Position numbers and translations under genes: made by a program
NCBI GenBank assembly: GCA_014584705.1
Contig: JACTMJ010000009.1
Location: 124,001-188,000 of the forward strand
Length of the DNA stretch: 64,000 nt
Source: Acidobacteriota bacterium
Lineage (GTDB): Bacteria > Acidobacteriota > Terriglobia > Bryobacterales > Bryobacteraceae
Reading direction: 5' to 3'
The notes under the pieces: generated by a model
The model's database searches: none
What the model saw: the letters and a program-made list of their open reading frames with translations, nothing else
Told to the model about the DNA's origin: nothing
Shown: positions 1 to 64,000 of the stretch, piece after piece
Layout: every line of letters starts with the position of its first letter
How positions within the stretch are numbered: the stretch's first letter is position 1

Positions 1-240
1 TCCGATTCGGCTGCACCCGTTCGCGCGAAGCTCGGCGAAGAGGAGATCGAACCGGAATACGCCGGTCGGCAGGGGAGTTTTGCGGGGCTTGATCAGGCGA
101 ATCTCCGCTTGGATACGCTGCCCGCCGAAGCGATTGAGCGGCTCTCCGGGCGCGTCAACCCGGTTGCGATTTGCACGGCGGCGGGGTGCTCCAATCGCCT
201 GGAATTGCAAGTGGAGCAAGCGGCCCCGGCCGCGCCCTGA
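1..240 (+). CDS. C-terminal fragment of a TIGR03437-type protein (5' end outside window)
   Basis: Frame 1 is open from the first base to a TGA at 238-240 and gives 79 residues, so only the C-terminus is visible. It contains EYAGRQGSFAGLDQANLRL followed by a short beta-rich tail. This closely resembles the repeated C-terminal domain I know as TIGR03437, which is abundant in secreted or surface proteins of Solibacter and relatives and usually reads YAG-P-Q-G-x-x-GL-x-Q-x-N. The function of that domain is unknown; it normally follows beta-propeller or Ig-like repeats on exported proteins. The two cysteines near the end (ICTAAGC) may form a disulfide. I am fairly sure of the domain. I cannot say what the rest of the protein is. 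Confidence 0.7.
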   Translation, partial: SDSAAPVRAKLGEEEIEPEYAGRQGSFAGLDQANLRLDTLPAEAIERLSGRVNPVAICTAAGCSNRLELQVEQAAPAAP

Positions 241-254
241 CCCCTCACAAAAGG

Positions 255-285
255 AACGGGGCGGCCCGGTGAAGGCTGCCCCGTT
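255..285. terminator. Bidirectional hairpin terminator between convergent genes
   Basis: Arms 255-266 (aacggggcggcc) and 274-285 (ggctgccccgtt) pair over 12 bp with one mismatch and a 7-nt loop. The hairpin lies between the stop of the left-edge gene at 240 and the stop of the minus-strand oxidoreductase at 313. A T-rich stretch follows on the plus side, so it can serve both transcripts. Confidence 0.7.
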
Positions 286-312
286 CGTCGTTTGTGTTTG
301 ATGCCGCGCCCG

Positions 313-1662
313 TCAGGCAACCGGCTTGTCCTGCAGCTTGAAGTTCTTCGCGTCGAAGTACTTAGTCTTGCCTTCGCGATACGCGGTCACCGCGGCGGTG
401 ATTACGGCCTGGGCGCAGGCGGCGGTCTCCACCGGCAGCGTGGGCTGCTGGCGCGTGCGCATGCAACTCAGGAAGTTCGAGACGTGTGTGGTCATCGAAT
501 CGGATTGGGTGACGGGAATGCGGAAAGGTTCCGAACCCCACTTGCCCTTGTAGACGTCGTTGATCACGCGCCCTTCCGGCTTCACCGTGATATAATCCGT
601 GCGGCCTTCGAAGCGCCCGTCTTCCACCATGATGATGGTGCCCTCATGTCCGCGAATCAGGCCCGGAATGTGTTGGCTGTTCGCCATGCTGGAGGTGAGC
701 ACGAGCGAGTGGCCGTTCTTGTGTCCCGGGCCGCCCGCGTAATCCGCCAGCAGTTGGAACGTGTCGGGCACTTCGCGCTCATCGCGGAACACATAGATAC
801 CGCCCCCGGCGGAAACCTTCGTGGGGTATTGGGGCTCGCCCCAGCAGATGTTCATGGGCGCGGCGACGTGGAAGAAAAGATCCGTGGCGATCCCGCCCGA
901 ATAATCCCAATACTTCCGGAAGCGGAAGAAGCGGTCGGCGTCGAACTTGCGCTTGGGCGCGGGGCCGAGCCACATATTCCAATCGATGTAGTCTTCCCCC
1001 TTGGCTGTGGGGCCGGCGGCGGGGTCGATCGTCCAGTTCCATTCGCCCTCCACCGAATTGCGGTGATAGGAGCCCTGGCTCATGATCATGTCGCCGATCA
1101 TTCCGTCGGCGATCGCCTTCTTCGCGCGGTGCCACTGGTCAGAGGAAGTGGTTTGCGAACCCACCTGCAGCACCCGCTTCGTTTCGCGCACCGTCTGAAT
1201 CAGTTGCCGGATTTCGTCCAGCGTGTGGCACATCGGTTTCTCGAGGTACACGTCCTTGCCGGAATCCATGGCTTCGAGGGCCATCTTGGCGTGCCAGTGG
1301 TCCGGAGTGGCGATAATCACCGCGTCCACGTCCTTGCGGGCGATGATTTCCCGGTAATCCAGGGTCCCGTCGCACTTGTGGAATTCCTTGTTCGCGGTCA
1401 CGCGCTTCTGGTAAACGTCGGCGACGGCCACGATCTGCGCATTGCTGATCTCCTGGCCGACTTTCGCGAAGGTGCGCCCGACATAGCTGCCACGGCCGCC
1501 CACGCCAATCACACCGACATTAATGCGATCATTCGCGCCGATGACGCGCCCGGAACTCGCTTTGCTGGGGTTCGCCTTTGAGCTGGCGGCGACGCCAAGA
1601 GTAGCGCCCACCGCGGCGGCTCCGCGAAAAAAATCACGTCGATTCACAGATTGTTCACTCAT
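313..1662 (-). CDS. Tat-exported Gfo/Idh/MocA family oxidoreductase
   Basis: 449 residues from the ATG at 1662. I prefer this start over the longer upstream frame because it begins directly with a Tat signal: RRDFFRG and then a hydrophobic alanine-rich stretch (residues 8-30). A Rossmann nucleotide-binding segment follows ([15 protein letters not shown]), and further on [10 protein letters not shown], the EKP motif of the Gfo/Idh/MocA fold. These enzymes oxidise or reduce sugars or their derivatives with tightly bound NAD(P). Tat export fits a protein that folds with its cofactor before translocation. Such exported paralogues are numerous in Acidobacteria and Planctomycetes that degrade polysaccharides. 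The substrate cannot be told from sequence. A gagaag stretch upstream is a modest ribosome-binding site. Confidence 0.88.
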
Positions 1663-1754
1663 GGTTTGCTTCTCGCACCGTGGAGTTGGGAATAAAATCT
1701 CGCCCCGATTATATCGAACTCTCAGGTGCGAAATGCCTCCCCCGGCCTTTGTCC

Positions 1755-3797
1755 CTACGCCGTCAGCCCCAGCCGCTCCAGGAGCGCGCTGATTTCCGGA
1801 TCCCGGCCCATAAAACTTCGGAAGAGCACGGCCGGGTCTTCGCTGTTCCCTTTCTCCAGAATCCAGAAGCGAAACTCTTGCCCCACCTCCCGGCTGAACA
1901 CGCCCGCCATTCGGAATCGGCGGAAGGCGTCGGCGTCCAACACCTCCGCCCACTTGTAGGAGTAGTAGCCGGCTGCATATCCCACGGGGTCGGAAAACAA
2001 ATGCAGGAAACTTGCCAGCATGCCGAAGTCTTCCGGCAGCGGGGCAGGGGAGTAGCGGCCCATCGTCTCCCCCGCCCAGTGCCGAAGGTCCGGCTGCCAG
2101 GCCGCACCGGTATGCAGCAGCAAATCGATGGTGCCAAACCCAAGCTGCCGCATCTGGAAGCTGGCGGCTCGGAATGTGCGCGCGCGGCGCATCTTTTCGA
2201 ACAGTTCCTCCGGAAGACGATCGCCGGTTTCAAAATGCCGCGCGAAGAGGTCCAGGCTCTCCCGTTCCCAGCACCAGTTCTCCATGATCTGCGATGGCAG
2301 TTCGACGAAATCCCAGGCCACGCTGGTCCCGGCCAGGCTGCGCACTTCCACTTTGCTCAGGCAATGGTGCAGCAGGTGTCCGAACTCATGAAATACGGTC
2401 TCCGCCTCGCGATGGGTCAGCAGCGCCGGCTGCCCGCTGATCGGAGGGGTCATGTTGCCGCACATCAGCCCAAGGTGAGGGTGGAAGCCTTCCGGCGAAG
2501 GGCCGCCAGTAAGGAAATGATTCATCCACGCCCCGCCGCGCTTGTTCTCGCGTGGGAACCAATCCGTGTAGAAGCTCCCGAGAAGCGTTTCGTCCTCGTC
2601 ACGAATCTCGTAGAATGCGACGGCGGGGTCCCAGACTTCGGCATTCTCGGCGGCGCGAACGCGGATCCCGTAGAGGCGCTCCACCAATTCGAACATGCCC
2701 TGAATCACCTGTGGAAGAGGAAAGTACGGGCGCAGCGCCTCTTCATCGAAATCGAACTCCGCCTTGCGCAGTTTCTCCGCATAGTAGGCGACATCCCAGG
2801 GGGCGAGCGGCTGGGATTTCTCGCCCTCGATGGAATCCCGGAACGCTTGCAAGGCGCCGGTTTCCCGCTCAAAAGCGGCGCGGCTGCGCCCTTCGAGTTC
2901 ACGCAGGAATTCCGTGGCGCGCCGGCCGGTATGGGCCATCCGGTCATCCAGCACCAGATCCGCAAAACTGCCATAGCCGAGCAGGGCGGCCTTCTCAGCA
3001 CGCAGCGCCACGATCTGTTCAATCAGCGCGAAGTTGCCGTAAGGCGCAGGGACGCCCACCTGGTTCTGGGCGCGATAAAAGCGCTCGCGCGTGGCCCGGT
3101 CGTCGAGATAGGTCATCACAGCCAGAAGGCTCGGCTGCTGCAGCGTGAATCGCCAGCCCGCCATCCCTTTGGCTTCGGCGTTCTGGCGTGCGGCCGCGAT
3201 TGCGCTGGGCGGCAATCCGGCCAGGGCCGCCGCCTCCGTGGCCACCCACTCAAACTCCTTCAAATGGTCCAGCACATGCTGCGCGAACTCCGTTGTGAGG
3301 GTAGTCAACTTGACGTTGATCTCCGCCAGGCGCTTCTTTCCCGCCTCGTCGAGTTCCGCGCCGTGCCGCCGGAAGTCATCCAGCGTCTTCTTCAGGAAGC
3401 GCGATTTGACGGGGCTCAGCGCCTTGGCTTCCGCCGTTTCCGCGAATTGCCGGATGCGGCGGTAGAGCGCCGCGTTCATGGGAATCGCGGAGACGAATTC
3501 AGCCACCGGCGGCTGCACGGCGTTATAAGCGGCCCGCAGCGCGGGTTCGGTCACCACGCTTTCAAGATGCCCAGCGACGCCCATCGCGAATTCCAGCGTC
3601 TCGGTCGCGTCTTCCAGTGCCGCCAGCGTATTCGCGTAGGTGGGCGCGGCCGTCTCCGCGGCAATGGCATCGATCGCGGCCTTCGCCTCGGCGAGTAGCG
3701 CCGTCACGGCCGGTTCGATGTGCTCCGCCCGGATGGAACGAAACGGGATCTGGTATTGGATGGCACGAAGCGGGTTGATCGCGGAAGGCGTAGGCAT
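1755..3797 (-). CDS. M3 family oligopeptidase (oligopeptidase A-like)
   Basis: 680 residues starting [10 protein letters not shown], preceded by a GAAAGG ribosome-binding site; the longer upstream frame has no coding character. The zinc site of M3 (thimet-type) metallopeptidases is complete: H470-E471-F-G-H474, with the third ligand E499 in the segment DFVELPSQ 25 residues later. The conserved [11 protein letters not shown] spacing is typical of the oligopeptidase A/dipeptidyl carboxypeptidase branch, and the length fits (about 680). There is no signal peptide, so it should be cytoplasmic. The family degrades short peptides, including cleaved signal peptides. It lies 55 bp downstream of the RES toxin gene on the same strand but is probably a separate function. 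Confidence 0.93.
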
Positions 3798-3852
3798 GGT
3801 GAAACCTTTCAGTCTATCAGCGGCTCCGGCGGCGGCCGGAACGGGAGTGGCG

Positions 3853-4386
3853 CTACTCCCGCGAGCCGCGAGAGGCGCGGACGCTCGCGGGGGAGGGGAA
3901 GAGGCGCAGATCCCAATCGACCGGAACGGGCGCGGCGATCTGGGTGTTTGCGAACTCCGGGTGGTTCGGATTGATGAGTACGTTCTCCTCCAAACCCTCC
4001 ACCACCGCCGACGGCACGAACAAGAGCAGGGAGCGCCCCTCTTCGAGCCAGCGGTCCCCAAACCGGGTGGCTTCCGGGTGCTCCGGACCGCGCCAGCCCG
4101 GCACATGCATCGGGTTCACTCGCTCGATGCTCACCCCCTTTACCACCCGCATCGAGGAGCGTACGAAACCGCGCGGAACGGATTTCGCGGACAGGTTTGC
4201 CAGCACTTCGAGCAGCGTAAGGGAGTAGTGAACGGACGCGTAGATAACCGGATGGCCGGGCGAGTTCCACCGTCCGCCTCGGATTGAAGCTCCCAATCCC
4301 GTCCAGAGCGGATAGGCGGGATGGCCCACGCGCCAAAGCGTTACCGGCTGCTCCAGCGCTTGCACGGGGCTATGCCGGGATGCCAT
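3853..4386 (-). CDS. RES-domain toxin of a type II toxin-antitoxin module
   Basis: 177 residues. The RES fold signature is visible: an N-terminal TLWRVGHP (R19), GASIRGGRWNSPGHPVIYAS (GGRW at 37-40, Y49, S51), then E60 in the helix SLTLLEVLANL. Known RES toxins of Xre/MbcA-RES systems bind and break down NAD+, or modify target proteins with it; this is family knowledge. The ATG at 4386 lies inside the 3' end of the upstream antitoxin gene (17-nt overlap), which supports translational coupling. The C-terminal part, after the conserved DWDLRLFPS region typical of the family, ends in a short basic tail. Confidence 0.88.
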   Translation of the reverse strand: MASRHSPVQALEQPVTLWRVGHPAYPLWTGLGASIRGGRWNSPGHPVIYASVHYSLTLLEVLANLSAKSVPRGFVRSSMRVVKGVSIERVNPMHVPGWRGPEHPEATRFGDRWLEEGRSLLLFVPSAVVEGLEENVLINPNHPEFANTQIAAPVPVDWDLRLFPSPASVRASRGSRE

Positions 4387-4801
4387 GGATTGCCCGCATC
4401 AGGATCTCTTCCACCTGGCGCGCGCCCAGTTCGGTCTCCGCGGCTTCGAGCGGAGTCTTCCCGTCAAGGTGCGGGTTCGCGTCGTTCAGCCACGCATGGG
4501 CCGCCGCGTTGTCGCCCCAGGTGAACTCCGCCAGCGCAATCGTGCGCGCCAGCCGTTCGGAGCGCTCGCTCTCCGCCGGGCTCAGCCGTTTGCGTCGCTT
4601 GTACGTGGATTCGGGCACCACCCGGTAAACCAGGTCCCGTGCTTCCGCATTGGTGCGGGCCACGCGTTCCGCCGCGAAACGGAGGGAGGACTTCGGCAAT
4701 CCCCGCATTACCAGCCGGTTCAGTTCCGCCAGCGTATGAATCGGCTGGCCGAGGATCTTTTCCCCGCCCAGCACTTCCGCGATTCGCTGCACTTCGGTCA
4801 T
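4370..4801 (-). CDS. DUF2384 (Xre/MbcA/ParS-type) antitoxin paired with the RES toxin
   Basis: 143 residues beginning MTEVQRIAEVLGG. The N-terminal half is helical and Xre-like. The C-terminal half carries the DUF2384 pattern: RLARTIALAEFTWGDNAAAHAWLNDANPHLDGKTP is the usual W-x(n)-N-x-x-L-G/D-G-x-x-P motif, followed by LEAAETELGARQVEEIL. Antitoxins of this type neutralise RES toxins by covering their active site and bind their own operator. A perfect 13-bp inverted repeat lies 9 bp upstream of the start. An AGGGG stretch about 7 nt before the ATG is a plausible ribosome-binding site, and it sits partly in the right arm of the repeat on the transcribed strand, so repressor binding would sit directly at the start of the gene. 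Confidence 0.87.
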   Translation of the reverse strand: MTEVQRIAEVLGGEKILGQPIHTLAELNRLVMRGLPKSSLRFAAERVARTNAEARDLVYRVVPESTYKRRKRLSPAESERSERLARTIALAEFTWGDNAAAHAWLNDANPHLDGKTPLEAAETELGARQVEEILMRAIHGIPA

Positions 4802-4809
4802 GGCGCACC

Positions 4810-4853
4810 CCTGGTATCAGTTTAGCTCAATTATGGGGCCAACTGATACCAGG
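4810..4853. promoter_or_regulatory. Perfect 13-bp inverted repeat: likely operator/promoter of the RES/DUF2384 module
   Basis: Arms cctggtatcagtt (4810-4822) and aactgataccagg (4841-4853) are exact reverse complements separated by 18 nt, so their centres are 31 bp (about three helical turns) apart. On the minus strand the spacer contains CATAAT (complement of 4830-4835), a fair -10 hexamer, so repressor on both arms would flank the polymerase. Autoregulation by the antitoxin is the usual control of such modules; the binding itself is inferred. Confidence 0.75.
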
Positions 4854-4883
4854 AAATGGCTTCGTCTCGCAAAATCGCGCGAA

Positions 4884-5465
4884 CTAGGGCAGACGCTTGA
4901 TCATGACGTCCTTGTACATCACGACGCTGCCGGGGTCGTGCTGCTGGAAGGCCACGTACCCATCCCGGAAGCTGTGCTTTTCATCGACGAAATCCGTGAT
5001 TACCTTGCCGTTCACCTTGATGATGATGTGGTTGCCATCCGCAATGATCTCCTGGGTCCACCAGGTATCGTCCGGGATGATCTGCTCGTAGAAGTTGGAG
5101 AAGTTATACAGGCTCCCGGTCTTCTTCGGATCGCCCGAGGAGTTCTCCACCTGGGCTTCGTAACCCTTCGGGAAGCCGGGACCCCACGCCGTCCGGAAGT
5201 ACATGCCGGAGTTTCCCTTGTGATTCAGCTTGACGGTGGCCTTGAAGTGCAGATTCCGGAAGGTCTCCTTCATATAGAACAAGTGGCTCTTGGCGCCGCG
5301 TCCGACGATAACGCCATCTTGCACTGACCAGCTTTCCGGGCTCTCGTTCGCTTTCCAGCCATCGAGATTCTTGCCGTTGAAAATGGTTTCCCATCCATCG
5401 TTCTGGGCGTAGGCGGCCGTCGACGCCAGCGCGAGAACGGCAAGGTACAGGATCATCTTTCGCAT
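4884..5465 (-). CDS. Exported DUF1080 (3-keto-disaccharide hydrolase-like) protein
   Basis: 193 residues from the ATG at 5465 (MRKMILYLAVLALASTAAYAQ, a clear Sec signal peptide of about 20 residues), with AAGGAG 11 nt upstream. The body is a single DUF1080 domain: WETIFNGKNLDGWK at the start, then beta-strand segments including GNSGMYFRT and the terminal VMYKDVMIKRLP. DUF1080 proteins have a concanavalin/LamG-like jelly-roll fold. Members have been linked to hydrolysis of 3-keto sugars and are very common in Planctomycetes and Acidobacteria beside Gfo/Idh/MocA oxidoreductases, one of which is encoded at 313-1662. It should act in the periplasm or outside the cell. The exact glycoside is not predictable. 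Confidence 0.9.
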   Translation of the reverse strand: MRKMILYLAVLALASTAAYAQNDGWETIFNGKNLDGWKANESPESWSVQDGVIVGRGAKSHLFYMKETFRNLHFKATVKLNHKGNSGMYFRTAWGPGFPKGYEAQVENSSGDPKKTGSLYNFSNFYEQIIPDDTWWTQEIIADGNHIIIKVNGKVITDFVDEKHSFRDGYVAFQQHDPGSVVMYKDVMIKRLP

Positions 5466-5656
5466 GTGTGAGCGTACTCCTTCATTCCTTGGGCACGAGC
5501 GATTCCCTCGATGGGCCTGGCGGCCCTCGTGTCGCGGTTTCGCCCGTGTCATCTGCTACAGTTTATAAGAAGAGCCATTGCTCGTGTTTTTCAGCCGGCT
5601 GATGACTCCCACAGGGCGGTCATCACGGCTTTCGGCGACTGGCACTTCCGTTCCGT

Positions 5657-6709
5657 ATGCTCCAGCGTGCCTATTCCAAGTGGATTGAAGACCGCGAGAA
5701 TCAGCTCTGTTTCCGCACCAACAACCGGGTGGTCCGTCCATTCGAGTGGGGTTCGGAGTGGGTGGCCGGATGGCCTACGAACGGCGTCGTACACCTGAAC
5801 GGCCAGGGCGAGCGGGAGTTCCTGCGTGAGATCAACCTCCGGGCCATCGCCGATAGCAACGCGTTCTTCGGCTATGAACCGCCCCGCGATTTCGCGCTGA
5901 AAGAAGACCATCTCACATTCCGCTCCCCCGTCGAAACACCTCACGCGGAGAACAACACCGTTCACGGCCAATGGTTCCCGGCAAGCGGAAAGAACGGGTC
6001 CCATCCACGGCGCGCCGTATTGGTGCTGCCCCACTGGAACTCGCACGCCTCCCAGCACCTCGCGCTCTGCCGCGGATTCCAGCGCTTTGGCGTCTCGGCC
6101 TTGCGTCTCAGTCTGCCTTACCATGACTGGCGGATGCCGCCCGAACTCTCTCGCGCCGACTACGCAGTCTCGTCAAATATCGGACGTACCCTCGAAGCCA
6201 CCCGCCAGGCCGTCGTCGATGCGCGCAGTTGTGTGGATTGGATTGAACGGGAGGGCTACGAGCGGATCGGCATTCTCGGCACCAGCCTCGGTTCCTGTTA
6301 CGCTTTCCTCGCGAGCGCCCATGACCCTCGCCTGCGCGTGAACGTGTTCAACCACTGCTCGGCCTTTTTTGCCGACGTGGTTTGGACGGGCCTCTCCACG
6401 GCGCACATCAAGCAGAGCTTCGAGGGTGTCATTTCGCTCGACGAACTCCGCGATTGCTGGCAGGCTATCAGCCCGGTGCATTATTTGAAGAAGTACGCGG
6501 AATTACCCAAAAAACCGCACTTCATTTACACGAAATACGACACGACATTTCTTCCCGAATTCTCGGAATATATCGTCAATGAAATTCACGGTCATGGCGT
6601 GGATATGAGCGTCACAGTGCTGCCCTGCGGCCACTATACGCTGGGTGAAGCCCCGTTCAAATTTATCGTCGGGTACAAAATCGTCTCGCATTTCCTGCGT
6701 AACCTATAG
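5657..6709 (+). CDS. Alpha/beta hydrolase (ABHD18/DUF2048-like)
   Basis: 350 residues, no signal peptide. The nucleophile elbow is G208-T-S210-L-G212 within RIGILGTSLGSCYAF. The C-terminal VTVLPCGHYTLGEAPF supplies the catalytic histidine, and an acid is likely in FIYTKYDTTFLPE. The PHWNSHASQH loop after strand 3 resembles the oxyanion region of ABHD18-type hydrolases, a poorly characterised family. The gene is divergent from the DUF1080 gene, with about 190 bp between the starts, and convergent with the kinase gene (43 bp between stops). No Shine-Dalgarno sequence stands out before the ATG, so the start is moderately sure. The substrate is unknown. Confidence 0.8.
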   Translation: MLQRAYSKWIEDRENQLCFRTNNRVVRPFEWGSEWVAGWPTNGVVHLNGQGEREFLREINLRAIADSNAFFGYEPPRDFALKEDHLTFRSPVETPHAENNTVHGQWFPASGKNGSHPRRAVLVLPHWNSHASQHLALCRGFQRFGVSALRLSLPYHDWRMPPELSRADYAVSSNIGRTLEATRQAVVDARSCVDWIEREGYERIGILGTSLGSCYAFLASAHDPRLRVNVFNHCSAFFADVVWTGLSTAHIKQSFEGVISLDELRDCWQAISPVHYLKKYAELPKKPHFIYTKYDTTFLPEFSEYIVNEIHGHGVDMSVTVLPCGHYTLGEAPFKFIVGYKIVSHFLRNL

Positions 6710-6752
6710 TCAGTGCGCGCAATCCGGACGATCATTGCCTCGAAATAGCGCG

Positions 6753-8645
6753 TTAAATCCGGAAGAATTTTTCGAGTTTCTCAATCTCCCGTTCCGCGGC
6801 GTCCATCTGGGTCTTGGCGTCGTCAAGATCCTGCTTGTCGAGCGACTTCTCCGCGCGATCCATCAGATATTCCATTCGCTTCAGGGAGGCGCGAATATCC
6901 CCGCGCAGGGAGACTCCCATCTTCGCTTGCTCCTCAATCAGCGTGCGCGCGGATTCCTGAATGGTGCCGGCACGAATACCCAGCTTCGCGAAGGCATCCC
7001 GCTCCTGCTCCATTGCACGCGGATCCACTTTGGGAGTGGCAGGGATTGCCGCGGAACCGCCGATGTTGGGCTGTTGCTGGGCCACCGCGCCACCGCTTCC
7101 CTGCGCGTTAGCCTGCGTTGCCAGAGCGGCCGCCGCCGCACCAAAGTCTCTCGGGGACCCCGCCGTGCTCCGCGCCTTCGCGCTTTCGCCGGCAATCGTT
7201 CGTCCACTGGTTGCCGGAGCCAACCCGGCGCTCGCCGGCCCCACTCCTCCGATCACCGTGCCTTTCACCGGCGCTTCACCGGTATCGATGGTTCCGCCCG
7301 GAAGCGTCTGGGCTGCCTGGGCGATGGAGGCGGGGTCTGTCGGACTCTGCGTGGCGGACTCCCCGGCCGCAGCCTCCGTTCCCGCGGGTTCCCGCGGCGC
7401 GGATGCTTCCTTCTTGCCAAAGAGGCCGCTAATCCGGTCAAGCAATCCCGGTTCCTTGCCGGCCGCCATGGTCGTGTCGCTGCCGCCGAAGTAGTACGAA
7501 CCGGCGATCACCGCGCCCACCGCGGCGATCATGAGGACGACAATTGCGGCAATCAATCCCAGCGCCAGCGTGTTGCGGCGCGGCTTTGATCGTCTGCGCA
7601 ATCCCGACGAAGTTTCCGAACTCCTCCAATCCGGTTCCGGCGAGATCCCGGAAGATTGCGGAGCTGGCGCTTGCGCGGGTGGAGCCGATGCGAATGCCTG
7701 CTGTGCCGGCGGTGCGACGGGGGCGGCCACGGGAGGAGCGGCGGATGGCGGCGCGGAGAACTGCGGAGGCGGAGCGGCCGCGCCACGCTGTGTGGCCTCG
7801 TCCAATGACGCCTGCGTGGTTGTCGGCCCGAATGCCACATTGCGCAGCGCATTCCGGAACGCGGCCGCGTCCTGGTATCGATCATTCGCGCTCTTGGCAA
7901 GCGCTCGCAGAATTACCGCGTTCAGTGCGGGTGGCACCCTGGGATCCAGCTCCACCGGGGGAACCGGCTGCTTTTGTAAATGCTCCGCCATAATCGCGAA
8001 CCCGCTATCGCCCCCGAACGGGCGCTTGCCGGTCACCAGTTCATAGAGAGTGATACCCAGCGAGTAGAGATCCGCGCGCGCGTCCACATGCTCCCCGCGA
8101 ATCTGCTCCGGTGACATGTAATAGAGCGAGCCCAGCGTCGTGCCCGTCATGGTCAACTGTTTATCGCTGCTTGCCTTGGCGATGCCGAAATCGAGCAGCT
8201 TCGCCGTGCCCTTCGGCGTAATCATCACGTTCTGCGGTTTAATGTCGCGGTGGACCACCCCCCGCGAGTGCGCGTACTCCAGTGCTTCCAACACCTGCGA
8301 GGTATACCGAACGGCCTCGTCGATAGGGAGCGGTCCGCTCTTCAGCCGCTGGTCCAGCGTCTCACCGGCCACGAACTCCATCACCATCAGCAGCATGTCG
8401 CCACTCTGGAACGCGGTCCGCAGTCCGGCAATGTTGGTGTGCTCCAGGCTGGCACTCGTCTTGATCTCGCGCAGAAAGCGGTCTTTCAGATCCTGATGTT
8501 CCGCCAGATTAGGCAGCAGCACTTTCAAGGCTTCCACACGGTCGGAAATCACATTCCGGACCTTATAAACGCTCCCCATGCCTCCGGCGCCCAGAACGCC
8601 GAGAATCTCGTAGTCACCGATGCGGTCGCCCGTTTTCAAATTCAT
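6753..8645 (-). CDS. Membrane-anchored Ser/Thr protein kinase (PknB-like) with helical extracytoplasmic tail
   Basis: 630 residues from the ATG at 8645 (MNLKTGDRIGDYEILG). The kinase domain spans about residues 12-270, with glycine loop GAGGMG (19-24), ATP lysine K41, HRDIKPQN (132-139, catalytic D134) and DFG (152-154), all intact; activation-loop threonines are present (LTMTGTT). A Pro/Ala-rich linker runs from about 290 to 335, then a basic stop-transfer stretch and one membrane helix at about 360-381 (LALGLIAAIVVLMIAAVGAVI). The outer part lacks PASTA repeats. It ends in a helical segment (about the last 100 residues) predicted to form a coiled coil, with charged heptads around EIEKLEKFF. 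It may sense or assemble at the envelope. The CsgG-family gene lies directly upstream on the same strand, separated by a terminator. Confidence 0.92.
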   Translation of the reverse strand: MNLKTGDRIGDYEILGVLGAGGMGSVYKVRNVISDRVEALKVLLPNLAEHQDLKDRFLREIKTSASLEHTNIAGLRTAFQSGDMLLMVMEFVAGETLDQRLKSGPLPIDEAVRYTSQVLEALEYAHSRGVVHRDIKPQNVMITPKGTAKLLDFGIAKASSDKQLTMTGTTLGSLYYMSPEQIRGEHVDARADLYSLGITLYELVTGKRPFGGDSGFAIMAEHLQKQPVPPVELDPRVPPALNAVILRALAKSANDRYQDAAAFRNALRNVAFGPTTTQASLDEATQRGAAAPPPQFSAPPSAAPPVAAPVAPPAQQAFASAPPAQAPAPQSSGISPEPDWRSSETSSGLRRRSKPRRNTLALGLIAAIVVLMIAAVGAVIAGSYYFGGSDTTMAAGKEPGLLDRISGLFGKKEASAPREPAGTEAAAGESATQSPTDPASIAQAAQTLPGGTIDTGEAPVKGTVIGGVGPASAGLAPATSGRTIAGESAKARSTAGSPRDFGAAAAALATQANAQGSGGAVAQQQPNIGGSAAIPATPKVDPRAMEQERDAFAKLGIRAGTIQESARTLIEEQAKMGVSLRGDIRASLKRMEYLMDRAEKSLDKQDLDDAKTQMDAAEREIEKLEKFFRI

Positions 8646-8734
8646 GATGGCTTCTTTCCAAACACGCTTACGCTGCCGATGTGCGCATGCCCGGTCCCCA
8701 AAGGATGCGCTGTTGATACCTGCTCGCGGGAAAA

Positions 8735-8772
8735 GGCCAGTGCGCGTTCCCGCCTGGAAACGCGCACTGGCC
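8735..8772 (-). terminator. Rho-independent terminator of the CsgG-family gene
   Basis: A perfect 14-bp stem (ggccagtgcgcgtt at 8735-8748 with its complement at 8759-8772) has a 10-nt loop and is followed on the minus strand by TTTT (complement of 8731-8734). It begins 17 nt after the stop of the gene ending at 8789 and separates it from the downstream kinase gene. Confidence 0.85.
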
Positions 8773-8788
8773 CTCAACTCCAAGACGA

Positions 8789-9781
8789 CTACGGGGTCTT
8801 CACGACATCGCCGACCTTGGGCTTGCCCGCGCCGGAGAACGTGCCTACCGACGAGGATGCGTCCGCTTCCGTGATCGTCACGTCGCCCACGGCCTCGGTG
8901 ATTGCTCGAATTACCTTGCCGCTAGCGGGGTCCCGCACTTCGCGCACCTTGCGCTCCACGGTCAGCTTGTCGCCCACTTTCAGCCCGGTGCTGGTGCCCA
9001 CGTTCAGAATCAGCGTTGCACCCGCGACGTCCGCCACCAGCCCGTTCACGCTCACTACACGGGTAGGCAAAACCCCCGCTTTCTCGGCCAACTGCGTGGC
9101 GAGGTCGGTCACCGCGATGTCCGTTGCTTCTCCGATCAGCGTTTCCCGGAAATTCGAGTTGCTCATGTCGATGCCGCCGCCGCCGGAGTTCCAGCCGCCG
9201 CCGCCGGCGCCGGCGAGCGAGGCACCTTTGCGCTTCGATTCGCCGTTGCCGGTCACCGCCGCCAAAATTTCCGCCGTGTTCACGTCGATAATGCGCGCGC
9301 TAATGCCCACCACCGCTTTGGCGTTCTTCAGCTTGATGCCGCCCATCCCGAAGCCGCCCAGTGTGCGGCCGAAACCGCCCAGACCGGTGGAACTGTCGTC
9401 GCTGCCGAACTTGGTGATGCTGCCGGTGATGATGGCATCCACACCCAGGATGGCACCGATCTTCGCCGCGGATGTCGAATCGGCGCGGTCGCTGTTTGAG
9501 AAATTCTGTTCCTTTAGAACCTTATCGAGAGCGCTGCGCTCAATGAGAGAATACTTTCCCGTTGCCAGCAGTTTTTCAACCAGCAAATCGGACACGCCCT
9601 TGCCGACATCCACGTTGGCGCCGAACATACTGTGGACCCAGGTTTGCACCGTGCCGTAATCGAAATCGAGAACCGCCACGCGCTTCTTCTGTTGCGCCCC
9701 CGCGGGCACGGCGATAAGCAGGACGAGTGCCAGCATCAGGGCCGATGTGGCTGAATAGGATCGAGCGGAAAAATAACGCAT
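8789..9781 (-). CDS. CsgG-family outer-membrane/secretion protein
   Basis: 330 residues from the ATG at 9781, with AAGGAG 11 nt upstream. A signal peptide is present (residues 1-32, ending AVPAGAQ). The CsgG/curli-transport fold is recognisable: KKRVAVLDFDYG, then LVEKLLATGKYSLIERSALDKVLKEQNFSNSD and GAILGVDAIITGSITKFG. CsgG itself is a lipoprotein pore for amyloid subunits. This protein shows no lipobox cysteine, and no csgA/B/E/F genes are nearby, so it is better called CsgG-like. Glycine-rich loops (GLGGFGRTLGGFGMGG and AGAGGGGWNSGGGG) replace part of the pore region. The C-terminal about 90 residues (LILNVGTSTGLKVGDKLTVERK) resemble a small beta-barrel add-on seen in many related proteins. 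Confidence 0.85.
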   Translation of the reverse strand: MRYFSARSYSATSALMLALVLLIAVPAGAQQKKRVAVLDFDYGTVQTWVHSMFGANVDVGKGVSDLLVEKLLATGKYSLIERSALDKVLKEQNFSNSDRADSTSAAKIGAILGVDAIITGSITKFGSDDSSTGLGGFGRTLGGFGMGGIKLKNAKAVVGISARIIDVNTAEILAAVTGNGESKRKGASLAGAGGGGWNSGGGGIDMSNSNFRETLIGEATDIAVTDLATQLAEKAGVLPTRVVSVNGLVADVAGATLILNVGTSTGLKVGDKLTVERKVREVRDPASGKVIRAITEAVGDVTITEADASSSVGTFSGAGKPKVGDVVKTP

Positions 9782-10147
9782 GGACAAGAACACTCCTTCA
9801 ACGGTTAAGAGCGGAAATGGGAGCGGCGAGGCACGCGGCGCATTCAACACACTTCCTAATCATGTTAAGCGCAATAGGTTGCCCTCCAGGATCGGCCGCG
9901 GTCGCTCCCGAGTTTCCCTCTTTTGCCCCTGCCTAAATTATGGCTGGCCCCTCCGCCAAGTCAAGCGGCGCGAGGGTGGACGGTGTTCACGGCGGTAAAG
10001 CGGGAACTCAGGCCGGCATTGGGAACGCCAGAGGCGGGAGGAACGTGGGGAACTTTCGTCGGTGGAAAGCGGGACAATTCCGCGCGAGGCGGAAAGAAAA
10101 AGCCCCAGCCCTATCCGCGCGCATTGGATAGGGCTGGGGGAAGGAAA
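9782..10147. other. Intergenic region upstream of the CsgG-like gene
   Basis: This 366-bp stretch holds no credible gene. It contains the leader of the CsgG-like gene on the minus side and, at its right end, the terminator of the TonB receptor gene (10103-10139). I see no clear -35/-10 pair. Confidence 0.6.
10103..10139 (-). terminator. Rho-independent terminator of the Oar-like receptor gene
   Basis: A perfect 14-bp stem (ccccagccctatcc at 10103-10116 with ggatagggctgggg at 10126-10139) has a 9-nt loop. On the minus strand it is followed by a U-rich run (complement of 10092-10101, TTTTTCTTTCC). It lies 8 nt after the stop of the gene ending at 10148. Confidence 0.92.
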
Positions 10148-13100
10148 TTACCAGTTCAGAACCAGGCCGAGCTTCAGCCAGCGCGGAAGGTTCCGCTGCA
10201 CCGGGTTCAGCCGTCCAAAGTTCGCGTTGGTCACATCGAGCGACTGTACCCGAGAGAACCAGGGCGTGTTTGTTGCATTGATCATTTCAAAGCGGAACTG
10301 CGCCTTGATGTTCTCCCGAATCGGGAACGATTTTGCAATGGAGGCATCCAGGTTCGTGTAACCGGGTACGCGCACATCGCTGAAGCGCGACGGGAACGTA
10401 CGCAGGGTGAAGGGTTCCTGCGCCGAAACAGGCTTGTTCGTAGCCGGATCGATCCACAGGGACGTATCAAACGCGCGCTCCAGGCTCGGATTAGAGATAG
10501 CGGCACTGCCGGGCGCGATCTGGTTGGCGGTCGGGTAATCTACCGCCCATCCCTTCTGCAGTGTGCCATTCGCGTTGATTGACCAGCCGCCAAGCAGGAA
10601 ATCAACTGGAGCAGCCCAATCCGCGCCGAAAGCGCGGCCCTTGCCGAAAGGCAGTTCCCAAACTCCCGTCAGAACGAATTTCTGTGGGATGTCGATCTCA
10701 CTAGCCGGGCGCTTTTCCAGATTGCTCGCTTCCGGATCGGCGAAGTTGAAATCCTGATCGTTCAGCATCGATATCTGCTCGATCGTCTTGCCAATACCGT
10801 AGTTGGCGATGAACGTGACACCCTTCGCCATGCGCTTGGTGAGCTTCACCTGCATGCCGTTGTAGTACTGCTTTCCGATCGGCACATTCTGGTAGGCAAT
10901 GCCATTGAACTGCGGAAACGGTACCAACAGGCGTTGGCGCGTAATGGTCGCTCCGTTCAGTGCGGCATTGTTGGGAATCAGCCCGGCCATTGGGTTCGGG
11001 ACTCGCTCGTTATACCATGCCGAATCAATCGCGCCACTCGCCGTGCGCCGACCCAACAGCGAAGCCGGAATCACGTTGATGTTGTTCACATTCACTGGAA
11101 TCTTGCGGGTTTCGTTCTGGTTGTATCCAATTTCCGCAAGAATGTTACCCGGCAATTCGTACTGGATATCGAACGAATACTGGATGGAGTAGGGAAGCGG
11201 CCGGTTCAGATAGTTCACTCCGAGCGATTGGCCGAGGAAGCTGGACGCGCCGTCGGAAGCACCGATCGGTTGCAGCAGGCGGCCATTTGGCAAGTTGGAG
11301 AAAGGATTCTCCAGGCTGACCGCGGGCGTAAACCTGCCATCCGTGGAAACGACGGCATTGGAGCGCTGGCTGAAGCCGATTGCGGAACCGCTTTCGCCCT
11401 GGCCAAGATAGAACATGCCGAAGCCGCCCCGAATTGCCAGTTTGTCGCTCAGACGGTAAGCCACGCCAATGCGAGGCTGCCAATTGTTCTTGTCGGTATC
11501 GAATGCACCGCGTGGGTTACCGTTGAGGCCGGCAAACATCGGCACACCCTTGAGAGTGAGGCCGGTAACCTGACCAGCGATCGGGCTCGCGGCGGAGAAA
11601 TCCATGCCCCGCAGTTGCCGGTTGTAACGCTCGACGACCGGTGATTCATAATCCCAGCGCAGGCCAAGATTCAACGTCAATCTCGAAGTGAGCTTCCAAT
11701 CGTCGTTGAAATAGAAGGCGTAGTACTGGTTCTGGTATGCCGGTGCCATGTTGAGGTCCACGTACGCGGAAGAGGGGTAACCCAATAGGAACGTGGCAAG
11801 TTCGTTACCAGAGGTCGCACTGGCTCGCAGCGCATTCTCCTGCGTCCAGTCCTTCCCGAAAGTGTAAACACCTGAGGATGCACCTGGATTATTGTTCAGG
11901 TTGTTATAGCGGCGGAAATCCGCGCCAAACTTGAAAAAGTGAGAACCGGCTACCCAGTTCAGGTTCGGCTGCAACGAATACACATCGCTGGGTTCGTCAT
12001 GCCACACCCTGTCGGTGCCGATCGCCTGATACGAGCCCAGAGTGAATCGGGGGAACTGGAACTTTGAAAACTGGGAAACCAGCGTACTCGAGAAACCAAG
12101 TTGCGCGGGGTTGTAGTTCGCGCCGAAGCTGTTCCCGGAGCTGGTCTCCCAACGGGAGAGGCCCGCTCTCAAGTCAAAGGTCAGCGTGGGGGAAAGAGTT
12201 GAGGTCCAGTCAAACGCCCAGTTGCGGCCGTTTCGAATCAGCGGTGCGTTGCCGGTTGGCTCGGCTGCGTTCGATCCGTTCCAGACCAGGCCCCGGTATT
12301 CGGAGAAGGGATTCTGCGAGTACTTGAAGTAAACGCGGTTCGTGTCGGTCACGTTGTAGTCGATGCGCCCGCTCCACTGGTCCATATCGGCAACCCAGCG
12401 GGAGGGGTAAATGTAGTTGTCAATGTGTGCCGGTCCGTCTCCGGCGGAGGTTGGCATCGGGTAGAAACCCAGTACGTTCTTGGTCACCGGGTTGATGCGG
12501 GAGGCGGGAATGATATTTCCCGCGAACTGCGTGCGCAGTCCGTTCGAAGCCGTGGTTAGAGGATCGTAAATCCCGATTGCCGCGCCTTGCGCGCTTTGCA
12601 GGCTCGAAAAATTACCGGTCCGCCATTCGGCTAGCGGAAAGGATGCCGTTCCCGGGTCCGCGGAACGCTGCCGCATTGCTTCATACGAAAGAGTCCAGAA
12701 GAGCCGGTTGCGTCCGTCGAAGAACTTGGGGATGAAAACCGGCCCGCTGAGGGCGAAACCATACGTGTTTACATTCATTGGCGGCTTTTTCACGCCACCC
12801 TTGTTCAATTCGAACTGGTTCGCGTTCAAGTCGTCCGCCTGGAAATACTCGAACAGCGAGCCGTGAAAATCGTTGCTGCCGCCCTTGGTGACGATGCTCA
12901 CCGTGCCGCCGCCGGTGCGCCCGTAGGTTGCATCGTAGCTGTTCGTGATTACCTTGAACTCCTGGATGGTCTCGATGGTCGGCGAAGAAATGACGTTGCC
13001 GCCGGACCGTGCATTCGTGATGCCGTCCAGCAGAATTTCGTTCTGCTTGTTGAGACCGCCATTCACGGAGAAGTTCGAGTTCCCGGCCGTATCGAAGGCG

Positions 13101-13636
13101 CGCAGGAACCGCCAGTCGCCCTTCTTGACGACACCGGCAGCCGCCCACGCAAGCTGCATCGCGTTCCGTCCCTGCGTGGGGACATCCGCGATCAAGGCAT
13201 TGTTAATCGTCTGCGACCGCGAAGCCGTCTCCGATTCGATCATCGACACGCTGTCGGTAACGGTGACGCTCTCGGTGACTTCACCCAGCTTCAGTTGTAC
13301 GTCCACGCGGGCACGATCCTGCATCTGCAGGACAATGCTGGGGCGCACATACTGGCTGAAACCGGGGAACGTGACCGTCATCTTGTACTCGCCCGGCTGG
13401 AGGAGCGGCGTGACGTAGTTACCGGATGCGTTGGTCACAGTTTCCACGGTCGTGTTCTGTTGCAGGTTTGTGACCGCCACTTTCGCGCCGGAAACGGCTG
13501 CTCCAGAGGCGTCTTGCACGATTCCCGTGATACTCGCACGGACTTCCTGAGCGGAGACCGCAAGGCCCCCCATCAGAATGGCGAGAGTGGCCATCACGGC
13601 CGTTCGAAATATCCAACTTTCGAATAATCTCTTCAT
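10148..13636 (-). CDS. Oar-like TonB-dependent receptor with carboxypeptidase-regulatory N-terminal domain
   Basis: 1162 residues from the ATG at 13636, with GGGAG about 10 nt upstream. A signal peptide (about 1-35, ending VSAQ) is followed by a carboxypeptidase-regulatory-like beta-sandwich (about 37-120, ASITGIVQDASGAAVSGA). A plug domain comes next (ALIADVPTQGRNAMQLAWAA to FKVITNSYDATYGRTGGG), then a very large outer-membrane beta-barrel ending in the aromatic LGLVLNW. This is the classic layout of the huge acidobacterial family of Oar-like or 'TonB-dependent receptor plug' proteins, thought to import oligosaccharides or other large solutes. Two sulfatase genes lie just upstream on the same strand, which suggests uptake of products from sulfated glycans; that link is inference. 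Confidence 0.92.
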   Translation of the reverse strand: MKRLFESWIFRTAVMATLAILMGGLAVSAQEVRASITGIVQDASGAAVSGAKVAVTNLQQNTTVETVTNASGNYVTPLLQPGEYKMTVTFPGFSQYVRPSIVLQMQDRARVDVQLKLGEVTESVTVTDSVSMIESETASRSQTINNALIADVPTQGRNAMQLAWAAAGVVKKGDWRFLRAFDTAGNSNFSVNGGLNKQNEILLDGITNARSGGNVISSPTIETIQEFKVITNSYDATYGRTGGGTVSIVTKGGSNDFHGSLFEYFQADDLNANQFELNKGGVKKPPMNVNTYGFALSGPVFIPKFFDGRNRLFWTLSYEAMRQRSADPGTASFPLAEWRTGNFSSLQSAQGAAIGIYDPLTTASNGLRTQFAGNIIPASRINPVTKNVLGFYPMPTSAGDGPAHIDNYIYPSRWVADMDQWSGRIDYNVTDTNRVYFKYSQNPFSEYRGLVWNGSNAAEPTGNAPLIRNGRNWAFDWTSTLSPTLTFDLRAGLSRWETSSGNSFGANYNPAQLGFSSTLVSQFSKFQFPRFTLGSYQAIGTDRVWHDEPSDVYSLQPNLNWVAGSHFFKFGADFRRYNNLNNNPGASSGVYTFGKDWTQENALRASATSGNELATFLLGYPSSAYVDLNMAPAYQNQYYAFYFNDDWKLTSRLTLNLGLRWDYESPVVERYNRQLRGMDFSAASPIAGQVTGLTLKGVPMFAGLNGNPRGAFDTDKNNWQPRIGVAYRLSDKLAIRGGFGMFYLGQGESGSAIGFSQRSNAVVSTDGRFTPAVSLENPFSNLPNGRLLQPIGASDGASSFLGQSLGVNYLNRPLPYSIQYSFDIQYELPGNILAEIGYNQNETRKIPVNVNNINVIPASLLGRRTASGAIDSAWYNERVPNPMAGLIPNNAALNGATITRQRLLVPFPQFNGIAYQNVPIGKQYYNGMQVKLTKRMAKGVTFIANYGIGKTIEQISMLNDQDFNFADPEASNLEKRPASEIDIPQKFVLTGVWELPFGKGRAFGADWAAPVDFLLGGWSINANGTLQKGWAVDYPTANQIAPGSAAISNPSLERAFDTSLWIDPATNKPVSAQEPFTLRTFPSRFSDVRVPGYTNLDASIAKSFPIRENIKAQFRFEMINATNTPWFSRVQSLDVTNANFGRLNPVQRNLPRWLKLGLVLNW

Positions 13637-13731
13637 AGAAAGAAACTCCCAACTGATTGCTCTCGAATGAGCGAGGCCCTCTCCAAAATGGAAAGACCTG
13701 TGTCGTAAGCGTATCACTATTTTTTGGAATT

Positions 13732-13756
13732 TGCACTCAAAGTTGAATTGAGTGCA
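13732..13756. promoter_or_regulatory. 9-bp inverted repeat upstream of the Oar-like receptor
   Basis: tgcactcaa (13732-13740) and ttgagtgca (13748-13756) are perfect inverted copies 7 nt apart, in the AT-rich stretch about 100 bp before the receptor start. On the minus strand the proximal arm contains TTGAGT, a possible -35. The site could be an operator; no T-run follows, so it is not a terminator. Confidence 0.4.
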
Positions 13757-13782
13757 TGAGTGTTTCAGTTTTTTGTGAAACG

Positions 13783-15543
13783 CTATACTTTTCGGACTGT
13801 CGCGTAGAAGGCACCGCTCAGGTCAGTCCCCTTTTCATCCTGGAACCATGCCTGCATGAACGTCCGAGTGCCCTTTGTCAGTTTAACCCGGGCTACGGCT
13901 TGCGTGTCCGTGGGCTTGGTTCTAACTGTACGCTCCTGGTCCGCAATCGTTAGCCGCGCGGCGGCGATGGGCAGGGCCTTCCCGCCAGGAATCGTTCCAT
14001 ACGTCATCTTCTGAGGCTCGCGGCCCGCCGTCAGAGGCGAGCGGAGCCAGGGCGGCCAGCGGGAAAGCGTGATTTCATAATCTCCGTCGGATTCGACGAA
14101 AATCGACCACGGTCCTCCCCTCGGGCCTCCGTCCGCATCGGAAACATTCTTCTGGTTGTCGCAATAGACGTCGCACCAGTCCGAACTCGAGAGTTCCACC
14201 GGGTTCTCCGCCGCCGCGCCGATGCTGATGGGCAGAAAATCGTTCATCACGTCGCCCAGCCCCCGCCACCAGCTCTCGTAGTAGTCGCGAAGCCGTTTCA
14301 CCACGTCGCCGTGCTCGGCTGCCACATTCTTCGCCTGTCCCGGATCCTTCGCGATATCGTAAAGCTCCTCGCCATGCACAAGCCGCCATTTGTTCCAAAT
14401 GACGCAGCATTCCCATTTCACGAGCTTGGCCCGGCTGTACTGTACCACCATGGTGCGATCCGGCAATGTCTTCGCGGTGCGGCGCAGCAGCGGCGCCAGG
14501 CTGCGTCCGTCGAAACGCGCTTTAGCGGGCGTGGGCAACTCGCACAGATCAATCAGCGTGGGCAGGACGTCCTGCACCTGGGCGGGCACGTCGATATCCG
14601 TGGCCACGGCGAACTTTCCGGCTGGCCAACTCACCCAGCAGGGCACCCGATGCCCCCCCTCATAGAAAGCCGTCTTTCGCCCGCGCATTCCCGCATTGAA
14701 GTAGTTCACTCCGCCAGTACCCCCGTTGTCGGTCATCAAAACCACGATCGTGTTCTCGCGCAGACCGGTCTCGCGGAGGAAGGCCTGGAGCTTGCCGATA
14801 TTCTCGTCAAGATTCGCGATCATCCCGAAGAATTTCGCCGGCATGCCCTCCTTCTCATAAGGCGCGGAGTACTTCGGATCCACCCACGCGGGGCCGTGCG
14901 GCACATTGGTGGGGATATAGGCGAAGAACGGCTGTTTCGCGGCGCTGCGTTCCCGCATCCAGTGCATCGCCTGGGAGAACCAGAAGTCGGTGCAGTAGCC
15001 GGAAAACGGCTTCGATACTCCCTGGTCCCGGTAGTGGCCATTGTAGTAGTCGTTGTCGAACTCCGGCGCGGAACTCAGGCCGTACCCGCGAAAGTAGACC
15101 GCGCGCTGGAATCCGCGATCCATCGGCCGGTAGGGGTAGTTGTCTCCCAGGTGCCACTTTCCGAACAGCCCGGTTCCATAACCTCCGCCGGCGAAGGCGT
15201 TGGCCATCGTTGGCAGATCCCGCTTGAGCACCGCGCGCCCGCCGGTGACAGAGGTAGCGCGATTCCGGCAGGCATCCTGGCCGGAGAGCAATTGTCCGCG
15301 TGTGGGCGTACACATCGGTGCGGCGTGAAAATCCGTGAACCGGACACTCTCGCCGTGCAGACGGTCGAGATTGGGCGTTTTCAGCCCCGGATTCCCCTGG
15401 CAGGAAAAGTCTCCGTAGCCCTGGTCGTCGGTAAGAATGACGATCACGTTCGGCCGGCTGGCGGCGCGAAGCGGAGCCGCAGCGGCCATTAGCGGACCCA
15501 GTGCGGCCAGGCGGAGGAAGTCACGACGGGTAGTGGCTGGCAT
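13783..15543 (-). CDS. Tat-exported arylsulfatase (S1 family)
   Basis: 586 residues starting MPATTRRDFLRLAALG, a Tat signal, with GGAG before the ATG. The sulfatase signature is C78-T-P-T-R82, where the cysteine must be converted to formylglycine; metal ligands appear in ILTDDQGYGD (D39, D40) and later VVLMTDNGG. The catalytic lysine region FGKWHLG is intact. The C-terminal third contains a longer beta-rich segment typical of arylsulfatase A-like enzymes of glycan degraders. No formylglycine-generating enzyme is in the window, so maturation must come from elsewhere. The next gene upstream is a second sulfatase, and an Oar-like receptor follows, so the three probably serve one substrate class. 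Confidence 0.93.
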   Translation of the reverse strand: MPATTRRDFLRLAALGPLMAAAAPLRAASRPNVIVILTDDQGYGDFSCQGNPGLKTPNLDRLHGESVRFTDFHAAPMCTPTRGQLLSGQDACRNRATSVTGGRAVLKRDLPTMANAFAGGGYGTGLFGKWHLGDNYPYRPMDRGFQRAVYFRGYGLSSAPEFDNDYYNGHYRDQGVSKPFSGYCTDFWFSQAMHWMRERSAAKQPFFAYIPTNVPHGPAWVDPKYSAPYEKEGMPAKFFGMIANLDENIGKLQAFLRETGLRENTIVVLMTDNGGTGGVNYFNAGMRGRKTAFYEGGHRVPCWVSWPAGKFAVATDIDVPAQVQDVLPTLIDLCELPTPAKARFDGRSLAPLLRRTAKTLPDRTMVVQYSRAKLVKWECCVIWNKWRLVHGEELYDIAKDPGQAKNVAAEHGDVVKRLRDYYESWWRGLGDVMNDFLPISIGAAAENPVELSSSDWCDVYCDNQKNVSDADGGPRGGPWSIFVESDGDYEITLSRWPPWLRSPLTAGREPQKMTYGTIPGGKALPIAAARLTIADQERTVRTKPTDTQAVARVKLTKGTRTFMQAWFQDEKGTDLSGAFYATVRKV

Positions 15544-15637
15544 GAGCAGTCTCCTTCAACAACACGGAAAGTCTGGTTTGACCCCGCCATTCTATGCAGA
15601 ATCCCGGAATGCGGCAACCGGCCTTCTGGCCCCCGGC

Positions 15638-17062
15638 TTAGCCCTTCCCGAACGCCCGTTCCAGCCCATACGCACGGGCAAGAGCGCGATGCCTTTCGAG
15701 TTCATTTTCCCAGCGTGGTTTTCCCGCCAGATTCGCGAACTCGCCGGAATCCGCCACATGGTCGTAGAGTTCCTCGCCGCCCCCCAGGCCATGCCAGACG
15801 TTATATCGGAATCGTGCCGTCCGTACGGAAAGGCCGCGAATTCCTTCGAACGCAATCTGCGTGAACGCAGCCTCCTTGAATGTACGCTCCGGCCGCTCCA
15901 GCAGTGGTTTCAAGCTGTGCCCTTCGATTTCGGAGGGGGCCTTCAGGCCGCACAGATCGGCCAGCGTCGGGTATAGATCCACCAGTTCCACCAGCGCCCG
16001 GCTCCGCTTTCCGTTGCCCGGCAGCCCCGGCGCGCGGATAATCAGAGGCACACCCGCCACTTCCTCCATGAGTGTCATCTTCTGCCAGTGCGTGTGCTCG
16101 CCCAGGCTCCACCCGTGATCTCCCCAAAAGACGATGATCGTGTTCTCCGCCAGGCCCATCTTTTCCAGCCCGTCGAGCACACGGCCCGCCTGCTCATCCA
16201 TGAAGGAAGTGGCGGCATAGTAGCCGCGCCGCGTTTCGCGCATCCCCTTCTCGCTCAGCCTTCCTCCCTTGTGTTGCTCCATATCCCACCACAGATAGGG
16301 CCGCACTCCTTTGGACGCCGCCGGAATGTCGTCGAGATCGTCAGGAGGGTTCCGGGCCAGCGGAATCCGGTCCAGTGGATAGAGGTCGAAGAACTTGCCC
16401 GGCGCCACAAAGGGCAGGTGCGGCCGCACCAATCCCAGCGCCAGGAAGAAGGGATCTTTTCGGTTGGATTCGAGGAATGCGAGAGCCCGGTCCGCCGCAT
16501 TGCTATCGGATTGGCCCCGCCCGTCCACAGTCCGCACCCATTCCATCCCCGAGGAACTCCCGCGCCCGCTCTCGCCACCCTCCGCCGGGCTCTTCTGCTC
16601 TGGACCACCCGGGGATGTCGACACATTCCAGGAAGGTGGATCCTGAAAGCGGTTGAGCGTCACTTCCTTGGGTACGTTCATGTGGTACATCTTGCCTTCG
16701 CGCACGGCCCACCAGCCGTTGTTCTTGAACAGTTGCGGCAGGGTAACGGCATCGGGCAGGGCATCGCGGAAGTCGATATTGTTTCCAAGCACCCTCGTGT
16801 TGTCGGGTCGGCGTCCGGTCAGCAAAGACGCCCGCGACGGGCCGCAAAGCGGGAACTGGCAGTACGCCCTTTCAAAAAGCACGCCACGTTCCGCCAGCCG
16901 GTCAAGGTTCGGCGATTTCACCAGCGGATGCCCATAGCAGCCGAGACCTGTATTCAGATCGTCCGCCGCGATAAACAGCACATTCGGCTTCCTGCCCGAT
17001 TGCGCGAATCCCGGCGCGGCGAGCGCCGAAGCCAGAAATGCTCTGCGCGTGAATGTTTGCAC
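15638..17062 (-). CDS. Exported sulfatase, iduronate-2-sulfatase/choline-sulfatase-like (S1)
   Basis: 474 residues from a GTG at 17062, with GAGGA about 9 nt upstream. The N-terminus TRRAFLASALAAPGFAQ is a Tat-like signal. The active-site motif is C73-G-P-S-R77 and the metal-binding strand reads FIAADDLNTGLGCYG; the second metal site is in FWGDHGWSLGEH. This wording (CGPSR, GDHGWSLGEH) is characteristic of iduronate-2-sulfatase-like members. The cysteine form again requires formylglycine generation. The gene is 94 bp upstream of the other sulfatase, in the same direction. Confidence 0.93.
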   Translation of the reverse strand: MQTFTRRAFLASALAAPGFAQSGRKPNVLFIAADDLNTGLGCYGHPLVKSPNLDRLAERGVLFERAYCQFPLCGPSRASLLTGRRPDNTRVLGNNIDFRDALPDAVTLPQLFKNNGWWAVREGKMYHMNVPKEVTLNRFQDPPSWNVSTSPGGPEQKSPAEGGESGRGSSSGMEWVRTVDGRGQSDSNAADRALAFLESNRKDPFFLALGLVRPHLPFVAPGKFFDLYPLDRIPLARNPPDDLDDIPAASKGVRPYLWWDMEQHKGGRLSEKGMRETRRGYYAATSFMDEQAGRVLDGLEKMGLAENTIIVFWGDHGWSLGEHTHWQKMTLMEEVAGVPLIIRAPGLPGNGKRSRALVELVDLYPTLADLCGLKAPSEIEGHSLKPLLERPERTFKEAAFTQIAFEGIRGLSVRTARFRYNVWHGLGGGEELYDHVADSGEFANLAGKPRWENELERHRALARAYGLERAFGKG

Positions 17063-17183
17063 GTGCGTGTCCTCTTGAATTGGAATGCGAAGCCGAGATC
17101 CTATCGCATTCCATCGAGGAATTCACCGCGCATCCGCATCGGTCGCGGTACGATAGTCGGGGAAAAGAGGCCTGACCTTCACC

Positions 17184-17993
17184 GTGTCCGATTCAAACGC
17201 CCCCACCGCAAACCCGCCCGCGCTGGATGCCGCCAGCCGATATTGGCAGACCGCCATGGACTTGCTTGGCAAGCTCCGCGAGAACGAATCCGCCAACATC
17301 GATGCCGCCGCTACAGTTTGCGCGGAACGCATCGCCAAAGGCGGCTTGGTGTTCCTATTCGGAAACGGCCATTCCCGCATGATGTGCGAAGAGATGACGC
17401 CGCGCCAGGGCTGCTTCGTGGGGTTCGTCGCTTTCGTGGAGTTGGCGCTGTCGAACCACGCCTCGATTGTCGGCGCGAACGGTCTGCGCGCGCCGCTCTA
17501 CCTCGAGAAATACGAGGGCTATTCGAAAGAGCTCCTGAAGAGCTTCCGCTTCGGCCCGAACGACGCCTTCATCGTCATTTCGACAAGCGGCATCCGCCCG
17601 GTGATTGTGGAGATGGCGGCGGGCGCTCAGGAGCGCGGACTCCCCGTCATCGCTGTTGTTTCGCGCAAGCACTGCGAGAACTCTCCCCCCGCGCACTCCT
17701 CCGGCAAGAAACTCATCGACGTGGCCGACATCATCATTGACAATCAGTGCCCGCCCGGTGACTGCGTGGTGGAGTTGGATGGTCTCGATTGGCGCACCGG
17801 CCCCGTATCCACCGTCACCGGAGGCATGATCATCAACATGCTGCGCTGCGCGACGGCGGAAAAGCTGCTCGCACTGGGGCACAAGCCCATCCTGCTCCCC
17901 AGCCATCAGTTTGTCGGCAACCAGAGCGCGGCGGACCAGTTGGAGGCTTTCTATGAGGGATACCGGAAGAGCCTGAAGCACCTGTACGAGTAA
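17184..17993 (+). CDS. SIS-domain sugar-phosphate-binding protein (UPF0309-like)
   Basis: 269 residues from a GTG at 17184. The SIS (sugar isomerase) fold is clear: GGLVFLFGNGHSRMMCEEM for the first phosphate-binding loop and AFIVISTSGIRPVIVEMAAGAQERGLPVIAVVSRKHCE for the S-x-S-G-type second strand. The middle part resembles the UPF0309 group of single-SIS proteins, whose members sit near amino-sugar catabolic genes; the reaction is unknown. There is no export signal. The gene is divergent from the sulfatases, with 121 bp between starts. It converges with the LacD-like aldolase over a shared terminator, so it may act on sugars released by the exported enzymes. Confidence 0.85.
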   Translation: MSDSNAPTANPPALDAASRYWQTAMDLLGKLRENESANIDAAATVCAERIAKGGLVFLFGNGHSRMMCEEMTPRQGCFVGFVAFVELALSNHASIVGANGLRAPLYLEKYEGYSKELLKSFRFGPNDAFIVISTSGIRPVIVEMAAGAQERGLPVIAVVSRKHCENSPPAHSSGKKLIDVADIIIDNQCPPGDCVVELDGLDWRTGPVSTVTGGMIINMLRCATAEKLLALGHKPILLPSHQFVGNQSAADQLEAFYEGYRKSLKHLYE

Positions 17994-18049
17994 CTGCACC
18001 CCCGGCACCGCCCAGCGAGATCCCGCGACCCACTCAGCCGCAATGCAAA

Positions 18050-18071
18050 AAGGGGCGGTTTCCCGCCCCTT
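18050..18071. terminator. Bidirectional terminator between SIS protein and LacD-like genes
   Basis: aaggggcgg (18050-18058) pairs perfectly with ccgcccctt (18063-18071) around a tttc loop, with A-rich flank on the left and T-rich flank on the right. It lies between two convergent stops. Confidence 0.85.
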
Positions 18072-18101
18072 CTCGCGCTAACGTGGAGTGACTCCGGCCG
18101 C

Positions 18102-19112
18102 TTAGACGCCGGAGAGTCCCAGCTTGGCGTACCACGGCTTCGCGCCGCCAATCGCCGCATTCACGGCGTTGATGTTCTTCACGCCTTCGGTGGAAAGCCA
18201 ATCTTCGAGAGCCTTCACGCCCTGCTTGGCATAGACGCCAATCCCTTCCTTCCAGGTGGCGCGTCCGCAGAGAATGCCGGAGTAGTCCACGCCGGAGTTC
18301 GTCGCCATCGTGAGCTGCTCAACGAACACATCGTTATCCACGCCGGCGCTCAGGTAAATGAAGGGCTTGGTCGCCACGTCGGCGGCCCGCTTGAAGTGGT
18401 CCATCGCTTCGGACATCGTGTAGGCTTTCTCGCCCTTGAATGCCTTGCTGCCTTCGGTATAAACGGCATTGATGGGCACTTCCACCTTCAGCACGTCCAC
18501 CAGGTACTGCGGCTTTGAAAACTCTTTCATGCTGCCCGTCACCAGTTCCGGCTTCATCTTGGCGTAGCCCAGGCTCTTCTCGGCGTGTTCGCCGGTGCCG
18601 TCGTAAGCGATGAATTCGAGGAAGAACGGAATGTCGTGGTACGCGCACTCCGCGCCCACGCGCTCAATGAAGGCATGCTTGATCTCGTTGATTTCCGGCT
18701 TGTCGTTCGGCGTGTAATAGAGGAGAATCTTCACCGCGTCGCCGCCCATGTCCTTGATGCGCTTTACGCTCACATCGAGCAGCAGGTCCGGGAGCCGCCC
18801 CGGTTGCGTGTTGTCGTAGCCGCTCTTCTCGTAGGCCAGCAGCAGTCCGCACTTGCTGTCACGCGCCTTGGCCGCTTCCAGTCCGAACTCCGGATCAAGC
18901 AGGATCGCGCTGGCATGGGGAGTAAGCACCTTGGCCACGGCAACCTTGAACTCGGACATCATCTCGTAGGTGACGTCGTTCTGGGCGACACCCTTGGCGG
19001 CGGCGATGGATTTCTGCAAACTGCCGCGCTGGTCCATCGCGGCGGCCGCGATGACGCCCTTCTCGTTCGAAAGGGCCTTGAAGTAATTGATCTTTCCTTG
19101 TGATAGGCTCAT
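18102..19112 (-). CDS. lacD: Tagatose 1,6-diphosphate aldolase (LacD family)
   Basis: 336 residues, close to the family length. It begins with MDQRGSLQK (residues 26-34), the LacD signature. By comparison with the streptococcal enzyme, K209 in DVLKVEVPIN should be the Schiff-base lysine, with K128 (DAVKILLYY) and E166 (FFLEFIAYD) as catalytic partners. The enzyme splits tagatose (or related ketohexose) 1,6-bisphosphate into dihydroxyacetone phosphate and glyceraldehyde 3-phosphate in the cytoplasm. No other lac/tagatose genes are adjacent, so it may act as a general class I ketose-bisphosphate aldolase here. GGAG lies about 14 nt before the ATG. Confidence 0.9.
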   Translation of the reverse strand: MSLSQGKINYFKALSNEKGVIAAAAMDQRGSLQKSIAAAKGVAQNDVTYEMMSEFKVAVAKVLTPHASAILLDPEFGLEAAKARDSKCGLLLAYEKSGYDNTQPGRLPDLLLDVSVKRIKDMGGDAVKILLYYTPNDKPEINEIKHAFIERVGAECAYHDIPFFLEFIAYDGTGEHAEKSLGYAKMKPELVTGSMKEFSKPQYLVDVLKVEVPINAVYTEGSKAFKGEKAYTMSEAMDHFKRAADVATKPFIYLSAGVDNDVFVEQLTMATNSGVDYSGILCGRATWKEGIGVYAKQGVKALEDWLSTEGVKNINAVNAAIGGAKPWYAKLGLSGV

Positions 19113-19214
19113 GGTGAATTCTTGCGCTCCTGAGGAATTTGAACCTTTCAGTATAGCAAGATCGCCTTCATATCGGATACGCCTGTCTCAATCAACCTCA
19201 GTGCGCCGCCGGCA

Positions 19215-20453
19215 TCAGCCGCTGGCGGGCATTGCCAGCATCAGCCGCACCCACCGGCTGAACTCCCGGCCTTCACAGCCGAACTTTTGCTGTGCCGTGA
19301 GATATTCCGGCTTCCCCAGGCCCCAGCCCGCCAGCGCGGGGAAGAGGCTTCGAGACCGGTCGTACGGCCCGATCTGAGGCTTGCTCCACTTTGCGGGGTC
19401 CTCCAGAAAAGGCATCAGGTACGCAACCGATTTCGCCACGGACGCCCCGTTCGCCGCTTCGTATTCCCACAACTCCATGTTCCAGAATTGCCCCATCCGG
19501 CACAGCAGGGCGAGCCCGTCGAGGTTCATCGCGGAGTAGCTCAGGGAGCGTGTGCGCGTCTCCTCTTTCGGGGCGCTTCCATCCGGACGGAGTTGATCTG
19601 GCACCAGTTTCTCGAAATAGAGCTTCCAGGCTTCCAGCAAGGCCCGGTCGTCCTTGACGTAGGTGGCATAGGCGGCCACTTGCGCGGCCCACCACGTGGA
19701 ATGATTGTTGCCCTGATCCCTCTCGTCCACTCCTTTTTCGCTCGTCAGCATCCAGCGCAAAAAGTCGCGCAGCCAGGCGCGGAACTCGCGCTCCGTCGCG
19801 GCGTCCTTTTCGGGAAGCACACCGAGCAGCATCACGCCTTGCACCAGGTGAATCATGGGCACGGTATCGATCAATCCGATGCCGCGGCCCCACACACGGC
19901 CCCGAATGGCCTGCCCGAACTCCAGATTCGGGTTCATCCGGGTCTCTGGATCGGCAAACCACACGCGGATCAGATTCCAGGCGTGCTGCCCGTAGCGAGC
20001 CGCTTCCGGTTCTTCAGAAAGGAGGTGAGCGGCGGTTGCCAGGCACAGAACGGCATTGCATAGTTTGCCGAGATCGGCGTCGTTTTGCGTGAAGCGCTGC
20101 GGGTTCACCTCCCCATCCCGGCGTACGTACGGTGCACCGGGGTTGGCGGGGTCCGGCCACCAGTAAGGCCCCTCACTGAAAAAATCGTTCTTTCCGGCGG
20201 GCGTGTTTTCCGGGCGCGCGCTGGTCACACTGAAAGGCCCTTCGGTGAGCCACCGGGCGGCGTCCTTGCGCAGGCGATCCAGTTCCGCGAGCACTGCCTT
20301 GTTACCGGTTGCGGCGAGTTGTTTCACTCCCACCGGGTCGCAGGAGTTCAAGAGCAGCAGGTTCTGCCCGTCGCAGGCCGTGGCGGGTCGCGCGGCGAGT
20401 GGCATCATCCCGGCCATCGTCAGGGTCCGCATCCAATCCCGGCGAGTCTCCAT
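19215..20453 (-). CDS. Exported alginate-lyase-family (PL5-like) protein
   Basis: 412 residues from the ATG at 20453 (METRRDWMRTLTMAG), chosen because GGAG lies 5 nt upstream and the RRDWMR Tat motif follows at once; an ATG at 20471 would add six residues. The alginate_lyase domain (alpha-alpha barrel) is seen in FFSEGPYWWPDPANP and in the helix-rich DQGNNHSTWWAAQVAAYATY (the N-N-H motif of the active-site cleft). Members cleave uronic-acid polymers by beta-elimination, and many close relatives are uncharacterised. Export and the neighbouring sulfatases suggest a role in extracellular polyuronate breakdown. Confidence 0.85.
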   Translation of the reverse strand: METRRDWMRTLTMAGMMPLAARPATACDGQNLLLLNSCDPVGVKQLAATGNKAVLAELDRLRKDAARWLTEGPFSVTSARPENTPAGKNDFFSEGPYWWPDPANPGAPYVRRDGEVNPQRFTQNDADLGKLCNAVLCLATAAHLLSEEPEAARYGQHAWNLIRVWFADPETRMNPNLEFGQAIRGRVWGRGIGLIDTVPMIHLVQGVMLLGVLPEKDAATEREFRAWLRDFLRWMLTSEKGVDERDQGNNHSTWWAAQVAAYATYVKDDRALLEAWKLYFEKLVPDQLRPDGSAPKEETRTRSLSYSAMNLDGLALLCRMGQFWNMELWEYEAANGASVAKSVAYLMPFLEDPAKWSKPQIGPYDRSRSLFPALAGWGLGKPEYLTAQQKFGCEGREFSRWVRLMLAMPASG

Positions 20454-20766
20454 GGCTGCTCCGCGTGGCATGGCCTGATCTTATCCTCGTTTCGCCGCGC
20501 CGCCAAGGGGCATGCTCCCGCCAGCTTCCGATACTCTGCTGTTTCGCGTGTTGCTTCCGGCCGCTCGAACAAATTCTCTATCTTTTGTTTGAAGCGGGAC
20601 GGAACGCGGCTCGCCATCCCGGCGGCGCATGGGAATGCGCTTAGAAATCAGCAGATTACAGGTGAAGTCCAGCAGATTCAATACGTTATGCTAAACTGGG
20701 AGATGCGGCGGTGCGCTCCCGAAGGGATTCGCGGGGAGCTATGCCGGAAGTGCAAGGAGGCTCGGC
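20454..20766. other. Divergent promoter region between the PL5-like gene and gyrA
   Basis: 313 bp without a supported gene. The strand toward gyrA has TATGCT at about 20685 as a possible -10, without a convincing -35. No hairpin of note. Confidence 0.5.
20754..20760 (+). promoter_or_regulatory. Shine-Dalgarno AAGGAGG that fixes the TTG start of gyrA
   Basis: A full-consensus AAGGAGG lies 6 nt before the TTG at 20767 and no in-frame ATG is nearby. This decides the unusual start codon. Confidence 0.9.
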
Positions 20767-23331
20767 TTGGCGGATCAGGATCTACCAGAAACACCAGAAC
20801 AACCCGATGGAGGCGATGGCGGCAAGCTGCCGTTTGGCCCCGAACCCGGTACGCTGAGCGTCCCGATCAACATCGAAGACGAGATGCGCAAGAGCTACCT
20901 CGATTACGCCATGAGCGTGATCATCGGGCGGGCTCTCCCGGACGTTCGCGATGGCCTCAAGCCCGTGCATCGCCGCATCCTCTACGGGATGAGCGAGATG
21001 GGCCTCAACTTCAACCGGCCCACCCGCAAGTGCGCCAAGATCGTGGGCGAAGTGCTGGGCAAGTATCACCCCCACGGAGATAGCGCGGTTTACGATTCCC
21101 TCGTGCGCATGGCCCAGCCCTTCTCCATGCGCTACCCGCTCATCGACGGCCAGGGCAATTTCGGCAGCGTGGACGGGGACCCGCCCGCGGCCATGCGGTA
21201 CACCGAAGCCCGGCTTTCCCGCATCTCCGCCAGCCTGCTCGACGATATCGACAAAGAAACCGTCGATTTCCGTTCCAATTACGACGACAGCGAGACGGAA
21301 CCCGAAGTGCTTCCCACCAGGGTGCCGAACCTGCTTGTGAATGGTTCGGAAGGTATCGCCGTGGGGATGGCGACGAAGATCCCGCCCCACAATCTCTCGG
21401 AGATTGTGGACGCTACCGTGGCGTTGATCCGAAAACCGGACACGCCGCTCTCGGAGATCCTGAAGTTTGTTCCCGGCCCTGATTTCCCTACCGGTGCGTA
21501 CATTCTGGGTCGTTCCGGAATCTGGGATGCGTTCAGCACCGGACGCGGCATCATCCGCATGCGCGCCAAGACGCACTTCGAAGACATCGGCAAAGACCGT
21601 CAGGCCATTGTCGTCACGGAGATCCCGTACCAGGTGAACAAAGCCCGGCTGATTGAGGCCGCCGCCGCCCTGGTGAATGAAAAGAAACTCGAAGGCATCA
21701 GCGAGATCCGCGACGAGAGCGACCGCAAGGGAATGCGCTTCGTCTTTGAACTGAAGCGCGGGGAAAACGCCGAGGTCATCCTCAACAATCTGTATAAGCA
21801 GACCCAACTGCAAACCAGCTTTGGCGTGATCATGCTTTCGATCGTCAACGGCCAGCCGCGTGAGCTCGGCCTGATCGATTGCATCAAGCAATTCATTGAT
21901 CACCGCGTGGACGTCGTTCGCCGGCGTACGGATTTCGAACTGCGCAAGGCGCGCGACCGCGAGCACATCTTGCTCGGCTTCCAGAAGGCCCTCAATAACC
22001 TCGACGAAGTGATCGAGATCATCCGCCGTTCGGAGAGCCCCAAGGACGCCAAGGCCCGCCTCATCGAGCGCTTTGAGTTTACGGAGCGCCAATCCCAGGC
22101 GATCATCGAGTTGCAGCTCCAGCGCCTCACCGGCATGGAGCAGCAGAAGATCCTCGACGAACTGGCCGATATCCAGGTGCGCATCGCGCGTTATCTCGAA
22201 ATCCTCGGTTCGGAGGAAGTGCTGCGCGGCGTGATCATCGAAGAACTCGAGGAAGTGAAAGTCAAGTTTGGCGATGCTCGCCGCACGGAGATTATCGAAG
22301 ATCCGGGCGACATCAACATCGAAGATCTGATCGCTGACGAGAACGTCGTGCTTACGGTGAGCCGTTCGGGCTACCTGAAGCGCGTCGCTCTTGATACCTA
22401 CCGCCGGCAACGCCGCGGGGGAGTCGGCCGCATCGGGATGACCACCCGAGCGGAAGATCTGGTGGAACACCTGATTGTCGCCTCCACCCACACAAGATTG
22501 ATGTGCTTCACGAACCTGGGGCGGGTCTACATCAACAAGATCTACGAAGTGCCGGATGCCGGACCCACTGGCAAGGGCAAACACGTCTCGAACCTGCTGA
22601 ACCTCATGCCGGGCGAGACGGTGCAGGCCTTCCTGCCCGTGCGTGAACTCGCCGAGGGCAAGAACATCGTCATGGTGACGCGCAACGGCGTCATCAAGAA
22701 GTGCGAATTGACGGCCTTCGCGAATATCAACGCTCGCGGCATCATTGCCATTGGCCTCGACGAGGGCGACGAACTCATTTCGGCCCGCCTTACCGAAGGC
22801 AACGCCTATGTGTTCCTCGCCTCGCGCGACGGCAAGGCGATTCTCTTCAAGGAAAGCGAAGTGCGCGCGATGGGCCGCCCGGCTCGCGGTGTGCGCGGCA
22901 TGATGCTCTCCAAGGGGGACTACATCGTCTCCATGGCGGTCCCCACGGATCCCGAAACGCCGATCCTCGTCATCGCGGAGAAGGGCCTCGGTAAGCGGAC
23001 TCCCCTGAAGGAGTATCGCGAAACGGGGCGCGGCGCGAAGGGCGTCATCAATATGAGGACCACGTCACGCACCGGCAAGGTGGTGACGGCGCTCCAGTTG
23101 CCCTTCGGCCCCGACGGGGAGCCCACGGAAGAGGTGATGGTGATCACCCGGAACGGACAGATCATCCGCACGGGCGTCGACGAAATCCGTCAGGTCGGCC
23201 GCGCGGCGCAGGGTGTCGTCGTCGTCCGCCTGGATGAGGACGACGTCGTGGCGGCAGCGGCGATCATTCCCGATGAGCCCACGAACGGCGAGGCATCGGA
23301 GGAGGAGCAGGGAACGTTGCCTCTCCAGTAG
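20767..23331 (+). CDS. gyrA: DNA gyrase subunit A
   Basis: 854 residues from a TTG. The N-terminus carries about 25 extra acidic residues before [41 protein letters not shown]. The breakage-reunion tyrosine is Y145 ([11 protein letters not shown]). The quinolone-resistance region reads [13 protein letters not shown], with serine S106 and aspartate D110 at the positions equivalent to E. coli 83 and 87, so it looks wild type. The C-terminal beta-pinwheel contains the GyrA box ([10 protein letters not shown]), which separates it from ParC. It cuts and passes DNA with GyrB to introduce negative supercoils. gyrB is not next to it in this window. Confidence 0.98.
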
Positions 23332-23347
23332 GGCACACACGCAAGAG

Positions 23348-23388
23348 AAAAGGGGCGGAGCCGTGAGTTTCATGGCTGCCGCCCCTTT
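23348..23388. terminator. Bidirectional terminator after gyrA
   Basis: The hairpin arms aaaaggggcggagcc (from 23348) and ggctgccgcccctttg pair over about 14 bp with one bulged base. It lies between the convergent gyrA and methyltransferase genes, with A-rich left and T-rich right flanks. Confidence 0.8.
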
Positions 23389-23431
23389 GTATTCCGGGGA
23401 TGCGTTTGTGCTCTCGTGGGACGTGATTGCT

Positions 23432-24439
23432 CTACCGGCGCGAGAGGATCACCGCTCCCCGTTCCCCTTCCGGCCGGTGCAACTGGTTATTTTCAAAGCC
23501 GGCCTTGCGGAACATCGCTTCGTACTGGGCGAACGTATAGGCCTCGCCCTCCTCGGTCATCGCCAGCATCATGATCGCGAAGGCAGCCGCATCGCGGGGC
23601 GTTACGCGGTCGTCGTTGGGAATATGTTCGAGAGTCACCGCCACGCCGCCCGGTTTCAGCGCGGCACGCACCTTTCGTAGCAGCGTATCCACCGTCTCCG
23701 GGTTGAAGTGGTGCAGGAAGTTGGTGATGAGAACGACGTCGTAGTCCTGCCCGAAATCCACCTCGAACGCACTGCCCTCAATCGCATTCCAGCGTTCCGC
23801 TACCCCCGCCTCCGTGGCATGCTCCCGCGCAATCCGCAGCACCGAGGGCCAGTCCAGCGCATAGATTGCGGCATGCGGGTTCTGCTGGGCGATTGTGATT
23901 CCGAAAAGCCCATGGCCGGCCGCGAGGTCGAGCACTTTGCACGGGCCGCAGCCCGGCGCGTCCAGCAGCCTCGCGATGGTTCTCGCGGAAGGCCGCATCA
24001 TGGGCATCATGGAGCGGGCAAACTCCGCCCAACGGGGGTCGTCCTTTGCAATCGTGTCGCCGGCCTTGTGGATCACACTGCCGCCCTTGCGGATCGCGGC
24101 CGTCAGATTCTCAAAGGCCCTGAACTTTTCTTCGCCGAGCAGGAAACGCGCCGTATCGCCCAGATACGCGGCGGAACTCCGGTCAAGGAATGTTGCGGTA
24201 TCGGGCGCAAGAGCGTACTGAGCCCCTTCTTTGGTCAGGAACTCGTGAATCACAAGGAAATCGCAGAGTACGCGCATTCCCTTCACGGAGGTCTCACAGC
24301 GTTTCGCGAGAGCTTCCGCCGTGTCTATTCCCGCGCCGAGCGCGGTGAACACATTCAAATCGATGGCGGCCTTCAGAGCGCCGCTGAGCTGAAACGCATT
24401 CAGCCCTTGCATAATGCGAACGGGTGTTGGTTTCGTCAT
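23432..24439 (-). CDS. SAM-dependent O-methyltransferase (plant OMT/hydroxyneurosporene-type)
   Basis: 335 residues. The N-terminal 90 residues form a winged-helix dimerisation domain (MQGLNAFQLSGALKAAIDLNVFTAL, typical of class I OMTs). The SAM motif I is VLDLAAGHGLFG (169-180), and motif post-I is AIYALDWPSVL. Relatives methylate hydroxyl groups on small aromatic or polyketide-like molecules. No biosynthetic neighbours give away the substrate. It is convergent with gyrA. Confidence 0.88.
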   Translation of the reverse strand: MTKPTPVRIMQGLNAFQLSGALKAAIDLNVFTALGAGIDTAEALAKRCETSVKGMRVLCDFLVIHEFLTKEGAQYALAPDTATFLDRSSAAYLGDTARFLLGEEKFRAFENLTAAIRKGGSVIHKAGDTIAKDDPRWAEFARSMMPMMRPSARTIARLLDAPGCGPCKVLDLAAGHGLFGITIAQQNPHAAIYALDWPSVLRIAREHATEAGVAERWNAIEGSAFEVDFGQDYDVVLITNFLHHFNPETVDTLLRKVRAALKPGGVAVTLEHIPNDDRVTPRDAAAFAIMMLAMTEEGEAYTFAQYEAMFRKAGFENNQLHRPEGERGAVILSRR

Positions 24440-24543
24440 GGATCCCCTAATCCCATCCTACGCGGATTTCCGCTGGGCTGGCGTGTTTAGGGCCGTGCCG
24501 TTCCGCCAACCCGAACCGTGTGCGAATAAGGGAGACCCGTTTG

Positions 24544-25470
24544 CTAGAACGGCCCGCCGATTCCACCGATGCCGCCAATGCCGCCGCGCCCCGTGCCGCG
24601 CTGGTTCACCTCGGGCGTCGGCGCGGAGCGGATCACGCTGCGCTGCATGGGTCCGTCGAACTTGATCTCATCGGGTGTGAACACCAGCGGCCGGTCCGTC
24701 ACCAGTTCGAGGTTGGTGCCGGAGGGGAGGACGACGTCCGGCCCCCTGGTGAGCAATACAGTGGCCAAGCCGGCGGCCGCGCCGGCGGCCAATCCAACCC
24801 CGGCTCCCATGCCCGCGTTGCCCGCCGCCAATCCGCCCAGCGCGCCCACCTGCGCGCCCGTGACCGTGGTGCCAACCGTGGTCATCGCATCGGACCCCTT
24901 GCTGGAATCGCCCTTCACGGTACCCTCGTTCCGGTCAAGGCCCTCGCGCAGCCCGCCGTCGAGCCCCCCTACCCTGGCGCGGAAATCCCGCGTCACGCCG
25001 TTCGGCAGCGTGACGCTATCGAAGCGCAGGTGCATCGCACCTTTGCCCTTCACACGCCCGGGCCGCTTGGTGGTGGTGATGGTGCCCAGCACATAAGAGC
25101 CCGGTGGAATCACGATTCTCCCGTTCACGAAAACGGGGAATGTCGTTTCGAGATACACGCGATCGCCCGGTGCGGCGCTCCGGGTGCTGACGCTGTTGAT
25201 CAGGCTCATCGGAATGCGCGTGCCCGGCGGAACTTCAATCTTCCCGTCGCTCGCGGTCGAACTTTCACCGGAGGCAGCGGCCTCGGCAGCTTTGGTTTCG
25301 TTGACGGACTTCCAACCGCCCTGGTCAGCCGTTCTCGACGTCTTCAACTGGGGAAGCGTCTCGTCGCGAGCGGGGACGGTCTTATTTGGTGCATCTTGTG
25401 CAAAGACAGCGGCGCCAAGCGCCAAAGTCAAAGCGAGTCGAGAAACGGTCCGCAGGCGCAGGTCGTACAT
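24544..25470 (-). CDS. Exported protein with a VirB10/TrbI-like beta domain and glycine-rich tail
   Basis: 308 residues, with a signal peptide (1-25, ending VFAQ) and a GGTGG-type ribosome-binding site. The central region (IEVPPGTRIPMSLINSVSTRSAAPGDRVYLETTFPVFVNGRIVIPPGSYVLGTI) has the pattern of the TrbI/VirB10 beta-barrel core: an allowable-solvent P-x-G-T entry, 'G-D-x-V' turn and 'P-P-G-S' turn. No conjugation genes are nearby, and stand-alone versions like this are common in Acidobacteria, so I do not call it a secretion component. An alanine/glycine-rich segment (GALGGLAAGNAGMGAGVGLAAG) could insert in a membrane. The end is a GGIGGIGGIGG repeat. Function unknown. Confidence 0.7.
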   Translation of the reverse strand: MYDLRLRTVSRLALTLALGAAVFAQDAPNKTVPARDETLPQLKTSRTADQGGWKSVNETKAAEAAASGESSTASDGKIEVPPGTRIPMSLINSVSTRSAAPGDRVYLETTFPVFVNGRIVIPPGSYVLGTITTTKRPGRVKGKGAMHLRFDSVTLPNGVTRDFRARVGGLDGGLREGLDRNEGTVKGDSSKGSDAMTTVGTTVTGAQVGALGGLAAGNAGMGAGVGLAAGAAAGLATVLLTRGPDVVLPSGTNLELVTDRPLVFTPDEIKFDGPMQRSVIRSAPTPEVNQRGTGRGGIGGIGGIGGPF

Positions 25471-25574
25471 GTTGTGGCCACCATTCCGAGGTCGCTACCG
25501 CCAATGCCCCAATTCTAAACCCTGGACATTCCAGCCGGGAGGCGGCTGGCGAGCGATCGTGCGAGAATCTTTAC

Positions 25575-26126
25575 CTACTCGAACGTATGCGCATGCTCGC
25601 CGGTTTCGTCCCTCGCCAATTCCGGTGGCGACAGGGAACGGTAGCTCCGGTTGAAATAGAGCAGCGGTTCCCCGTTCCCCAGCGCTCCGCCGATCACTTC
25701 GCCGAAAAACACCGCATGATCGCCCGCATCCACAATCTTGTGCGTCAGGCATTCCACCTGAGCCAGACAATCGAGCAGGAGGGGTGAGCCTCCCGGGCCC
25801 GGCTTCCAGCCGACTCCGGCGAAGCGGTCCCCGATGAGCGTGGCGAAGCGGTTTGAGAGCGATTCCTGCCCCTCGTGCAGGATGTTCACCCCGAAATGCG
25901 TGGACTTGCGAAACTTGGAGAGGATGCCCGAGTTGTGCCCGATGCAAACGAGGATGAGCGGCGGGTTCAGGGAGACGGCCGTCAGGGAGCTGGCCGTGAG
26001 GCCGTAGGGGTTGCCCTCGGAGTCCCTCACCGTGGCAATGGTTACCCCGGAAGCGAAGCGGGCACAGAACTCCCGGAAGGTTGCGCATTCGGCGGGTGGA
26101 ACGGAGGTGGGCGTGCAGCTTGACAA
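25575..26126 (-). CDS. Flavin reductase family protein (FMN-binding split barrel)
   Basis: 183 residues from a TTG at 26126; no ATG/GTG is available before the conserved FREFCARFASGVTIATVRDSEGNPYGLTASSLTAVSLNPPLILVCI block. That block is the hallmark of flavin reductase-like oxidoreductases (R-F-x-x-G-V-T, G-L-T-x-S-S, P-P-L). The domain ends with HAVFFGEV. Such proteins supply reduced FMN to a monooxygenase or act on other substrates; no monooxygenase is adjacent. The start codon overlaps the -35 box of the HU gene promoter on the other strand, and no good Shine-Dalgarno is visible, so the exact start is uncertain. Confidence 0.85.
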   Translation of the reverse strand: MSSCTPTSVPPAECATFREFCARFASGVTIATVRDSEGNPYGLTASSLTAVSLNPPLILVCIGHNSGILSKFRKSTHFGVNILHEGQESLSNRFATLIGDRFAGVGWKPGPGGSPLLLDCLAQVECLTHKIVDAGDHAVFFGEVIGGALGNGEPLLYFNRSYRSLSPPELARDETGEHAHTFE

Positions 26127-26149
26127 TGCGTTAAATTCAATCCTATCAT
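26120..26149 (+). promoter_or_regulatory. Strong sigma70-type promoter for the HU/IHF gene
   Basis: TTGACA (26120-26125, full -35 consensus), an 18-nt spacer and TATCAT (26144-26149, 5 of 6 -10 positions). Transcription should start near 26156, leaving a leader of about 150 nt before the TTG at 26306. Confidence 0.75.
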
Positions 26150-26293
26150 GACGTTTGCGCCCATCTCCACGGCCGTTGCGGGGTGATTTGGTTTTCCTTC
26201 AGCCGGACGCTCGGTCCCCCGGAAGCCGTGCGTGCGGTTCGGAATGTTCCGGTGGCGATCGCAAATCGGCAGTCTTCGCGGACAAATCTTGGC

Positions 26294-26298
26294 AGGAG
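26294..26298 (+). promoter_or_regulatory. Shine-Dalgarno that fixes the TTG start of the HU gene
   Basis: AGGAG lies 7 nt before the TTG at 26306. Starting there gives an 89-residue protein of exact HU/IHF length, so the longer upstream frame is rejected. Confidence 0.8.
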
Positions 26299-26305
26299 AG
26301 ACGTC

Positions 26306-26575
26306 TTGATTAAGCTAGACATCGTGAACGAAGTCGTGAACCGAACCGGTATCACCAAGACAAAGGCGGAAATGGCGGTGGAGACCGTTTTTGAAAGCAT
26401 GAAGCGGGCGCTGAGCCAGGGGGAACGGATCGAGTTGCGCGGCTTCGGTATTTTCAACGTGCGCCCCCGCAAGACCGGCATCGGACGCAATCCCCGTACA
26501 GGCGACGAAGTGGAAATCCCCCCAGGCAAGGCCGTCCGCTTCAAGCCGGGCAAGGAATTACAGAGCCTCCCGTAG
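26306..26575 (+). CDS. HU/IHF-family nucleoid DNA-binding protein
   Basis: 89 residues beginning MIKLDIVNEVVNRTGITKTKAE. The DNA-binding beta-arm is RNPRTGDEVEIPPGKAVRFKPGKEL, with the R-N-P-x-T-G signature and the P that intercalates at kinks. The sequence GFGIFNVRPRKTGIGRNPRTG is close to both HU-beta and IHF-alpha; I do not separate them. It should bend and compact DNA as a dimer. The strong promoter fits an abundant protein. The M50 protease gene begins 24 bp after the stop and is probably cotranscribed. Confidence 0.93.
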   Translation: MIKLDIVNEVVNRTGITKTKAEMAVETVFESMKRALSQGERIELRGFGIFNVRPRKTGIGRNPRTGDEVEIPPGKAVRFKPGKELQSLP

Positions 26576-26599
26576 AGAGCTGGCGCTGTAAGACGTGTT

Positions 26600-27715
26600 G
26601 TGGACTCGGGCAACCCTCATTCCGGCGACTCCTGGCCACCCGGCCTTCCCTCGAATTCCGGACCTCAGCCGAACGGCGCCCCCCGGAGCAACGACGATTT
26701 CGGCGAACTTCGCGCATGGCGGCCCGAAGGCTTCCCGCCCGAGGAGTTTCCCGGCGAGATCCCGGCACCCAGGCGGAGATCCGTTCGGGATCGCCTCGCG
26801 TTCCTGCGCCTGCCCTGGTTTCGTTTCCCCAGGCTGCGCGGCCCCTGGTTGCTGGGCTTCCACGTGCTGCTGTTCCTGCTTACGATCTTAAGCTCCAGCT
26901 TTGTCGGAGCCGGTTTTCAGGCCAGCTTCGATGCCAACCAGCCCTTTCTGATCCTGAACCGGGAACTCGCCTATTACGATGTGCTCCTGGGCCACCCCGC
27001 CTTGCTGCTCAACGGCCTTCCGTACTCCTTTACGCTGCTCACCATCCTGGTTGCTCACGAGTTTGGGCACTACTTTGCCTGCGTCTATTACCGCATTAGC
27101 GCGACGCTCCCCTTCTTTCTCCCCGCGCCCACATTCATCGGGACCTTCGGTGCGTTCATTCGCATCCGGCAGCGCATTGCATCCCGGCGGGAGCTCTTCG
27201 ATATTGGCGTGGCCGGGCCGATCGCCGGTTTCGTCTTCGCCGTCCCCGCGCTGCTTATCGGGGTCTCGCTCTCAAAGGTCATCCCGGGCATCGGTCAACA
27301 GGGGGATCTGGTTTTCGGCACGCCGCCCCTGTTGCAGTTGATCGAAACGCTGCTCTTTCCAGGCGTTCCGGTGGAAGACATCCTGCTGCATCCGATGGCC
27401 CGCGCCGGGCTCGTCGGGCTACTGGCCACCGCGCTCAATCTGCTGCCGGTGGGGCAGTTGGATGGCGGCCACATCGTCTATGCGTTTCTGCCGCGCGCCC
27501 ACCGCTGGATCTCGCGCGGCTTTGTCCTGCTGCTTCTCCCGTTGGGCTTTCTGTGGCAGGGCTGGTTCTTCTGGGCCGCGGTGCTCTTCCTTTTCGGTCT
27601 GAAGCATCCTCCGGTGTTCGACGAACGGGATCCCGGGCGTGCCCGCCGCCGCGTTGCCTTTCTGGCATTCGCGATCTTCCTGCTTTGCTTTACTCCCGTG
27701 CCTGTGCTCTCGTGA
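26600..27715 (+). CDS. Site-2 protease family (M50) intramembrane metalloprotease
   Basis: 371 residues from a GTG at 26600. The first 80 residues are proline-rich and basic (cytoplasmic). The membrane core has zinc motif H153-E154-F-G-H157 in a hydrophobic helix and the second motif N280-LLPVGQLD288-GGH. At least five hydrophobic segments are present. It resembles the EGY1/site-2-like group without PDZ domain rather than RseP, since no PDZ lies between the motifs. Such proteases cut transmembrane regulators; no anti-sigma gene is next to it. Its last 26 bases overlap the 3' end of the convergent DNA glycosylase gene. Confidence 0.9.
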   Translation: MDSGNPHSGDSWPPGLPSNSGPQPNGAPRSNDDFGELRAWRPEGFPPEEFPGEIPAPRRRSVRDRLAFLRLPWFRFPRLRGPWLLGFHVLLFLLTILSSSFVGAGFQASFDANQPFLILNRELAYYDVLLGHPALLLNGLPYSFTLLTILVAHEFGHYFACVYYRISATLPFFLPAPTFIGTFGAFIRIRQRIASRRELFDIGVAGPIAGFVFAVPALLIGVSLSKVIPGIGQQGDLVFGTPPLLQLIETLLFPGVPVEDILLHPMARAGLVGLLATALNLLPVGQLDGGHIVYAFLPRAHRWISRGFVLLLLPLGFLWQGWFFWAAVLFLFGLKHPPVFDERDPGRARRRVAFLAFAIFLLCFTPVPVLS

Positions 27716-28457
27716 ACCCGCTTCCCGCGTCGTCACGCGCCCGCACGGCGTCACGGGGCGCGCAAGGCGTTCGAAACACGCCATCCAGGCCATCGCCCGG
27801 TTTCGCCGGTATCGACGTGCGGTTGAAGGGGGAACGGCTCACGCAGGGGTTCCCCGGCTCAAAGAAGCGCAAGGGCCAATCGGCGCAGGCCTTGACGCCG
27901 ATGCGAGGCGATACGAAAACCGCGGTGGGCGTCTTCTTCCGGAACTGGCGCACCTCGACGGTGCCAGATCCCAGTTGGAGGCCGTTGTGCTCGGGCCCGA
28001 TTGCCATTGCCAGTGTCAGCTTCCCCGGGCCGGACGCCAGATCTTCCCAGCGCTTCACCTTCGGCCTCCGTTCGCGCATTCGCTCGATTCCCGCCAGCGG
28101 TTCGAGAGCACGGAGCAGCACGGCCCCGGCCACGCCATCCTCGTTGGTTACGAAATTCATGCAATGGTACATGCCGTAAACGAAATACACGTAGATGAAC
28201 CCGGGCGGGCCGAACATTACTCTGGTGCGCGGCGTGGGTCCCCGGAATGCGTGGGAGGCCCCGTCCCGCTCGCCCAGATAGGCTTCGGTCTCGACGATCC
28301 TGGCGGCGCATTCGCCCGCCACCATTACGCAGCCGATCAGGTCCCGCGCCACCAACGGCGATTCCCGCCCGAAAAAGCCGGTGTCTACCGGGCGGGTCTC
28401 CCGCAGGAGAGCGGAAAGGGGAAGGGAAGCGCGCCAAGCCATCGTATGCATGCCCAT
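27690..28457 (-). CDS. 3-methyladenine DNA glycosylase (Mpg/AAG family)
   Basis: 255 residues. The Mpg core is clear: GFFGRESPLVARDLIGCVMV, then RIVETEAYLGERDGASHAFRGPTPRTRVMFGPPGFIYVYFVYGMYHCMNFV. The E in ETEAY is the base-flipping pocket glutamate. It removes alkylated purines (3-methyladenine, hypoxanthine) from DNA. The family normally ends near the GNPCVSR segment. About 45 further residues (RSPFNRTSIPAK to TRAQARE) extend into the intergenic space and 26 bp into the M50 gene, so the tail is probably a recent read-through. The start is uncertain between 28457, 28451 and 28442. Confidence 0.9.
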   Translation of the reverse strand: MGMHTMAWRASLPLSALLRETRPVDTGFFGRESPLVARDLIGCVMVAGECAARIVETEAYLGERDGASHAFRGPTPRTRVMFGPPGFIYVYFVYGMYHCMNFVTNEDGVAGAVLLRALEPLAGIERMRERRPKVKRWEDLASGPGKLTLAMAIGPEHNGLQLGSGTVEVRQFRKKTPTAVFVSPRIGVKACADWPLRFFEPGNPCVSRSPFNRTSIPAKPGDGLDGVFRTPCAPRDAVRARDDAGSGFTRAQARE

Positions 28458-28529
28458 GGGCAGCTTCTATTATTGAATGTCCCCGGCAAGCCTTGCGCAT
28501 TCTGCTAGCTTGGGGAGGTAGAGAATTGC

Positions 28530-29075
28530 ATGCGTCTATTTGCCGCGATCGACATTCCGGAGTCCATCCGGGAAGCGCTCATTCAAACGGTTCAGAAGCT
28601 CAAACCCACGGCGAGAGCCCGCTGGAGCAAGCCGGAGAACCTGCACATCACCACCAAGTTTCTCGGCGAGGTTCCCATCGCGAAACTGGATGCCGTCATC
28701 GCCGCGCTACGTGCCATGCCTGCCGCGGAGCCCATTCCGATAGAAGTGCGCGGGTTCGGCTGGCTCCCAAATCCGAAATCGCCCCGCCTCCTGTATGCCG
28801 GCATCCAGGCGCCGGAGTGGCTCGGCCAGCTCCATCTGCGGACGGACCAGGCTCTCACTCCGCTCGGGGTCCCCGCGGAAACCAAGCCCTACCGCCCCCA
28901 TCTGACGATTGTCCGCCTCGACGCCCGGCTGGATCTTTCCGCGCTGCGCCAAGCGATTCTGCACCTGCCGGCTGTCCCGTTCGGCGGCTTCACGGCCGAT
29001 CGGTTCCATCTCTACGAGAGCCTTACCGGCGGATCGGGCAGTGTTTACAGAAAGCTCGCGGAGTTTCCGATTTAG
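28530..29075 (+). CDS. thpR: RNA 2',3'-cyclic phosphodiesterase (2H family, ThpR/LigT)
   Basis: 181 residues, the normal length. Both catalytic H-x-T motifs of the 2H superfamily are present: H39-I-T41 (ENLHITTKFLGE) and H124-L-T126 (YRPHLTIVRL). Members hydrolyse 2',3'-cyclic phosphates at RNA ends. The N-terminus MRLFAAIDIPESIREAL is standard. The gene is 72 bp from the divergent Mpg gene and about 100 bp before plsY on the same strand. Confidence 0.94.
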   Translation: MRLFAAIDIPESIREALIQTVQKLKPTARARWSKPENLHITTKFLGEVPIAKLDAVIAALRAMPAAEPIPIEVRGFGWLPNPKSPRLLYAGIQAPEWLGQLHLRTDQALTPLGVPAETKPYRPHLTIVRLDARLDLSALRQAILHLPAVPFGGFTADRFHLYESLTGGSGSVYRKLAEFPI

Positions 29076-29173
29076 CGGAGCTCCCCACCGCGCGCCGGCC
29101 GTCCGGCCGCTCCGGCGCGCGATTCGATCACGGGATGCCGCTCCGGATGCTTTACCCTGGATTGAGGACAACT

Positions 29174-29767
29174 ATGTTTGCCGCTCTCTCATTGCCGATC
29201 GCCTATCTCCTGGGGTCCATCCCCTTCGGTTTCCTGCTGGTTCGATGGAAGACGGGCACGGACGTCCGCACCAAGGGCAGCGGCAATATCGGCGCGACGA
29301 ACGTTTTGCGCACTACCGGCAAGGCCCTGGGCATCCTGACTCTGCTGCTCGATGTACTCAAGGGAGCCGCCGCGGTGGCAATTGCTCAATGGCTCAGCGC
29401 GGGTAACCCGCTCTGGTGCGCGCTGGCCGCCCTGGCCGTCCTCCTGGGTCACATGTTCCCGGTGTGGCTGCGCTTCCGGGGCGGGAAAGCCGTGGCGAGC
29501 ATGCTCGGCGCATACCTGGTGCTGACCCCGCTGGCAATGCTGGCCACGATTCTAATTTTCGCCCTGATGCTGTGGAAGACGCGCTATGTTTCGCTTTCTT
29601 CCATCGTGAGCGCCGCCGTGTTCCCGCTCGGCGCCTGGCTGCTCTATCACAACGGGTTGTACACGCTTGTCGCGGCCCTCTGCGCGGCTCTGATCATTTA
29701 TAAGCACAAGAGCAACATGGCGAGGCTCCGCGCTGGTACCGAAAATCGTTTGGGGAGCCGCGCATGA
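29174..29767 (+). CDS. plsY: Glycerol-3-phosphate acyltransferase PlsY
   Basis: 197 residues from the ATG at 29174 (TGAGGA 5 nt before it). The three PlsY motifs are visible: SIPFGFLLVRWKTGTDVRTKGSGNIGATNVLRTTGK, then GHMFPVWLRFRGGKAVASMLG, and the third near TRYVSLSSIV. Five hydrophobic segments are present. It transfers acyl groups from acyl-phosphate to glycerol 3-phosphate, the first step of phospholipid synthesis. Its stop overlaps the gpsA start (ATGA), and GpsA makes the glycerol 3-phosphate it uses, so coupling of the pair makes sense. Confidence 0.97.
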   Translation: MFAALSLPIAYLLGSIPFGFLLVRWKTGTDVRTKGSGNIGATNVLRTTGKALGILTLLLDVLKGAAAVAIAQWLSAGNPLWCALAALAVLLGHMFPVWLRFRGGKAVASMLGAYLVLTPLAMLATILIFALMLWKTRYVSLSSIVSAAVFPLGAWLLYHNGLYTLVAALCAALIIYKHKSNMARLRAGTENRLGSRA

Positions 29768-30765
29768 TGCGGAAGTTGGCCGTGATCGGCGCGGGGAGCT
29801 GGGGCACGGCACTTGCCATCGCTTGCGCCCCCAGGGCGGAGCAGGTGGGCTTGTGGGCCCGCGAGGCGAATGTTGTCGAAGGCGTCAATCGGGAGCGGTG
29901 CAACCCCGTCTTCCTCCCGGATTGCCCCATTCCCGAGAACGTCACCGCGCATTCCGATTTTGAACGGTGCCTTGACGGCGCGGATCTGGTGCTGTTCGTT
30001 CCTCCTTCCCATGCGATGCGCCAGATCGCGCAATACGCCAAGCCATGGCTGCATCCGGGGCAGCTTCTGGTGAGCGCCACGAAGGGCCTCGAAGAAAACA
30101 CGCACCTGCGCATGAGCCAGGTGATTCGGGAATCACTGCCGGAGGCGTTTTCCTCCCGCTTGGCCGTCCTTTCGGGGCCCAGTTTCGCGCGCGAAGTGGC
30201 CCTCGGGGAACCCGCCGCGCTCGTCGTGGCTTCGAACAGCGAGGAGGTTGCAACCGCGGCCCAGGAGCGGCTCTCCGGAAGCAACCTGCGCCTCTATACC
30301 AACCGGGACGAGGTGGGCGTCGAATTGGGCGCTTCCGTCAAGAACGTTATTGCCATCGCGGCGGGTGTCTGTACGGGTCTGGGCTTGGGCAGCAACACGC
30401 TGGCGGCCCTCATCACCAGGGGCCTTGCGGAGATCACCCGGCTTGCCATGGCTTACGGTGCGAAACCAGCGACCCTGGCCGGCCTATCCGGCATGGGCGA
30501 CCTCGTGCTTACCTGCAACGGCGCGCTGTCTCGCAATCGCACGCTCGGTATCGAACTCGCAAGCGGCCGTGCTCTGCCGGAAATTCTGGGTGGAATGTCG
30601 ATGGTGGCCGAGGGTGTCAAGACCACCTTCGCCGCTCTCGAACTGGCGCGAGAGCGGGACGTCGAGATGCCGATCACCGCGCAAATGGCCGATCTGCTGG
30701 CGGGCCGGAAGTCCGCTTCCGAAGCGCTGCGCGAACTGATGGAGCGTTCGCTGAAAGCGGAGTAG
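29764..30765 (+). CDS. gpsA: NAD(P)H-dependent glycerol-3-phosphate dehydrogenase
   Basis: 333 residues. N-terminal GAGSWGTALA (9-18) binds the nucleotide. SATKGLEENTHLRMSQ and LSGPSFAREVALGEP are GpsA hallmarks, and the catalytic lysine lies in VELGASVKNVIAIAAGV. It reduces dihydroxyacetone phosphate to sn-glycerol 3-phosphate. Start is an ATGA overlap with plsY (29764-29767). Confidence 0.97.
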   Translation: MMRKLAVIGAGSWGTALAIACAPRAEQVGLWAREANVVEGVNRERCNPVFLPDCPIPENVTAHSDFERCLDGADLVLFVPPSHAMRQIAQYAKPWLHPGQLLVSATKGLEENTHLRMSQVIRESLPEAFSSRLAVLSGPSFAREVALGEPAALVVASNSEEVATAAQERLSGSNLRLYTNRDEVGVELGASVKNVIAIAAGVCTGLGLGSNTLAALITRGLAEITRLAMAYGAKPATLAGLSGMGDLVLTCNGALSRNRTLGIELASGRALPEILGGMSMVAEGVKTTFAALELARERDVEMPITAQMADLLAGRKSASEALRELMERSLKAE

Positions 30766-30787
30766 TTCAGGCCGCGCCGCCCGCGGG

Positions 30788-31801
30788 CTAGCGCAATACC
30801 TTCAGTTCCGTCGGCTGCATGGCCTTCACCTTTTCCTTCTTCTTGGGCCATGCCTTGCCGATCTTCGCGGAGGCCCTGAAGATCGCTCCCACAGGGACGA
30901 CGCCCGCCAACTTGTGATTGCCTACCGCTGCCAGGCCCATGGAGGCAATGCACCCGCACTGTGAGCAGTCCGGGTTGCCCCCGAATTGGCACGGCGTCAC
31001 CTCGCCCCTCAGATCGGCTGTCAGCGTCTTCGTCGTGAGCGCGAAGATACATTCGTCGGGGCTCTGCGGCGGCTCAGCAAACTCCCGGATGAGGCCCGCT
31101 TTCATATCCAGCTTTGGGAACTCCTTGCGGAGTGCCAGCAGATCTTCGATCGCCCGTTTCCGCTCTTCCGGCGTGAGGATCTCCGGCATGGAATCGCCCA
31201 TTTGCGGCGTGAACATGCTGAACCAGACGCGGTGGATCTCCGGGCGTGGCGTCCAGTATTGCAGGAACTCGCGAAGGTAGCCGGGGCGCTTCATCATCTG
31301 CCCGGTAATGGTGGAATGAATGGTGATCCTCTGACCGACGATGTTCTTTTGAATGCGGTCGTAGGTTGCCGGCGCGCGCCTAGCGTCATGCTCTTCCCGA
31401 AGCCCGTCGATGCTCACGACCACGGTCAGGCGGGGGAATGTTGCCCATTCCGGGGCGATGGGGCGAAACGCGCTGGTGACCAACTGTACGTGGATGTTGC
31501 GCGCGAGAATCTGCGGCACGAGCGCTTCCATTTCCCGGTACCGCACCAGCGGGTCTCCACCGACGAGCGAGAGGTGCAGCGGCTTCATCCGGTCCACCAC
31601 TTCCAAAATGCCGTCGATGAGCGCCTGACCCTTCCGGTCGTTCAATTCCCGGAGGAGCGTATTTCCCCCGAGATGCGCCTCGTCGTAGGCGTAGCAGCCC
31701 GGACAGCGCAGCGGACATTCCTTGGTTACCTCAATTGAAAGGGATGGAGCCTCCCCTTTCAGAATCTTTCCCCAAGCCTGCAAAATGTCACTCGCTCGCA
31801 A
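30788..31801 (-). CDS. Radical SAM protein with C-terminal cysteine-rich (SPASM-like) region
   Basis: 337 residues from a TTG at 31801, chosen because GAGGAGGGG (31805-31813) lies just upstream. The longer frame to 31942 adds 47 residues without coding character. The [4Fe-4S]-SAM site is C29-x3-C33-x2-C36 (TKECPLRCPGCYAYD), followed by SLVGGDPLVRYREM (GGE-like motif, here GGD). A second cysteine set near the end (CIFALTTKTLTADLRGEVTPCQF and CSQCGC) could bind an auxiliary cluster. The substrate is unknown; the lack of a nearby peptide precursor argues neither way. The GGD in place of GGE is a small deviation. Confidence 0.85.
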   Translation of the reverse strand: MRASDILQAWGKILKGEAPSLSIEVTKECPLRCPGCYAYDEAHLGGNTLLRELNDRKGQALIDGILEVVDRMKPLHLSLVGGDPLVRYREMEALVPQILARNIHVQLVTSAFRPIAPEWATFPRLTVVVSIDGLREEHDARRAPATYDRIQKNIVGQRITIHSTITGQMMKRPGYLREFLQYWTPRPEIHRVWFSMFTPQMGDSMPEILTPEERKRAIEDLLALRKEFPKLDMKAGLIREFAEPPQSPDECIFALTTKTLTADLRGEVTPCQFGGNPDCSQCGCIASMGLAAVGNHKLAGVVPVGAIFRASAKIGKAWPKKKEKVKAMQPTELKVLR

Positions 31802-31804
31802 AAC

Positions 31805-31814
31805 GCCCCTCCTC
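31805..31814 (-). promoter_or_regulatory. Shine-Dalgarno deciding the TTG start of the radical SAM gene
   Basis: The minus strand reads cgaggagggg, a strong anti-16S match about 6 nt before the TTG at 31801. Confidence 0.75.
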
Positions 31815-32038
31815 GCCGACAGACGATGCCAGTTCCGTTTGCGATTCCCAAAAAGAATCGAAACCCCGGCATGGTCCGGCTCATTCGTTCGATCCACGAC
31901 CCAGGCAGTGGAAAGAGGATGGCTTCGCGGAGGAGGGCGCAATTCGAATCGCGCTCTTAACCGGTTTAGCTACCCTCACCAATTCTCGCACGTGGACACG
32001 CCAAAGATGGCACGCGACAATAAAAGCTCCCGTTCTTC

Positions 32039-33313
32039 ATGTCCGGTTTGTCCGACGCACCACTCGCTCAAGTCCCCGCCGCGGCCCCCAGGTCCGGAAA
32101 GGCGCTCGGTCTCATTTTCGCCACCATCTTCCTGGATCTTCTGGGTGTCGGCATCCTGGTGCCGGTTATCCCCTTCCTGGTGCGGCAATTCGATTCCGAC
32201 GCGCTGATGGTGGGGCTGCTTGCGTTGGTCTTCTCCGCGGCACAGTTTGTCTGCGCGCCTGCACTGGGTGTGTTCTCCGACCGTTACGGACGTCGCCCGG
32301 TGCTGCTGCTCAGCCTGCTGGGAACGGCCCTCGGCTACTTTCTCTTCGGCATGGCGGGGTCTCTGCTGGTTCTGTTCGTGGGACGGCTGATTGATGGAGC
32401 TACGGGCGGAAACATCAGCACCGCGCAAGCCTACATCGCCGATATCACGCCTCCGCAAGACCGGGCTAAGAACTTCGGGCTGGTGGGCGCCGCGTTCGGC
32501 CTCGGCTTCATCGTCGGACCCGCCCTGGGCGGATTGCTTGCCAATATCAGCCTCGCCGCCCCGGCCTACGCCGCTGGTTCGCTCAGCCTGCTCACTGTCG
32601 CTTTTAGCTACTTCTATTTGCCGGAGTCTATTGCGCCGGAGGCTCGCCGTGCCGCCCGCATTCGCTTTACGGACGTGAATCCGCTCACGCAGTGCCTCGC
32701 CGCCACCCGCCGCCCGGAACTGCTGCCGCTGCTCTCGGCCATCTTTTTTCTCAACTTCGCCTTCAGCGGGCTTCAGACCAATTTTGCGGTCTACACCTTT
32801 GACAAGCTGGGTATGGGTCCGGAGGCGAACGCAATGGTCTTCGCCTATATCGGGCTGATCGCCGTACTGATGCAGACGGTGGTCATCCGCCGCCTCACCG
32901 TTCGCTATTCCGACCGCGCACTCGCCGCCGCGGGGCTCGGCCTGATGGCGACGGGTTTTCTCGCAACCGCTCTCGCCTATGACGGCCCTACCCTCTATCT
33001 GGCCGCCACTCTCACGCCCATGGGCAGCGGACTTACGACTCCCACGCTGACCAGCATGCTCTCCCGCGAGGTCTCTTCCCGGGAACAGGGCTGGATTCTG
33101 GGCGCATCGCAATCCTTCGCCAGCCTTGCCCGCATCGCCGGCCCGGTCTGGGCGGGTCTCGTCTACGACTACATCAGTCAGGGCGCTCCCTATTGGACCG
33201 GCTCCCTCTGGCTCGTCGTCACCTTGCTGCTGCTCCTCTTCGCCGCCCGCCCCGAGGCCGCGGCCGGGAAGAGCCCATCCAGCGCGCAGCCCGTTGAGCG
33301 CCCGGAGAATTAA
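32039..33313 (+). CDS. MFS transporter of the DHA1/TetA-like drug efflux group
   Basis: 424 residues with about 12 hydrophobic helices. Motif A lies between helices 2 and 3 ([16 protein letters not shown]). The first helix contains [22 protein letters not shown], which is typical of TetA-like exporters, and helix 4 to 5 has [52 protein letters not shown]. Such proteins exchange protons for small hydrophobic molecules or tetracyclines. No TetR-type regulator is adjacent. The cytoplasmic tail is short and charged. Confidence 0.9.
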
Positions 33314-33380
33314 CGCGAACCCGTCGCTTCCCGTGACGACGCAATCCCCGGCCGCCTGGTCCATCAAGTCCCGCGATTGT
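33314..33380. other. Start of a gene-poor, hairpin-rich region
   Basis: From 33314 to about 33900 the sequence is rich in perfect inverted repeats (33499-33518, 33561-33583) and has no convincing coding signal. A minus-strand frame is open through most of it but has lost coding character. Confidence 0.5.
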
Positions 33381-34571
33381 TCAAGCACGGATTCTACAGG
33401 CGGTGATTCCTCGCGCAGCGGAGCGTCGATCTGCCCCCGAGGAAGATCTTTTGTCCGGTTTTTGCCAAAATCGACGCCCGCGGAAGAGTTGACTAGATCC
33501 TGGTAAGTGCTTACCAGGCAGCGGGTTAGATCGAAATGGCGACGGCGCGGAACGTCCGGATTGTCCGGATGCGATCCGGACAAACGATTGCTTCATCGCC
33601 TGTGGCTTGGAAATGGTGCGCAGGGTGCGACCCGCGGCCTTCCGTAGTTGACGAAATCCGGCGAGGGGCCGGCTGTTTGTTCGGTTGTCAAAGAAGCCCG
33701 CTTGTCGCGCCGTGCGCGGAGAGGCCGCGAGGACGCAGTTCTCCCCGGCGTCCTGATTATCCGGTTGCCGGGGCTGAATTCGAACGATGGGGCGGGCGGT
33801 GCGGGGAGGGTGCGCTCGTAAAGCGCTGAATCCGGGGTGGTTGCGGGATGACGGGAAATTTGCAGTTTTGGTGACCGGTCTTGGTGGAGAGCCGACATTG
33901 GCGTGGGACGCGGTGGTGTCCGATACGTCCGGTGTGTCTACCGTGTTCAGTGGGGACAATGTGTCCACTGCGTTCGGGGTGTCCGCGTTGTCCACGGTGT
34001 CTACTATGCATATGCCGTCTATGATGTCCAAGGTGCTTTCGGGTGCTGACGCAGCAGTGGCGGGGTTCGTCGGGTGCCGACCTTGCAGGGGGGAGGGGAA
34101 GGCGGGGTCCATCGCTTCGATCTCGGCGAGGGTTTGGCGGTAGGCGAAATCTTCGAGATTGTCCATGGTGTCCACGGTGTCCACGCTGTCCACAGTCTCT
34201 TCGGGGGCGGGAATGGACATGGGGAGCCAGTCGGCCTTGCCCTTGCGGGAGAGGATGGATTTGGCGGCGCGGTAGCGGAGCGCATCGGGGAGGGCTTCGT
34301 CGCGCTGGATGGAGTCGAGCTGGACGCGGGCGGCGGCGTGGATGGATTCGCCCAGGGCGAGGTAGCGGAGGAAGTCGGACTGGTGGCGCTCGCGTTTTGC
34401 TTCGCGCGGATTGGGCCGGGGCGCATTCTCTCTTGTTACGCACGCGCGGCGATCAGCGGCTGCGCTTGTGGCGGAACACGAAGCAGTCTTTACATTCCTC
34501 CGCCCCCGCTGCCTGACGAGCCGTTCCCGCCTGATTCGGAACTCGGGGACTTCGGGCCTGGAAGCTGTCAT
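33381..34571 (-). CDS. V-D-T repeat protein of unknown function, probably degenerate at the C-terminus
   Basis: 396 residues. I do not recognise the family. Residues about 65-120 (HQSDFLRYLALGESIHAAARVQ and following) look helical, have good GC-rich third positions and were once real coding sequence. Then come tripeptide repeats around V-D-T: ETVDSVDTVDTMDN, and later TVDNADTPNAV and NTVDTPDVSD. They match 9-bp DNA repeats (gtccacggt type, 34161-34196, four copies). From about 33900 down to the stop the translation becomes basic and proline/serine-rich and runs through two perfect hairpins, so the end is likely decayed. The repeats could vary in number between strains. Confidence 0.45.
   Translation of the reverse strand: MTASRPEVPEFRIRRERLVRQRGRRNVKTASCSATSAAADRRACVTRENAPRPNPREAKRERHQSDFLRYLALGESIHAAARVQLDSIQRDEALPDALRYRAAKSILSRKGKADWLPMSIPAPEETVDSVDTVDTMDNLEDFAYRQTLAEIEAMDPAFPSPLQGRHPTNPATAASAPESTLDIIDGICIVDTVDNADTPNAVDTLSPLNTVDTPDVSDTTASHANVGSPPRPVTKTANFPSSRNHPGFSALRAHPPRTARPIVRIQPRQPDNQDAGENCVLAASPRTARQAGFFDNRTNSRPLAGFRQLRKAAGRTLRTISKPQAMKQSFVRIASGQSGRSAPSPFRSNPLPGKHLPGSSQLFRGRRFWQKPDKRSSSGADRRSAARGITACRIRA
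33499..33518. repeat. 8-bp inverted repeat (hairpin)
   Basis: cctggtaa (33499-33506) and ttaccagg (33511-33518) are perfect inverted copies around gtgc. Confidence 0.5.
33561..33583. repeat. 10-bp perfect inverted repeat (hairpin)
   Basis: ttgtccggat (33561-33570) and atccggacaa (33574-33583) are exact inverted copies around a 3-nt loop. Two more tgtccgg/gtccgga copies lie just before it, at about 33450 and 33554. Confidence 0.6.
34161..34196. repeat. Tandem 9-bp repeat, four copies
   Basis: gtccatggt, gtccacggt, gtccacgct and gtccacagt follow one another. A more degenerate set with the same unit lies at about 33917-34031. On the minus strand the units encode the V-D-T repeats. Confidence 0.8.
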
Positions 34572-34813
34572 CGGAGACGTCTGGAGTGACGATCAACCGG
34601 CCTATGCTTCCAGTAGCCCGCTCCCGGTGAGGGAGCAGCGCGGATATCCATCTCTATTGGCGTCGAGGGCAGCCACATCCCCGGCGGCAGCCCTCCAGGG
34701 AGGCAGCCGTCTTGTGTCCGGAAAGTACGCCGCGGCTGATCTGATTGGCGTGGCACCTTCGCTTGTCTTTAGGAGTACGTTGTTCACATGGTGCCGGGAG
34801 AAGCGCCGCCTCA

Positions 34814-36352
34814 ATGACAGATCTATACGACGTTTTGCCCTATCCCACCAGGGCGGAGGTCCGCCTGCATATTGAGAACCTGCGCACCCGTGCGGCACTC
34901 AATGGGTTTACCGCCGCTCCGCCGGAAGCGGCCCGCGTGCTGGAGATAGGATGCGGCAATGGATTCAATCTGGCTCCGATGGCGGAATGCTATCCCGGCG
35001 CCACATTCATCGGGCTGGATTTATGCAATTCCGCGATTGAGCTCGGAACGAGATTGGCAGGGGAGGCAAACCTGCGGAACCTCGAACTCCGTTGCCTTGA
35101 CTTGCAGCAAGTTGACCCGGCGGCGATGTCCAGTGAGTTCGGAACGTTTGACTATGTCATCGCCCACGGCGTGTACTCCTGGGTGCCGGAAGACGTCCGC
35201 GAGGCAGTCTGGCGCCTGGCCCAGGCCGTGCTATCCCCAAACGGCATTTTTTATCTCAGTTACAACGCGCTTCCGGGATGGTATGCCGCCCAGATAGCCC
35301 GGGACTTCATAGGATTCATCCACAGGGATGGAGCATCCCGCGAGGACACTTTGCATCGCGCATGGGATGCCTTCGGCGTCTTCTCCGCTTGCACGGAAGA
35401 GCATCATCCGCTAGTGGAGGAGGCATCTCGCATTCGCAACCGACCGCAAAGCGTTCTGGCACATGACGAATGGAATGAGTGCTGCCAGCCGTATTATCTA
35501 TCCGAGGTGCTGGAACGGGCCAAGCAATACGGCCTCCGCTATGTTGGCGAAGCGGGAGTCCTCTTGCCGACGGATCTCAGCCGCCACGGCAGCGTTGCCG
35601 CTAACATCGCGGAGCTAGGCTCGGGAGACCCCCAACTGCAACTCCAGTTGCTGGATTTCACCGCAATGAGACGATTCCATGACTCCCTCTTTGCGCGTGA
35701 GACCAATCAGCCAACAACACACCAACGCGCAAACATGCTGCTGGATTGCTGGGCTCGTTCCGACATCCGCTACACCGAGACCGCTGCCGGGGGTGCCCGT
35801 GTCTACACTCATTCCGGCGGCGTGCGACTCACAAGCAGCCATCCCCTCATGTGCGCACTTGCCGATGCGTTGGAAGCAGCGGCCCCCGGGGCAGTGCATC
35901 TGGGCGAGTTCCGGGCAGACCGCAACCAGGGCCGGCTTCCGGCAAACCCCCTACAAACGGTCGAGTTTGGGCATCTCATTCTGCGGATGTTTGAGGGTGC
36001 GGCCCTGCGTCTTTGGATGATGCCGGCGCCAATGGCACGGAAGGTGAGTGACCGTCCGGAAGCCAGGGCATTTGCCCGCCAGCAAGTGGCATATGAAGGA
36101 CTTGCCGCGGATGCGTATCACGCATGTACCGCCGTAACTGAGCCGTGGAAACGGACTCTGTTTTGCCTCCTCGATGGTACGCGCACGCACGAGCAACTCG
36201 CTGACGAACTGGCGACCAGCGATGTGCCGTTGCCAGATGGAGCGAACTGCAATCTGCCCGAAGGGAGGGAGGCTGACCGTCTCACCTTCTTTCGGCGTCA
36301 CGTGCCGGAAGCGCTGGAGGGATTCCGCCGAAACGCAATCCTCTTCCGGTAG
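34814..36352 (+). CDS. Class I SAM methyltransferase with C-terminal methyltransferase-regulatory domain
   Basis: 512 residues from the ATG at 34814 (MTDLYDVLPYPTR). SAM motif I is RVLEIGCGNGFNLAPMA (41-57), with FIGLDLCNSAIELG as the acidic post-I strand and FDYVIAHGVYSWVP for motif II. The C-terminal half fits the methyltransferase regulatory domain PF10119 (QQVAYEGLAADAYHACTAVTEPWKRTLFCLLDGTRTHEQLADEL). The target is not known for this family. It precedes the giant helicase-nuclease gene by 385 bp on the same strand, within the accessory island. A regulatory link is possible but unproven. Confidence 0.88.
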   Translation: MTDLYDVLPYPTRAEVRLHIENLRTRAALNGFTAAPPEAARVLEIGCGNGFNLAPMAECYPGATFIGLDLCNSAIELGTRLAGEANLRNLELRCLDLQQVDPAAMSSEFGTFDYVIAHGVYSWVPEDVREAVWRLAQAVLSPNGIFYLSYNALPGWYAAQIARDFIGFIHRDGASREDTLHRAWDAFGVFSACTEEHHPLVEEASRIRNRPQSVLAHDEWNECCQPYYLSEVLERAKQYGLRYVGEAGVLLPTDLSRHGSVAANIAELGSGDPQLQLQLLDFTAMRRFHDSLFARETNQPTTHQRANMLLDCWARSDIRYTETAAGGARVYTHSGGVRLTSSHPLMCALADALEAAAPGAVHLGEFRADRNQGRLPANPLQTVEFGHLILRMFEGAALRLWMMPAPMARKVSDRPEARAFARQQVAYEGLAADAYHACTAVTEPWKRTLFCLLDGTRTHEQLADELATSDVPLPDGANCNLPEGREADRLTFFRRHVPEALEGFRRNAILFR

Positions 36353-36737
36353 CGATCCCACGAACTTGCTGACGAATTGCCTTACGACTCAAGGGCCCAG
36401 TTTCGGTGACAGGCTCGTGGACTGCACCCTTCGACTGAGACACGGAACTTTGGAGAATCAGCGACAGCGAAATCCACTTGACCCTCGGTGCCAATCAGAG
36501 TGCCGCACCTGCACCCGCTTCCGTGACATTCTCATGGCCGAGCGTGAACCCGCCGGTCACACCCGTCAGTAATACCGAACTCGACCAAATCACGCGGCAA
36601 TCCATATGCTCCAGAACGTGACACGAGCCAAAGGTGTTTTCTCTTCATGCCGATGCGCGGTACGCACACTCTCACACCGCGCGATATTATGGACGATTCA
36701 TATTTAATCCTTCTAAGCAAGCGAGCCTTGGCAGCCA
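36353..36737. other. Intergenic region before the helicase-nuclease gene
   Basis: 385 bp without a supported gene. The last 80 bp are AT-rich (TATTAT at 36685-36690 and catatttaat after it), the likely promoter zone of the downstream gene. No strong -35 is visible. Confidence 0.55.
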
Positions 36738-39700
36738 ATGCAAGTGCGTGTGCCAGACCCTGGGGGCAATGTGAACGAACAGTCAGAAGAGCCGGAAAGC
36801 GGCAAAAACGCCAGTGAGAGCGGCGTCAAGATTGCAGCGAATATCGCGCCGAGCTTTGCCTACGCATCTTTCCAGAACTCGGTGTCCGTCGTCCGTTCCA
36901 TCTCCATCGAAAACGGTACTGGCGAAAGCCTGCAGTCATGCACCCTGGAACTCCAAACCACGCCGCCTTTCCTCCGGCCAAAGACTTGGCGTATCGATGG
37001 CATTCTCGCTGGCGGTCGTCACGTGATCGCGGACCGCAAGGTAAGCCCGGATCCATCTTACCTGGACAGTCTGGACGAAACAGAGTCCGGTGAACTCACA
37101 TTCACACTCTATGCGCGAGAGCTGAAGGTGAGCGAGCAGCATGTCCCAATCCGCCTCCTGGCGCGTGATCATTGGGGCGGGGTGCGCGAGATGAATGATC
37201 TGCTGCCCGCGTTCGTCATGCCCAACGATCCGGCGGTGGCGCAGGTGCTGCGATCCGCGGCGGAGCAATTGGCGGCGCACGGTTACTCATCGGCCCTCGA
37301 CGGCTACCAGAACAATGATCCGCAACGCGCGTTCCTGCTGGTCGCCGCCATCTATGCGGCGATTGCCGGCCTTGGCATCCACTATGCGGAACCTCCAGCA
37401 AGTTTTGAAGTACGCGGCCAAAAAGTACGGCGACCGTCCACGGTCCTCAGTCAACGCTTGGGGACATGTCTGGATCTTGTACTTCTTTTCGCCGCCGCTT
37501 TGGAAGCAGCCGGCCTCTTTCCCGTAATTCTCCTCTACAAAGATCACGCGAACGCGGGGGTGTGGCTCAAGAGGCGCACATTTGCGCGCATGACCGAGCC
37601 CGACCCGATGGAGGTTCGGAAGGCACTGGCGTTGCGAGAATTGGTGATCTTCGAGACCACGGTAATCACGCAGCGGCCGCCGGCAACGCTCGATCATGCG
37701 CGGAATCTCGCGGAGCACATGGTGAGCGAAACGGAGCCCGGCAGGTTCCAAGCAGTGATCGACATCTACCGGGCGCGCGGCGCCGGCATCACGCCGCTCG
37801 CTTCCCATTCTCCACTGGCTTCGGACGGGGGAAGCGATACCGGGGGGACGCCGTTGCCCTTGCCCGCGCCACCCAGCTTTCCGCGGTTGCCCATGGAGGA
37901 ATGGGACGAAAAGCCAACAACCAGCGCGGGCCGTATCCTTCGATGGAAGAAGAAGCTGCTCGACCTCTCGCTGCGCAATCGGCTGCTGAACTTCGTCCAA
38001 ACAAAGAAGACCGTTCCATTTATTTGCACGGATATCCCCTATTTGGAAGACCGGTTGGCTGCCAGAGCTAGCATTCGCATCATTTCCCTGCCTGACCAGA
38101 TGGCGCTCGGCGACCGGGATGCCGCGCTGTATCAGGAGACGAAAGGGAAAGATGTCGCACGAGCCTTCGCCATCGAAGCGCTGCACCGGGATGAATTGAC
38201 ATCGGCACTTGGCGTCAAGGACCTGGAGGGACGGCTGGTGGATATCTACCGTCAGTCCCGCAGCGATCTGGCGGAGGGCGGGGCCAATACGCTCTTCCTG
38301 GCCTTTGGATTCCTGCGTTGGAAGCGGCAGGCCACGGATGAAAAAAGCTATCGAGCTCCGCTGCTATTGGTTCCCGTTAAACTTGATCGCCGTAGCGCTT
38401 CCTCCAGTTTTTCCCTGAAGTTTCATGAAGACGATCCAAGATTCAATGCGACACTGCTGCAGTTCCTGGAGCATGAATTTGATTTGAAGCTGCCGCAGTT
38501 CCACGCCGAACTCCCGCGCGATCAAGAGGGCATAGATGTGCCCCTGCTTCTGGACCAGATGCGTCAAGCCATCCGGGATGTACCCGGTATGGAGGTCGTG
38601 GATGAATCGGCTCTCTCCACGTTTTCCTTCGCGAAGTTCCTGATGTGGGAAGACTTGGAGAAGCACACGGACGCTCTTCGGCAGAACCGTGTTGTCAAAC
38701 ACCTGATTGATTCTCCTGATGCTGCGTTCCCTGCCGGTGGAACCTTCGTGGATGCGGCGAAGTTGGACCATTCCTATGATCCGGCCAAAATCATCTCCAT
38801 CCTCCCGGCGGATTCGTCACAACTCGGTGCAAGTATCGCGGCAGCAGAGGGGCATGACTTTGTCCTTGTGGGCCCGCCGGGTACGGGTAAGAGCCAGACG
38901 ATTGCCAACATGATCGGCCACTGCCTCGCCCTCGGCAAGACGGTGCTGTTCGTTGCCGAGAAGACGGCAGCGCTCGACGTTGTGTATCGGCGTCTGCGCG
39001 CAGCCGGGCTGGGCCATCATTGCCTGGAACTTCACTCGAACAAAGCAGACCGCAAGGGTTTTCTCAGACAGCTCAAGCTCTCCTGGGAAAGCGGCATGAA
39101 TCGCACCAATTCGGAATGGGCAGAGATCAACGCGCGCCTGAGGATTCCGCGCGATCAGCTCAACGGCTATGTCCGAGCCTTGCACCGCACTTATCCGAAC
39201 GGAATGACTCCGTATGCCGCTTTGGGCATTGCGCTACGCGAAAAGGAGATATCCGTACCGGCTCTGTCGTGGCCAGACCGCGACGCGCACGATCAGACCG
39301 CACTACGCGGCCTGGACGAGTTTGCCGATGAGTTAGGCCGTGTTTTTGGGGCAGTGACGCCCTCGCCAAGTCTCCGGGTGGTAGACGCCGGTGAATGGTC
39401 CATAGCCTGGGAACAGAGCCTTATTGAGGCTGCGGAAGCTTTGCGTACCAGAGCGGCGATAGCCGCAAACGCTCTTCATGAGTTCCTGCCAATGATCGGC
39501 CTTCCCGCGCGGAAGGATGCACCCCTCGGTAAGTTGGAGGCACTCGCGGACTTTGCGGCCTTGCTGGTAGAAGGAGAGGGACTGGACCTTCGGATTGCCT
39601 TGGACGCTGAGTTCGCTCAGATGCAATCTGAACTGAGGTCTCTTGAGCTTGCCGTCGAAACCTTTCGAAACGCTGAAGCCTCTCTAGCCGCACGATACCC

Positions 39701-42700
39701 AAGAGCGGTGCTGAACCGTCTGCCCGCATTCGATCTTGATCGGCAATGGAGGGAAGCTTCGGGGTCCATGTGGCCGATGAGTTGGTTTGCGCGGCGCCGC
39801 GTACAGAAGCTGCTGCAAAGCTACACCGAGCAAGGCGAGGCGGTGCCCGCTAACGACCTGCCTTTGCTTTGCCGGATGCGCGAGATGCAGCAGGAGACGG
39901 CGGCGTACAAGCTGGCGCGGATGCCGGTGGGGTTTGCCGGACTCGATACAGATTTGGCGGCCGTCAGGGATCGTTTTCTCCGCTCCGAGCAGTTGCGCAC
40001 AGCCATGGCAACCGTCGGCGGGTCACCGGCGGAGCTTGCCGATATCGCTCGTGCGATTGCGCCCGCTCTGGGAGGCGCGGCGAACGACCCTCTCCGCGGA
40101 CCCGCTGGGCACTTCCTCCGCGCATGTAGGTCGTTCCTGGACGCGGTAAAGCGGTTCGGGACACTGGCGCAGTCCTCCCTGATCGGTCCCTCCGGAACCT
40201 CCTCCTTCGGCGATGCCGCGGAAGCGGCAGACAGTCTCATCGGCGTTCGGAACGAGTTGCGCGACTGGACCCTGTGGTGCCGCAAACGCAGAGAAGCCCG
40301 GTCTTTGGGGCTCGGCCCTCTCGTAGACGGGCTGGAGTCCGGCGCGGTTCAACCCGCCGGGTGCGTCCGGGCGTTTCGCCTGTCTTATGCCCGCTGGTGG
40401 CTGGACCTCGTCCTCCAAAGTGATCCAGCCCTTCGCGAATTTCGACAGTTTCAGCACGAACATGCGATCGACAGCTTTCGCAAACTGGACGATCTAGTGC
40501 GGGCCAGCGCAACGCAGCGTGTGATGAGTGGAATCTCTCACGGGTTGCCCGGCATACAGAACGTCCCGCGTAACTCCGAACTGGGCCTGGTGCGACACTG
40601 GATGGAGTTGCAGCGTCCCTCCCGTTCCATCCGGGACATGATCAGTTCGATGCCCTCCAGCTTCCCGAAGCTGGCGCCCTGTATTCTAATGTCCCCCCTG
40701 TCGATTGCTCAGTACCTACCCGTAAGTCAAACACGATTCGATGTCGTGATTTTTGACGAGGCATCCCAGATCACTACATGGGATGCGGTGGGAGCCATCG
40801 CGCGAGGGAAGCAGACAATCATTGTGGGCGACCCAAAACAGCTTCCTCCGACCAATTTCTTCGGAACGAACTTCGACAGCGACGAACAAGACATTGAGGA
40901 GTACGAGCAGGATCTGGAAAGTATCCTTGATGAAATGAGGGCGTCCGGGATTCCGTCGCGGGATCTGCGATGGCACTATCGCAGCCGAAATGAATCGCTC
41001 ATTGCATTCTCAAATCACCACTATTACGACGATCGGCTCGTCACCTTCCCGTCCCCATCGATCGACGACCGGGCGGTACAACTCCGGCACATCGTGAAGA
41101 GTATCTACGACCGAGGAAAGAGCCGTACAAACCGAGTGGAAGCAGAGGAAGTGGTCAAGGAAGCGGGTGGCCGCCTGCTGGGTTGGCTCTCGCTGCCGGA
41201 GGAAAACAGACCCACTCTCGGGGTGATCACATTCAATTCTCAGCAGCAATCCCTTATCCAGGATCTCCTTGACGACCTGCGGCGGAAGAAGCCCGAACTG
41301 GAGTGGTTCTTCAGCGAGGATCGAATTGAGCCGGTGATCGTCAAGAACCTCGAAAATGTGCAAGGCGACGAACGCGACGTCATCCTCTTCTCGCTCACCT
41401 TTGGCAAGGACGCCGCCGGAAAGTTCTCCATGGATTTCGGTGCGGTGAATCGTCTCGGCGGTGAACGCCGTTTGAATGTTGCCGTTACCCGCGCACGTCA
41501 GGAACTGATTGTCTTTTCGGCGTTCACCGCCGATGAAATCGACCTGCGTCGCACGGCATCCATCGGGGTCAGGGACCTAAAGGCCTTCGTGGACTTCGCG
41601 GACCGCGGCGCCATTGCGCTTGCCGCTCAGAGCCAGGAGCCGATGGGCGGGTTCGAATCTCCGTTTGAGGAAGCCGTCGCCGAGGCGTTGCGGCAGCAAG
41701 GTTGGCAGGTTGTACCGCAGGTTGGCATCTCTGGATTCCGTATCGACCTTGGCGTTCGCCATCCCGATCTGGCAGGTGCTTATCTTGCCGGTGTGGAATG
41801 CGACGGCGCCACTTACCACCGTTCCGCCACAGCGCGAGATCGCGACAAGGTACGTGAACAGGTGCTTCGTGGCTTGGGTTGGAATATCGTACGCGTCTGG
41901 TCTACCGATTGGTGGTTCAATAGCCAAGCCGCTATTGCGCGGCTGAACGCGCGTCTGAACGAATTGTTAGGCGATAGCAGAAGGAAGATGGGCGCGGCTC
42001 CCCAGGAGAAGCAACCTGTCCGCTGGGAATTGGGAGACGAGATTGCGCCGGGGCTGGCTTTACCCCCCAAGTCCGAGGATGACAACTCGGAGACTCTGCT
42101 TGTAGCATCAGGAGGCGGCGAAGATGCGACAGCCGAAGAGGAACTGAACGAGATATTGGAAGCCCTTTCGTTGCCGTCGGCGCCTCCCGCTCCGTCAAAG
42201 GTTGCCGGACCTTGTTACCAATCCGCGGATCTCAGCCACTTCGCCGCCGATCCGGACCGGTTCTATGAGGCGGAATATGATCCAACCCTGTCATCAATGA
42301 TTGCCGCGATCCTTGATGCAGAGTCCCCCGTCAGGGAAGACATCTTGTGCCAGCGGATCGCTCGCTCCCATGGATGGTTGCGCACCGGCAACCGGATCCG
42401 GGAGCGCATATTGTCGAGGCTGGGCGATGCAGACAGAGTTACCGAATCGAGCGGTGTATTTCTTTGGAAGAAGGGAAGCGTGTCGGAAGTCATCCCCTAT
42501 CGCGAGCCCGCCGACAGCGGCTCACGGCGAAGCATTCTGGAATTTGCCCTCGCGGAATTGGCGGGAGGAATCCTATCCAACCGGGACGTTGTCAATGCCT
42601 CGGACCCCGTGCTTGCATTGGCGCGGTGGATCGGCGTGGATCGCCTGACTGCGACATCCCGTGCGCGACTAAGAGAAGCATTCCAGCGCGCCAATGTGCC

Positions 42701-42716
42701 GCTCGATGCCGACTAG
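36738..42716 (+). CDS. Giant defence-type protein: transglutaminase-like + DUF4011 + SF1 helicase + Vsr-like nuclease + DUF3320
   Basis: 1992 residues. Domains in order: a transglutaminase-like segment (about 155-370) with C244 in RLGTCLDLVLLFAAALEAAGL and a later histidine in DHANAGVWL; DUF4011 (about 395-700, RILRWKKKLLDLSLRNRLLNF); an Upf1/SF1 helicase with Walker A GPPGTGKS (712-719), Walker B DEAS (1340-1343) and motifs WHYRSR, VQGDERDV and NVAVTRAR; a Vsr/MTES_1575-type PD-(D/E)XK nuclease with D1670, E1687 and D1689 (VECDGATYHRS and RDKVREQVLRGLGWNIVRVWSTDWW); and a DUF3320 winged-helix-like end (about 1845-1905). All helicase and nuclease residues look intact. I recall this architecture as the single-gene antiphage system Hhe. 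A GTG at 36771 is an alternative start. Confidence 0.88.
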   Translation: MQVRVPDPGGNVNEQSEEPESGKNASESGVKIAANIAPSFAYASFQNSVSVVRSISIENGTGESLQSCTLELQTTPPFLRPKTWRIDGILAGGRHVIADRKVSPDPSYLDSLDETESGELTFTLYARELKVSEQHVPIRLLARDHWGGVREMNDLLPAFVMPNDPAVAQVLRSAAEQLAAHGYSSALDGYQNNDPQRAFLLVAAIYAAIAGLGIHYAEPPASFEVRGQKVRRPSTVLSQRLGTCLDLVLLFAAALEAAGLFPVILLYKDHANAGVWLKRRTFARMTEPDPMEVRKALALRELVIFETTVITQRPPATLDHARNLAEHMVSETEPGRFQAVIDIYRARGAGITPLASHSPLASDGGSDTGGTPLPLPAPPSFPRLPMEEWDEKPTTSAGRILRWKKKLLDLSLRNRLLNFVQTKKTVPFICTDIPYLEDRLAARASIRIISLPDQMALGDRDAALYQETKGKDVARAFAIEALHRDELTSALGVKDLEGRLVDIYRQSRSDLAEGGANTLFLAFGFLRWKRQATDEKSYRAPLLLVPVKLDRRSASSSFSLKFHEDDPRFNATLLQFLEHEFDLKLPQFHAELPRDQEGIDVPLLLDQMRQAIRDVPGMEVVDESALSTFSFAKFLMWEDLEKHTDALRQNRVVKHLIDSPDAAFPAGGTFVDAAKLDHSYDPAKIISILPADSSQLGASIAAAEGHDFVLVGPPGTGKSQTIANMIGHCLALGKTVLFVAEKTAALDVVYRRLRAAGLGHHCLELHSNKADRKGFLRQLKLSWESGMNRTNSEWAEINARLRIPRDQLNGYVRALHRTYPNGMTPYAALGIALREKEISVPALSWPDRDAHDQTALRGLDEFADELGRVFGAVTPSPSLRVVDAGEWSIAWEQSLIEAAEALRTRAAIAANALHEFLPMIGLPARKDAPLGKLEALADFAALLVEGEGLDLRIALDAEFAQMQSELRSLELAVETFRNAEASLAARYPRAVLNRLPAFDLDRQWREASGSMWPMSWFARRRVQKLLQSYTEQGEAVPANDLPLLCRMREMQQETAAYKLARMPVGFAGLDTDLAAVRDRFLRSEQLRTAMATVGGSPAELADIARAIAPALGGAANDPLRGPAGHFLRACRSFLDAVKRFGTLAQSSLIGPSGTSSFGDAAEAADSLIGVRNELRDWTLWCRKRREARSLGLGPLVDGLESGAVQPAGCVRAFRLSYARWWLDLVLQSDPALREFRQFQHEHAIDSFRKLDDLVRASATQRVMSGISHGLPGIQNVPRNSELGLVRHWMELQRPSRSIRDMISSMPSSFPKLAPCILMSPLSIAQYLPVSQTRFDVVIFDEASQITTWDAVGAIARGKQTIIVGDPKQLPPTNFFGTNFDSDEQDIEEYEQDLESILDEMRASGIPSRDLRWHYRSRNESLIAFSNHHYYDDRLVTFPSPSIDDRAVQLRHIVKSIYDRGKSRTNRVEAEEVVKEAGGRLLGWLSLPEENRPTLGVITFNSQQQSLIQDLLDDLRRKKPELEWFFSEDRIEPVIVKNLENVQGDERDVILFSLTFGKDAAGKFSMDFGAVNRLGGERRLNVAVTRARQELIVFSAFTADEIDLRRTASIGVRDLKAFVDFADRGAIALAAQSQEPMGGFESPFEEAVAEALRQQGWQVVPQVGISGFRIDLGVRHPDLAGAYLAGVECDGATYHRSATARDRDKVREQVLRGLGWNIVRVWSTDWWFNSQAAIARLNARLNELLGDSRRKMGAAPQEKQPVRWELGDEIAPGLALPPKSEDDNSETLLVASGGGEDATAEEELNEILEALSLPSAPPAPSKVAGPCYQSADLSHFAADPDRFYEAEYDPTLSSMIAAILDAESPVREDILCQRIARSHGWLRTGNRIRERILSRLGDADRVTESSGVFLWKKGSVSEVIPYREPADSGSRRSILEFALAELAGGILSNRDVVNASDPVLALARWIGVDRLTATSRARLREAFQRANVPLDAD

Positions 42717-42948
42717 CGGAAGCCTTCCGAGGGCTGCCTACGCCGAAATCCGTAGCGAGTCTAGGCGCAAACTGTGCTGGTGATTCTCGGTGTGCGATTC
42801 AAGAGCCTACGTCGAGATCAGTGCTAGGACTGGCCTCGAACTGCAGTTATCGGCTGTGCGGTTCTGACGAGAACTGCCTCCCGATTCAGGACGTTTCTTC
42901 GCAGACCAAGTGACACGGTGTCCGAAAACCCACTTCTATTCCACTACG

Positions 42949-42972
42949 AATCGGCCGGCCAGTCGGCCGATT
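42949..42972. repeat. 9-bp inverted repeat (hairpin)
   Basis: aatcggccg (42949-42957) and cggccgatt (42964-42972), perfect, with a 6-nt loop. It lies about 230 bp after the helicase-nuclease stop and has no T-run, so it is a weak terminator candidate at best. Confidence 0.45.
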
Positions 42973-43282
42973 ATGCTCACGAACCAAGCCTCTTGTTCGG
43001 AATACTTTTCGATTCTGCTGTCCAATTCGCGGATTCTGAAGTGTGCTGATCCGAATTCCGGAATCGATTAGTGGATGTTTCCGCGAAGGAACAGATGCAC
43101 CCGGTTAGCCCTCGAACCGGCGTGATGGAGCGATGGATGCGTTGGAGCGACTCCGTATTTGGGGCGTGCGGGAGAAGGGCTTATCCATGGGGATCAGCGG
43201 TCTTGCTCTTCCACGTTTGCAGTTAGCGGTTGGCGAATCGATTTCCGGTGAGCAGGGGCGTTGGTTTGGGGCGGTGCGGAGG

Positions 43283-43314
43283 CGTCACACCGGACAAACG
43301 GGGCCGGTGTGACG
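43283..43314. repeat. 11-bp perfect inverted repeat (hairpin)
   Basis: cgtcacaccgg (43283-43293) and ccggtgtgacg (43304-43314) are exact inverted copies with a 10-nt loop. It is the most stable-looking hairpin of this gene-poor stretch. Confidence 0.6.
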
Positions 43315-43577
43315 TGGTCTTGCTTGCGATCGCGGATTGCTTTTCCCTGGGCATACGCCCGGGGCTGGCGTTTGTCGCCCGTTGCGCTTTCGGCGCGGGG
43401 ACATGGAGGGAGCTCTTGTGCTGCTTGATCACGATGCTCTCTTCGGAAGCGATTGCTGGAAAGGGGAAGGGGGCCGTCGCTTGATTGGTGGGGGAATCGC
43501 CGATGGGGAATGGGCTCGCGAGGGGGCGGATGCTGGTGGCAGCACTGACGTGGTGCGGCGGGTTGGGCGGCGCAGAT

Positions 43578-43598
43578 CCAGGCGTATAAAGCGCCTGG
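43578..43598. repeat. 7-bp inverted repeat (hairpin)
   Basis: ccaggcg (43578-43584) and cgcctgg (43592-43598) are perfect inverted copies around tataaag. Confidence 0.4.
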
Positions 43599-43921
43599 CG
43601 AATGGGCGGCCTGTCGCTGACGCGACGGTTCGCTACCGGTGGCCGGGGTAGCGGATTGCAAATGCGGGGCCGGTGTGGCGTTGTGCCGCCCTGTTGCGGA
43701 AAGCCCGAAACTGTCAGCGAAATGGGCATCTGGGAAAGTGGGGCATTCCATCTCAACCCGAGAAACCGCCAACGCCGTCGCTCCGGAGAGTCTAGCGATT
43801 TCATTCCGACAGGCTCGGTGGCTGCCCCTCAAATCTTCATGGTGAAGAAGCCATCCAGGCAAGACGTCACAGAACTTCGGACGATAACGGGACTTCCGGA
43901 CCTGAAACGAATCGCTCCGCG

Positions 43922-43927
43922 TATAAT
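43922..43927 (+). promoter_or_regulatory. Consensus -10 box placing mop mRNA start at or next to its ATG
   Basis: TATAAT at 43922-43927 ends 8 nt before the ATG at 43936. Transcription would begin at about 43934-43936, so the mRNA should be leaderless or nearly so. No Shine-Dalgarno is present, which fits. No good -35 is visible. Confidence 0.55.
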
Positions 43928-43935
43928 GACGGCAT

Positions 43936-44142
43936 ATGCCACTGTCAGCTAGAAACCAACTGAGCGGGAAGATCATCGAGATCCAGTATGGGGATGTCCT
44001 GGTCCATGTGAGCGTGCGCGTTGGCAAGAATGTGATTGAGAGTGTCATTACACGCCGCAGCGCGGAAGAACTAGGGCTCAAGAAAGGCGACGTCGTGAAA
44101 GCGGTCGTCAAGTCCACCGAAGTGATGCTCCAGAAGGATTGA
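43936..44142 (+). CDS. mop: Mop/molbindin-type molybdate-binding protein
   Basis: 68 residues, a single Mop/TOBE domain: MPLSARNQLSGKIIEIQYGDVLVHVSVRVGKNVIESVITRRSAEELGLKKGDVVKAVVKSTEVML. The S-A-R-N-Q-L-x-G-x-I opening and L-G-L-K-x-G-D turn are diagnostic. Mop proteins assemble as hexamers that store or buffer molybdate (or tungstate) in the cytoplasm. The gene is convergent with a dihaem peroxidase gene 20 bp away, and a secreted molybdopterin-fold protein lies next to that, so the cluster may concern molybdenum. No mod transporter genes are present. Confidence 0.92.
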   Translation: MPLSARNQLSGKIIEIQYGDVLVHVSVRVGKNVIESVITRRSAEELGLKKGDVVKAVVKSTEVMLQKD

Positions 44143-44161
44143 GCCGCGGGTCTGCACGCGC

Positions 44162-45232
44162 TCAGCGCCATGGATTGCTCCAGCGCGGATCCTTGAGCAA
44201 CTCTTCCTCGGTGAGACTTTGCAGGAACTCAATGAGGTCCATCTTGTCCCGCGGGCTCAACGATAACGGGTGCAGGATGGAACTCTTGAGCGGGTTCGCG
44301 CTCGATCGCCCGCCTCGTGCGTAATGCTCAATCACCTCGGATAGCGTCGCAATGCTGCCGTCGTGCATGTAGGGAGCGGTTACGGCAATGTTCCGCAGCG
44401 TCGGTGCACGGAATTTTCCGGAATCCGCGGCCTTCCCTGTATGCTCCTGAATCCCGGTATTTGGCGCGCGATAGGTGTCGTAAAGTCCGGTGTTATGGAA
44501 TTCTGATTCCACTTTTTGTCCGCCCGCATACCGGACGGAGCCACTGAAGTTCCAGCCCCCGTGGCATTGGGAACATCCAGCCTTCTCGCCAGAGAAGAAT
44601 AGCTTCTCGCCCCGCTGCGCCGCTTCGGACAGTGCCGATTCATCACCACCATAGCGATACCGGTCGTAAGGAGACCTGGCCGAGATGATCGTTCGTTGAA
44701 ACGCGGCGATGGCGTTCGCGATAGTATCCATTCGAATGGGTCGCGGATCCCCTGGGAAGGCGGCCGAAAACAGGCGCTGATAGACTTCCGCTTTTCGGAG
44801 GCTATCCAGGACGCGCTCCTCCTGGCCCTTCAATCCCAGCTCGACCGGGTCCGTACCGAACATCGGAACCAGCGCCTGCTCTTCCAGCTTGTCCATCGCC
44901 GGATTGGCCCAAGTCAGACTTGGAACATAGGCAACATTCACCAGACTCATGCTGGACCGCGGATGAAGTTCGCCGGTGGTGCCCTTCGCGCGGGCGAGTC
45001 CGTCAGTAAAGGCCAGTTCCTGCCGGTGGCAGCTTGCGCAGGATTGTTGTCCATTCACCGACAGCCGTACATCGTAGAACAGATACCGGCCGAGTTCCGC
45101 TTTCGCCACGCTCATCTGGTTCTCCGGTGGCACAACCGGACGGGGGAATCCAGGCGGAAGATTCCACTCCCAATCCGCGGCGGAGAGCGCCATCACGGCG
45201 ACAAGTGCGAAAGATGCGACGCGACGAATCAT
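44162..45232 (-). CDS. Exported dihaem cytochrome c peroxidase (MauG/MbnH-like)
   Basis: 356 residues with a signal peptide (1-19). Two haem-binding motifs are C65-A-S-C68-H69 and C220-S-Q-C223-H224. SLVNVAYVPSLTWANP and FRAPTLRNIAVTAPYMHDG are typical of the MauG/CcpA family. These periplasmic enzymes reduce peroxide or, in MauG and MbnH, oxidise tryptophan residues of a partner protein. The combination with a TonB receptor and a small exported partner resembles the MbnH-type arrangement only loosely. The secreted molybdopterin-fold gene lies 88 bp upstream on the same strand, so both are probably one operon. Confidence 0.9.
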   Translation of the reverse strand: MIRRVASFALVAVMALSAADWEWNLPPGFPRPVVPPENQMSVAKAELGRYLFYDVRLSVNGQQSCASCHRQELAFTDGLARAKGTTGELHPRSSMSLVNVAYVPSLTWANPAMDKLEEQALVPMFGTDPVELGLKGQEERVLDSLRKAEVYQRLFSAAFPGDPRPIRMDTIANAIAAFQRTIISARSPYDRYRYGGDESALSEAAQRGEKLFFSGEKAGCSQCHGGWNFSGSVRYAGGQKVESEFHNTGLYDTYRAPNTGIQEHTGKAADSGKFRAPTLRNIAVTAPYMHDGSIATLSEVIEHYARGGRSSANPLKSSILHPLSLSPRDKMDLIEFLQSLTEEELLKDPRWSNPWR

Positions 45233-45320
45233 ACCGCCACCCGCGCCTCCTGGCCGGATTCGCCGATCCGGGCTCCTGTCGCTTCCGGCGTTCGGTTCTG
45301 ATCAATCGGCTCAGGCACGG

Positions 45321-45809
45321 TTACTTCCTCAACATCACGACGTCCAGCCGGGTTAGCATTCTCACCGAGCGCGCGCCTCGCTTCTCTTTGGGAGCCACCA
45401 GACGGAAGCGCCCCTGAGATCCGAACAGCGGCCTGCCGTTCGCGGTGTCGGCCAGGAGAATCTGGTTGTCAATGAACTCGGGGTCCAACTCACCGAGGGA
45501 GAACAGGACTTGATATCCATCCTCTGCCTCCGCTAGCACGTAGCTCGCCAGCGCCTTCCCGCGAAGATCGGTGCCCATTGGAACACCTGCTCTCTTCAGC
45601 ACGTCATGCAGCCACACGCCCTCATACACAATCGCGATGCCGTCGCTGTCGGTCTTCACCGAAGCTCGCGGCATCTTGCCGAGATCGTCGGCGGTCAGCG
45701 CGAGGGCTTGTTTCACCGCACCTGTAACGCGGACGGATGGCGCTGCTTCCTGGCCCATGATCGCCGCCGCCATCAAGAGCAGCGCGGGACACAATCGGCC
45801 GAGTTTCAT
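45321..45809 (-). CDS. Exported small protein with a molybdopterin-oxidoreductase (SUOX-like) fold
   Basis: 162 residues from the ATG at 45809 (MKLGRLCPALLLMAAAIMGQEA, a signal peptide); GAGG lies 5 nt before it. The body, VRVTGAVKQALALTADDLGKMPRASVKTDSDGIAIVYEGVWLHDVLKRAGVP, corresponds to a shortened oxidoreductase molybdopterin-binding domain (PF00174). The conserved cofactor cysteine of sulfite oxidases is not visible, so it may not bind the cofactor. Stand-alone versions occur near TonB receptors in Acidobacteria as far as I recall; their role is unknown. It is divergent from the TonB receptor, with 145 bp between starts. Confidence 0.8.
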   Translation of the reverse strand: MKLGRLCPALLLMAAAIMGQEAAPSVRVTGAVKQALALTADDLGKMPRASVKTDSDGIAIVYEGVWLHDVLKRAGVPMGTDLRGKALASYVLAEAEDGYQVLFSLGELDPEFIDNQILLADTANGRPLFGSQGRFRLVAPKEKRGARSVRMLTRLDVVMLRK

Positions 45810-45933
45810 CGCTGCCTCGCTTTCGTCGCTAAGTTCCCGAATGGGTTTGCCCGCGGCCCGGGTATCGGGCGATGCGGCATCTGAGATTCGCGATTGAGGG
45901 AATTGCGTCTGCATAGTTGCGTAAACATGACTC

Positions 45934-45943
45934 TAGCATGCTA
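45934..45943. promoter_or_regulatory. 10-bp palindrome in the divergent promoter region
   Basis: tagcatgcta (45934-45943) is a perfect palindrome 12 bp before the TonB receptor start, in the 145-bp spacer. It could bind a regulator controlling both directions. Confidence 0.35.
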
Positions 45944-45954
45944 AGCTGACATCC

Positions 45955-48207
45955 GTGAGTGTCATTCGCTACTTTACATCGTCTTGTTTATTGGTCATCA
46001 AGCGGGTTGCTCTTCTGGTCGCCCTGCTTGGACTTCTCATCCCCGGAGCGCTCTCCGCGCAGTCTGGCTCCGTCATCGATTGGCTGACGGCGCTCCAGGA
46101 AATCAGGGCACGCCTTGCAAGGAACGGTGACGTAAGCGCCGACCTGCGCTCTCTGCATCGGGAGATTTCCGCCTGGTATAGCGGGCGTCCCGGCGTGAGC
46201 GTGCGATTGCCGGAGTTTCCCGCGGGTGAACCGGAACGGGAGCAACTGGCCGCCTATGCGGAGAAACTGCGCTCCGCCCTCGAGGAGGCGGAACGGAATC
46301 GCCCAGGTGGCGCTTTCAACGCCGGCCGGGTGGAGGTCAACGTCACGGCGGACGCAGTTCAGGCGCCCACGGCTGTGACCTTGGACGAATCGGACTATCG
46401 GCTTCGCAATCTGCCCAAAACGACGGACGCGCTCAACCTGATACCCGGTGTCGCCATCCAGAGGATTGGCGCGCGGAATGAACGGGGCGTCTTCGTTCGC
46501 GGTTTCGACTTCCGCCAGGTGCCGCTCTATATCGACGGAATCCCGGTCTATGTGCCGTATGACGGTTACGTGGATCTTGACCGGTTCCTCACCTACGACG
46601 TGAGTGAGATCCAGGTCACAAAGGGCTTTACCTCGCCGCTGTACGGTCCCAATGCCCTCGGCGGCGCAATCAACATGATCTCGAAGGCGCCAACGAAGAA
46701 GCTGAACCTTGATCTGGGAACGGGATATGCATCAGGCGACCAGGTTCACGGCTTCATCAATGCCGGTACGCGCTTCCAGGACTTCTGGCTGCAAGGAGGA
46801 TTCGCGTGGCTCAGCAGTGACTACTTTCCGCTCTCCGGAGACTTCAGGACGGTGCCGCTGCAACCTGACCGGGATCGACGGAATGCATATCAGACCGATA
46901 ACAAAGGGCGACTCCGCGCCGCCTGGACGCCCAACGGCCGGGACCAATACACGTTCACCTATGCCAGGCAGGATGGTGAGAAAGGCAACCCGCCTTACGC
47001 CGGTACCGACACCGCCGTGAGAGCGCGGTTCTGGCAATGGCCGCGATGGGACAAGGAGAGTTTCTACTTCATCGGTGACAAGTCCATTGGCGAGACCGCA
47101 TACGTACGCGCGAGGCTCTACTACGACAAGTTCGACAACGTCATCTACGCCTACGATAACGACAGGTACAACAGCCAGACGCGCCCCTCTTCGTTCATCA
47201 GCCCCTACGACGACGACACTTACGGAACCAGCACGGAGTTTGGATCCAAGGTGGGCCGCCGCCAAACCGTCAAGGCATCGTTCTACTTCAAGGACGATAC
47301 CCACCGCGAGGGCAATCTCGGAGAGCCGCAACGCACCTTCCGCGATCAAACCTATTCGTTCGGAGCACAAGACACGATTCAAATAGCAAGCCGGACGACG
47401 GCAATCGTGGGGTTCAGCGCGGACCACCTGGATGTGCTCAACGCCCAGAACATCGTCTCCGGGGCAGTGCAACCGTTTCCCAGGAACAACGTGTGGTCCT
47501 ACAATCCGCAGGCAGGCATTTTCCACGCCTTGACGGATTCCGGAAAGCTGCACTTCACCTACGCACGCAAGACACGACTGCCCACGATCAAGGAGCGCTA
47601 CTCCTACCGCATGGGGCAGGCCATTCCGAACCCCGATCTGCGCGAAGAGCGCTCGGACAACTTTGAGGTCGGATACAGCCAACTGGTCGGCCTCAGAACC
47701 TTTCTGGAAGTTGCAGTCTTCCAGAGCGAGGTCTCCAACTCGACGCAGAGGTTCTATGTGGCTCCCAATCTCTACCAGTTGCGCAATCTCGGCGAGGCCC
47801 GTTATCTGGGCGGCGAAATGGGGCTCCGGACCAGCCTGACGCGATCGCTTCAGTTCTCGACGAACTACACCTACCTAAGCCGCCGCAATCAGACGATGCC
47901 GTCGGTCATCATGCTCGACACACCGCGCCACAAGCTCTATTCGACGGCGGCATATCAGTGGCGGGGCCGCGTCACTCTGCTCGGCGATCTTCTCTATGAG
48001 GGCGGGCGCTGGAATTCGAATGACGCCGGACGAGTGCTGCGCGCAAGCAGCTTCGCATCCGTGGGCCTGAGCGCTTCCACTCGCCTCTACCGGCAGACAG
48101 AGTTGCAGGTTGGCGTTAGCAATCTGTTTGACAGGAACTACTTCCTGGTCGAGGGATATCCCGAGGCGGGACGCAGCTACTACGTGAACCTGCGATACCG
48201 CTTCTGA
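45955..48207 (+). CDS. TonB-dependent outer-membrane receptor with unusual helical N-terminal segment
   Basis: 750 residues from a GTG at 45955. The signal peptide ends near residue 36 (GALSAQ). Residues about 38-115 form a helical, charged segment (WLTALQEIRARLARNGDVSADLRSLHREIS) that is not an STN or carboxypeptidase-regulatory domain. The plug follows (PKTTDALNLIPGVAIQRIGARNERGVFVRGFDFRQVPLYIDGIPVYVPYDG). The barrel contains the lower TonB-receptor motifs (ARKTRLPTIKERY, NPDLREERSDNFEVGY) and ends in YYVNLRYRF with the terminal aromatic. It should import a metal complex or similar solute. No lower-membrane transporter is next to it. The substrate is unknown; the Mop and molybdopterin-fold neighbours hint at molybdenum. 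Confidence 0.9.
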   Translation: MSVIRYFTSSCLLVIKRVALLVALLGLLIPGALSAQSGSVIDWLTALQEIRARLARNGDVSADLRSLHREISAWYSGRPGVSVRLPEFPAGEPEREQLAAYAEKLRSALEEAERNRPGGAFNAGRVEVNVTADAVQAPTAVTLDESDYRLRNLPKTTDALNLIPGVAIQRIGARNERGVFVRGFDFRQVPLYIDGIPVYVPYDGYVDLDRFLTYDVSEIQVTKGFTSPLYGPNALGGAINMISKAPTKKLNLDLGTGYASGDQVHGFINAGTRFQDFWLQGGFAWLSSDYFPLSGDFRTVPLQPDRDRRNAYQTDNKGRLRAAWTPNGRDQYTFTYARQDGEKGNPPYAGTDTAVRARFWQWPRWDKESFYFIGDKSIGETAYVRARLYYDKFDNVIYAYDNDRYNSQTRPSSFISPYDDDTYGTSTEFGSKVGRRQTVKASFYFKDDTHREGNLGEPQRTFRDQTYSFGAQDTIQIASRTTAIVGFSADHLDVLNAQNIVSGAVQPFPRNNVWSYNPQAGIFHALTDSGKLHFTYARKTRLPTIKERYSYRMGQAIPNPDLREERSDNFEVGYSQLVGLRTFLEVAVFQSEVSNSTQRFYVAPNLYQLRNLGEARYLGGEMGLRTSLTRSLQFSTNYTYLSRRNQTMPSVIMLDTPRHKLYSTAAYQWRGRVTLLGDLLYEGGRWNSNDAGRVLRASSFASVGLSASTRLYRQTELQVGVSNLFDRNYFLVEGYPEAGRSYYVNLRYRF

Positions 48208-48240
48208 AACCGGAGGAGAGGGAACGGCACTCGCGCAATC

Positions 48241-48261
48241 GCAGGCTGGATGCCAGCCTGC
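48241..48261. repeat. 9-bp perfect hairpin, REP-like
   Basis: gcaggctgg (48241-48249) and ccagcctgc (48253-48261) flank atg. It resembles the short gcaggctgg-type hairpins dispersed in Solibacter-like genomes, from memory. It may also terminate the TonB receptor transcript; no T-run follows. Confidence 0.55.
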
Positions 48262-48268
48262 TACGGAT

Positions 48269-48282
48269 CCGGCAATTGCCGG
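48269..48282. repeat. 14-bp perfect palindrome
   Basis: ccggcaattgccgg is its own reverse complement and lies 7 bp after the gcaggctgg hairpin. Confidence 0.45.
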
Positions 48283-48428
48283 ACAAAGGCACCGCCGGCC
48301 TCCGCCCGGCTGAGCAGTGCCCGTTTCCGGGAAGCCATGTGGGGAGCAGGTCAGCCGCTCTGGATAGCCGAAGGACAGTATCCCCTGAAGCGGTGAGAGA
48401 ACAACCCACTTAAGCGGAGAACGAGACA

Positions 48429-48578
48429 TTGCGCAAGAGTTGGGACACTATCCGCGGCCTCGTCGATACGGTTCTTTCTCTGATGACACGGCAGCACACG
48501 CCGCCAGCCGTCTACACGGAGCATGCGTTGCTGACTCCGGAGACGATTTCTCGCTACTACGCGGTAAGCGGCGATTGA
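48429..48578 (+). CDS. Possible 49-residue protein, unknown
   Basis: A TTG at 48429 opens a frame of 49 residues to a TGA at 48576. It reads RKSWDTIRGLVDTVLSLMTRQ and continues to TPETISRYYAVSGD, with a protein-like mix of residues and an amphipathic first helix. A stop codon lies just upstream, so it is not the end of a longer gene in this frame. GGAG at about 48413 is 12 nt before the start, further than usual. I do not recognise it; it could equally be a decayed fragment. Confidence 0.25.
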   Translation: MRKSWDTIRGLVDTVLSLMTRQHTPPAVYTEHALLTPETISRYYAVSGD

Positions 48579-48745
48579 GAGCAACCGAATTCCGTGTTCC
48601 CGATGAAGCCGTGGGAAGGAGTAATGCCCAAGCGATGCGCTGATTCAGGCCACCCCTGCAGGGTTTTCGTTCCGTTGTGGGGGCGTTTCGTTTCGGGCGT
48701 GGGTGGCTTGTGCCGCCGTTTGGGCTTTCCAGGTTGCGGCCGGAG

Positions 48746-49783
48746 TCAGCAGGGGGGATGCGCGGAGGGGTGCGGGTGCTCGTCGTTGGGAAGGGCGAGG
48801 ATGTTGCCGTCGGTGATGTTGGGAGTTAGAGGAGACTGCACGGTAAGATCGGGGCCGCCGAGGCAGTGGCGATAGCCCAGGTTCTGGAGGATGCTCACGA
48901 GTTCCGGCACGGAACTGCCCGCGGCATGCAGGGCTCGCGGATTGAGTTCGATGAGGATCGGGGGGCGGCGCTCCGCAACGAACCGGGTTGCACCCCGCAG
49001 GCAATTGCTCTCGTTTCCTTCGACGTCGATCTTCACCAGAACCTTGCCGGGCATGGGTTCGGAAGCTACCAGATCATCCAGCCGCACGACGCGGACGCGG
49101 GCGGTGCGATGAAGCGCGCCGGCGGAATAAGACTTGTGCAACCCGGCCGCGCCCGAACTCGCCTCCGGTACGTACAACTCAGTTTCGCCTGGCTCGCTGC
49201 CGCAGGCGACCTGGTGGACGGCGCAGGGCGCTTCGCCGGATGCGAGCGACCGCCCGACGAGATTCGCGAGGCGCTCCTGAGGCTCAATGGCGATCACCCG
49301 TCCGCTCGCGCCCACCAGCCGGGACGCGGTGACGGAGAAGGTTCCGTGGTTGGCCCCGATATCGAGGAAGGTGTCTCCGGGATGAAGGAATCGCTTCAGA
49401 ACCCGGGGAAGACCTCTGCGGATCTCGTTGGGGATGGCCAGAAAGCGAGGGTCGCGGAGGTCGAGGCACACCGTTGTTCCGTGAATCGCCATTGCCACGA
49501 CGGAATCTTCGTCCCGCCCGCCGCGCCGCCGAATGATGGTTCGAAGAAGCAGCTCCGCGCCAACGGGATTCGGGCCTAGCGCCGTGCAATAGCGGGCGAA
49601 GGCGCGGTACGCCCGGGGGAGTTGCGCCACCAGCGCCTCCTCGCGGAGCCACTCCAGATTGTCGCCGCGAAACAGCCAGGATCCCGGCGAGCGGTACGCG
49701 CATTCGGCCAGAAATTGCAATCCGGGAGCGTGCCGCAGCGCACGGCGCACCCTCTCCAGGCCGGAACTTGCCGTGGAACTCAC
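48746..49783 (-). CDS. FkbM-family SAM-dependent methyltransferase
   Basis: 345 residues from a GTG at 49783. The methyltransferase domain covers about 95-330: TFLDIGANHGTFSVTASRL (motif I, D-I-G-A-N-x-G), RVIAIEPQERLANLV (motif II), and KIDVEGNE, the K-x-D-V-E-G-x-E motif of FkbM enzymes. FkbM proteins methylate hydroxyls of sugars or polyketides. The N-terminal 90 residues are helical and not part of the domain. It is divergent from a glycosyltransferase gene, so it may modify an exported glycan. The C-terminus is proline/histidine-rich. Confidence 0.9.
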   Translation of the reverse strand: MSSTASSGLERVRRALRHAPGLQFLAECAYRSPGSWLFRGDNLEWLREEALVAQLPRAYRAFARYCTALGPNPVGAELLLRTIIRRRGGRDEDSVVAMAIHGTTVCLDLRDPRFLAIPNEIRRGLPRVLKRFLHPGDTFLDIGANHGTFSVTASRLVGASGRVIAIEPQERLANLVGRSLASGEAPCAVHQVACGSEPGETELYVPEASSGAAGLHKSYSAGALHRTARVRVVRLDDLVASEPMPGKVLVKIDVEGNESNCLRGATRFVAERRPPILIELNPRALHAAGSSVPELVSILQNLGYRHCLGGPDLTVQSPLTPNITDGNILALPNDEHPHPSAHPPC

Positions 49784-49841
49784 GGTACCATCTTCTCAGA
49801 TGCCGTCCGGGTCTTATCCGTGGTGGTTTGGTCGTGAGCGG

Positions 49842-51167
49842 ATGATGTCCGGAATGAAATATCGGCTGCAGTGTCTCGGGTTGGATATCAGCTTCCATCC
49901 GTGGTTCCATCGCCCGGCCGCTGCGGCCATCACGCTGCTTGCCGCGCTGTTTCGGCCATTCGACCCTTCGAGGGCGCTCTGGCTGCTGACGGTGGCCCAT
50001 AGAATCGCGGCGAGGGGCTGGACGACGCCCAGGCAACCCGGCGAAGCCGAGAGGATGCGGAGGCTCACGGCGGCCATCGCCGCCTCCCTTGAGACGCCGG
50101 AATCGCTTCCGCCCGTAACGTTCAATAGGACTCCCCTGGATTGGCAATCCGCCGAGACGGCGGGGATCGTTCTCAAGGCCCCGATTCGGAAAGACGGCAG
50201 CGTGGAAAAGGGCGTGATTCTCCTCAAGTACTCGCACCGGATCGCGGCCTTTGAGCGCGCGGTGAATATGGGCGCGCTGCTGGAGCATTACCGCATCGTG
50301 CTCGAACCAAGCTGGACCGGCTACTCGCACCTGGCATATCTTTCTTTCACCCGGTACCGGAAGCACGGCATTGTGATGCTTGCCCCCTTCCAGGGCGATC
50401 GCGAATTCATCGATGGAATTCGGCGGAATCTGATCGCCGTTGACCTGGGGCCCGGCGATTGGGTAGACCCGTCCGTGTTTCGACCGCTGCCCTCTGAACC
50501 CAAGCGGTACGACGCGGTATTCATCGCCCGGTGGAACCATGTCAAACGCCACGATCTGCTGCTTCGCGTGCTGCGGCATATGGGGGATTCGTCCTTTCGT
50601 GTCGCGCTGCTGGCGCTGAACACGCGCCTTGACCGGGGGCGCGATGCGATTCTGCGCAGCATTGAGGCGCGTGGAATGGCCGGGCAGTTCGAGATTCTCG
50701 AAGATCTGCCCGCGGCTGAAGTGAACCGCGTGCTGAACCAGGCAAAAGTGAATGTGCTGCTTTCGAGGCAGGAGGGCGGAAACCGGGCGATCTTCGAGGG
50801 CTTCTTCGCGGGCGTTCCCGGCCTGGTGATGCGCGGCCACATCGGCGTCCGCACCGAGCATATCGTTCCGCAAACCGGGCGGCTCTTCGAACTGCCTTCC
50901 CTCGCGAGCGAGCTGCTGCACTTCCGCGACCATTGGGAAGAGTTCGCACCGCGCCCGTGGGCTCTCGCGCAGATCGCGCCCGAGGTCTCCGCGGCGAAGC
51001 TGAACGGGGTCTTGCGTGAGCTTGCACTTTGCGAAGGGGAACCATGGACCACGGACATCGTGGCGAAAGCCAACCGGCCCGGTGTGGGATACTACCCCGG
51101 TGCGGAGGACGGCATGGGATTGCCCACCATCGAACAGATTGTCCGGGAGTATGGCCGCGCTCAGTGA
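49842..51167 (+). CDS. Glycosyltransferase, GT4/GT-B-like
   Basis: 441 residues from the ATG at 49842; ATGs at 49800 and 49854 are possible alternatives and no good ribosome-binding site settles it. The C-terminal donor domain is recognisable: FIARWNHVKRHDLLLRVLRHM, LNTRLDRGRDAILRSIEARGMAGQFEILEDLPAAEVNRVLNQAKVNVLLSRQEGGNRAIFEGFFAGVPGL, where the E-G-x(n)-E pattern of GT-B enzymes appears as RQEGGNRAIFEGFFAG. The N-terminal domain is less clear and includes a hydrophobic stretch (AAAITLLAALF). It probably adds a sugar to an envelope polysaccharide together with the FkbM protein next door. Confidence 0.85.
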   Translation: MMSGMKYRLQCLGLDISFHPWFHRPAAAAITLLAALFRPFDPSRALWLLTVAHRIAARGWTTPRQPGEAERMRRLTAAIAASLETPESLPPVTFNRTPLDWQSAETAGIVLKAPIRKDGSVEKGVILLKYSHRIAAFERAVNMGALLEHYRIVLEPSWTGYSHLAYLSFTRYRKHGIVMLAPFQGDREFIDGIRRNLIAVDLGPGDWVDPSVFRPLPSEPKRYDAVFIARWNHVKRHDLLLRVLRHMGDSSFRVALLALNTRLDRGRDAILRSIEARGMAGQFEILEDLPAAEVNRVLNQAKVNVLLSRQEGGNRAIFEGFFAGVPGLVMRGHIGVRTEHIVPQTGRLFELPSLASELLHFRDHWEEFAPRPWALAQIAPEVSAAKLNGVLRELALCEGEPWTTDIVAKANRPGVGYYPGAEDGMGLPTIEQIVREYGRAQ

Positions 51168-51313
51168 AGCGGCGGAGAGCGAACGGGAGCAGGCGCACGC
51201 GGGCCGGCTATGCACTTCTGCAAACGGATCGTGGAAGACCCAGCCGAACTCTTTCCTTTGTCCTGCCGGTGATTCAGGAGCAGCGGCGCGGGAAATGGAG
51301 GATGCTGTTGTTG

Positions 51314-52240
51314 ATGACGACACGGCGGGAATTTGTCGCGGCTCTGGCGCTCGGCTGGCGGCGCGAGGCAATCGACCGGTTGGAACAGGTGATGGGCCCG
51401 ATGAAGCGGCTGGGTGCGTTGCCTCGCTACGAGGTTGTGCTGGAGGCGCGGGAGGGCGCGCTGACGCGCGCGAAGATTCGCTTTGAAGCCGAACCGGGCG
51501 ATTGGACCCCGGCGTGGCTGCTGCGGCCCGCGACGGGGAGGGCTCGCCGCGCGGCGCTCTGCCTGCACCAGACCACGCGCATCGGCAAGGATGAACCCGC
51601 GGGACTTGGGGGATTGCCGAATCTGCATTACGCGCGGGAGTTGGCCGAACGCGGCTTCGCCACGCTGACGCCGGACTACCCGAACTTCGGAGAGTACAAG
51701 CGGGATGTCTATGCGATGGGCTACGCCAGCGCCACGATGAAGGGCATCGTGAACCACCGACAGGCAGCGCGATTGCTGTGCAAGCTGGCGGGGGTGAAGG
51801 GAGTGGCAGCGATTGGCCACAGTCTGGGCGGCCATAACGCCCTCTTCCTTGCCGCGTTCGAAGAGCGCATCCTGGCCGTAGCCACGAGCTGCGGCTTCAC
51901 GTCCTTTGCCAAATACTATGGCGGTGATCTCCGGGGCTGGAGCCATAAAGGCTACATGCCGCGCATCGAGAGCGCCTACGGTTGCGATCCGAAGCGAATG
52001 CCTTTCGACTTTCCGGACGTGCTGCGATTGATCGCACCGCGCCCGCTTTTTGTCAACGCGCCGCTTCACGATGCAAACTTCGACGCAAGCGGAGTGGACG
52101 ATTGTATCCGCGCCGTTCGCCCCCGCTATCAAGACGCGGTACGTCTAGTCGTAGAGCATCCAGATTGCGCCCACGACTTTCCGCCGGAGGTCCGCGAGCG
52201 TTGCTACGTTTTCCTTAAGCGCCACTTGGCGCAGGCATAG
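51314..52240 (+). CDS. Alpha/beta hydrolase (dienelactone-hydrolase/acetyl-xylan-esterase-like)
   Basis: 308 residues from the ATG at 51314 (MTTRREFVAALALG, a short Tat-like N-terminus); GGAGG ends 12 nt upstream. An in-frame ATG at 51302 is an alternative. The catalytic serine lies in AIGHSLGGHNALFLAA, the aspartate in NAPLHDANFDASG and the histidine in HPDCAHDFP. Acyl esterases of this type deacylate plant or bacterial polysaccharides. The gene is 146 bp after the glycosyltransferase and 116 bp before the heparinase-like gene, so it may work on the same glycans. The substrate is not proven. Confidence 0.83.
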   Translation: MTTRREFVAALALGWRREAIDRLEQVMGPMKRLGALPRYEVVLEAREGALTRAKIRFEAEPGDWTPAWLLRPATGRARRAALCLHQTTRIGKDEPAGLGGLPNLHYARELAERGFATLTPDYPNFGEYKRDVYAMGYASATMKGIVNHRQAARLLCKLAGVKGVAAIGHSLGGHNALFLAAFEERILAVATSCGFTSFAKYYGGDLRGWSHKGYMPRIESAYGCDPKRMPFDFPDVLRLIAPRPLFVNAPLHDANFDASGVDDCIRAVRPRYQDAVRLVVEHPDCAHDFPPEVRERCYVFLKRHLAQA

Positions 52241-52356
52241 CCAGCCCGGACTTTGCGACAGCAGGGGAGCAGGGATGGAGCGCCTGACAAGCGCGTGTGC
52301 GTTGTGTGGCCGGTTCGCGGCTGTGGTAGCGTGGCTGTGATTCGAGAAGGGAGGCA

Positions 52357-54282
52357 ATGATGACTCGACGCGGCTTTCTCGGCGGCACCGCCGTGCTTGC
52401 GGCGCACACGCACGCGTCCGCGCAAGGGCCCGCCAAGCGCGGATTGCTCGGTTCGCTTTGGAGCGCAGGGGAGTTGCGCGCAGCCGTTCGCGGCCGGTTT
52501 CACCCGTATCCGAAAGCAGGAGAGCGCGCGGCGTGGGAGGCACTGCCCGCGGACGCCCGTTCCGCTCTCATCAGCGCCGGGGAGCGCGAGTTGAACGAGC
52601 CCTGGCCAGACCTGCCGGCGACGACCGCCCTGGAGTTTGCGCGCAACGGCAACCGGTCTCACTTCGAAGCGCTCTCCTTCGGGAGGCGTTCGAAGCTCGC
52701 CCGTCTCGCACTCGCCGAGTGCGCGGAAGGGAATGGGCGCTTCGCGGATGAGATCGTGAATGGCGTGTGGGCGATTTGCGAGGAGACCTTCTGGGGCGTT
52801 CCCGCGCACCTCGGCGCCCAGCGCGCGGGCGTGGGGCTGCCGGACGTCGCGGAACCGACGGTGGATCTTTTCGCCGCGGAAACGGCGGCGCTGCTTTCCT
52901 GGACGCTGTATCTGCTCGAAGACAGGCTGCGCGCAGTGTCGCCCCTGGTGCCGGAACGGATTCGGATTGAAACCGCGCGCCGCATGCTCAATCCGTGCCT
53001 TGAACGGAATTTCGGCTGGATGGGCTTCAACACACCGCCACCGAACAATTGGGATCCGTGGATTTGCTCCAACTGGCTCGCCGCCGTGTTCCTTGCGGAG
53101 GCAGACGAGACACGGCGCGGCGCGGCGATCGAGAAGATCGTGGCGTGTCTCGATCACTTCCTCAACGGCTATACCGCCGACGGCGGGTGCGACGAAGGGC
53201 CGAGCTACTGGGGCCGCGCCGGGGCCTCCTTGTTCGATTGCCTGGAGACGCTGCATCAGGCGAGCGGCGGCGGGCTGAACACCTACCGTCAGCCGCTCAT
53301 CCGCGAGATGGGGCTCTATATCTGCCGTGCCCATATCGCGGACGATTGGTATACGAACTTTTCGGACGCCTCCGCGCGGCTGCGTCCCGATGGCGGCCTG
53401 ATTTACCGCTTTGGCCGCCGCCTTGGGAGCGAAACGATGGCGCAGCATGGGGCGTACACCGCGTTTCGGGGCGGGGAGGATGCCGTTCCGGGCGGCAGCA
53501 GCCTGGGCCGCGTTCTGCCCGCGCTGTTCAACCTGAGCGAACTGCGGCGAGCCCCGCGGGAGCAGGCCCTGCTTCGCGATTCGTGGCTGCCGGGCATCGG
53601 CGTGATGACGGCGCGCGCGGCCGGAGCTTCCGCGAAGGGGCTGTACCTGGCGGCCGAGGCGGGGCACAACGGGAAGAGCCATAACCACAACGACGTCGGC
53701 AATTTCATCGTGTTCGCAAACGGAGAGCCCGCCATCATCGACGTTGGCGTGGGAACGTACACCGCGAAGACTTTCAGTTCCCAGCGGTATGAGATCTGGA
53801 CGATGCAATCGGCGTATCACAACTGCCCCACGATTGGCGGTGTGATGCAATCTCCGGGGAAGAAGTTTGCCGCGAGCGATGTCGCCTACCGCCAGGACGA
53901 CACCTCGGCGGAACTTCGCATGAATCTGGCACACGCTTATCCGGCGGAAGCGAAAGTGGAGAGCTGGCGGCGTGCGATGCGGCTGGACCGCATGGCCAAC
54001 CGCGTGGAGGTTTCGGACGAGTTCTCGCTGACCGGACCGGTGAGCGAGATTGCACTTACGCTTATGACGCTCTCCCGGGTTGAACGGGAGACCGGAGCGT
54101 TGCGGCTCGAAAACGGAGTGCATATCGCCTACGACGGGACGCTATCGCCCGAGGTGGAGGAAATCGCCCTGGACGACGCGCAACTGCGAGGCGTCTGGGG
54201 TCCGCGCATTTACCGGATTCTTCTGCGGGCTACGAATCCGGCGCGGAGCGGGAAGTGGACGACAACGATTACCCAGGCATAG
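52357..54282 (+). CDS. Tat-exported heparinase II/III-like polysaccharide lyase
   Basis: 641 residues, ATG at 52357 with AGGGAGG just upstream; MMTRRGFLGGTAVLAAHTHASA is a Tat signal. The alpha-alpha toroid is indicated by NWDPWICSNWLAAVFLAEADE and DGGCDEGPSYWGRAGASLFDCLETLH; W-x-x-R/H and Y residues in GPSYW are typical of PL12/15/21-type lyases. The heparinase II/III beta-sandwich domain follows (AEAGHNGKSHNHNDVGNFIVFANGEPAIIDVGVGTYT, the H-N-H-N-D metal/substrate site). The enzyme should cleave acidic glycans by beta-elimination in the periplasm. Confidence 0.92.
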   Translation: MMTRRGFLGGTAVLAAHTHASAQGPAKRGLLGSLWSAGELRAAVRGRFHPYPKAGERAAWEALPADARSALISAGERELNEPWPDLPATTALEFARNGNRSHFEALSFGRRSKLARLALAECAEGNGRFADEIVNGVWAICEETFWGVPAHLGAQRAGVGLPDVAEPTVDLFAAETAALLSWTLYLLEDRLRAVSPLVPERIRIETARRMLNPCLERNFGWMGFNTPPPNNWDPWICSNWLAAVFLAEADETRRGAAIEKIVACLDHFLNGYTADGGCDEGPSYWGRAGASLFDCLETLHQASGGGLNTYRQPLIREMGLYICRAHIADDWYTNFSDASARLRPDGGLIYRFGRRLGSETMAQHGAYTAFRGGEDAVPGGSSLGRVLPALFNLSELRRAPREQALLRDSWLPGIGVMTARAAGASAKGLYLAAEAGHNGKSHNHNDVGNFIVFANGEPAIIDVGVGTYTAKTFSSQRYEIWTMQSAYHNCPTIGGVMQSPGKKFAASDVAYRQDDTSAELRMNLAHAYPAEAKVESWRRAMRLDRMANRVEVSDEFSLTGPVSEIALTLMTLSRVERETGALRLENGVHIAYDGTLSPEVEEIALDDAQLRGVWGPRIYRILLRATNPARSGKWTTTITQA

Positions 54283-54370
54283 CGCCGGCGCGTGCAACCG
54301 GCGAAGGCCGCGGCGAGTTCGTATTCGGGGAGGGCGCGTTCCCGGGAGGCCGGGAGAGGGGTGCGCTGGA

Positions 54371-55210
54371 TTAGTACTCGAAGGGGGGGCGGGGGATCTC
54401 GCGGTTGTAGGTGAGCCATTCGGGGATTGCTTCGAGGATGGCGCGGCCCCAGCCGGCGGAACCGGGTGCGGGGGCCAGTTTCGCCTGGGGCAGGGCTTGC
54501 CGAAGAGCGTCAAGTTGCGACGACGGCATCAGGATGGGGTTGTCCGCTTCGCGGAGCATCGGCAGATCGTTGGGGCTGTCGCCGAGTGCAGCGACGTTCA
54601 CGGGCGCGCCGAAGGATTCGTAGACGCTTCGGAGCGTGCGCACGGCGACGCCCTTATCGTTTGCGCCGAGGATGTGCCAGAAGCGTCCGCCGCGAGTCCA
54701 CCGAAGGCCACGCGTCTCTATAGCGGCGATGAGCGATTCGGGATTGCCTGCGTCGAGGAGGAACGGTTCATCGAACTCGCGGCGCTTCGCGAGGGCCGCT
54801 TCCGCGGGTGAGAAGCCGCACCATTCGGCAACTTGTTCCACGGTGGCCCCAGCGAAGCCGCGCACTTCGCAATGGGCCTCGCGGGCGGCATCGGCGAGGG
54901 CATCCACAAGCGACGTATATGGCGTTCCCAACACCATGGCCAGCAGGCCATCGCTCTCCGGGACACCGGAGATGGCGGCGCGGAAGGGCTTAGCGGGGAA
55001 GTAGATTGCGCCGCCGTTTTCGACGATGAACGGGTGCTGGTTGCCGGTGGCCTCCCGAAGCACCAGCGTCTCCGCCCTGGTCTTGCTGGTGCAGTAGATC
55101 AGAGGGACGCCGCGCTCTTCGAGCGCGCGTATGGCTTCGCGCGCGCCTCCCCAGGAATAGCCTTCGTGGTCGAGAAGAGTACCGTCGAGGTCTGTAACGA
55201 CAATCCACAT
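54371..55210 (-). CDS. HAD-IIB phosphatase, mannosyl-3-phosphoglycerate phosphatase-like
   Basis: 279 residues. The nucleophile is D7 in VVTDLDGTLLDHEGYS (D7-x-D9), followed by LIYCTSKTRAE (S/T motif II) and GDSPNDLPMLREADNPILM (motif IV). IVENGGAIYFP is a mark of the MPGP subgroup, which makes mannosylglycerate, a compatible solute, from its 3-phosphate. No mannosyl-3-phosphoglycerate synthase gene is next to it, so the function is by similarity only. GGAG lies 8 nt before the ATG. Confidence 0.82.
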   Translation of the reverse strand: MWIVVTDLDGTLLDHEGYSWGGAREAIRALEERGVPLIYCTSKTRAETLVLREATGNQHPFIVENGGAIYFPAKPFRAAISGVPESDGLLAMVLGTPYTSLVDALADAAREAHCEVRGFAGATVEQVAEWCGFSPAEAALAKRREFDEPFLLDAGNPESLIAAIETRGLRWTRGGRFWHILGANDKGVAVRTLRSVYESFGAPVNVAALGDSPNDLPMLREADNPILMPSSQLDALRQALPQAKLAPAPGSAGWGRAILEAIPEWLTYNREIPRPPFEY

Positions 55211-55649
55211 AACAAGCTCCAGCGAAGAGTGCGCGCCTATCCGGTTGCGTGGAGCCTCTTGGGAGCGCTGCTCGTCTGAAATCGAAATTCAGGCACGGCA
55301 TCCGGCCCACTTGAACGGATTCGAGATATCTCCAGTGTGCCACTGACGGGATCGCGCTCAACGAGCTACCCGCACCCTGCGTTGCGATAGAGTATGGAAA
55401 ATGGCGCTGGGCACATGGAATTGCATAAGGAATTGATGTGCGGGATCCAGCCGCTTTCCCTCGCAAGCGGCAGCGGTTTTGGAGCCAAGGATTCACGCTG
55501 ATTGTATGGTTCCGCCGTTTGACCTCTTACCTCGTGGTGGAGTGCGGCTGCCGGAGTCTGCTTCCGGGACTTCGATGTTGGGCGGACGCTTATGCAACGA
55601 GGGGAGTGGCCGTTCGAACCGCGCCTGTTAAACCAAGGGGAGGATATCC
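55211..55649. other. Divergent intergenic region
   Basis: 439 bp between the HAD phosphatase and the SDR gene. Open frames are short and lack domains. The region must hold both promoters; no clear -35/-10 pair is seen. Confidence 0.5.
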
Positions 55650-56405
55650 ATGAATACTTACGATTTGACTGGGAAGATCGCCGTTGTCGCTGGAGGCGCC
55701 AAGAATCTGGGCGGGCTCATCAGCCGCGAATTTGCCAAGGGCGGTGCCAAGATTGTGGTGCATTACCATAGCGCACCGAGCCAAGCTGATGCCGAAGCAA
55801 CGGTCCGGGCGGTTCAGGGCTTGGGAAGCGATGCAGTTGCCGTTTCTGGTGACTTGTCGAAGCCCGCGAATGTCGCGGCATTGTTCCGGGCCGCGAAGGA
55901 GCGCTTCGGCGGCATTGACATCGCCGTCAACACGGTTGGCAGGGTGCTGCGCAAACCGATTCTCGAAACCACGGAAGAAGAATTCGACTCCATGTTCGAC
56001 ATCAACGCGAAAGCGGCGTTCTTCTTTATCAAGGAGGCAGGCCTGCAGATGAACGATGGCGGCAAGATCATCACGATCGTGACTTCTCTGCTCGCGGCAT
56101 TCACGGATGGATACTCAACCTACGCAGGCGGGAAAGCGCCCGTGGAGGACTTCACGCGCGCCGCGGCGAAAGAGTTCGGCCCGCGCGGCATCTCCGTGAA
56201 CGCACTTGGTCCGGGGCCGATGGATACGCCGTTCTTTTACGGGCAGGAGACGCCGGAGCGCGTGGCCTATCACAAGTCTCAAGCGATGAACGGGGATCTC
56301 ACGAAAATTGAAGACATCGTCCCCATCGTGAAGTTCCTGGCCACAGAGGGCTGGTGGGTAACGGGCCAGACGATCTTCGCCAACGGCGGCTATACCACAA
56401 GGTGA
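55650..56405 (+). CDS. Short-chain dehydrogenase/reductase
   Basis: 251 residues with GGGAGG 6 nt upstream. Catalytic residues are S146 (IVTSLLAA), Y158 and K162 (YAGGK), and N in VNTVGR. The cofactor turn is VVAGGAKNLGGLI, which replaces the usual T-G-x3-G-x-G by A-G-G-A-K-N-L-G-G, a pattern seen in FabI/FabG-like and glucose-dehydrogenase-like subgroups. NADP(H) or NAD(H) use and the substrate cannot be assigned. It ends GGYTTR. Confidence 0.9.
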   Translation: MNTYDLTGKIAVVAGGAKNLGGLISREFAKGGAKIVVHYHSAPSQADAEATVRAVQGLGSDAVAVSGDLSKPANVAALFRAAKERFGGIDIAVNTVGRVLRKPILETTEEEFDSMFDINAKAAFFFIKEAGLQMNDGGKIITIVTSLLAAFTDGYSTYAGGKAPVEDFTRAAAKEFGPRGISVNALGPGPMDTPFFYGQETPERVAYHKSQAMNGDLTKIEDIVPIVKFLATEGWWVTGQTIFANGGYTTR

Positions 56406-56453
56406 GCCAGGTAACCGGGCGCGCCGTCTGGAAAACCGATCAATCGAGAAGAT

Positions 56454-56529
56454 TGGTGACTCGGGCGGGACTCGAACCCGCGACCCTCTGATTAAAAGTC
56501 AGATGCTCTACCGACTGAGCTACCGAGTC
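56454..56529 (-). tRNA. tRNA-Lys (anticodon UUU), CCA encoded
   Basis: The minus strand gives a full cloverleaf: acceptor stem GACTCGG with CCGAGTC, D-arm GCTCAGTCGGTAGAGC, anticodon arm TCTGA-CTTTTAA-TCAGA (anticodon TTT), T-arm GCGGG-TTCGAGT-CCCGC, discriminator A and encoded CCA (complement of 56454-56456). 76 nt. TATGCT (complement of 56570-56575) is a possible -10. Confidence 0.98.
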
Positions 56530-56928
56530 GAAGTCGCAGTGGGGCGTTGAGGGACTTCTCTGTCAGGTTAGCATAACGATTCCGGGCGGCAGAGAGGTTT
56601 CGATGCGGTTCGATGCGTTGCCGGGGGCAGACGGGGAACGATCGTTCCAATCCCGATGGGTGCGGGCGGGTTTGCGCACGGAGAGGGAGAGCTTGCCGCG
56701 CGGGACGTTCGCCCCGGGTGAATGCGAGTCGGAAACGTATAGTACCCCCGAATCTCGTTCGCTCCTTCTTTCAATTGCCAGAAATCGGTTCCGCGCCAAA
56801 GATAAGTTAAGCTGCGTGGAGTTCTAACTCACGAGGGAGTGGGGGCCTGCCGCATCGCCAAATGGGAGCGGCAGCCTTCTCCAACGTGAAACTGCAACGG
56901 GAAGAAGTCACGGAATCGAGTTTCGCTT
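56530..56928. other. Intergenic region between tRNA-Lys and the putative TA locus
   Basis: 399 bp without a supported gene; it holds the promoters of the tRNA (minus) and of the plus-strand toxin-antitoxin-like pair. The open frames on both strands have no recognisable domain. Confidence 0.5.
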
Positions 56929-57444
56929 ATGGAAACGGTGCCGATCGCTCCCGCCGACGTGCCGGAGTTAGTTGCGAAGATAACGGAGTTCCTGGTTCGC
57001 ATGCGCTCCATGGGGACGGAGGTGGCGTTCTGGAGAGCGAAATCAAACGCGGAGGAGCTCGCGCGGTTTCGCGCCACTCTGCTGGAACTCAACCAGCAGC
57101 CGGACTGGATGCGGGATTCCGTCCTGAATATTGCCAAATCGCTGAACGCTCTTGAAGAGTTGAAGAAGGTGATCGGCGCGTTTGTGGCGGAGGTCCCCTT
57201 CGAAAGCCGGGTGAACCTGGTCCACCGTTCGCTGATTTCCGTTTACCAACAGATCTACATTCTGGATAATCTGGCGACCTCCCTGCTCATACGGCTGGCG
57301 CGACAGGCGCGGAAGGGGGAGGAAAGCGCGCTGCAGGCGGGCAGCCTGTTGAGTGTCGAAGCGCGGCGCGAGACGCGGACGCGGTTTCGAGACGTAGTCC
57401 CCTCCTGGGACAGAAAGGACTGGGATCTTTATGACGACCTATGA
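56929..57444 (+). CDS. Helical protein overlapping a MazF-like toxin gene; putative atypical antitoxin
   Basis: 171 residues, mostly alpha-helical by residue pattern (PELVAKITEFLVRMRSMG, RDSVLNIAKSLNALEELKKVIGAFV), acidic overall toward the end (RKDWDLYDDL). I do not recognise a family. Its stop region overlaps the next start by 14 bp, which implies translational coupling. MazF/PemK partners are usually under 100 residues with an AbrB- or RHH-type N-terminus; this one is longer and lacks such a DNA-binding motif. So it is either a different kind of antitoxin or an unrelated gene. The upstream ribosome-binding site is weak. Confidence 0.6.
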   Translation: METVPIAPADVPELVAKITEFLVRMRSMGTEVAFWRAKSNAEELARFRATLLELNQQPDWMRDSVLNIAKSLNALEELKKVIGAFVAEVPFESRVNLVHRSLISVYQQIYILDNLATSLLIRLARQARKGEESALQAGSLLSVEARRETRTRFRDVVPSWDRKDWDLYDDL

Positions 57445-57841
57445 GCGCGGAGATATCGTGCTGGTGAGCTATCCGGTGAACGATGCGCTTGAGATGCACC
57501 TGCGCCCCGCGATGGTCGTCTATGACGTGCATCCGAGCGACACGGGGATCGCGGTGGTTCCGATCAGTCCGGAGCCTTCGGAAACCTATCTCACGCTGCA
57601 TCTGCCGCACGGATCCTTCGAAGCCGCGCGCTTCGGGCTGCTGCACGCGGGCTACCTGACGGCTTGCGGGGAGATCGTGGTCGAGCGGCCCTTCGTCGTG
57701 CGCAAGGTCGGACGCTGCCCCTGGCAGATGCTGAACGAGTTTTTCGGGATGATGGCCCGTCCCGTGATGCCGAAGGCCCCGGTTCGCGAACCGGAACGCG
57801 CCGCGCCCGCGGAGAGCCTCGTGAGGGAAGCAACGTATTAG
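57431..57841 (+). CDS. MazF/PemK-family toxin-like protein
   Basis: 136 residues. YERGDIVLVSYPVNDALEMHLRPAMVVYDVHPSD has the GDIV-x(4)-P-x(n)-RPA-V-V pattern of the MazF/PemK fold, and GIAVVPISPE supplies the second strand. MazF enzymes are sequence-specific RNases that arrest growth. The C-terminal about 40 residues (PVREPERAAPAESLVREATY) are an extension beyond the usual 110. It is coupled to the helical gene upstream. Activity is inferred from fold only. Confidence 0.75.
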   Translation: MTTYERGDIVLVSYPVNDALEMHLRPAMVVYDVHPSDTGIAVVPISPEPSETYLTLHLPHGSFEAARFGLLHAGYLTACGEIVVERPFVVRKVGRCPWQMLNEFFGMMARPVMPKAPVREPERAAPAESLVREATY

Positions 57842-57883
57842 CGAGACGAGGGGCGCTGAGCCGCCAAGAAGGAGTTCAGGAGT

Positions 57884-58666
57884 TCAATCGCGCAACATCG
57901 CGGCGACCAAACCTTCCGCCGTGTGAACTTCCGCTTCGGCATTCACGCGCAGGCCGTGTTTCGCGGCAACCTCGCTGGTGACGGGACCGATGCTGGCGAT
58001 GCGCGCGCCCTTGAGCAGCGGCTGGCCGCCCATGGCCAGGAAGTTGGCGACGGTGGAACCGCTGGTGAAGGCGACCCAATCCACCCGTTCCGCGCGCTCA
58101 ATCAACGCTGCGACGGCCGCGACGGAAGCGGCGGGAATCGCACTGCGGTAGGCATCGACTGCATCGACAAGCGCGCCGCGTGCGCGGAGGGCTTCGGGTA
58201 CGACGTCGCGGGCCGCTTCCGCGCGGGGCAGCAGGAAGCGAACTCCCTCCAATGGCAGCACGCTGAAGGCGGCTGCGATGCTTTCGGCCACATATTGCTC
58301 CGGCAGCAACGCCACGGGGCAGCCCAGCGTTTCGAGCGCGGCGCGGGTGGCCGGCCCGATGGCGCAGATCCGCGCGGTTGCCAGCAGATCGCCAAGCGGG
58401 GGGAGACCGAGTTCCACGGCGCGCGCGGCTACCCGCTCCACGGTATTAGCGCTGGTGAAGATCGCCCATTGGTATCGGCCGGTTTCGCGCAGGGCGTCGT
58501 CGAGCGGGCCGGGATTCGCGGGCGGCAGTATTTCCAGCGCGGGGATGAGAAGCACGGTCGCGTCGCGAGCTTCGAGCATTTCCCGCAGTTCCGCCGCCTG
58601 ATGGAGCGGGCGGGTGATGATCACGCGCCGGCCGGCCAACTCACCGCGCGGGGGGTCAGGTTTCAC
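57884..58666 (-). CDS. hemD: Uroporphyrinogen-III synthase
   Basis: 260 residues from a GTG at 58666, inside the hemC 3' end (11-nt overlap), with GGAG about 9 nt before it. Two Rossmann-like lobes are visible: GRRVIITRPLHQAAELREMLEARDATVLLIPALEI and, later, VDWVAFTSGSTVANFLAMGG followed by RIASIGPVTSEVAAKHGLRV, the T-S-x-x-x-V and I-G-x-x-T patterns of HemD. It cyclises hydroxymethylbilane with inversion of ring D. The longer upstream frame is out of the gene and was rejected. Confidence 0.93.
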   Translation of the reverse strand: MKPDPPRGELAGRRVIITRPLHQAAELREMLEARDATVLLIPALEILPPANPGPLDDALRETGRYQWAIFTSANTVERVAARAVELGLPPLGDLLATARICAIGPATRAALETLGCPVALLPEQYVAESIAAAFSVLPLEGVRFLLPRAEAARDVVPEALRARGALVDAVDAYRSAIPAASVAAVAALIERAERVDWVAFTSGSTVANFLAMGGQPLLKGARIASIGPVTSEVAAKHGLRVNAEAEVHTAEGLVAAMLRD

Positions 58667-59608
58667 GGGGAAGCTCCGCCGCGGCCGCTTCGACCGCTTC
58701 GATGATCCTGCGCGCTTCCGATGCAAGGAATTGTCTCGCCAGTTCCTCTCCCAGGCGGGCGGCGCTGGCGATGCCGCCGGCGGTCTCTTTGCGGATGGCC
58801 AGACGCCCGTCCGGCGAGACGACCACCGCGCGCAACTCCAATTGATCTTCATGGGCCTGGGCATGCGCGCCGAGCGGCACCTGGCATCCGCCGCCCAACC
58901 CCGCGAGCAGCGCCCGTTCGGCCGTGACTTCGGCCGTGGCGCGCGGGTCACTGAGAGCCTGGCAAGCCTTCCAGGCGTCGCCGCCATCGTCGCGCGTCTC
59001 GATGGCCAAAGCGCCCTGCGCCACGGCGGGAAGGAATATCGCCGGATTAAGGCGCTCCGCGATATGCGCTTCCAGGCCAAGACGCGTGAGCCCGGCACTC
59101 GCCATAACCAGGGCGTCGTACCGGCCTTCCCGCTGCTTGCGAACGCGCGTATCCACGTTGCCGCGCACGTCGAGAATTTCGAGATCCGGGCGCAGCGCGC
59201 GCAACTGGGCCGAACGCCGCAGAGAGCTGGTGCCGACGCGCGCGCCGCGGGGGAGCGCGTTGAGCGCGGCCCCGACAAGCGCATCGCGCGGGTCTTCACG
59301 CTGGGGAATGGATGCAACGGTGAGGCCCTGGGGCAGCTCCGTTGGCAGATCCTTCAAGCTGTGAACGGCCAAGTCGATGCGCTCTTCGAGGAGCGCTTCT
59401 TCAATCTCCTTGGTGAAAAGGCCTTTGCCGCCGATCCTGGCCAGCGGGACGTCGAGGATCTTGTCGCCGGTGGTCTTGATGATCTCAATGCGGCAGGACA
59501 GGCCCCGCTCTTCGAGGCGCGCCCTCACCCATTCGGCTTGCCAGATCGCCAGTTTGGAACCGCGAGAGCCGATGCGCAGAATGCGATTGGCGGCGGGGAG
59601 GATGGCGC

Positions 59609-59612
<4 letters not shown>
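58656..59612 (-). CDS. hemC: Porphobilinogen deaminase (hydroxymethylbilane synthase)
   Basis: 318 residues from a GTG at 59612. RIGSRGSKLAIWQAEWV opens the protein; VHSLKDLP (H84-D88) carries the catalytic aspartate D88, and C243 in GGGCQVPLGA holds the dipyrromethane cofactor. It joins four porphobilinogens into hydroxymethylbilane. Its start forms a GTGA overlap with the stop of hemA. Confidence 0.97.
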
Positions 59613-60999
<1,387 letters not shown>

Positions 61000-61003
<4 letters not shown>

Positions 61004-61818
61004 TGCCGCAACACCGCCGCTACGCCGGAATGGGTTACCCACGTGATGCCGCAAAGAAACAGCGCCGCTAGGGTCAGAATCGCCGCTCTCGCGCCCCGCC
61101 AGCCGGAGGCCATGCGCAGGAACACCAGCAACAGGTAAATGAACCAGGTAATGACGGCGATCAGGATGCGCTGCTCAAAAATCCAGCGAGTTCCGCTCTC
61201 GTTCGAAGCCCAGACGATGCCGAGCACCAAACCCACGGTGAGCGCGAGAAAGCCCCAGCCGAGCGAATTGGCGACGATCTGATCGAGGGTCATTAAAGGG
61301 GGTACCGCGTCGTCCCGCGCGGGAAGGCGCTTCTGCTTGAGCTGCCGGGACTTCCAAAGGTAGAAGACCGACACCGCCGCCGAAATCAGCAAGCCCGCGT
61401 AGCCGAGCATGATGAAGACGACGTGCGTGGTGAGCCAGACGTCGCGCATCGAGCCGATTTGCAGGGACCGGGTTTCGCCGGCGGTGCCGCCGGTGAGCGC
61501 CATCAGGAAGACCAGCGGCATGATGAGTACGGCGAGACTCTCGAAATGGTAAAGCCAGTGGCAAACAAGAAACACGATCGCCAGGACGAGGCCGAGGAGA
61601 GAAATGGCTTCGAAGAAGTTGTTGGCCGGGAACGCGCCCACCTCGAGCGCCTCTTCCACGATGGCAACCAGATGCACCGTAGCGCCCATGAGGAAGCTCA
61701 CGAAGGCCACCCGGAATCGCCCGGGGTGACGGCGGATGAAGGAGAGCAGCGCGACGATCAGGCCCGGAAAATAAAGGATGGCGGCTACGCGAAGCCAGAG
61801 AATGCTTGAATCCTGCAA
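61000..61818 (-). CDS. CcsA/HemX-family cytochrome c assembly membrane protein
   Basis: 272 residues from a TTG at 61818, with about eight hydrophobic helices. The core region TTHVVFIMLGYAGLLISAAVSVFYL has the conserved histidine and aromatic residues of the CcsA/HemX family (PF01578). The tryptophan-rich haem-handling loop seen in CcsA (WGxxWxWD) appears only weakly as VWASNESGTRW, so the HemX type, found in front of hemA in many bacteria and thought to control HemA level, is the better match. Its stop overlaps hemA. Confidence 0.85.
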
Positions 61819-61911
61819 CAGGCGATACGCCCCTTCCCGTTCACAATCCGGTTCTCGTTAAATTATAGCGTTGCCGCTCCAGCCAGGACGAATGAGCGAA
61901 GCGGGGACGCC

Positions 61912-63198
61912 CTAGCCGTGCGCGATTCCGGCCTCCACTCCGAAGGAGTCCGGCAGCATCCCATCCGCGCCGTACTCCCAATCTCTTGTGGTGAGGATCT
62001 CCAGCGACGGGTTCGCCTCCACCTCGTCGCGGAGCGTCTCGCTGAGTTCGAGCACGTCGAGCAGCATGGTGTTGCGGATGCGGGCAATCTTCAGGGCGGA
62101 GGGCTCGAAAACGCCGCAGGAAAGGGCCAGCTTCTCGAGGCACTCGCGGTCCGTCGCGAAGTGCATGGGGGTGCGGATGGCGGTGATCGAATTCGCGGTG
62201 ATCGAATTGATGTGCGTTGTGTTCCAGTTCACGGAGGCCACGAGGCGATCCGTCACCATGTCCGCCAGCCCGATCCCGACCGCGTTTCCGTAACTCATCT
62301 CACCCAGTTCACGCGCAAAGACGCGGCGAATGTGGGGAAGATCGGGGAAGCAGTTGGATTCGCCCCAGACGCTGCGGTTGATGACTTTGGTATCCATGCC
62401 GGCGCCGGAGATGTGTTTGCCCATCTCGTCGACGATCAGGATGTCGAGTTCCTTCACGGGGATGCGCGCTTTCCATTGGGAGACGAGCGCGAGCAATTCC
62501 TCTTCGTCTTTCTCCATCGTTTCGGCCGGCACCGCCGCCAGCCTGGCAGTGGCGTGGTTGGCATCCTCGAGAATTGCAATCCCGCCGAGGACTTTGCCGG
62601 AAGCCAGCACCTGGCGGCCCACGGTGCGAATGACGTGCTCCAATCCGTAGTGGCGGTAGGCCTCGGCGTGATACATCTTCGCACCGGCGAATTTGCCGAG
62701 GCCGATGGCCATCATCTTGAAAAGGCCGCTCTCGATGCCGCCGACAAAGTCCGTGTGCCACTTTACGCGGCCGGCCATCATCACGCCGTCGCTTTCGAAG
62801 GCGAGACGGTCCATGAAGGCTTCGATGCCGTCCGAGGTCCTGCCGAGAGAAACCACTTCCAACTGGCTGCGAATGGGGCAGCCCATCGTGGCTTCGGTGA
62901 TGCCGTAATGCGCCAGCACGTCGGCCTGGCCTTCGGCGGTGGCCGCGCCGTGGCTGCCCATCGCCGGAAAAATAAACGGCTCGCGCCCGACAGATTTCCA
63001 GTAGTCCACGATCGCCCTGGCAATGACGTTGATGTTGACGATTCCGCGGCTGCCGACACCGATGGCCACGCTGCCGCCGGGCCTGACTTTGGAAGCAAAA
63101 TTGGACTGGGCGAGTTGGCGATGGACCTCGGCCGGGATATCGGCGATTGCCCGATTGGGGAAATGCTGCTTCACCAGAAGGACGCGGGGGAATGGCAT
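61912..63198 (-). CDS. LarA/DUF2088-like (lactate racemase-type) protein
   Basis: 428 residues, about LarA length (424). FPAMGSHGAATAEGQADVLAHYGIT corresponds to the G-T/S-H-R motif of the LarA N-terminal domain (PF09861), and VKWHTDFVGGIESGLFKMMAIGLGKFAGA resembles the histidine and lysine region that holds the nickel-pincer nucleotide. lar biosynthesis genes (larB, C, E) are absent from the window, so it may be one of the many LarA paralogues with other 2-hydroxyacid substrates. It starts at an ATG and stands alone. Confidence 0.75.
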   Translation of the reverse strand: MPFPRVLLVKQHFPNRAIADIPAEVHRQLAQSNFASKVRPGGSVAIGVGSRGIVNINVIARAIVDYWKSVGREPFIFPAMGSHGAATAEGQADVLAHYGITEATMGCPIRSQLEVVSLGRTSDGIEAFMDRLAFESDGVMMAGRVKWHTDFVGGIESGLFKMMAIGLGKFAGAKMYHAEAYRHYGLEHVIRTVGRQVLASGKVLGGIAILEDANHATARLAAVPAETMEKDEEELLALVSQWKARIPVKELDILIVDEMGKHISGAGMDTKVINRSVWGESNCFPDLPHIRRVFARELGEMSYGNAVGIGLADMVTDRLVASVNWNTTHINSITANSITAIRTPMHFATDRECLEKLALSCGVFEPSALKIARIRNTMLLDVLELSETLRDEVEANPSLEILTTRDWEYGADGMLPDSFGVEAGIAHG

Positions 63199-63295
63199 AG
63201 GTTCACCATATCACCGGATTGGGCGGCGGGAAACGGTTGCCTGGGCACGACGCGGCCAGGGAGAGCGGAGGGACGAGGGACGTCCGCCGCGCGGG

Positions 63296-63919
63296 CTAGA
63301 TGCCCGCTTCGTTCCACTGCTTTTCGAGCAACTGGCTGTATTCGGCAGAGGCGTAAATCTCGAAGACAAAGGTGTTCACCGCGATGGGGGTGAAGGGGCT
63401 CAACTGCTGGCGGCAGGCGTAGAGGTAATCCGTAAAGCGGTGGTAATCGAGGAGGAAGGTGGGGGAAATGATATCGAACGCGGGCAATTCCTGAAACACC
63501 GAACGCAGACCCAGGGCGCGCACAAAAATGTTGCGGTAATCGACCACTCCCCACGAGAGGAGCTTGTTGCGGACGCCGTTGGGCGTACTCTCAATTAGGT
63601 AACTGGCGAAACTCTGTTGGCAATAGTTCTGGCCGATCAGTTCACGGTCGTTCTCGACGAACTCCGTGCACTGCTGCAGCCAGCGCTCCAGATCTTTGCC
63701 CACGAAATAGAGCATGCGCAGTTCCAGATAGCGGCTACGGGCCACTTTCCCGATCAACTCGTCGTCGGTCTGGGTATCGTGGGGGAGCAGGCCGTGCAGC
63801 ATCAGGTTGGCACGGGAGCCCTCAAGCATACTCTCCGGCGAGCCTTCCTCCGCAAGGGGATGGAGGATCAGCGGGGGGAGTTCGCGGGTTTTGGTCGCCG
63901 GACGTTTCGTAGCTTGCAT
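63296..63919 (-). CDS. Unknown protein of 207 residues
   Basis: No family recognised. It has a regular, globular-looking composition with helices (LIGKVARSRYLELRMLYFVGKDLERWLQQCTEFVENDRELIGQ) and a C-terminal strand-helix region (FTPIAVNTFVFEIYASAEYSQLLEKQWNEAGI). No signal peptide or membrane segment is seen. The start at 63919 is the only ATG with the N-terminal frame open; the ribosome-binding site is weak. It lies 97 bp downstream-to-upstream from the LarA-like gene (same strand, upstream side) and could be in its operon. Confidence 0.7.
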   Translation of the reverse strand: MQATKRPATKTRELPPLILHPLAEEGSPESMLEGSRANLMLHGLLPHDTQTDDELIGKVARSRYLELRMLYFVGKDLERWLQQCTEFVENDRELIGQNYCQQSFASYLIESTPNGVRNKLLSWGVVDYRNIFVRALGLRSVFQELPAFDIISPTFLLDYHRFTDYLYACRQQLSPFTPIAVNTFVFEIYASAEYSQLLEKQWNEAGI

Positions 63920-64000
63920 GCTCTGTACTTATCGGCCGCACCCGGGGAGTGATTATTCGCCGAGCGCGAAAACCTTACTTTCTAACGGCGATTCCGGCCA

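Follow-up and report, generated by a model that had tools for sequence, protein, structure and literature searches.

The window analysed here, a stretch of 64,000 nucleotides from a bacterium of the Acidobacteriota, carries a very long gene on its forward strand (36738–42716, Table 1), which starts with ATG and runs in a single frame without any internal stop to encode a protein of 1992 aa. Comparison with the NCBIfam profiles identified this protein as a full-length match to the equivalog NF058533, "anti-phage protein ProA" (2127.5 bits, curated cut-off 1500; residues 42–1969 aligned to positions 2–1903 of the 1903-position profile), and PADLOC returned PDC-S37 as the top family (1184 bits). 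The next PADLOC family was Hhe (538 bits), a system reportedly described by Gao et al. in 2020, and the NCBIfam profile for Hhe (NF042953) gave 776.4 bits, below its curated cut-off of 2000. Based on these scores, with ProA above and Hhe below the cut-off, the protein is a member of the ProA/PDC-S37 family and not of Hhe. The original prediction of a defence-type protein is supported by the NF058533 match and the PADLOC run, but it had placed the protein among the Hhe-type antiphage systems. In favour of this placement, DUF4011, the SF1 helicase and the Vsr-like nuclease are held in common and the Hhe profiles do match the C-terminal two thirds of the sequence; however, the N-terminus is made up of a beta-sandwich and a transglutaminase-like domain, without a HEPN domain by Pfam, and the scores fall short of the Hhe cut-off in NCBIfam (776 vs 2000 bits) and of PDC-S37 in PADLOC (538 vs 1184 bits). 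We have therefore rejected the Hhe assignment and regard an Hhe-type system as extremely improbable. Our literature search found no paper describing ProA itself or its mechanism, nor one from which the NCBI name "ProA" derives; a link to "Prometheus" of DefenseFinder is our guess from the name alone. The protein is of a known kind, in that it belongs to a named family with an architecture that has already been described.

Table 1. Features of the proA locus (coordinates in the window; residues of the 1992-aa protein).
Feature	Residues	Coordinates	Strand	Basis or remark
Segment that the syntenic blocks of two same-genus genomes leave unmatched at the nucleotide level		33314..43929		Holds proA and a methyltransferase gene
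proA / PDC-S37 family gene	1992 aa	36738..42716	+	ORF; NF058533 2127 bits; PDC-S37 1184 bits
Ig-like beta-sandwich	27–142	36816..37163	+	AlphaFold pLDDT mostly >90; VIA Z
Transglutaminase-like papain-fold domain	145–350	37170..37787	+	AlphaFold mean pLDDT 88.6; VIA Z
Codon of predicted nucleophile	C244	37467..37469	+	Cys in 87/87 and in 10/10 further relatives
Codon of predicted catalytic His	H270	37545..37547	+	His in 87/87 and in 10/10 further relatives
Codon of predicted third catalytic residue	E306	37653..37655	+	Glu in 87/87 and in 10/10 further relatives
DUF4011	406–577	37953..38468	+	Pfam PF13195, 157 bits
SF1 helicase core, first part	691–830	38808..39227	+	Pfam AAA_11/AAA_19; Walker A GPPGTGKS with K718
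Variable helicase insert	831–1270	39228..40547	+	Least conserved large region
SF1 helicase core, remainder	1271–1605	40548..41552	+	Pfam AAA_11/AAA_12; Walker B D1340/E1341
Vsr-like REase, MTES_1575 family	1643–1740	41664..41957	+	Pfam PF18741, 122 bits; E1644, D1670, E1687
DUF3320 winged-helix region	1840–1889	42255..42404	+	Pfam PF11784, 68 bits

From the N- to the C-terminus the domains are an Ig-like sandwich, the transglutaminase-like fold, DUF4011, the SF1 helicase interrupted by a large variable insert, the Vsr-like PD-(D/E)XK nuclease and the DUF3320 winged helix. The three predicted active sites (protease-like, ATPase and nuclease) are all intact at the sequence level. The Pfam matches to DUF4011, AAA_11/AAA_12, the MTES_1575 REase and DUF3320 are all far above the curated cut-offs. 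In the alignment the insert has a mean identity to its relatives of 0.36, compared with 0.69–0.72 for the helicase core. No HEPN domain was matched by the Pfam profiles in the 1992-aa protein, in which the insert was seen by sequence alone. The set of domains originally predicted for this single gene (transglutaminase-like, DUF4011, SF1 helicase, Vsr-like and DUF3320) is confirmed by Pfam and, for the N-terminus, supported by AlphaFold and structural matches, and the residues named at that time (C244, K718, D1670 and E1687), together with the Walker A and B motifs (the latter with D1340/E1341), were correctly chosen. The view of the N-terminal domain as something unusual and added is not supported: since the ProA model begins near residue 42, this region is a part of the family rather than an addition, it is found in all aligned relatives, and the combination has been known since 2013, when Anantharaman et al. 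(PMC3710099) described the MTES_1575-type giants as HEPN-transglutaminase-SF1 helicase-Vsr-wHTH proteins.

Residues 1–395 were modelled by AlphaFold with a mean pLDDT of 89.9. Structure comparison of the model revealed that the sandwich resembles Spo0M and the C-terminal beta-domains of transglutaminases (VIA Z 10.7 to 5cl2 and 10.3 to the C-terminal domain of factor XIII). Because the sandwich dominated the fold search with residues 1–395 and made it uninformative with respect to the catalytic domain, residues 145–375 were modelled separately (pLDDT 88.6). This second model resembles the putative protease 3kd4 (VIA Z 9.5), PNGase (3esw, 9.2), TglA (9crn, 9.1), LapG (4fgp, 8.5), Rad4 (8.3) and transglutaminase 2 (8.2). 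Foldseek returned no match to it at E ≤ 0.001, a profile of the N-terminal part found no match by sequence among PDB chains, and Pfam DUF553 was detected in the N-terminal part alone only below the threshold (E 0.0024). With the Foldseek search empty at E 0.001, the assignment rests on the many matches within the superfamily, on the order of the catalytic elements and on conservation. In the AlphaFold model C244 starts a helix (244–257), H270 starts a strand (270–276) and E306 lies just past another strand (302–305). Thus, the model supports a transglutaminase/PNGase/LapG-type papain-like fold for residues 145–350 with a predicted Cys-His-Glu triad, and the transglutaminase fold anticipated for residues 155–370 finds its counterpart in the superfamily matches of the 145–375 model and in the invariance of this triad.

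Conservation of the predicted active sites was assessed in an alignment of 87 sequences (83 counted at the nuclease residues), and 10 additional relatives, the most distant at ~33% identity, were checked apart. C244, H270 and E306 are invariant in both sets (97/97), the ATPase residues K718, D1340 and E1341 are present in all 87 aligned sequences, and the nuclease residues are slightly more variable, with D1670 kept in 79/83 and E1687 in 82/83. No active site of the ProA family is conserved more strictly than the N-terminal protease-like triad, which shares this rank with the ATPase. Rad4/XPC proteins are among the structural matches (Z 8.1–8.3), which could indicate that the transglutaminase-like domain serves in binding rather than catalysis, as theirs does, but we find this improbable, given that Cys, His and Glu remain fully conserved even in the most distant relatives. 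A different possibility gives the role of main effector to the transglutaminase-like protease: phage DNA would be sensed by the helicase-nuclease, and the protease would then cut proteins of the phage or the host, leading to abortive infection. A triad that is conserved more strictly than the nuclease Asp would agree with such a role, as would the protein-cleavage line of defence that Anantharaman et al. (2013) proposed for related giants. We nonetheless judge it unlikely: the nuclease is nearly invariant too, as E1687 illustrates, no substrate of the protease is known, and where nuclease-protease pairs occur elsewhere, the protease serves to activate the nuclease (PMC12799240).

Two kinds of variants were seen among the relatives. 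In four of them the nuclease Asp (the D1670 column) is replaced by A or P, with the protease triad kept; and about ten (L054, L055, L061, L073, L081, L083, L085–L088, L101) stop near residue 1750, just past the nuclease, and lack DUF3320.

The nucleotide homology of two same-genus genomes (G003 and G004) to the window stops at 33223–33274 and restarts at 43930–43936, although the left and right syntenic blocks are located on different contigs in both genomes, which precluded the demonstration of a clean empty site. The "gene-poor island" of the original prediction is better described as a segment of ~10.6 kb (33.3–43.9 kb) unmatched in these two genomes; the neighbours that were tested included no further defence gene. 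A simple scan found no promoter-like site upstream of proA. Within the same segment, just upstream of proA, lies a gene (34823–36352) for a methyltransferase that also bears a regulatory domain (MethyTransf_Reg, PKMT_2nd-like) and is not evidently a DNA methyltransferase. Fragments of a dispersed repeat flank proA (34323–34425, 36417–36465 and 43269–43662), and the stretch downstream of the gene matches the genome at 32 places, itself included, often near contig ends. The host genome contains a second DUF4011 helicase-Vsr gene (L159:792-6227, on contig C31), which is cut into two frames by one in-frame TAG (C31:2304-2306). Its best PADLOC family is PDC-S37, nothing in it matches the N-terminal part of the ProA protein from the window, and it carries copies of the proA-flanking repeat fragments near its own borders.

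No proA orthologue was found in four same-genus genomes. At the strict threshold, a search of 299 class genomes gave a full-length match in the host and in none of the 298 others, and in 297 genomes of the phylum two others have matches that include the N-terminal part, with 43–45% identity. The nearest relatives (57–60% identity) are alphaproteobacterial, from rhizobia and sphingomonads, and a quick tree placed the host gene within a clade of 34 rows, almost only from Alphaproteobacteria, with a support of 99. The closest kin are alphaproteobacterial, yet no alphaproteobacterial (plasmid-borne) 16S copy exceeds 80.0% identity to that of the host, which makes it likely, as far as sequence comparison can tell, that proA was gained by horizontal transfer. 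The gene is accessory. Some ProA relatives are plasmid-borne, and some are located near multiubiquitin/ThiF genes, i.e. beside other defence-like operons. Full-length or near-full-length relatives with an intact triad (32–40% identity) are also carried by predicted viral contigs (IMG/VR, L160–L165) and by one unverified phage record (L016). Taken together, the gene very probably belongs to the ProA (PDC-S37) family, acts against phages as a single-gene system and was gained horizontally, with Alphaproteobacteria as the probable source.

Neighbourhoods were compared for 56 non-redundant ProA relatives with at least 2 kb of flank on each side. Our analysis revealed that 29 of them have an SbcD/SbcC-like (Mre11-Rad50-like) pair near proA, confirmed with Pfam; 20 of these pairs are directly downstream on the same strand, and the others are arranged differently and mostly represent a YhaO/YhaN-like version. 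The pairs form two sequence classes and occur in several orientations (e.g. L015:15924-19675, L017:13964-17706 and L019:14040-18802). The association may already be known. Neither a pair nor a remnant of one was found in the window, and a search of the host genome, run without a positive control, gave no match to the SbcC-like partner. A 35% match of the window to this partner was disregarded, as it corresponds to an overlapping reading frame inside the proA gene of a relative. Such frequent neighbours suggest a DNA-end-processing partner for the ProA relatives, and since the partners of about half of them are absent here, the lone proA might be incomplete or differently used.

The same neighbours could also be taken to mean that ProA is not a defence protein at all, but a helicase-nuclease of DNA repair or genome maintenance that works with SbcD/SbcC; moreover, every Pseudomonas aeruginosa has a DUF4011 gene in its core genome, at the border of the defence hotspot cDHS1 (PMC10250203). 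The patchy spread of proA within genus, class and phylum, the carriage of relatives by plasmids and viruses, the horizontal acquisition and the lack of the partner genes at the window locus speak against this reading, which we consider quite improbable. We also put forward, as a tentative and rather doubtful proposal, that a modular system is built around ProA, whose transglutaminase-like protease, helicase and nuclease would cooperate with a dedicated DNA-end complex of the SbcD/SbcC (Mre11-Rad50-like) or YhaO/YhaN-like type; the window gene would then be a partner-free form, the pair dispensable and the protease the conserved catalytic heart.

Judging from the sequence, the most likely role of ProA is in defence: it would target DNA independently of modification, with a catalytic protease-like domain acting as regulator or as a second effector. 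Having no methyltransferase partner for self-marking, it would sense a DNA state characteristic of phage infection, such as ends or replication intermediates. The winged helix, DUF4011 and the variable insert would recognize the DNA, the helicase would translocate it at the expense of ATP, and the Vsr-like nuclease would cut the phage DNA. The transglutaminase-like domain, predicted to be probably a working cysteine protease or amidase, could gate this machine (e.g. by self-cleavage) or add a second attack, on protein. In the nuclease-protease pairs of Hachiman and AVAST the protease activates the nuclease (PMC12799240), and these unrelated enzymes offer a precedent, by analogy, for an activating protease in ProA. 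Most noteworthy are the strict conservation of the protease triad and the SbcD/SbcC-like genes found near the relatives. With the window gene, a giant protein of probable defence function is at hand in intact, single-gene form.

Among known systems, the protein resembles the ProA/PDC-S37 family in its full-length match above the cut-off, in the same domain order and in its identity to the rhizobial and sphingomonad members; it differs in that its host lineage seldom carries the gene and in that this copy is without the SbcD/SbcC-like pair of about half of the relatives. Hhe carries a HEPN domain, whereas the window protein, which shares DUF4011, the SF1 helicase and the Vsr-like nuclease with it, has the N-terminal sandwich and transglutaminase-like domain and no evident HEPN. 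Hachiman and AVAST (PMC12799240) likewise unite a protease and a nuclease within one defence system, a working analogy only, as they use a trypsin-like protease and a separate MBL-type pro-nuclease rather than transglutaminase-like and Vsr domains in one chain. The MTES_1575-type giants possess a HEPN domain, which Pfam does not detect in the window protein, but they have in common with it a transglutaminase-like peptidase, an SF1 helicase, a Vsr-type REase and a wHTH/DUF3320 region within a single chain.

Follow-up and report, generated by a model that had tools for sequence, protein, structure and literature searches.

Our main finding is that two overlapping genes probably form, at a modest level of confidence, a two-gene, translationally coupled toxin-antitoxin-like module of type II-like character, in which MazF has a new partner family. 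They occupy 56929-57841 on the forward strand of the window, that is, the whole 64,000-nucleotide stretch analyzed, which is part of contig C6 of a 4.88-Mb acidobacterial genome (G000). We conclude that the downstream gene encodes a divergent MazF/PemK superfamily protein; the upstream partner is most likely a new family placed beside this known toxin superfamily. The toxin-antitoxin reading is favored because the two genes are consistently paired, overlap, have diverged together and are found at different sites in related genomes.

The layout of the locus is given in Table 1. An earlier reading made from the sequence only had reported an overlap of 14 bp between the two genes, and the two open reading frames do share these bases: the MazF-like start codon lies within the codons for YDDL and the stop of the partner, whose protein ends in WDRKDWDLYDDL. 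Beyond hemD, the ORF list reads as hemC and hemA. Comparison of the upstream regions revealed no palindromic operator common to the loci, and no sigma-70-like promoter was found 5' of the pair, the sole match lying inside the partner gene. This internal match consists of two overlapping sets of sigma-70-like hexamers (57242-57270; 0.2 expected), which may possibly act as a promoter, internal to the partner gene, for the downstream MazF-like gene.

Table 1. Coordinates of the gene pair and its neighbors in the window
Feature	Position	Strand	Description
Partner gene	56929..57444	+	ATG start, 171 aa, predicted all-helical, no known family
MazF/PemK-fold gene	57431..57841	+	ATG start, 136 aa
Overlap of partner and MazF-like genes	57431..57444	+	14 bp
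tRNA-Lys(TTT), left neighbor	56454..56529	-	Same site in two related genomes
hemD (uroporphyrinogen-III synthase), right neighbor, convergent	57884..58655 (start approximate)	-	HEM4 match, E 2.4e-52

Single-sequence searches recovered both genes in 5 of 61 genomes, all of one genus. A profile of the partner matched 5 of the 257 genomes of the order, at nine places and again in a single Bryobacterales genus; among 396 genomes of the phylum it matched its own genome alone (1/396), and among genome contigs it matched six loci, all in Bryobacterales MAGs and at places matching those in the same genus. The pair is thus present in every genome of the genus (5/5), this sample being limited to five genomes, four of which are 74-87% complete. 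Relatives of the MazF-like protein extend beyond the genus, to 38 genomes plus its own one among the 396 of the phylum, and the partner was absent beside the three relatives outside the genus whose neighbors were inspected. Searches of viral contigs, plasmids and phages for the partner, and of viral contigs and plasmids for the MazF-like protein, gave no match.

At MazEF loci, a type II system is recognized as a two-gene unit with the partner in 5' position and a consistent pairing, and this is the arrangement at 9/9 places. The partner lies each time directly 5' of a MazF-like gene and overlaps it by 14-20 bp in an identical relative frame, the overlap being 14 bp in the families designated A, A-prime and D below, and 20 bp in family B. 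Partner homologues lacking a MazF gene, which the sequence-only reading had named as evidence that would refute the proposal, were looked for and none was found. The partner is intact at eight places; at the ninth (G001:C271) it runs over two frames, the result of either a frameshift or a misassembly. Its C-terminal piece scored 20.0 bits there, the highest score in 1000 shuffles being 6.6 (793 with a reported score), and this partner was also found independently by a whole-genome profile search (E 6.5e-5). Toxin matches numbered ten and were counted as nine, L011 (G004:C463:9181-9300) being dropped as a duplicate: it is a contig-end fragment that matches the last part of the G004:C312 copy without a difference over 41 residues.

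The pairs fall into four families (A, A-prime, B and D) located at different chromosomal sites, and partners of different families are 26-37% identical. Family A, present in the window and in G003 and G004, lies beside tRNA-Lys, with hemD also adjacent in G000 and G003; the G004 locus is interrupted by a contig end, and hemC is on another contig. Family A-prime occurs in G001 and G002, near motA/motB in the former. Family B is found at another site in G000 and G003, and on a 3.1-kb contig in G004, while family D corresponds to the G001:C271 locus. In G001 and G002, other genes are next to hemD and no pair is present there. Given these differing locations and the hemD regions devoid of the pair, the chromosomal position of the pair varies within a single genus, as would suit an accessory module. 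Two observations were made in passing. At the family D locus (L059:5460-7128), downstream of the split partner, MazF-like and CBM9-like (PF06452) domains share one 470-aa frame. Near the family B pair of G003 (C316), L027:1155-4403 encodes a 1082-aa PLD / ResIII helicase / DUF3427 protein that looks restriction- or defense-like.

Both genes are under purifying selection. Within family A, dN/dS values (NG86) were 0.296, 0.208 and 0.147 for the partner, and 0.064, 0.058 and 0.063 for the MazF-like gene. Since starts, frames and overlap are kept in other genomes, and since codon differences accumulate mostly at the third base, the gene pair is confirmed as real and above chance. Pairwise distances among partners and among MazF-like proteins are strongly correlated (r 0.97; 0/5000 permutations as high) over eight pairs, the ninth, split pair (G001:C271) being excluded; as the sequences form three clusters, this value mostly reflects whole pairs having been inherited or moved together. 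From gene order and co-divergence only, we infer that the 171-aa protein would be the antitoxin. Makarova et al. 2009 (PMC2701414) reasoned in the same way about small genes found next to genes of known toxins.

The sequence-only reading had held the MazF/PemK fold to be recognizable in the downstream gene. This stands through the relatives of the gene, but the copy of the window is itself a weak match: its 136-aa protein scored E 0.05 and 14.2 bits against PF02452 (PemK/MazF), under the 23.1-bit cut-off, so membership holds for the family and not for the window sequence alone. PF02452 matched six of seven family members at E<=10, with a best E of 1.6e-6, and one copy, the family D protein (G001:C271), exceeded the cut-off (24.6 versus 23.1 bits). 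In PHROGs, an A-prime member matched 'MazF-like growth inhibitor' (E 7e-5). When a family profile was compared with PDB sequences, Kid ranked first, at a value that is not significant (E 0.58). The AlphaFold2 model of the 136-aa protein is modest (pLDDT 59.6, from an alignment of seven sequences), and past residue 108 or so the protein is a variable, low-confidence tail. The top Foldseek match of this model was a MazF-type endoribonuclease (E 0.012). In a structural second look at the same model, rows 1-29 were all MazFs, with Z at most 7.8; CcdB came at rank 30 with Z 6.5, below the 29 MazF rows, most of which exceed it by no more than about 1. A PADLOC Specificity_I match on the MazF-like protein (E 0.0017) was dropped as weak.

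Residues were compared in an alignment of the family, L036 and four PemK-like proteins from the phylum. In KpMazF (PMC8086154), Gly9, Gly26, Arg28, Pro29, Asn39, Thr51, Asp76 and Gln77 are conserved, toxicity is lost in R28A and T51A, and Asp76-Gln77 interacts with RNA. In our alignment the family retains RG at 6-7, R25-P26, G69-L70 and G94; R25 falls at the position of the catalytic Arg, which is invariant in the seven aligned members. At the position of KpMazF Thr51, the window family has Ser46, A-prime and B have Thr, and D has Ile. The Asp-Gln pair is absent, its position falling on C79-G80 in our reading of an ungapped block. The core carries a net charge of -4.1 in the window lineage, -1.2 and -3.3 in A-prime, 0.7 and 1.6 in B, and 3.6 in D, to be compared with PemK-like segments of the phylum, of which 25/27 are positive with a median pI of 9.74 (segments of at least 90 residues, shorter ones excluded). 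As two conserved RNA-contacting residues are missing and the protein is acidic in the window lineage, toxicity cannot be assumed; to judge by these residues, ribonuclease activity is possible and not assured.

The partner had been described from the sequence as twice the usual size, helical and without an AbrB or RHH motif, and each of these points was borne out. Its 171 aa compare with 74 aa for the PF11455 antitoxin at the ordinary PemK locus of the same genome. The AlphaFold2 model (mean pLDDT 73.0) is all helix with no strands, the main helices spanning residues 8-27, 38-56, 65-88, 100-127, 143-154 and 162-170. No AbrB, RHH, HTH or PF11455 domain was matched at E<=10 in 8/8 partner sequences, and no Pfam or NCBIfam family reached its cut-off in these eight members. 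Invariant residues include F34, W35, R36, P90, F91, R100, Q107, R122, W160, W165, Y168, D169 and L171. Since the last residues of the partner overlap the toxin start, Y168, D169 and L171 may be partly kept by the other frame; indeed, part of the YDxL conservation is imposed by the start codon that overlaps it. W160 and W165 are not within the 14-bp overlap.

Foldseek searches of PDB and BFVD with the partner model gave no match at E <= 0.001. Rows returned by VIA-align included Kar9, MukF, STAT and FliT/FlgN, up to Z 9.5. In view of the Foldseek result, and as such Z values are within the stated noise for helical bundles, no fold relative is named. Several candidates were set aside. HEPN proteins have as their hallmark a conserved R(x4-6)H motif, and the partner alignment contains no invariant His. 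The NCBIfam family BN6_48550 matched two of the eight members at 19 bits against a 90-bit cut-off, which we treated as chance; this lead, followed in 199 genomes and 14 controls, gave no match, which does not by itself show absence, and no paper was found. TSC22, APH, Tom22 and other weak matches were dropped. No published account of the partner was found among the listed titles and abstracts of the literature searches.

Because the Asp-Gln pair is missing, the core is acidic and constraint is strong, the main rival explanation is a non-toxic pair. The MazF-fold protein would then be domesticated, devoid of ribonuclease toxicity and engaged with the helical protein in a stable complex serving a normal cellular task. 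We regard this as rather unlikely. Ser in place of Thr, the Asp-Gln position falling on C79-G80 and the acidic core in the window lineage fit such a role. The last two also count against a toxin module, as does the lack of a common upstream palindrome. The dN/dS of 0.06 for the MazF-like gene and the presence of the pair in 5/5 genomes suit a housekeeping pair equally well. However, the catalytic Arg is invariant in the aligned members, Thr is retained in A-prime and B, the core is neutral to basic in families B and D, and the site of the pair varies between genomes.

It is also conceivable, at a clearly low probability, that the roles are swapped: the helical protein would be the component that acts, as an effector or otherwise, or else a chaperone for folding, and its regulator would be the MazF-fold protein. 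This would accommodate the unusual size of the partner, its lack of a DNA-binding family and the flagellar chaperone-like bundles (FliT, FlgN) among its structural neighbors, but these bundle matches (Z 6.7-9.5) do not rise above the noise for helical proteins, and no catalytic motif was noticed. Moreover, toxins are the rule among MazF-superfamily members (PMC2701414). A pair without function, made of chance neighbors or decaying genes, would agree with the split partner at one of nine loci (G001:C271); conservation, selection and co-divergence already contradict it, and we give it almost no credence.

Under the toxin-antitoxin reading, the upstream gene, coding for the helical-bundle protein, would be translated first, and the overlap would couple toxin synthesis to that of the partner. 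The MazF-like protein, probably a dimer, would cleave RNA by means of the conserved R25 together with S46 (Ser/Thr). The partner ends in an acidic stretch rich in W/Y/D, which may act on MazF in the manner of the C-terminal domain of MazE, a disordered domain that takes up an extended form on MazF (PMC4803016). More tentatively, and with some doubt, the pair might represent an undescribed class of MazF antitoxin: all-helical proteins of 170-180 aa without a DNA-binding domain, whose C-terminal W-W-Y-D tail, encoded up to and across the overlap, would neutralize a divergent MazF, translational coupling replacing operator binding.

Few types of MazF antitoxin are known, and most of them bind DNA and have a disordered tail. 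The pair has in common with MazEF and PemIK (Kis-Kid) the MazF/PemK fold, an upstream partner gene and the position of the catalytic Arg, but differs from them by a helical partner of 171 aa in which no AbrB domain was found, by Ser instead of Thr in the window copy, by the absence of Asp-Gln and by a toxin that is acidic in the window lineage. The same genome contains an ordinary PemK gene (L001, G000:C26:17786-18094) preceded by a 74-aa MazE-like antitoxin (PF11455, E 7.5e-27), a family which we take to be the same as the XF1863-type antitoxin. XF1863-type systems (Makarova 2009) share with our pair a MazF-fold toxin and a small upstream partner outside the AbrB class, whereas the partner described here has no PF11455 match. 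For the solitary MazF-mx of Myxococcus, the antitoxin MrpC is likewise unrelated to MazE, but MrpC is a distantly encoded transcription factor (PMC4803016), unlike the adjacent and overlapping partner of this report.

In the searchable data, the pairing of the partner with MazF is without exception. If the module is what we propose, a helical partner of double size, confined to one genus, would widen the range of MazF neutralizers. If the MazF-fold protein is inactive, the pair would instead illustrate the recruitment of a toxin fold to another task.
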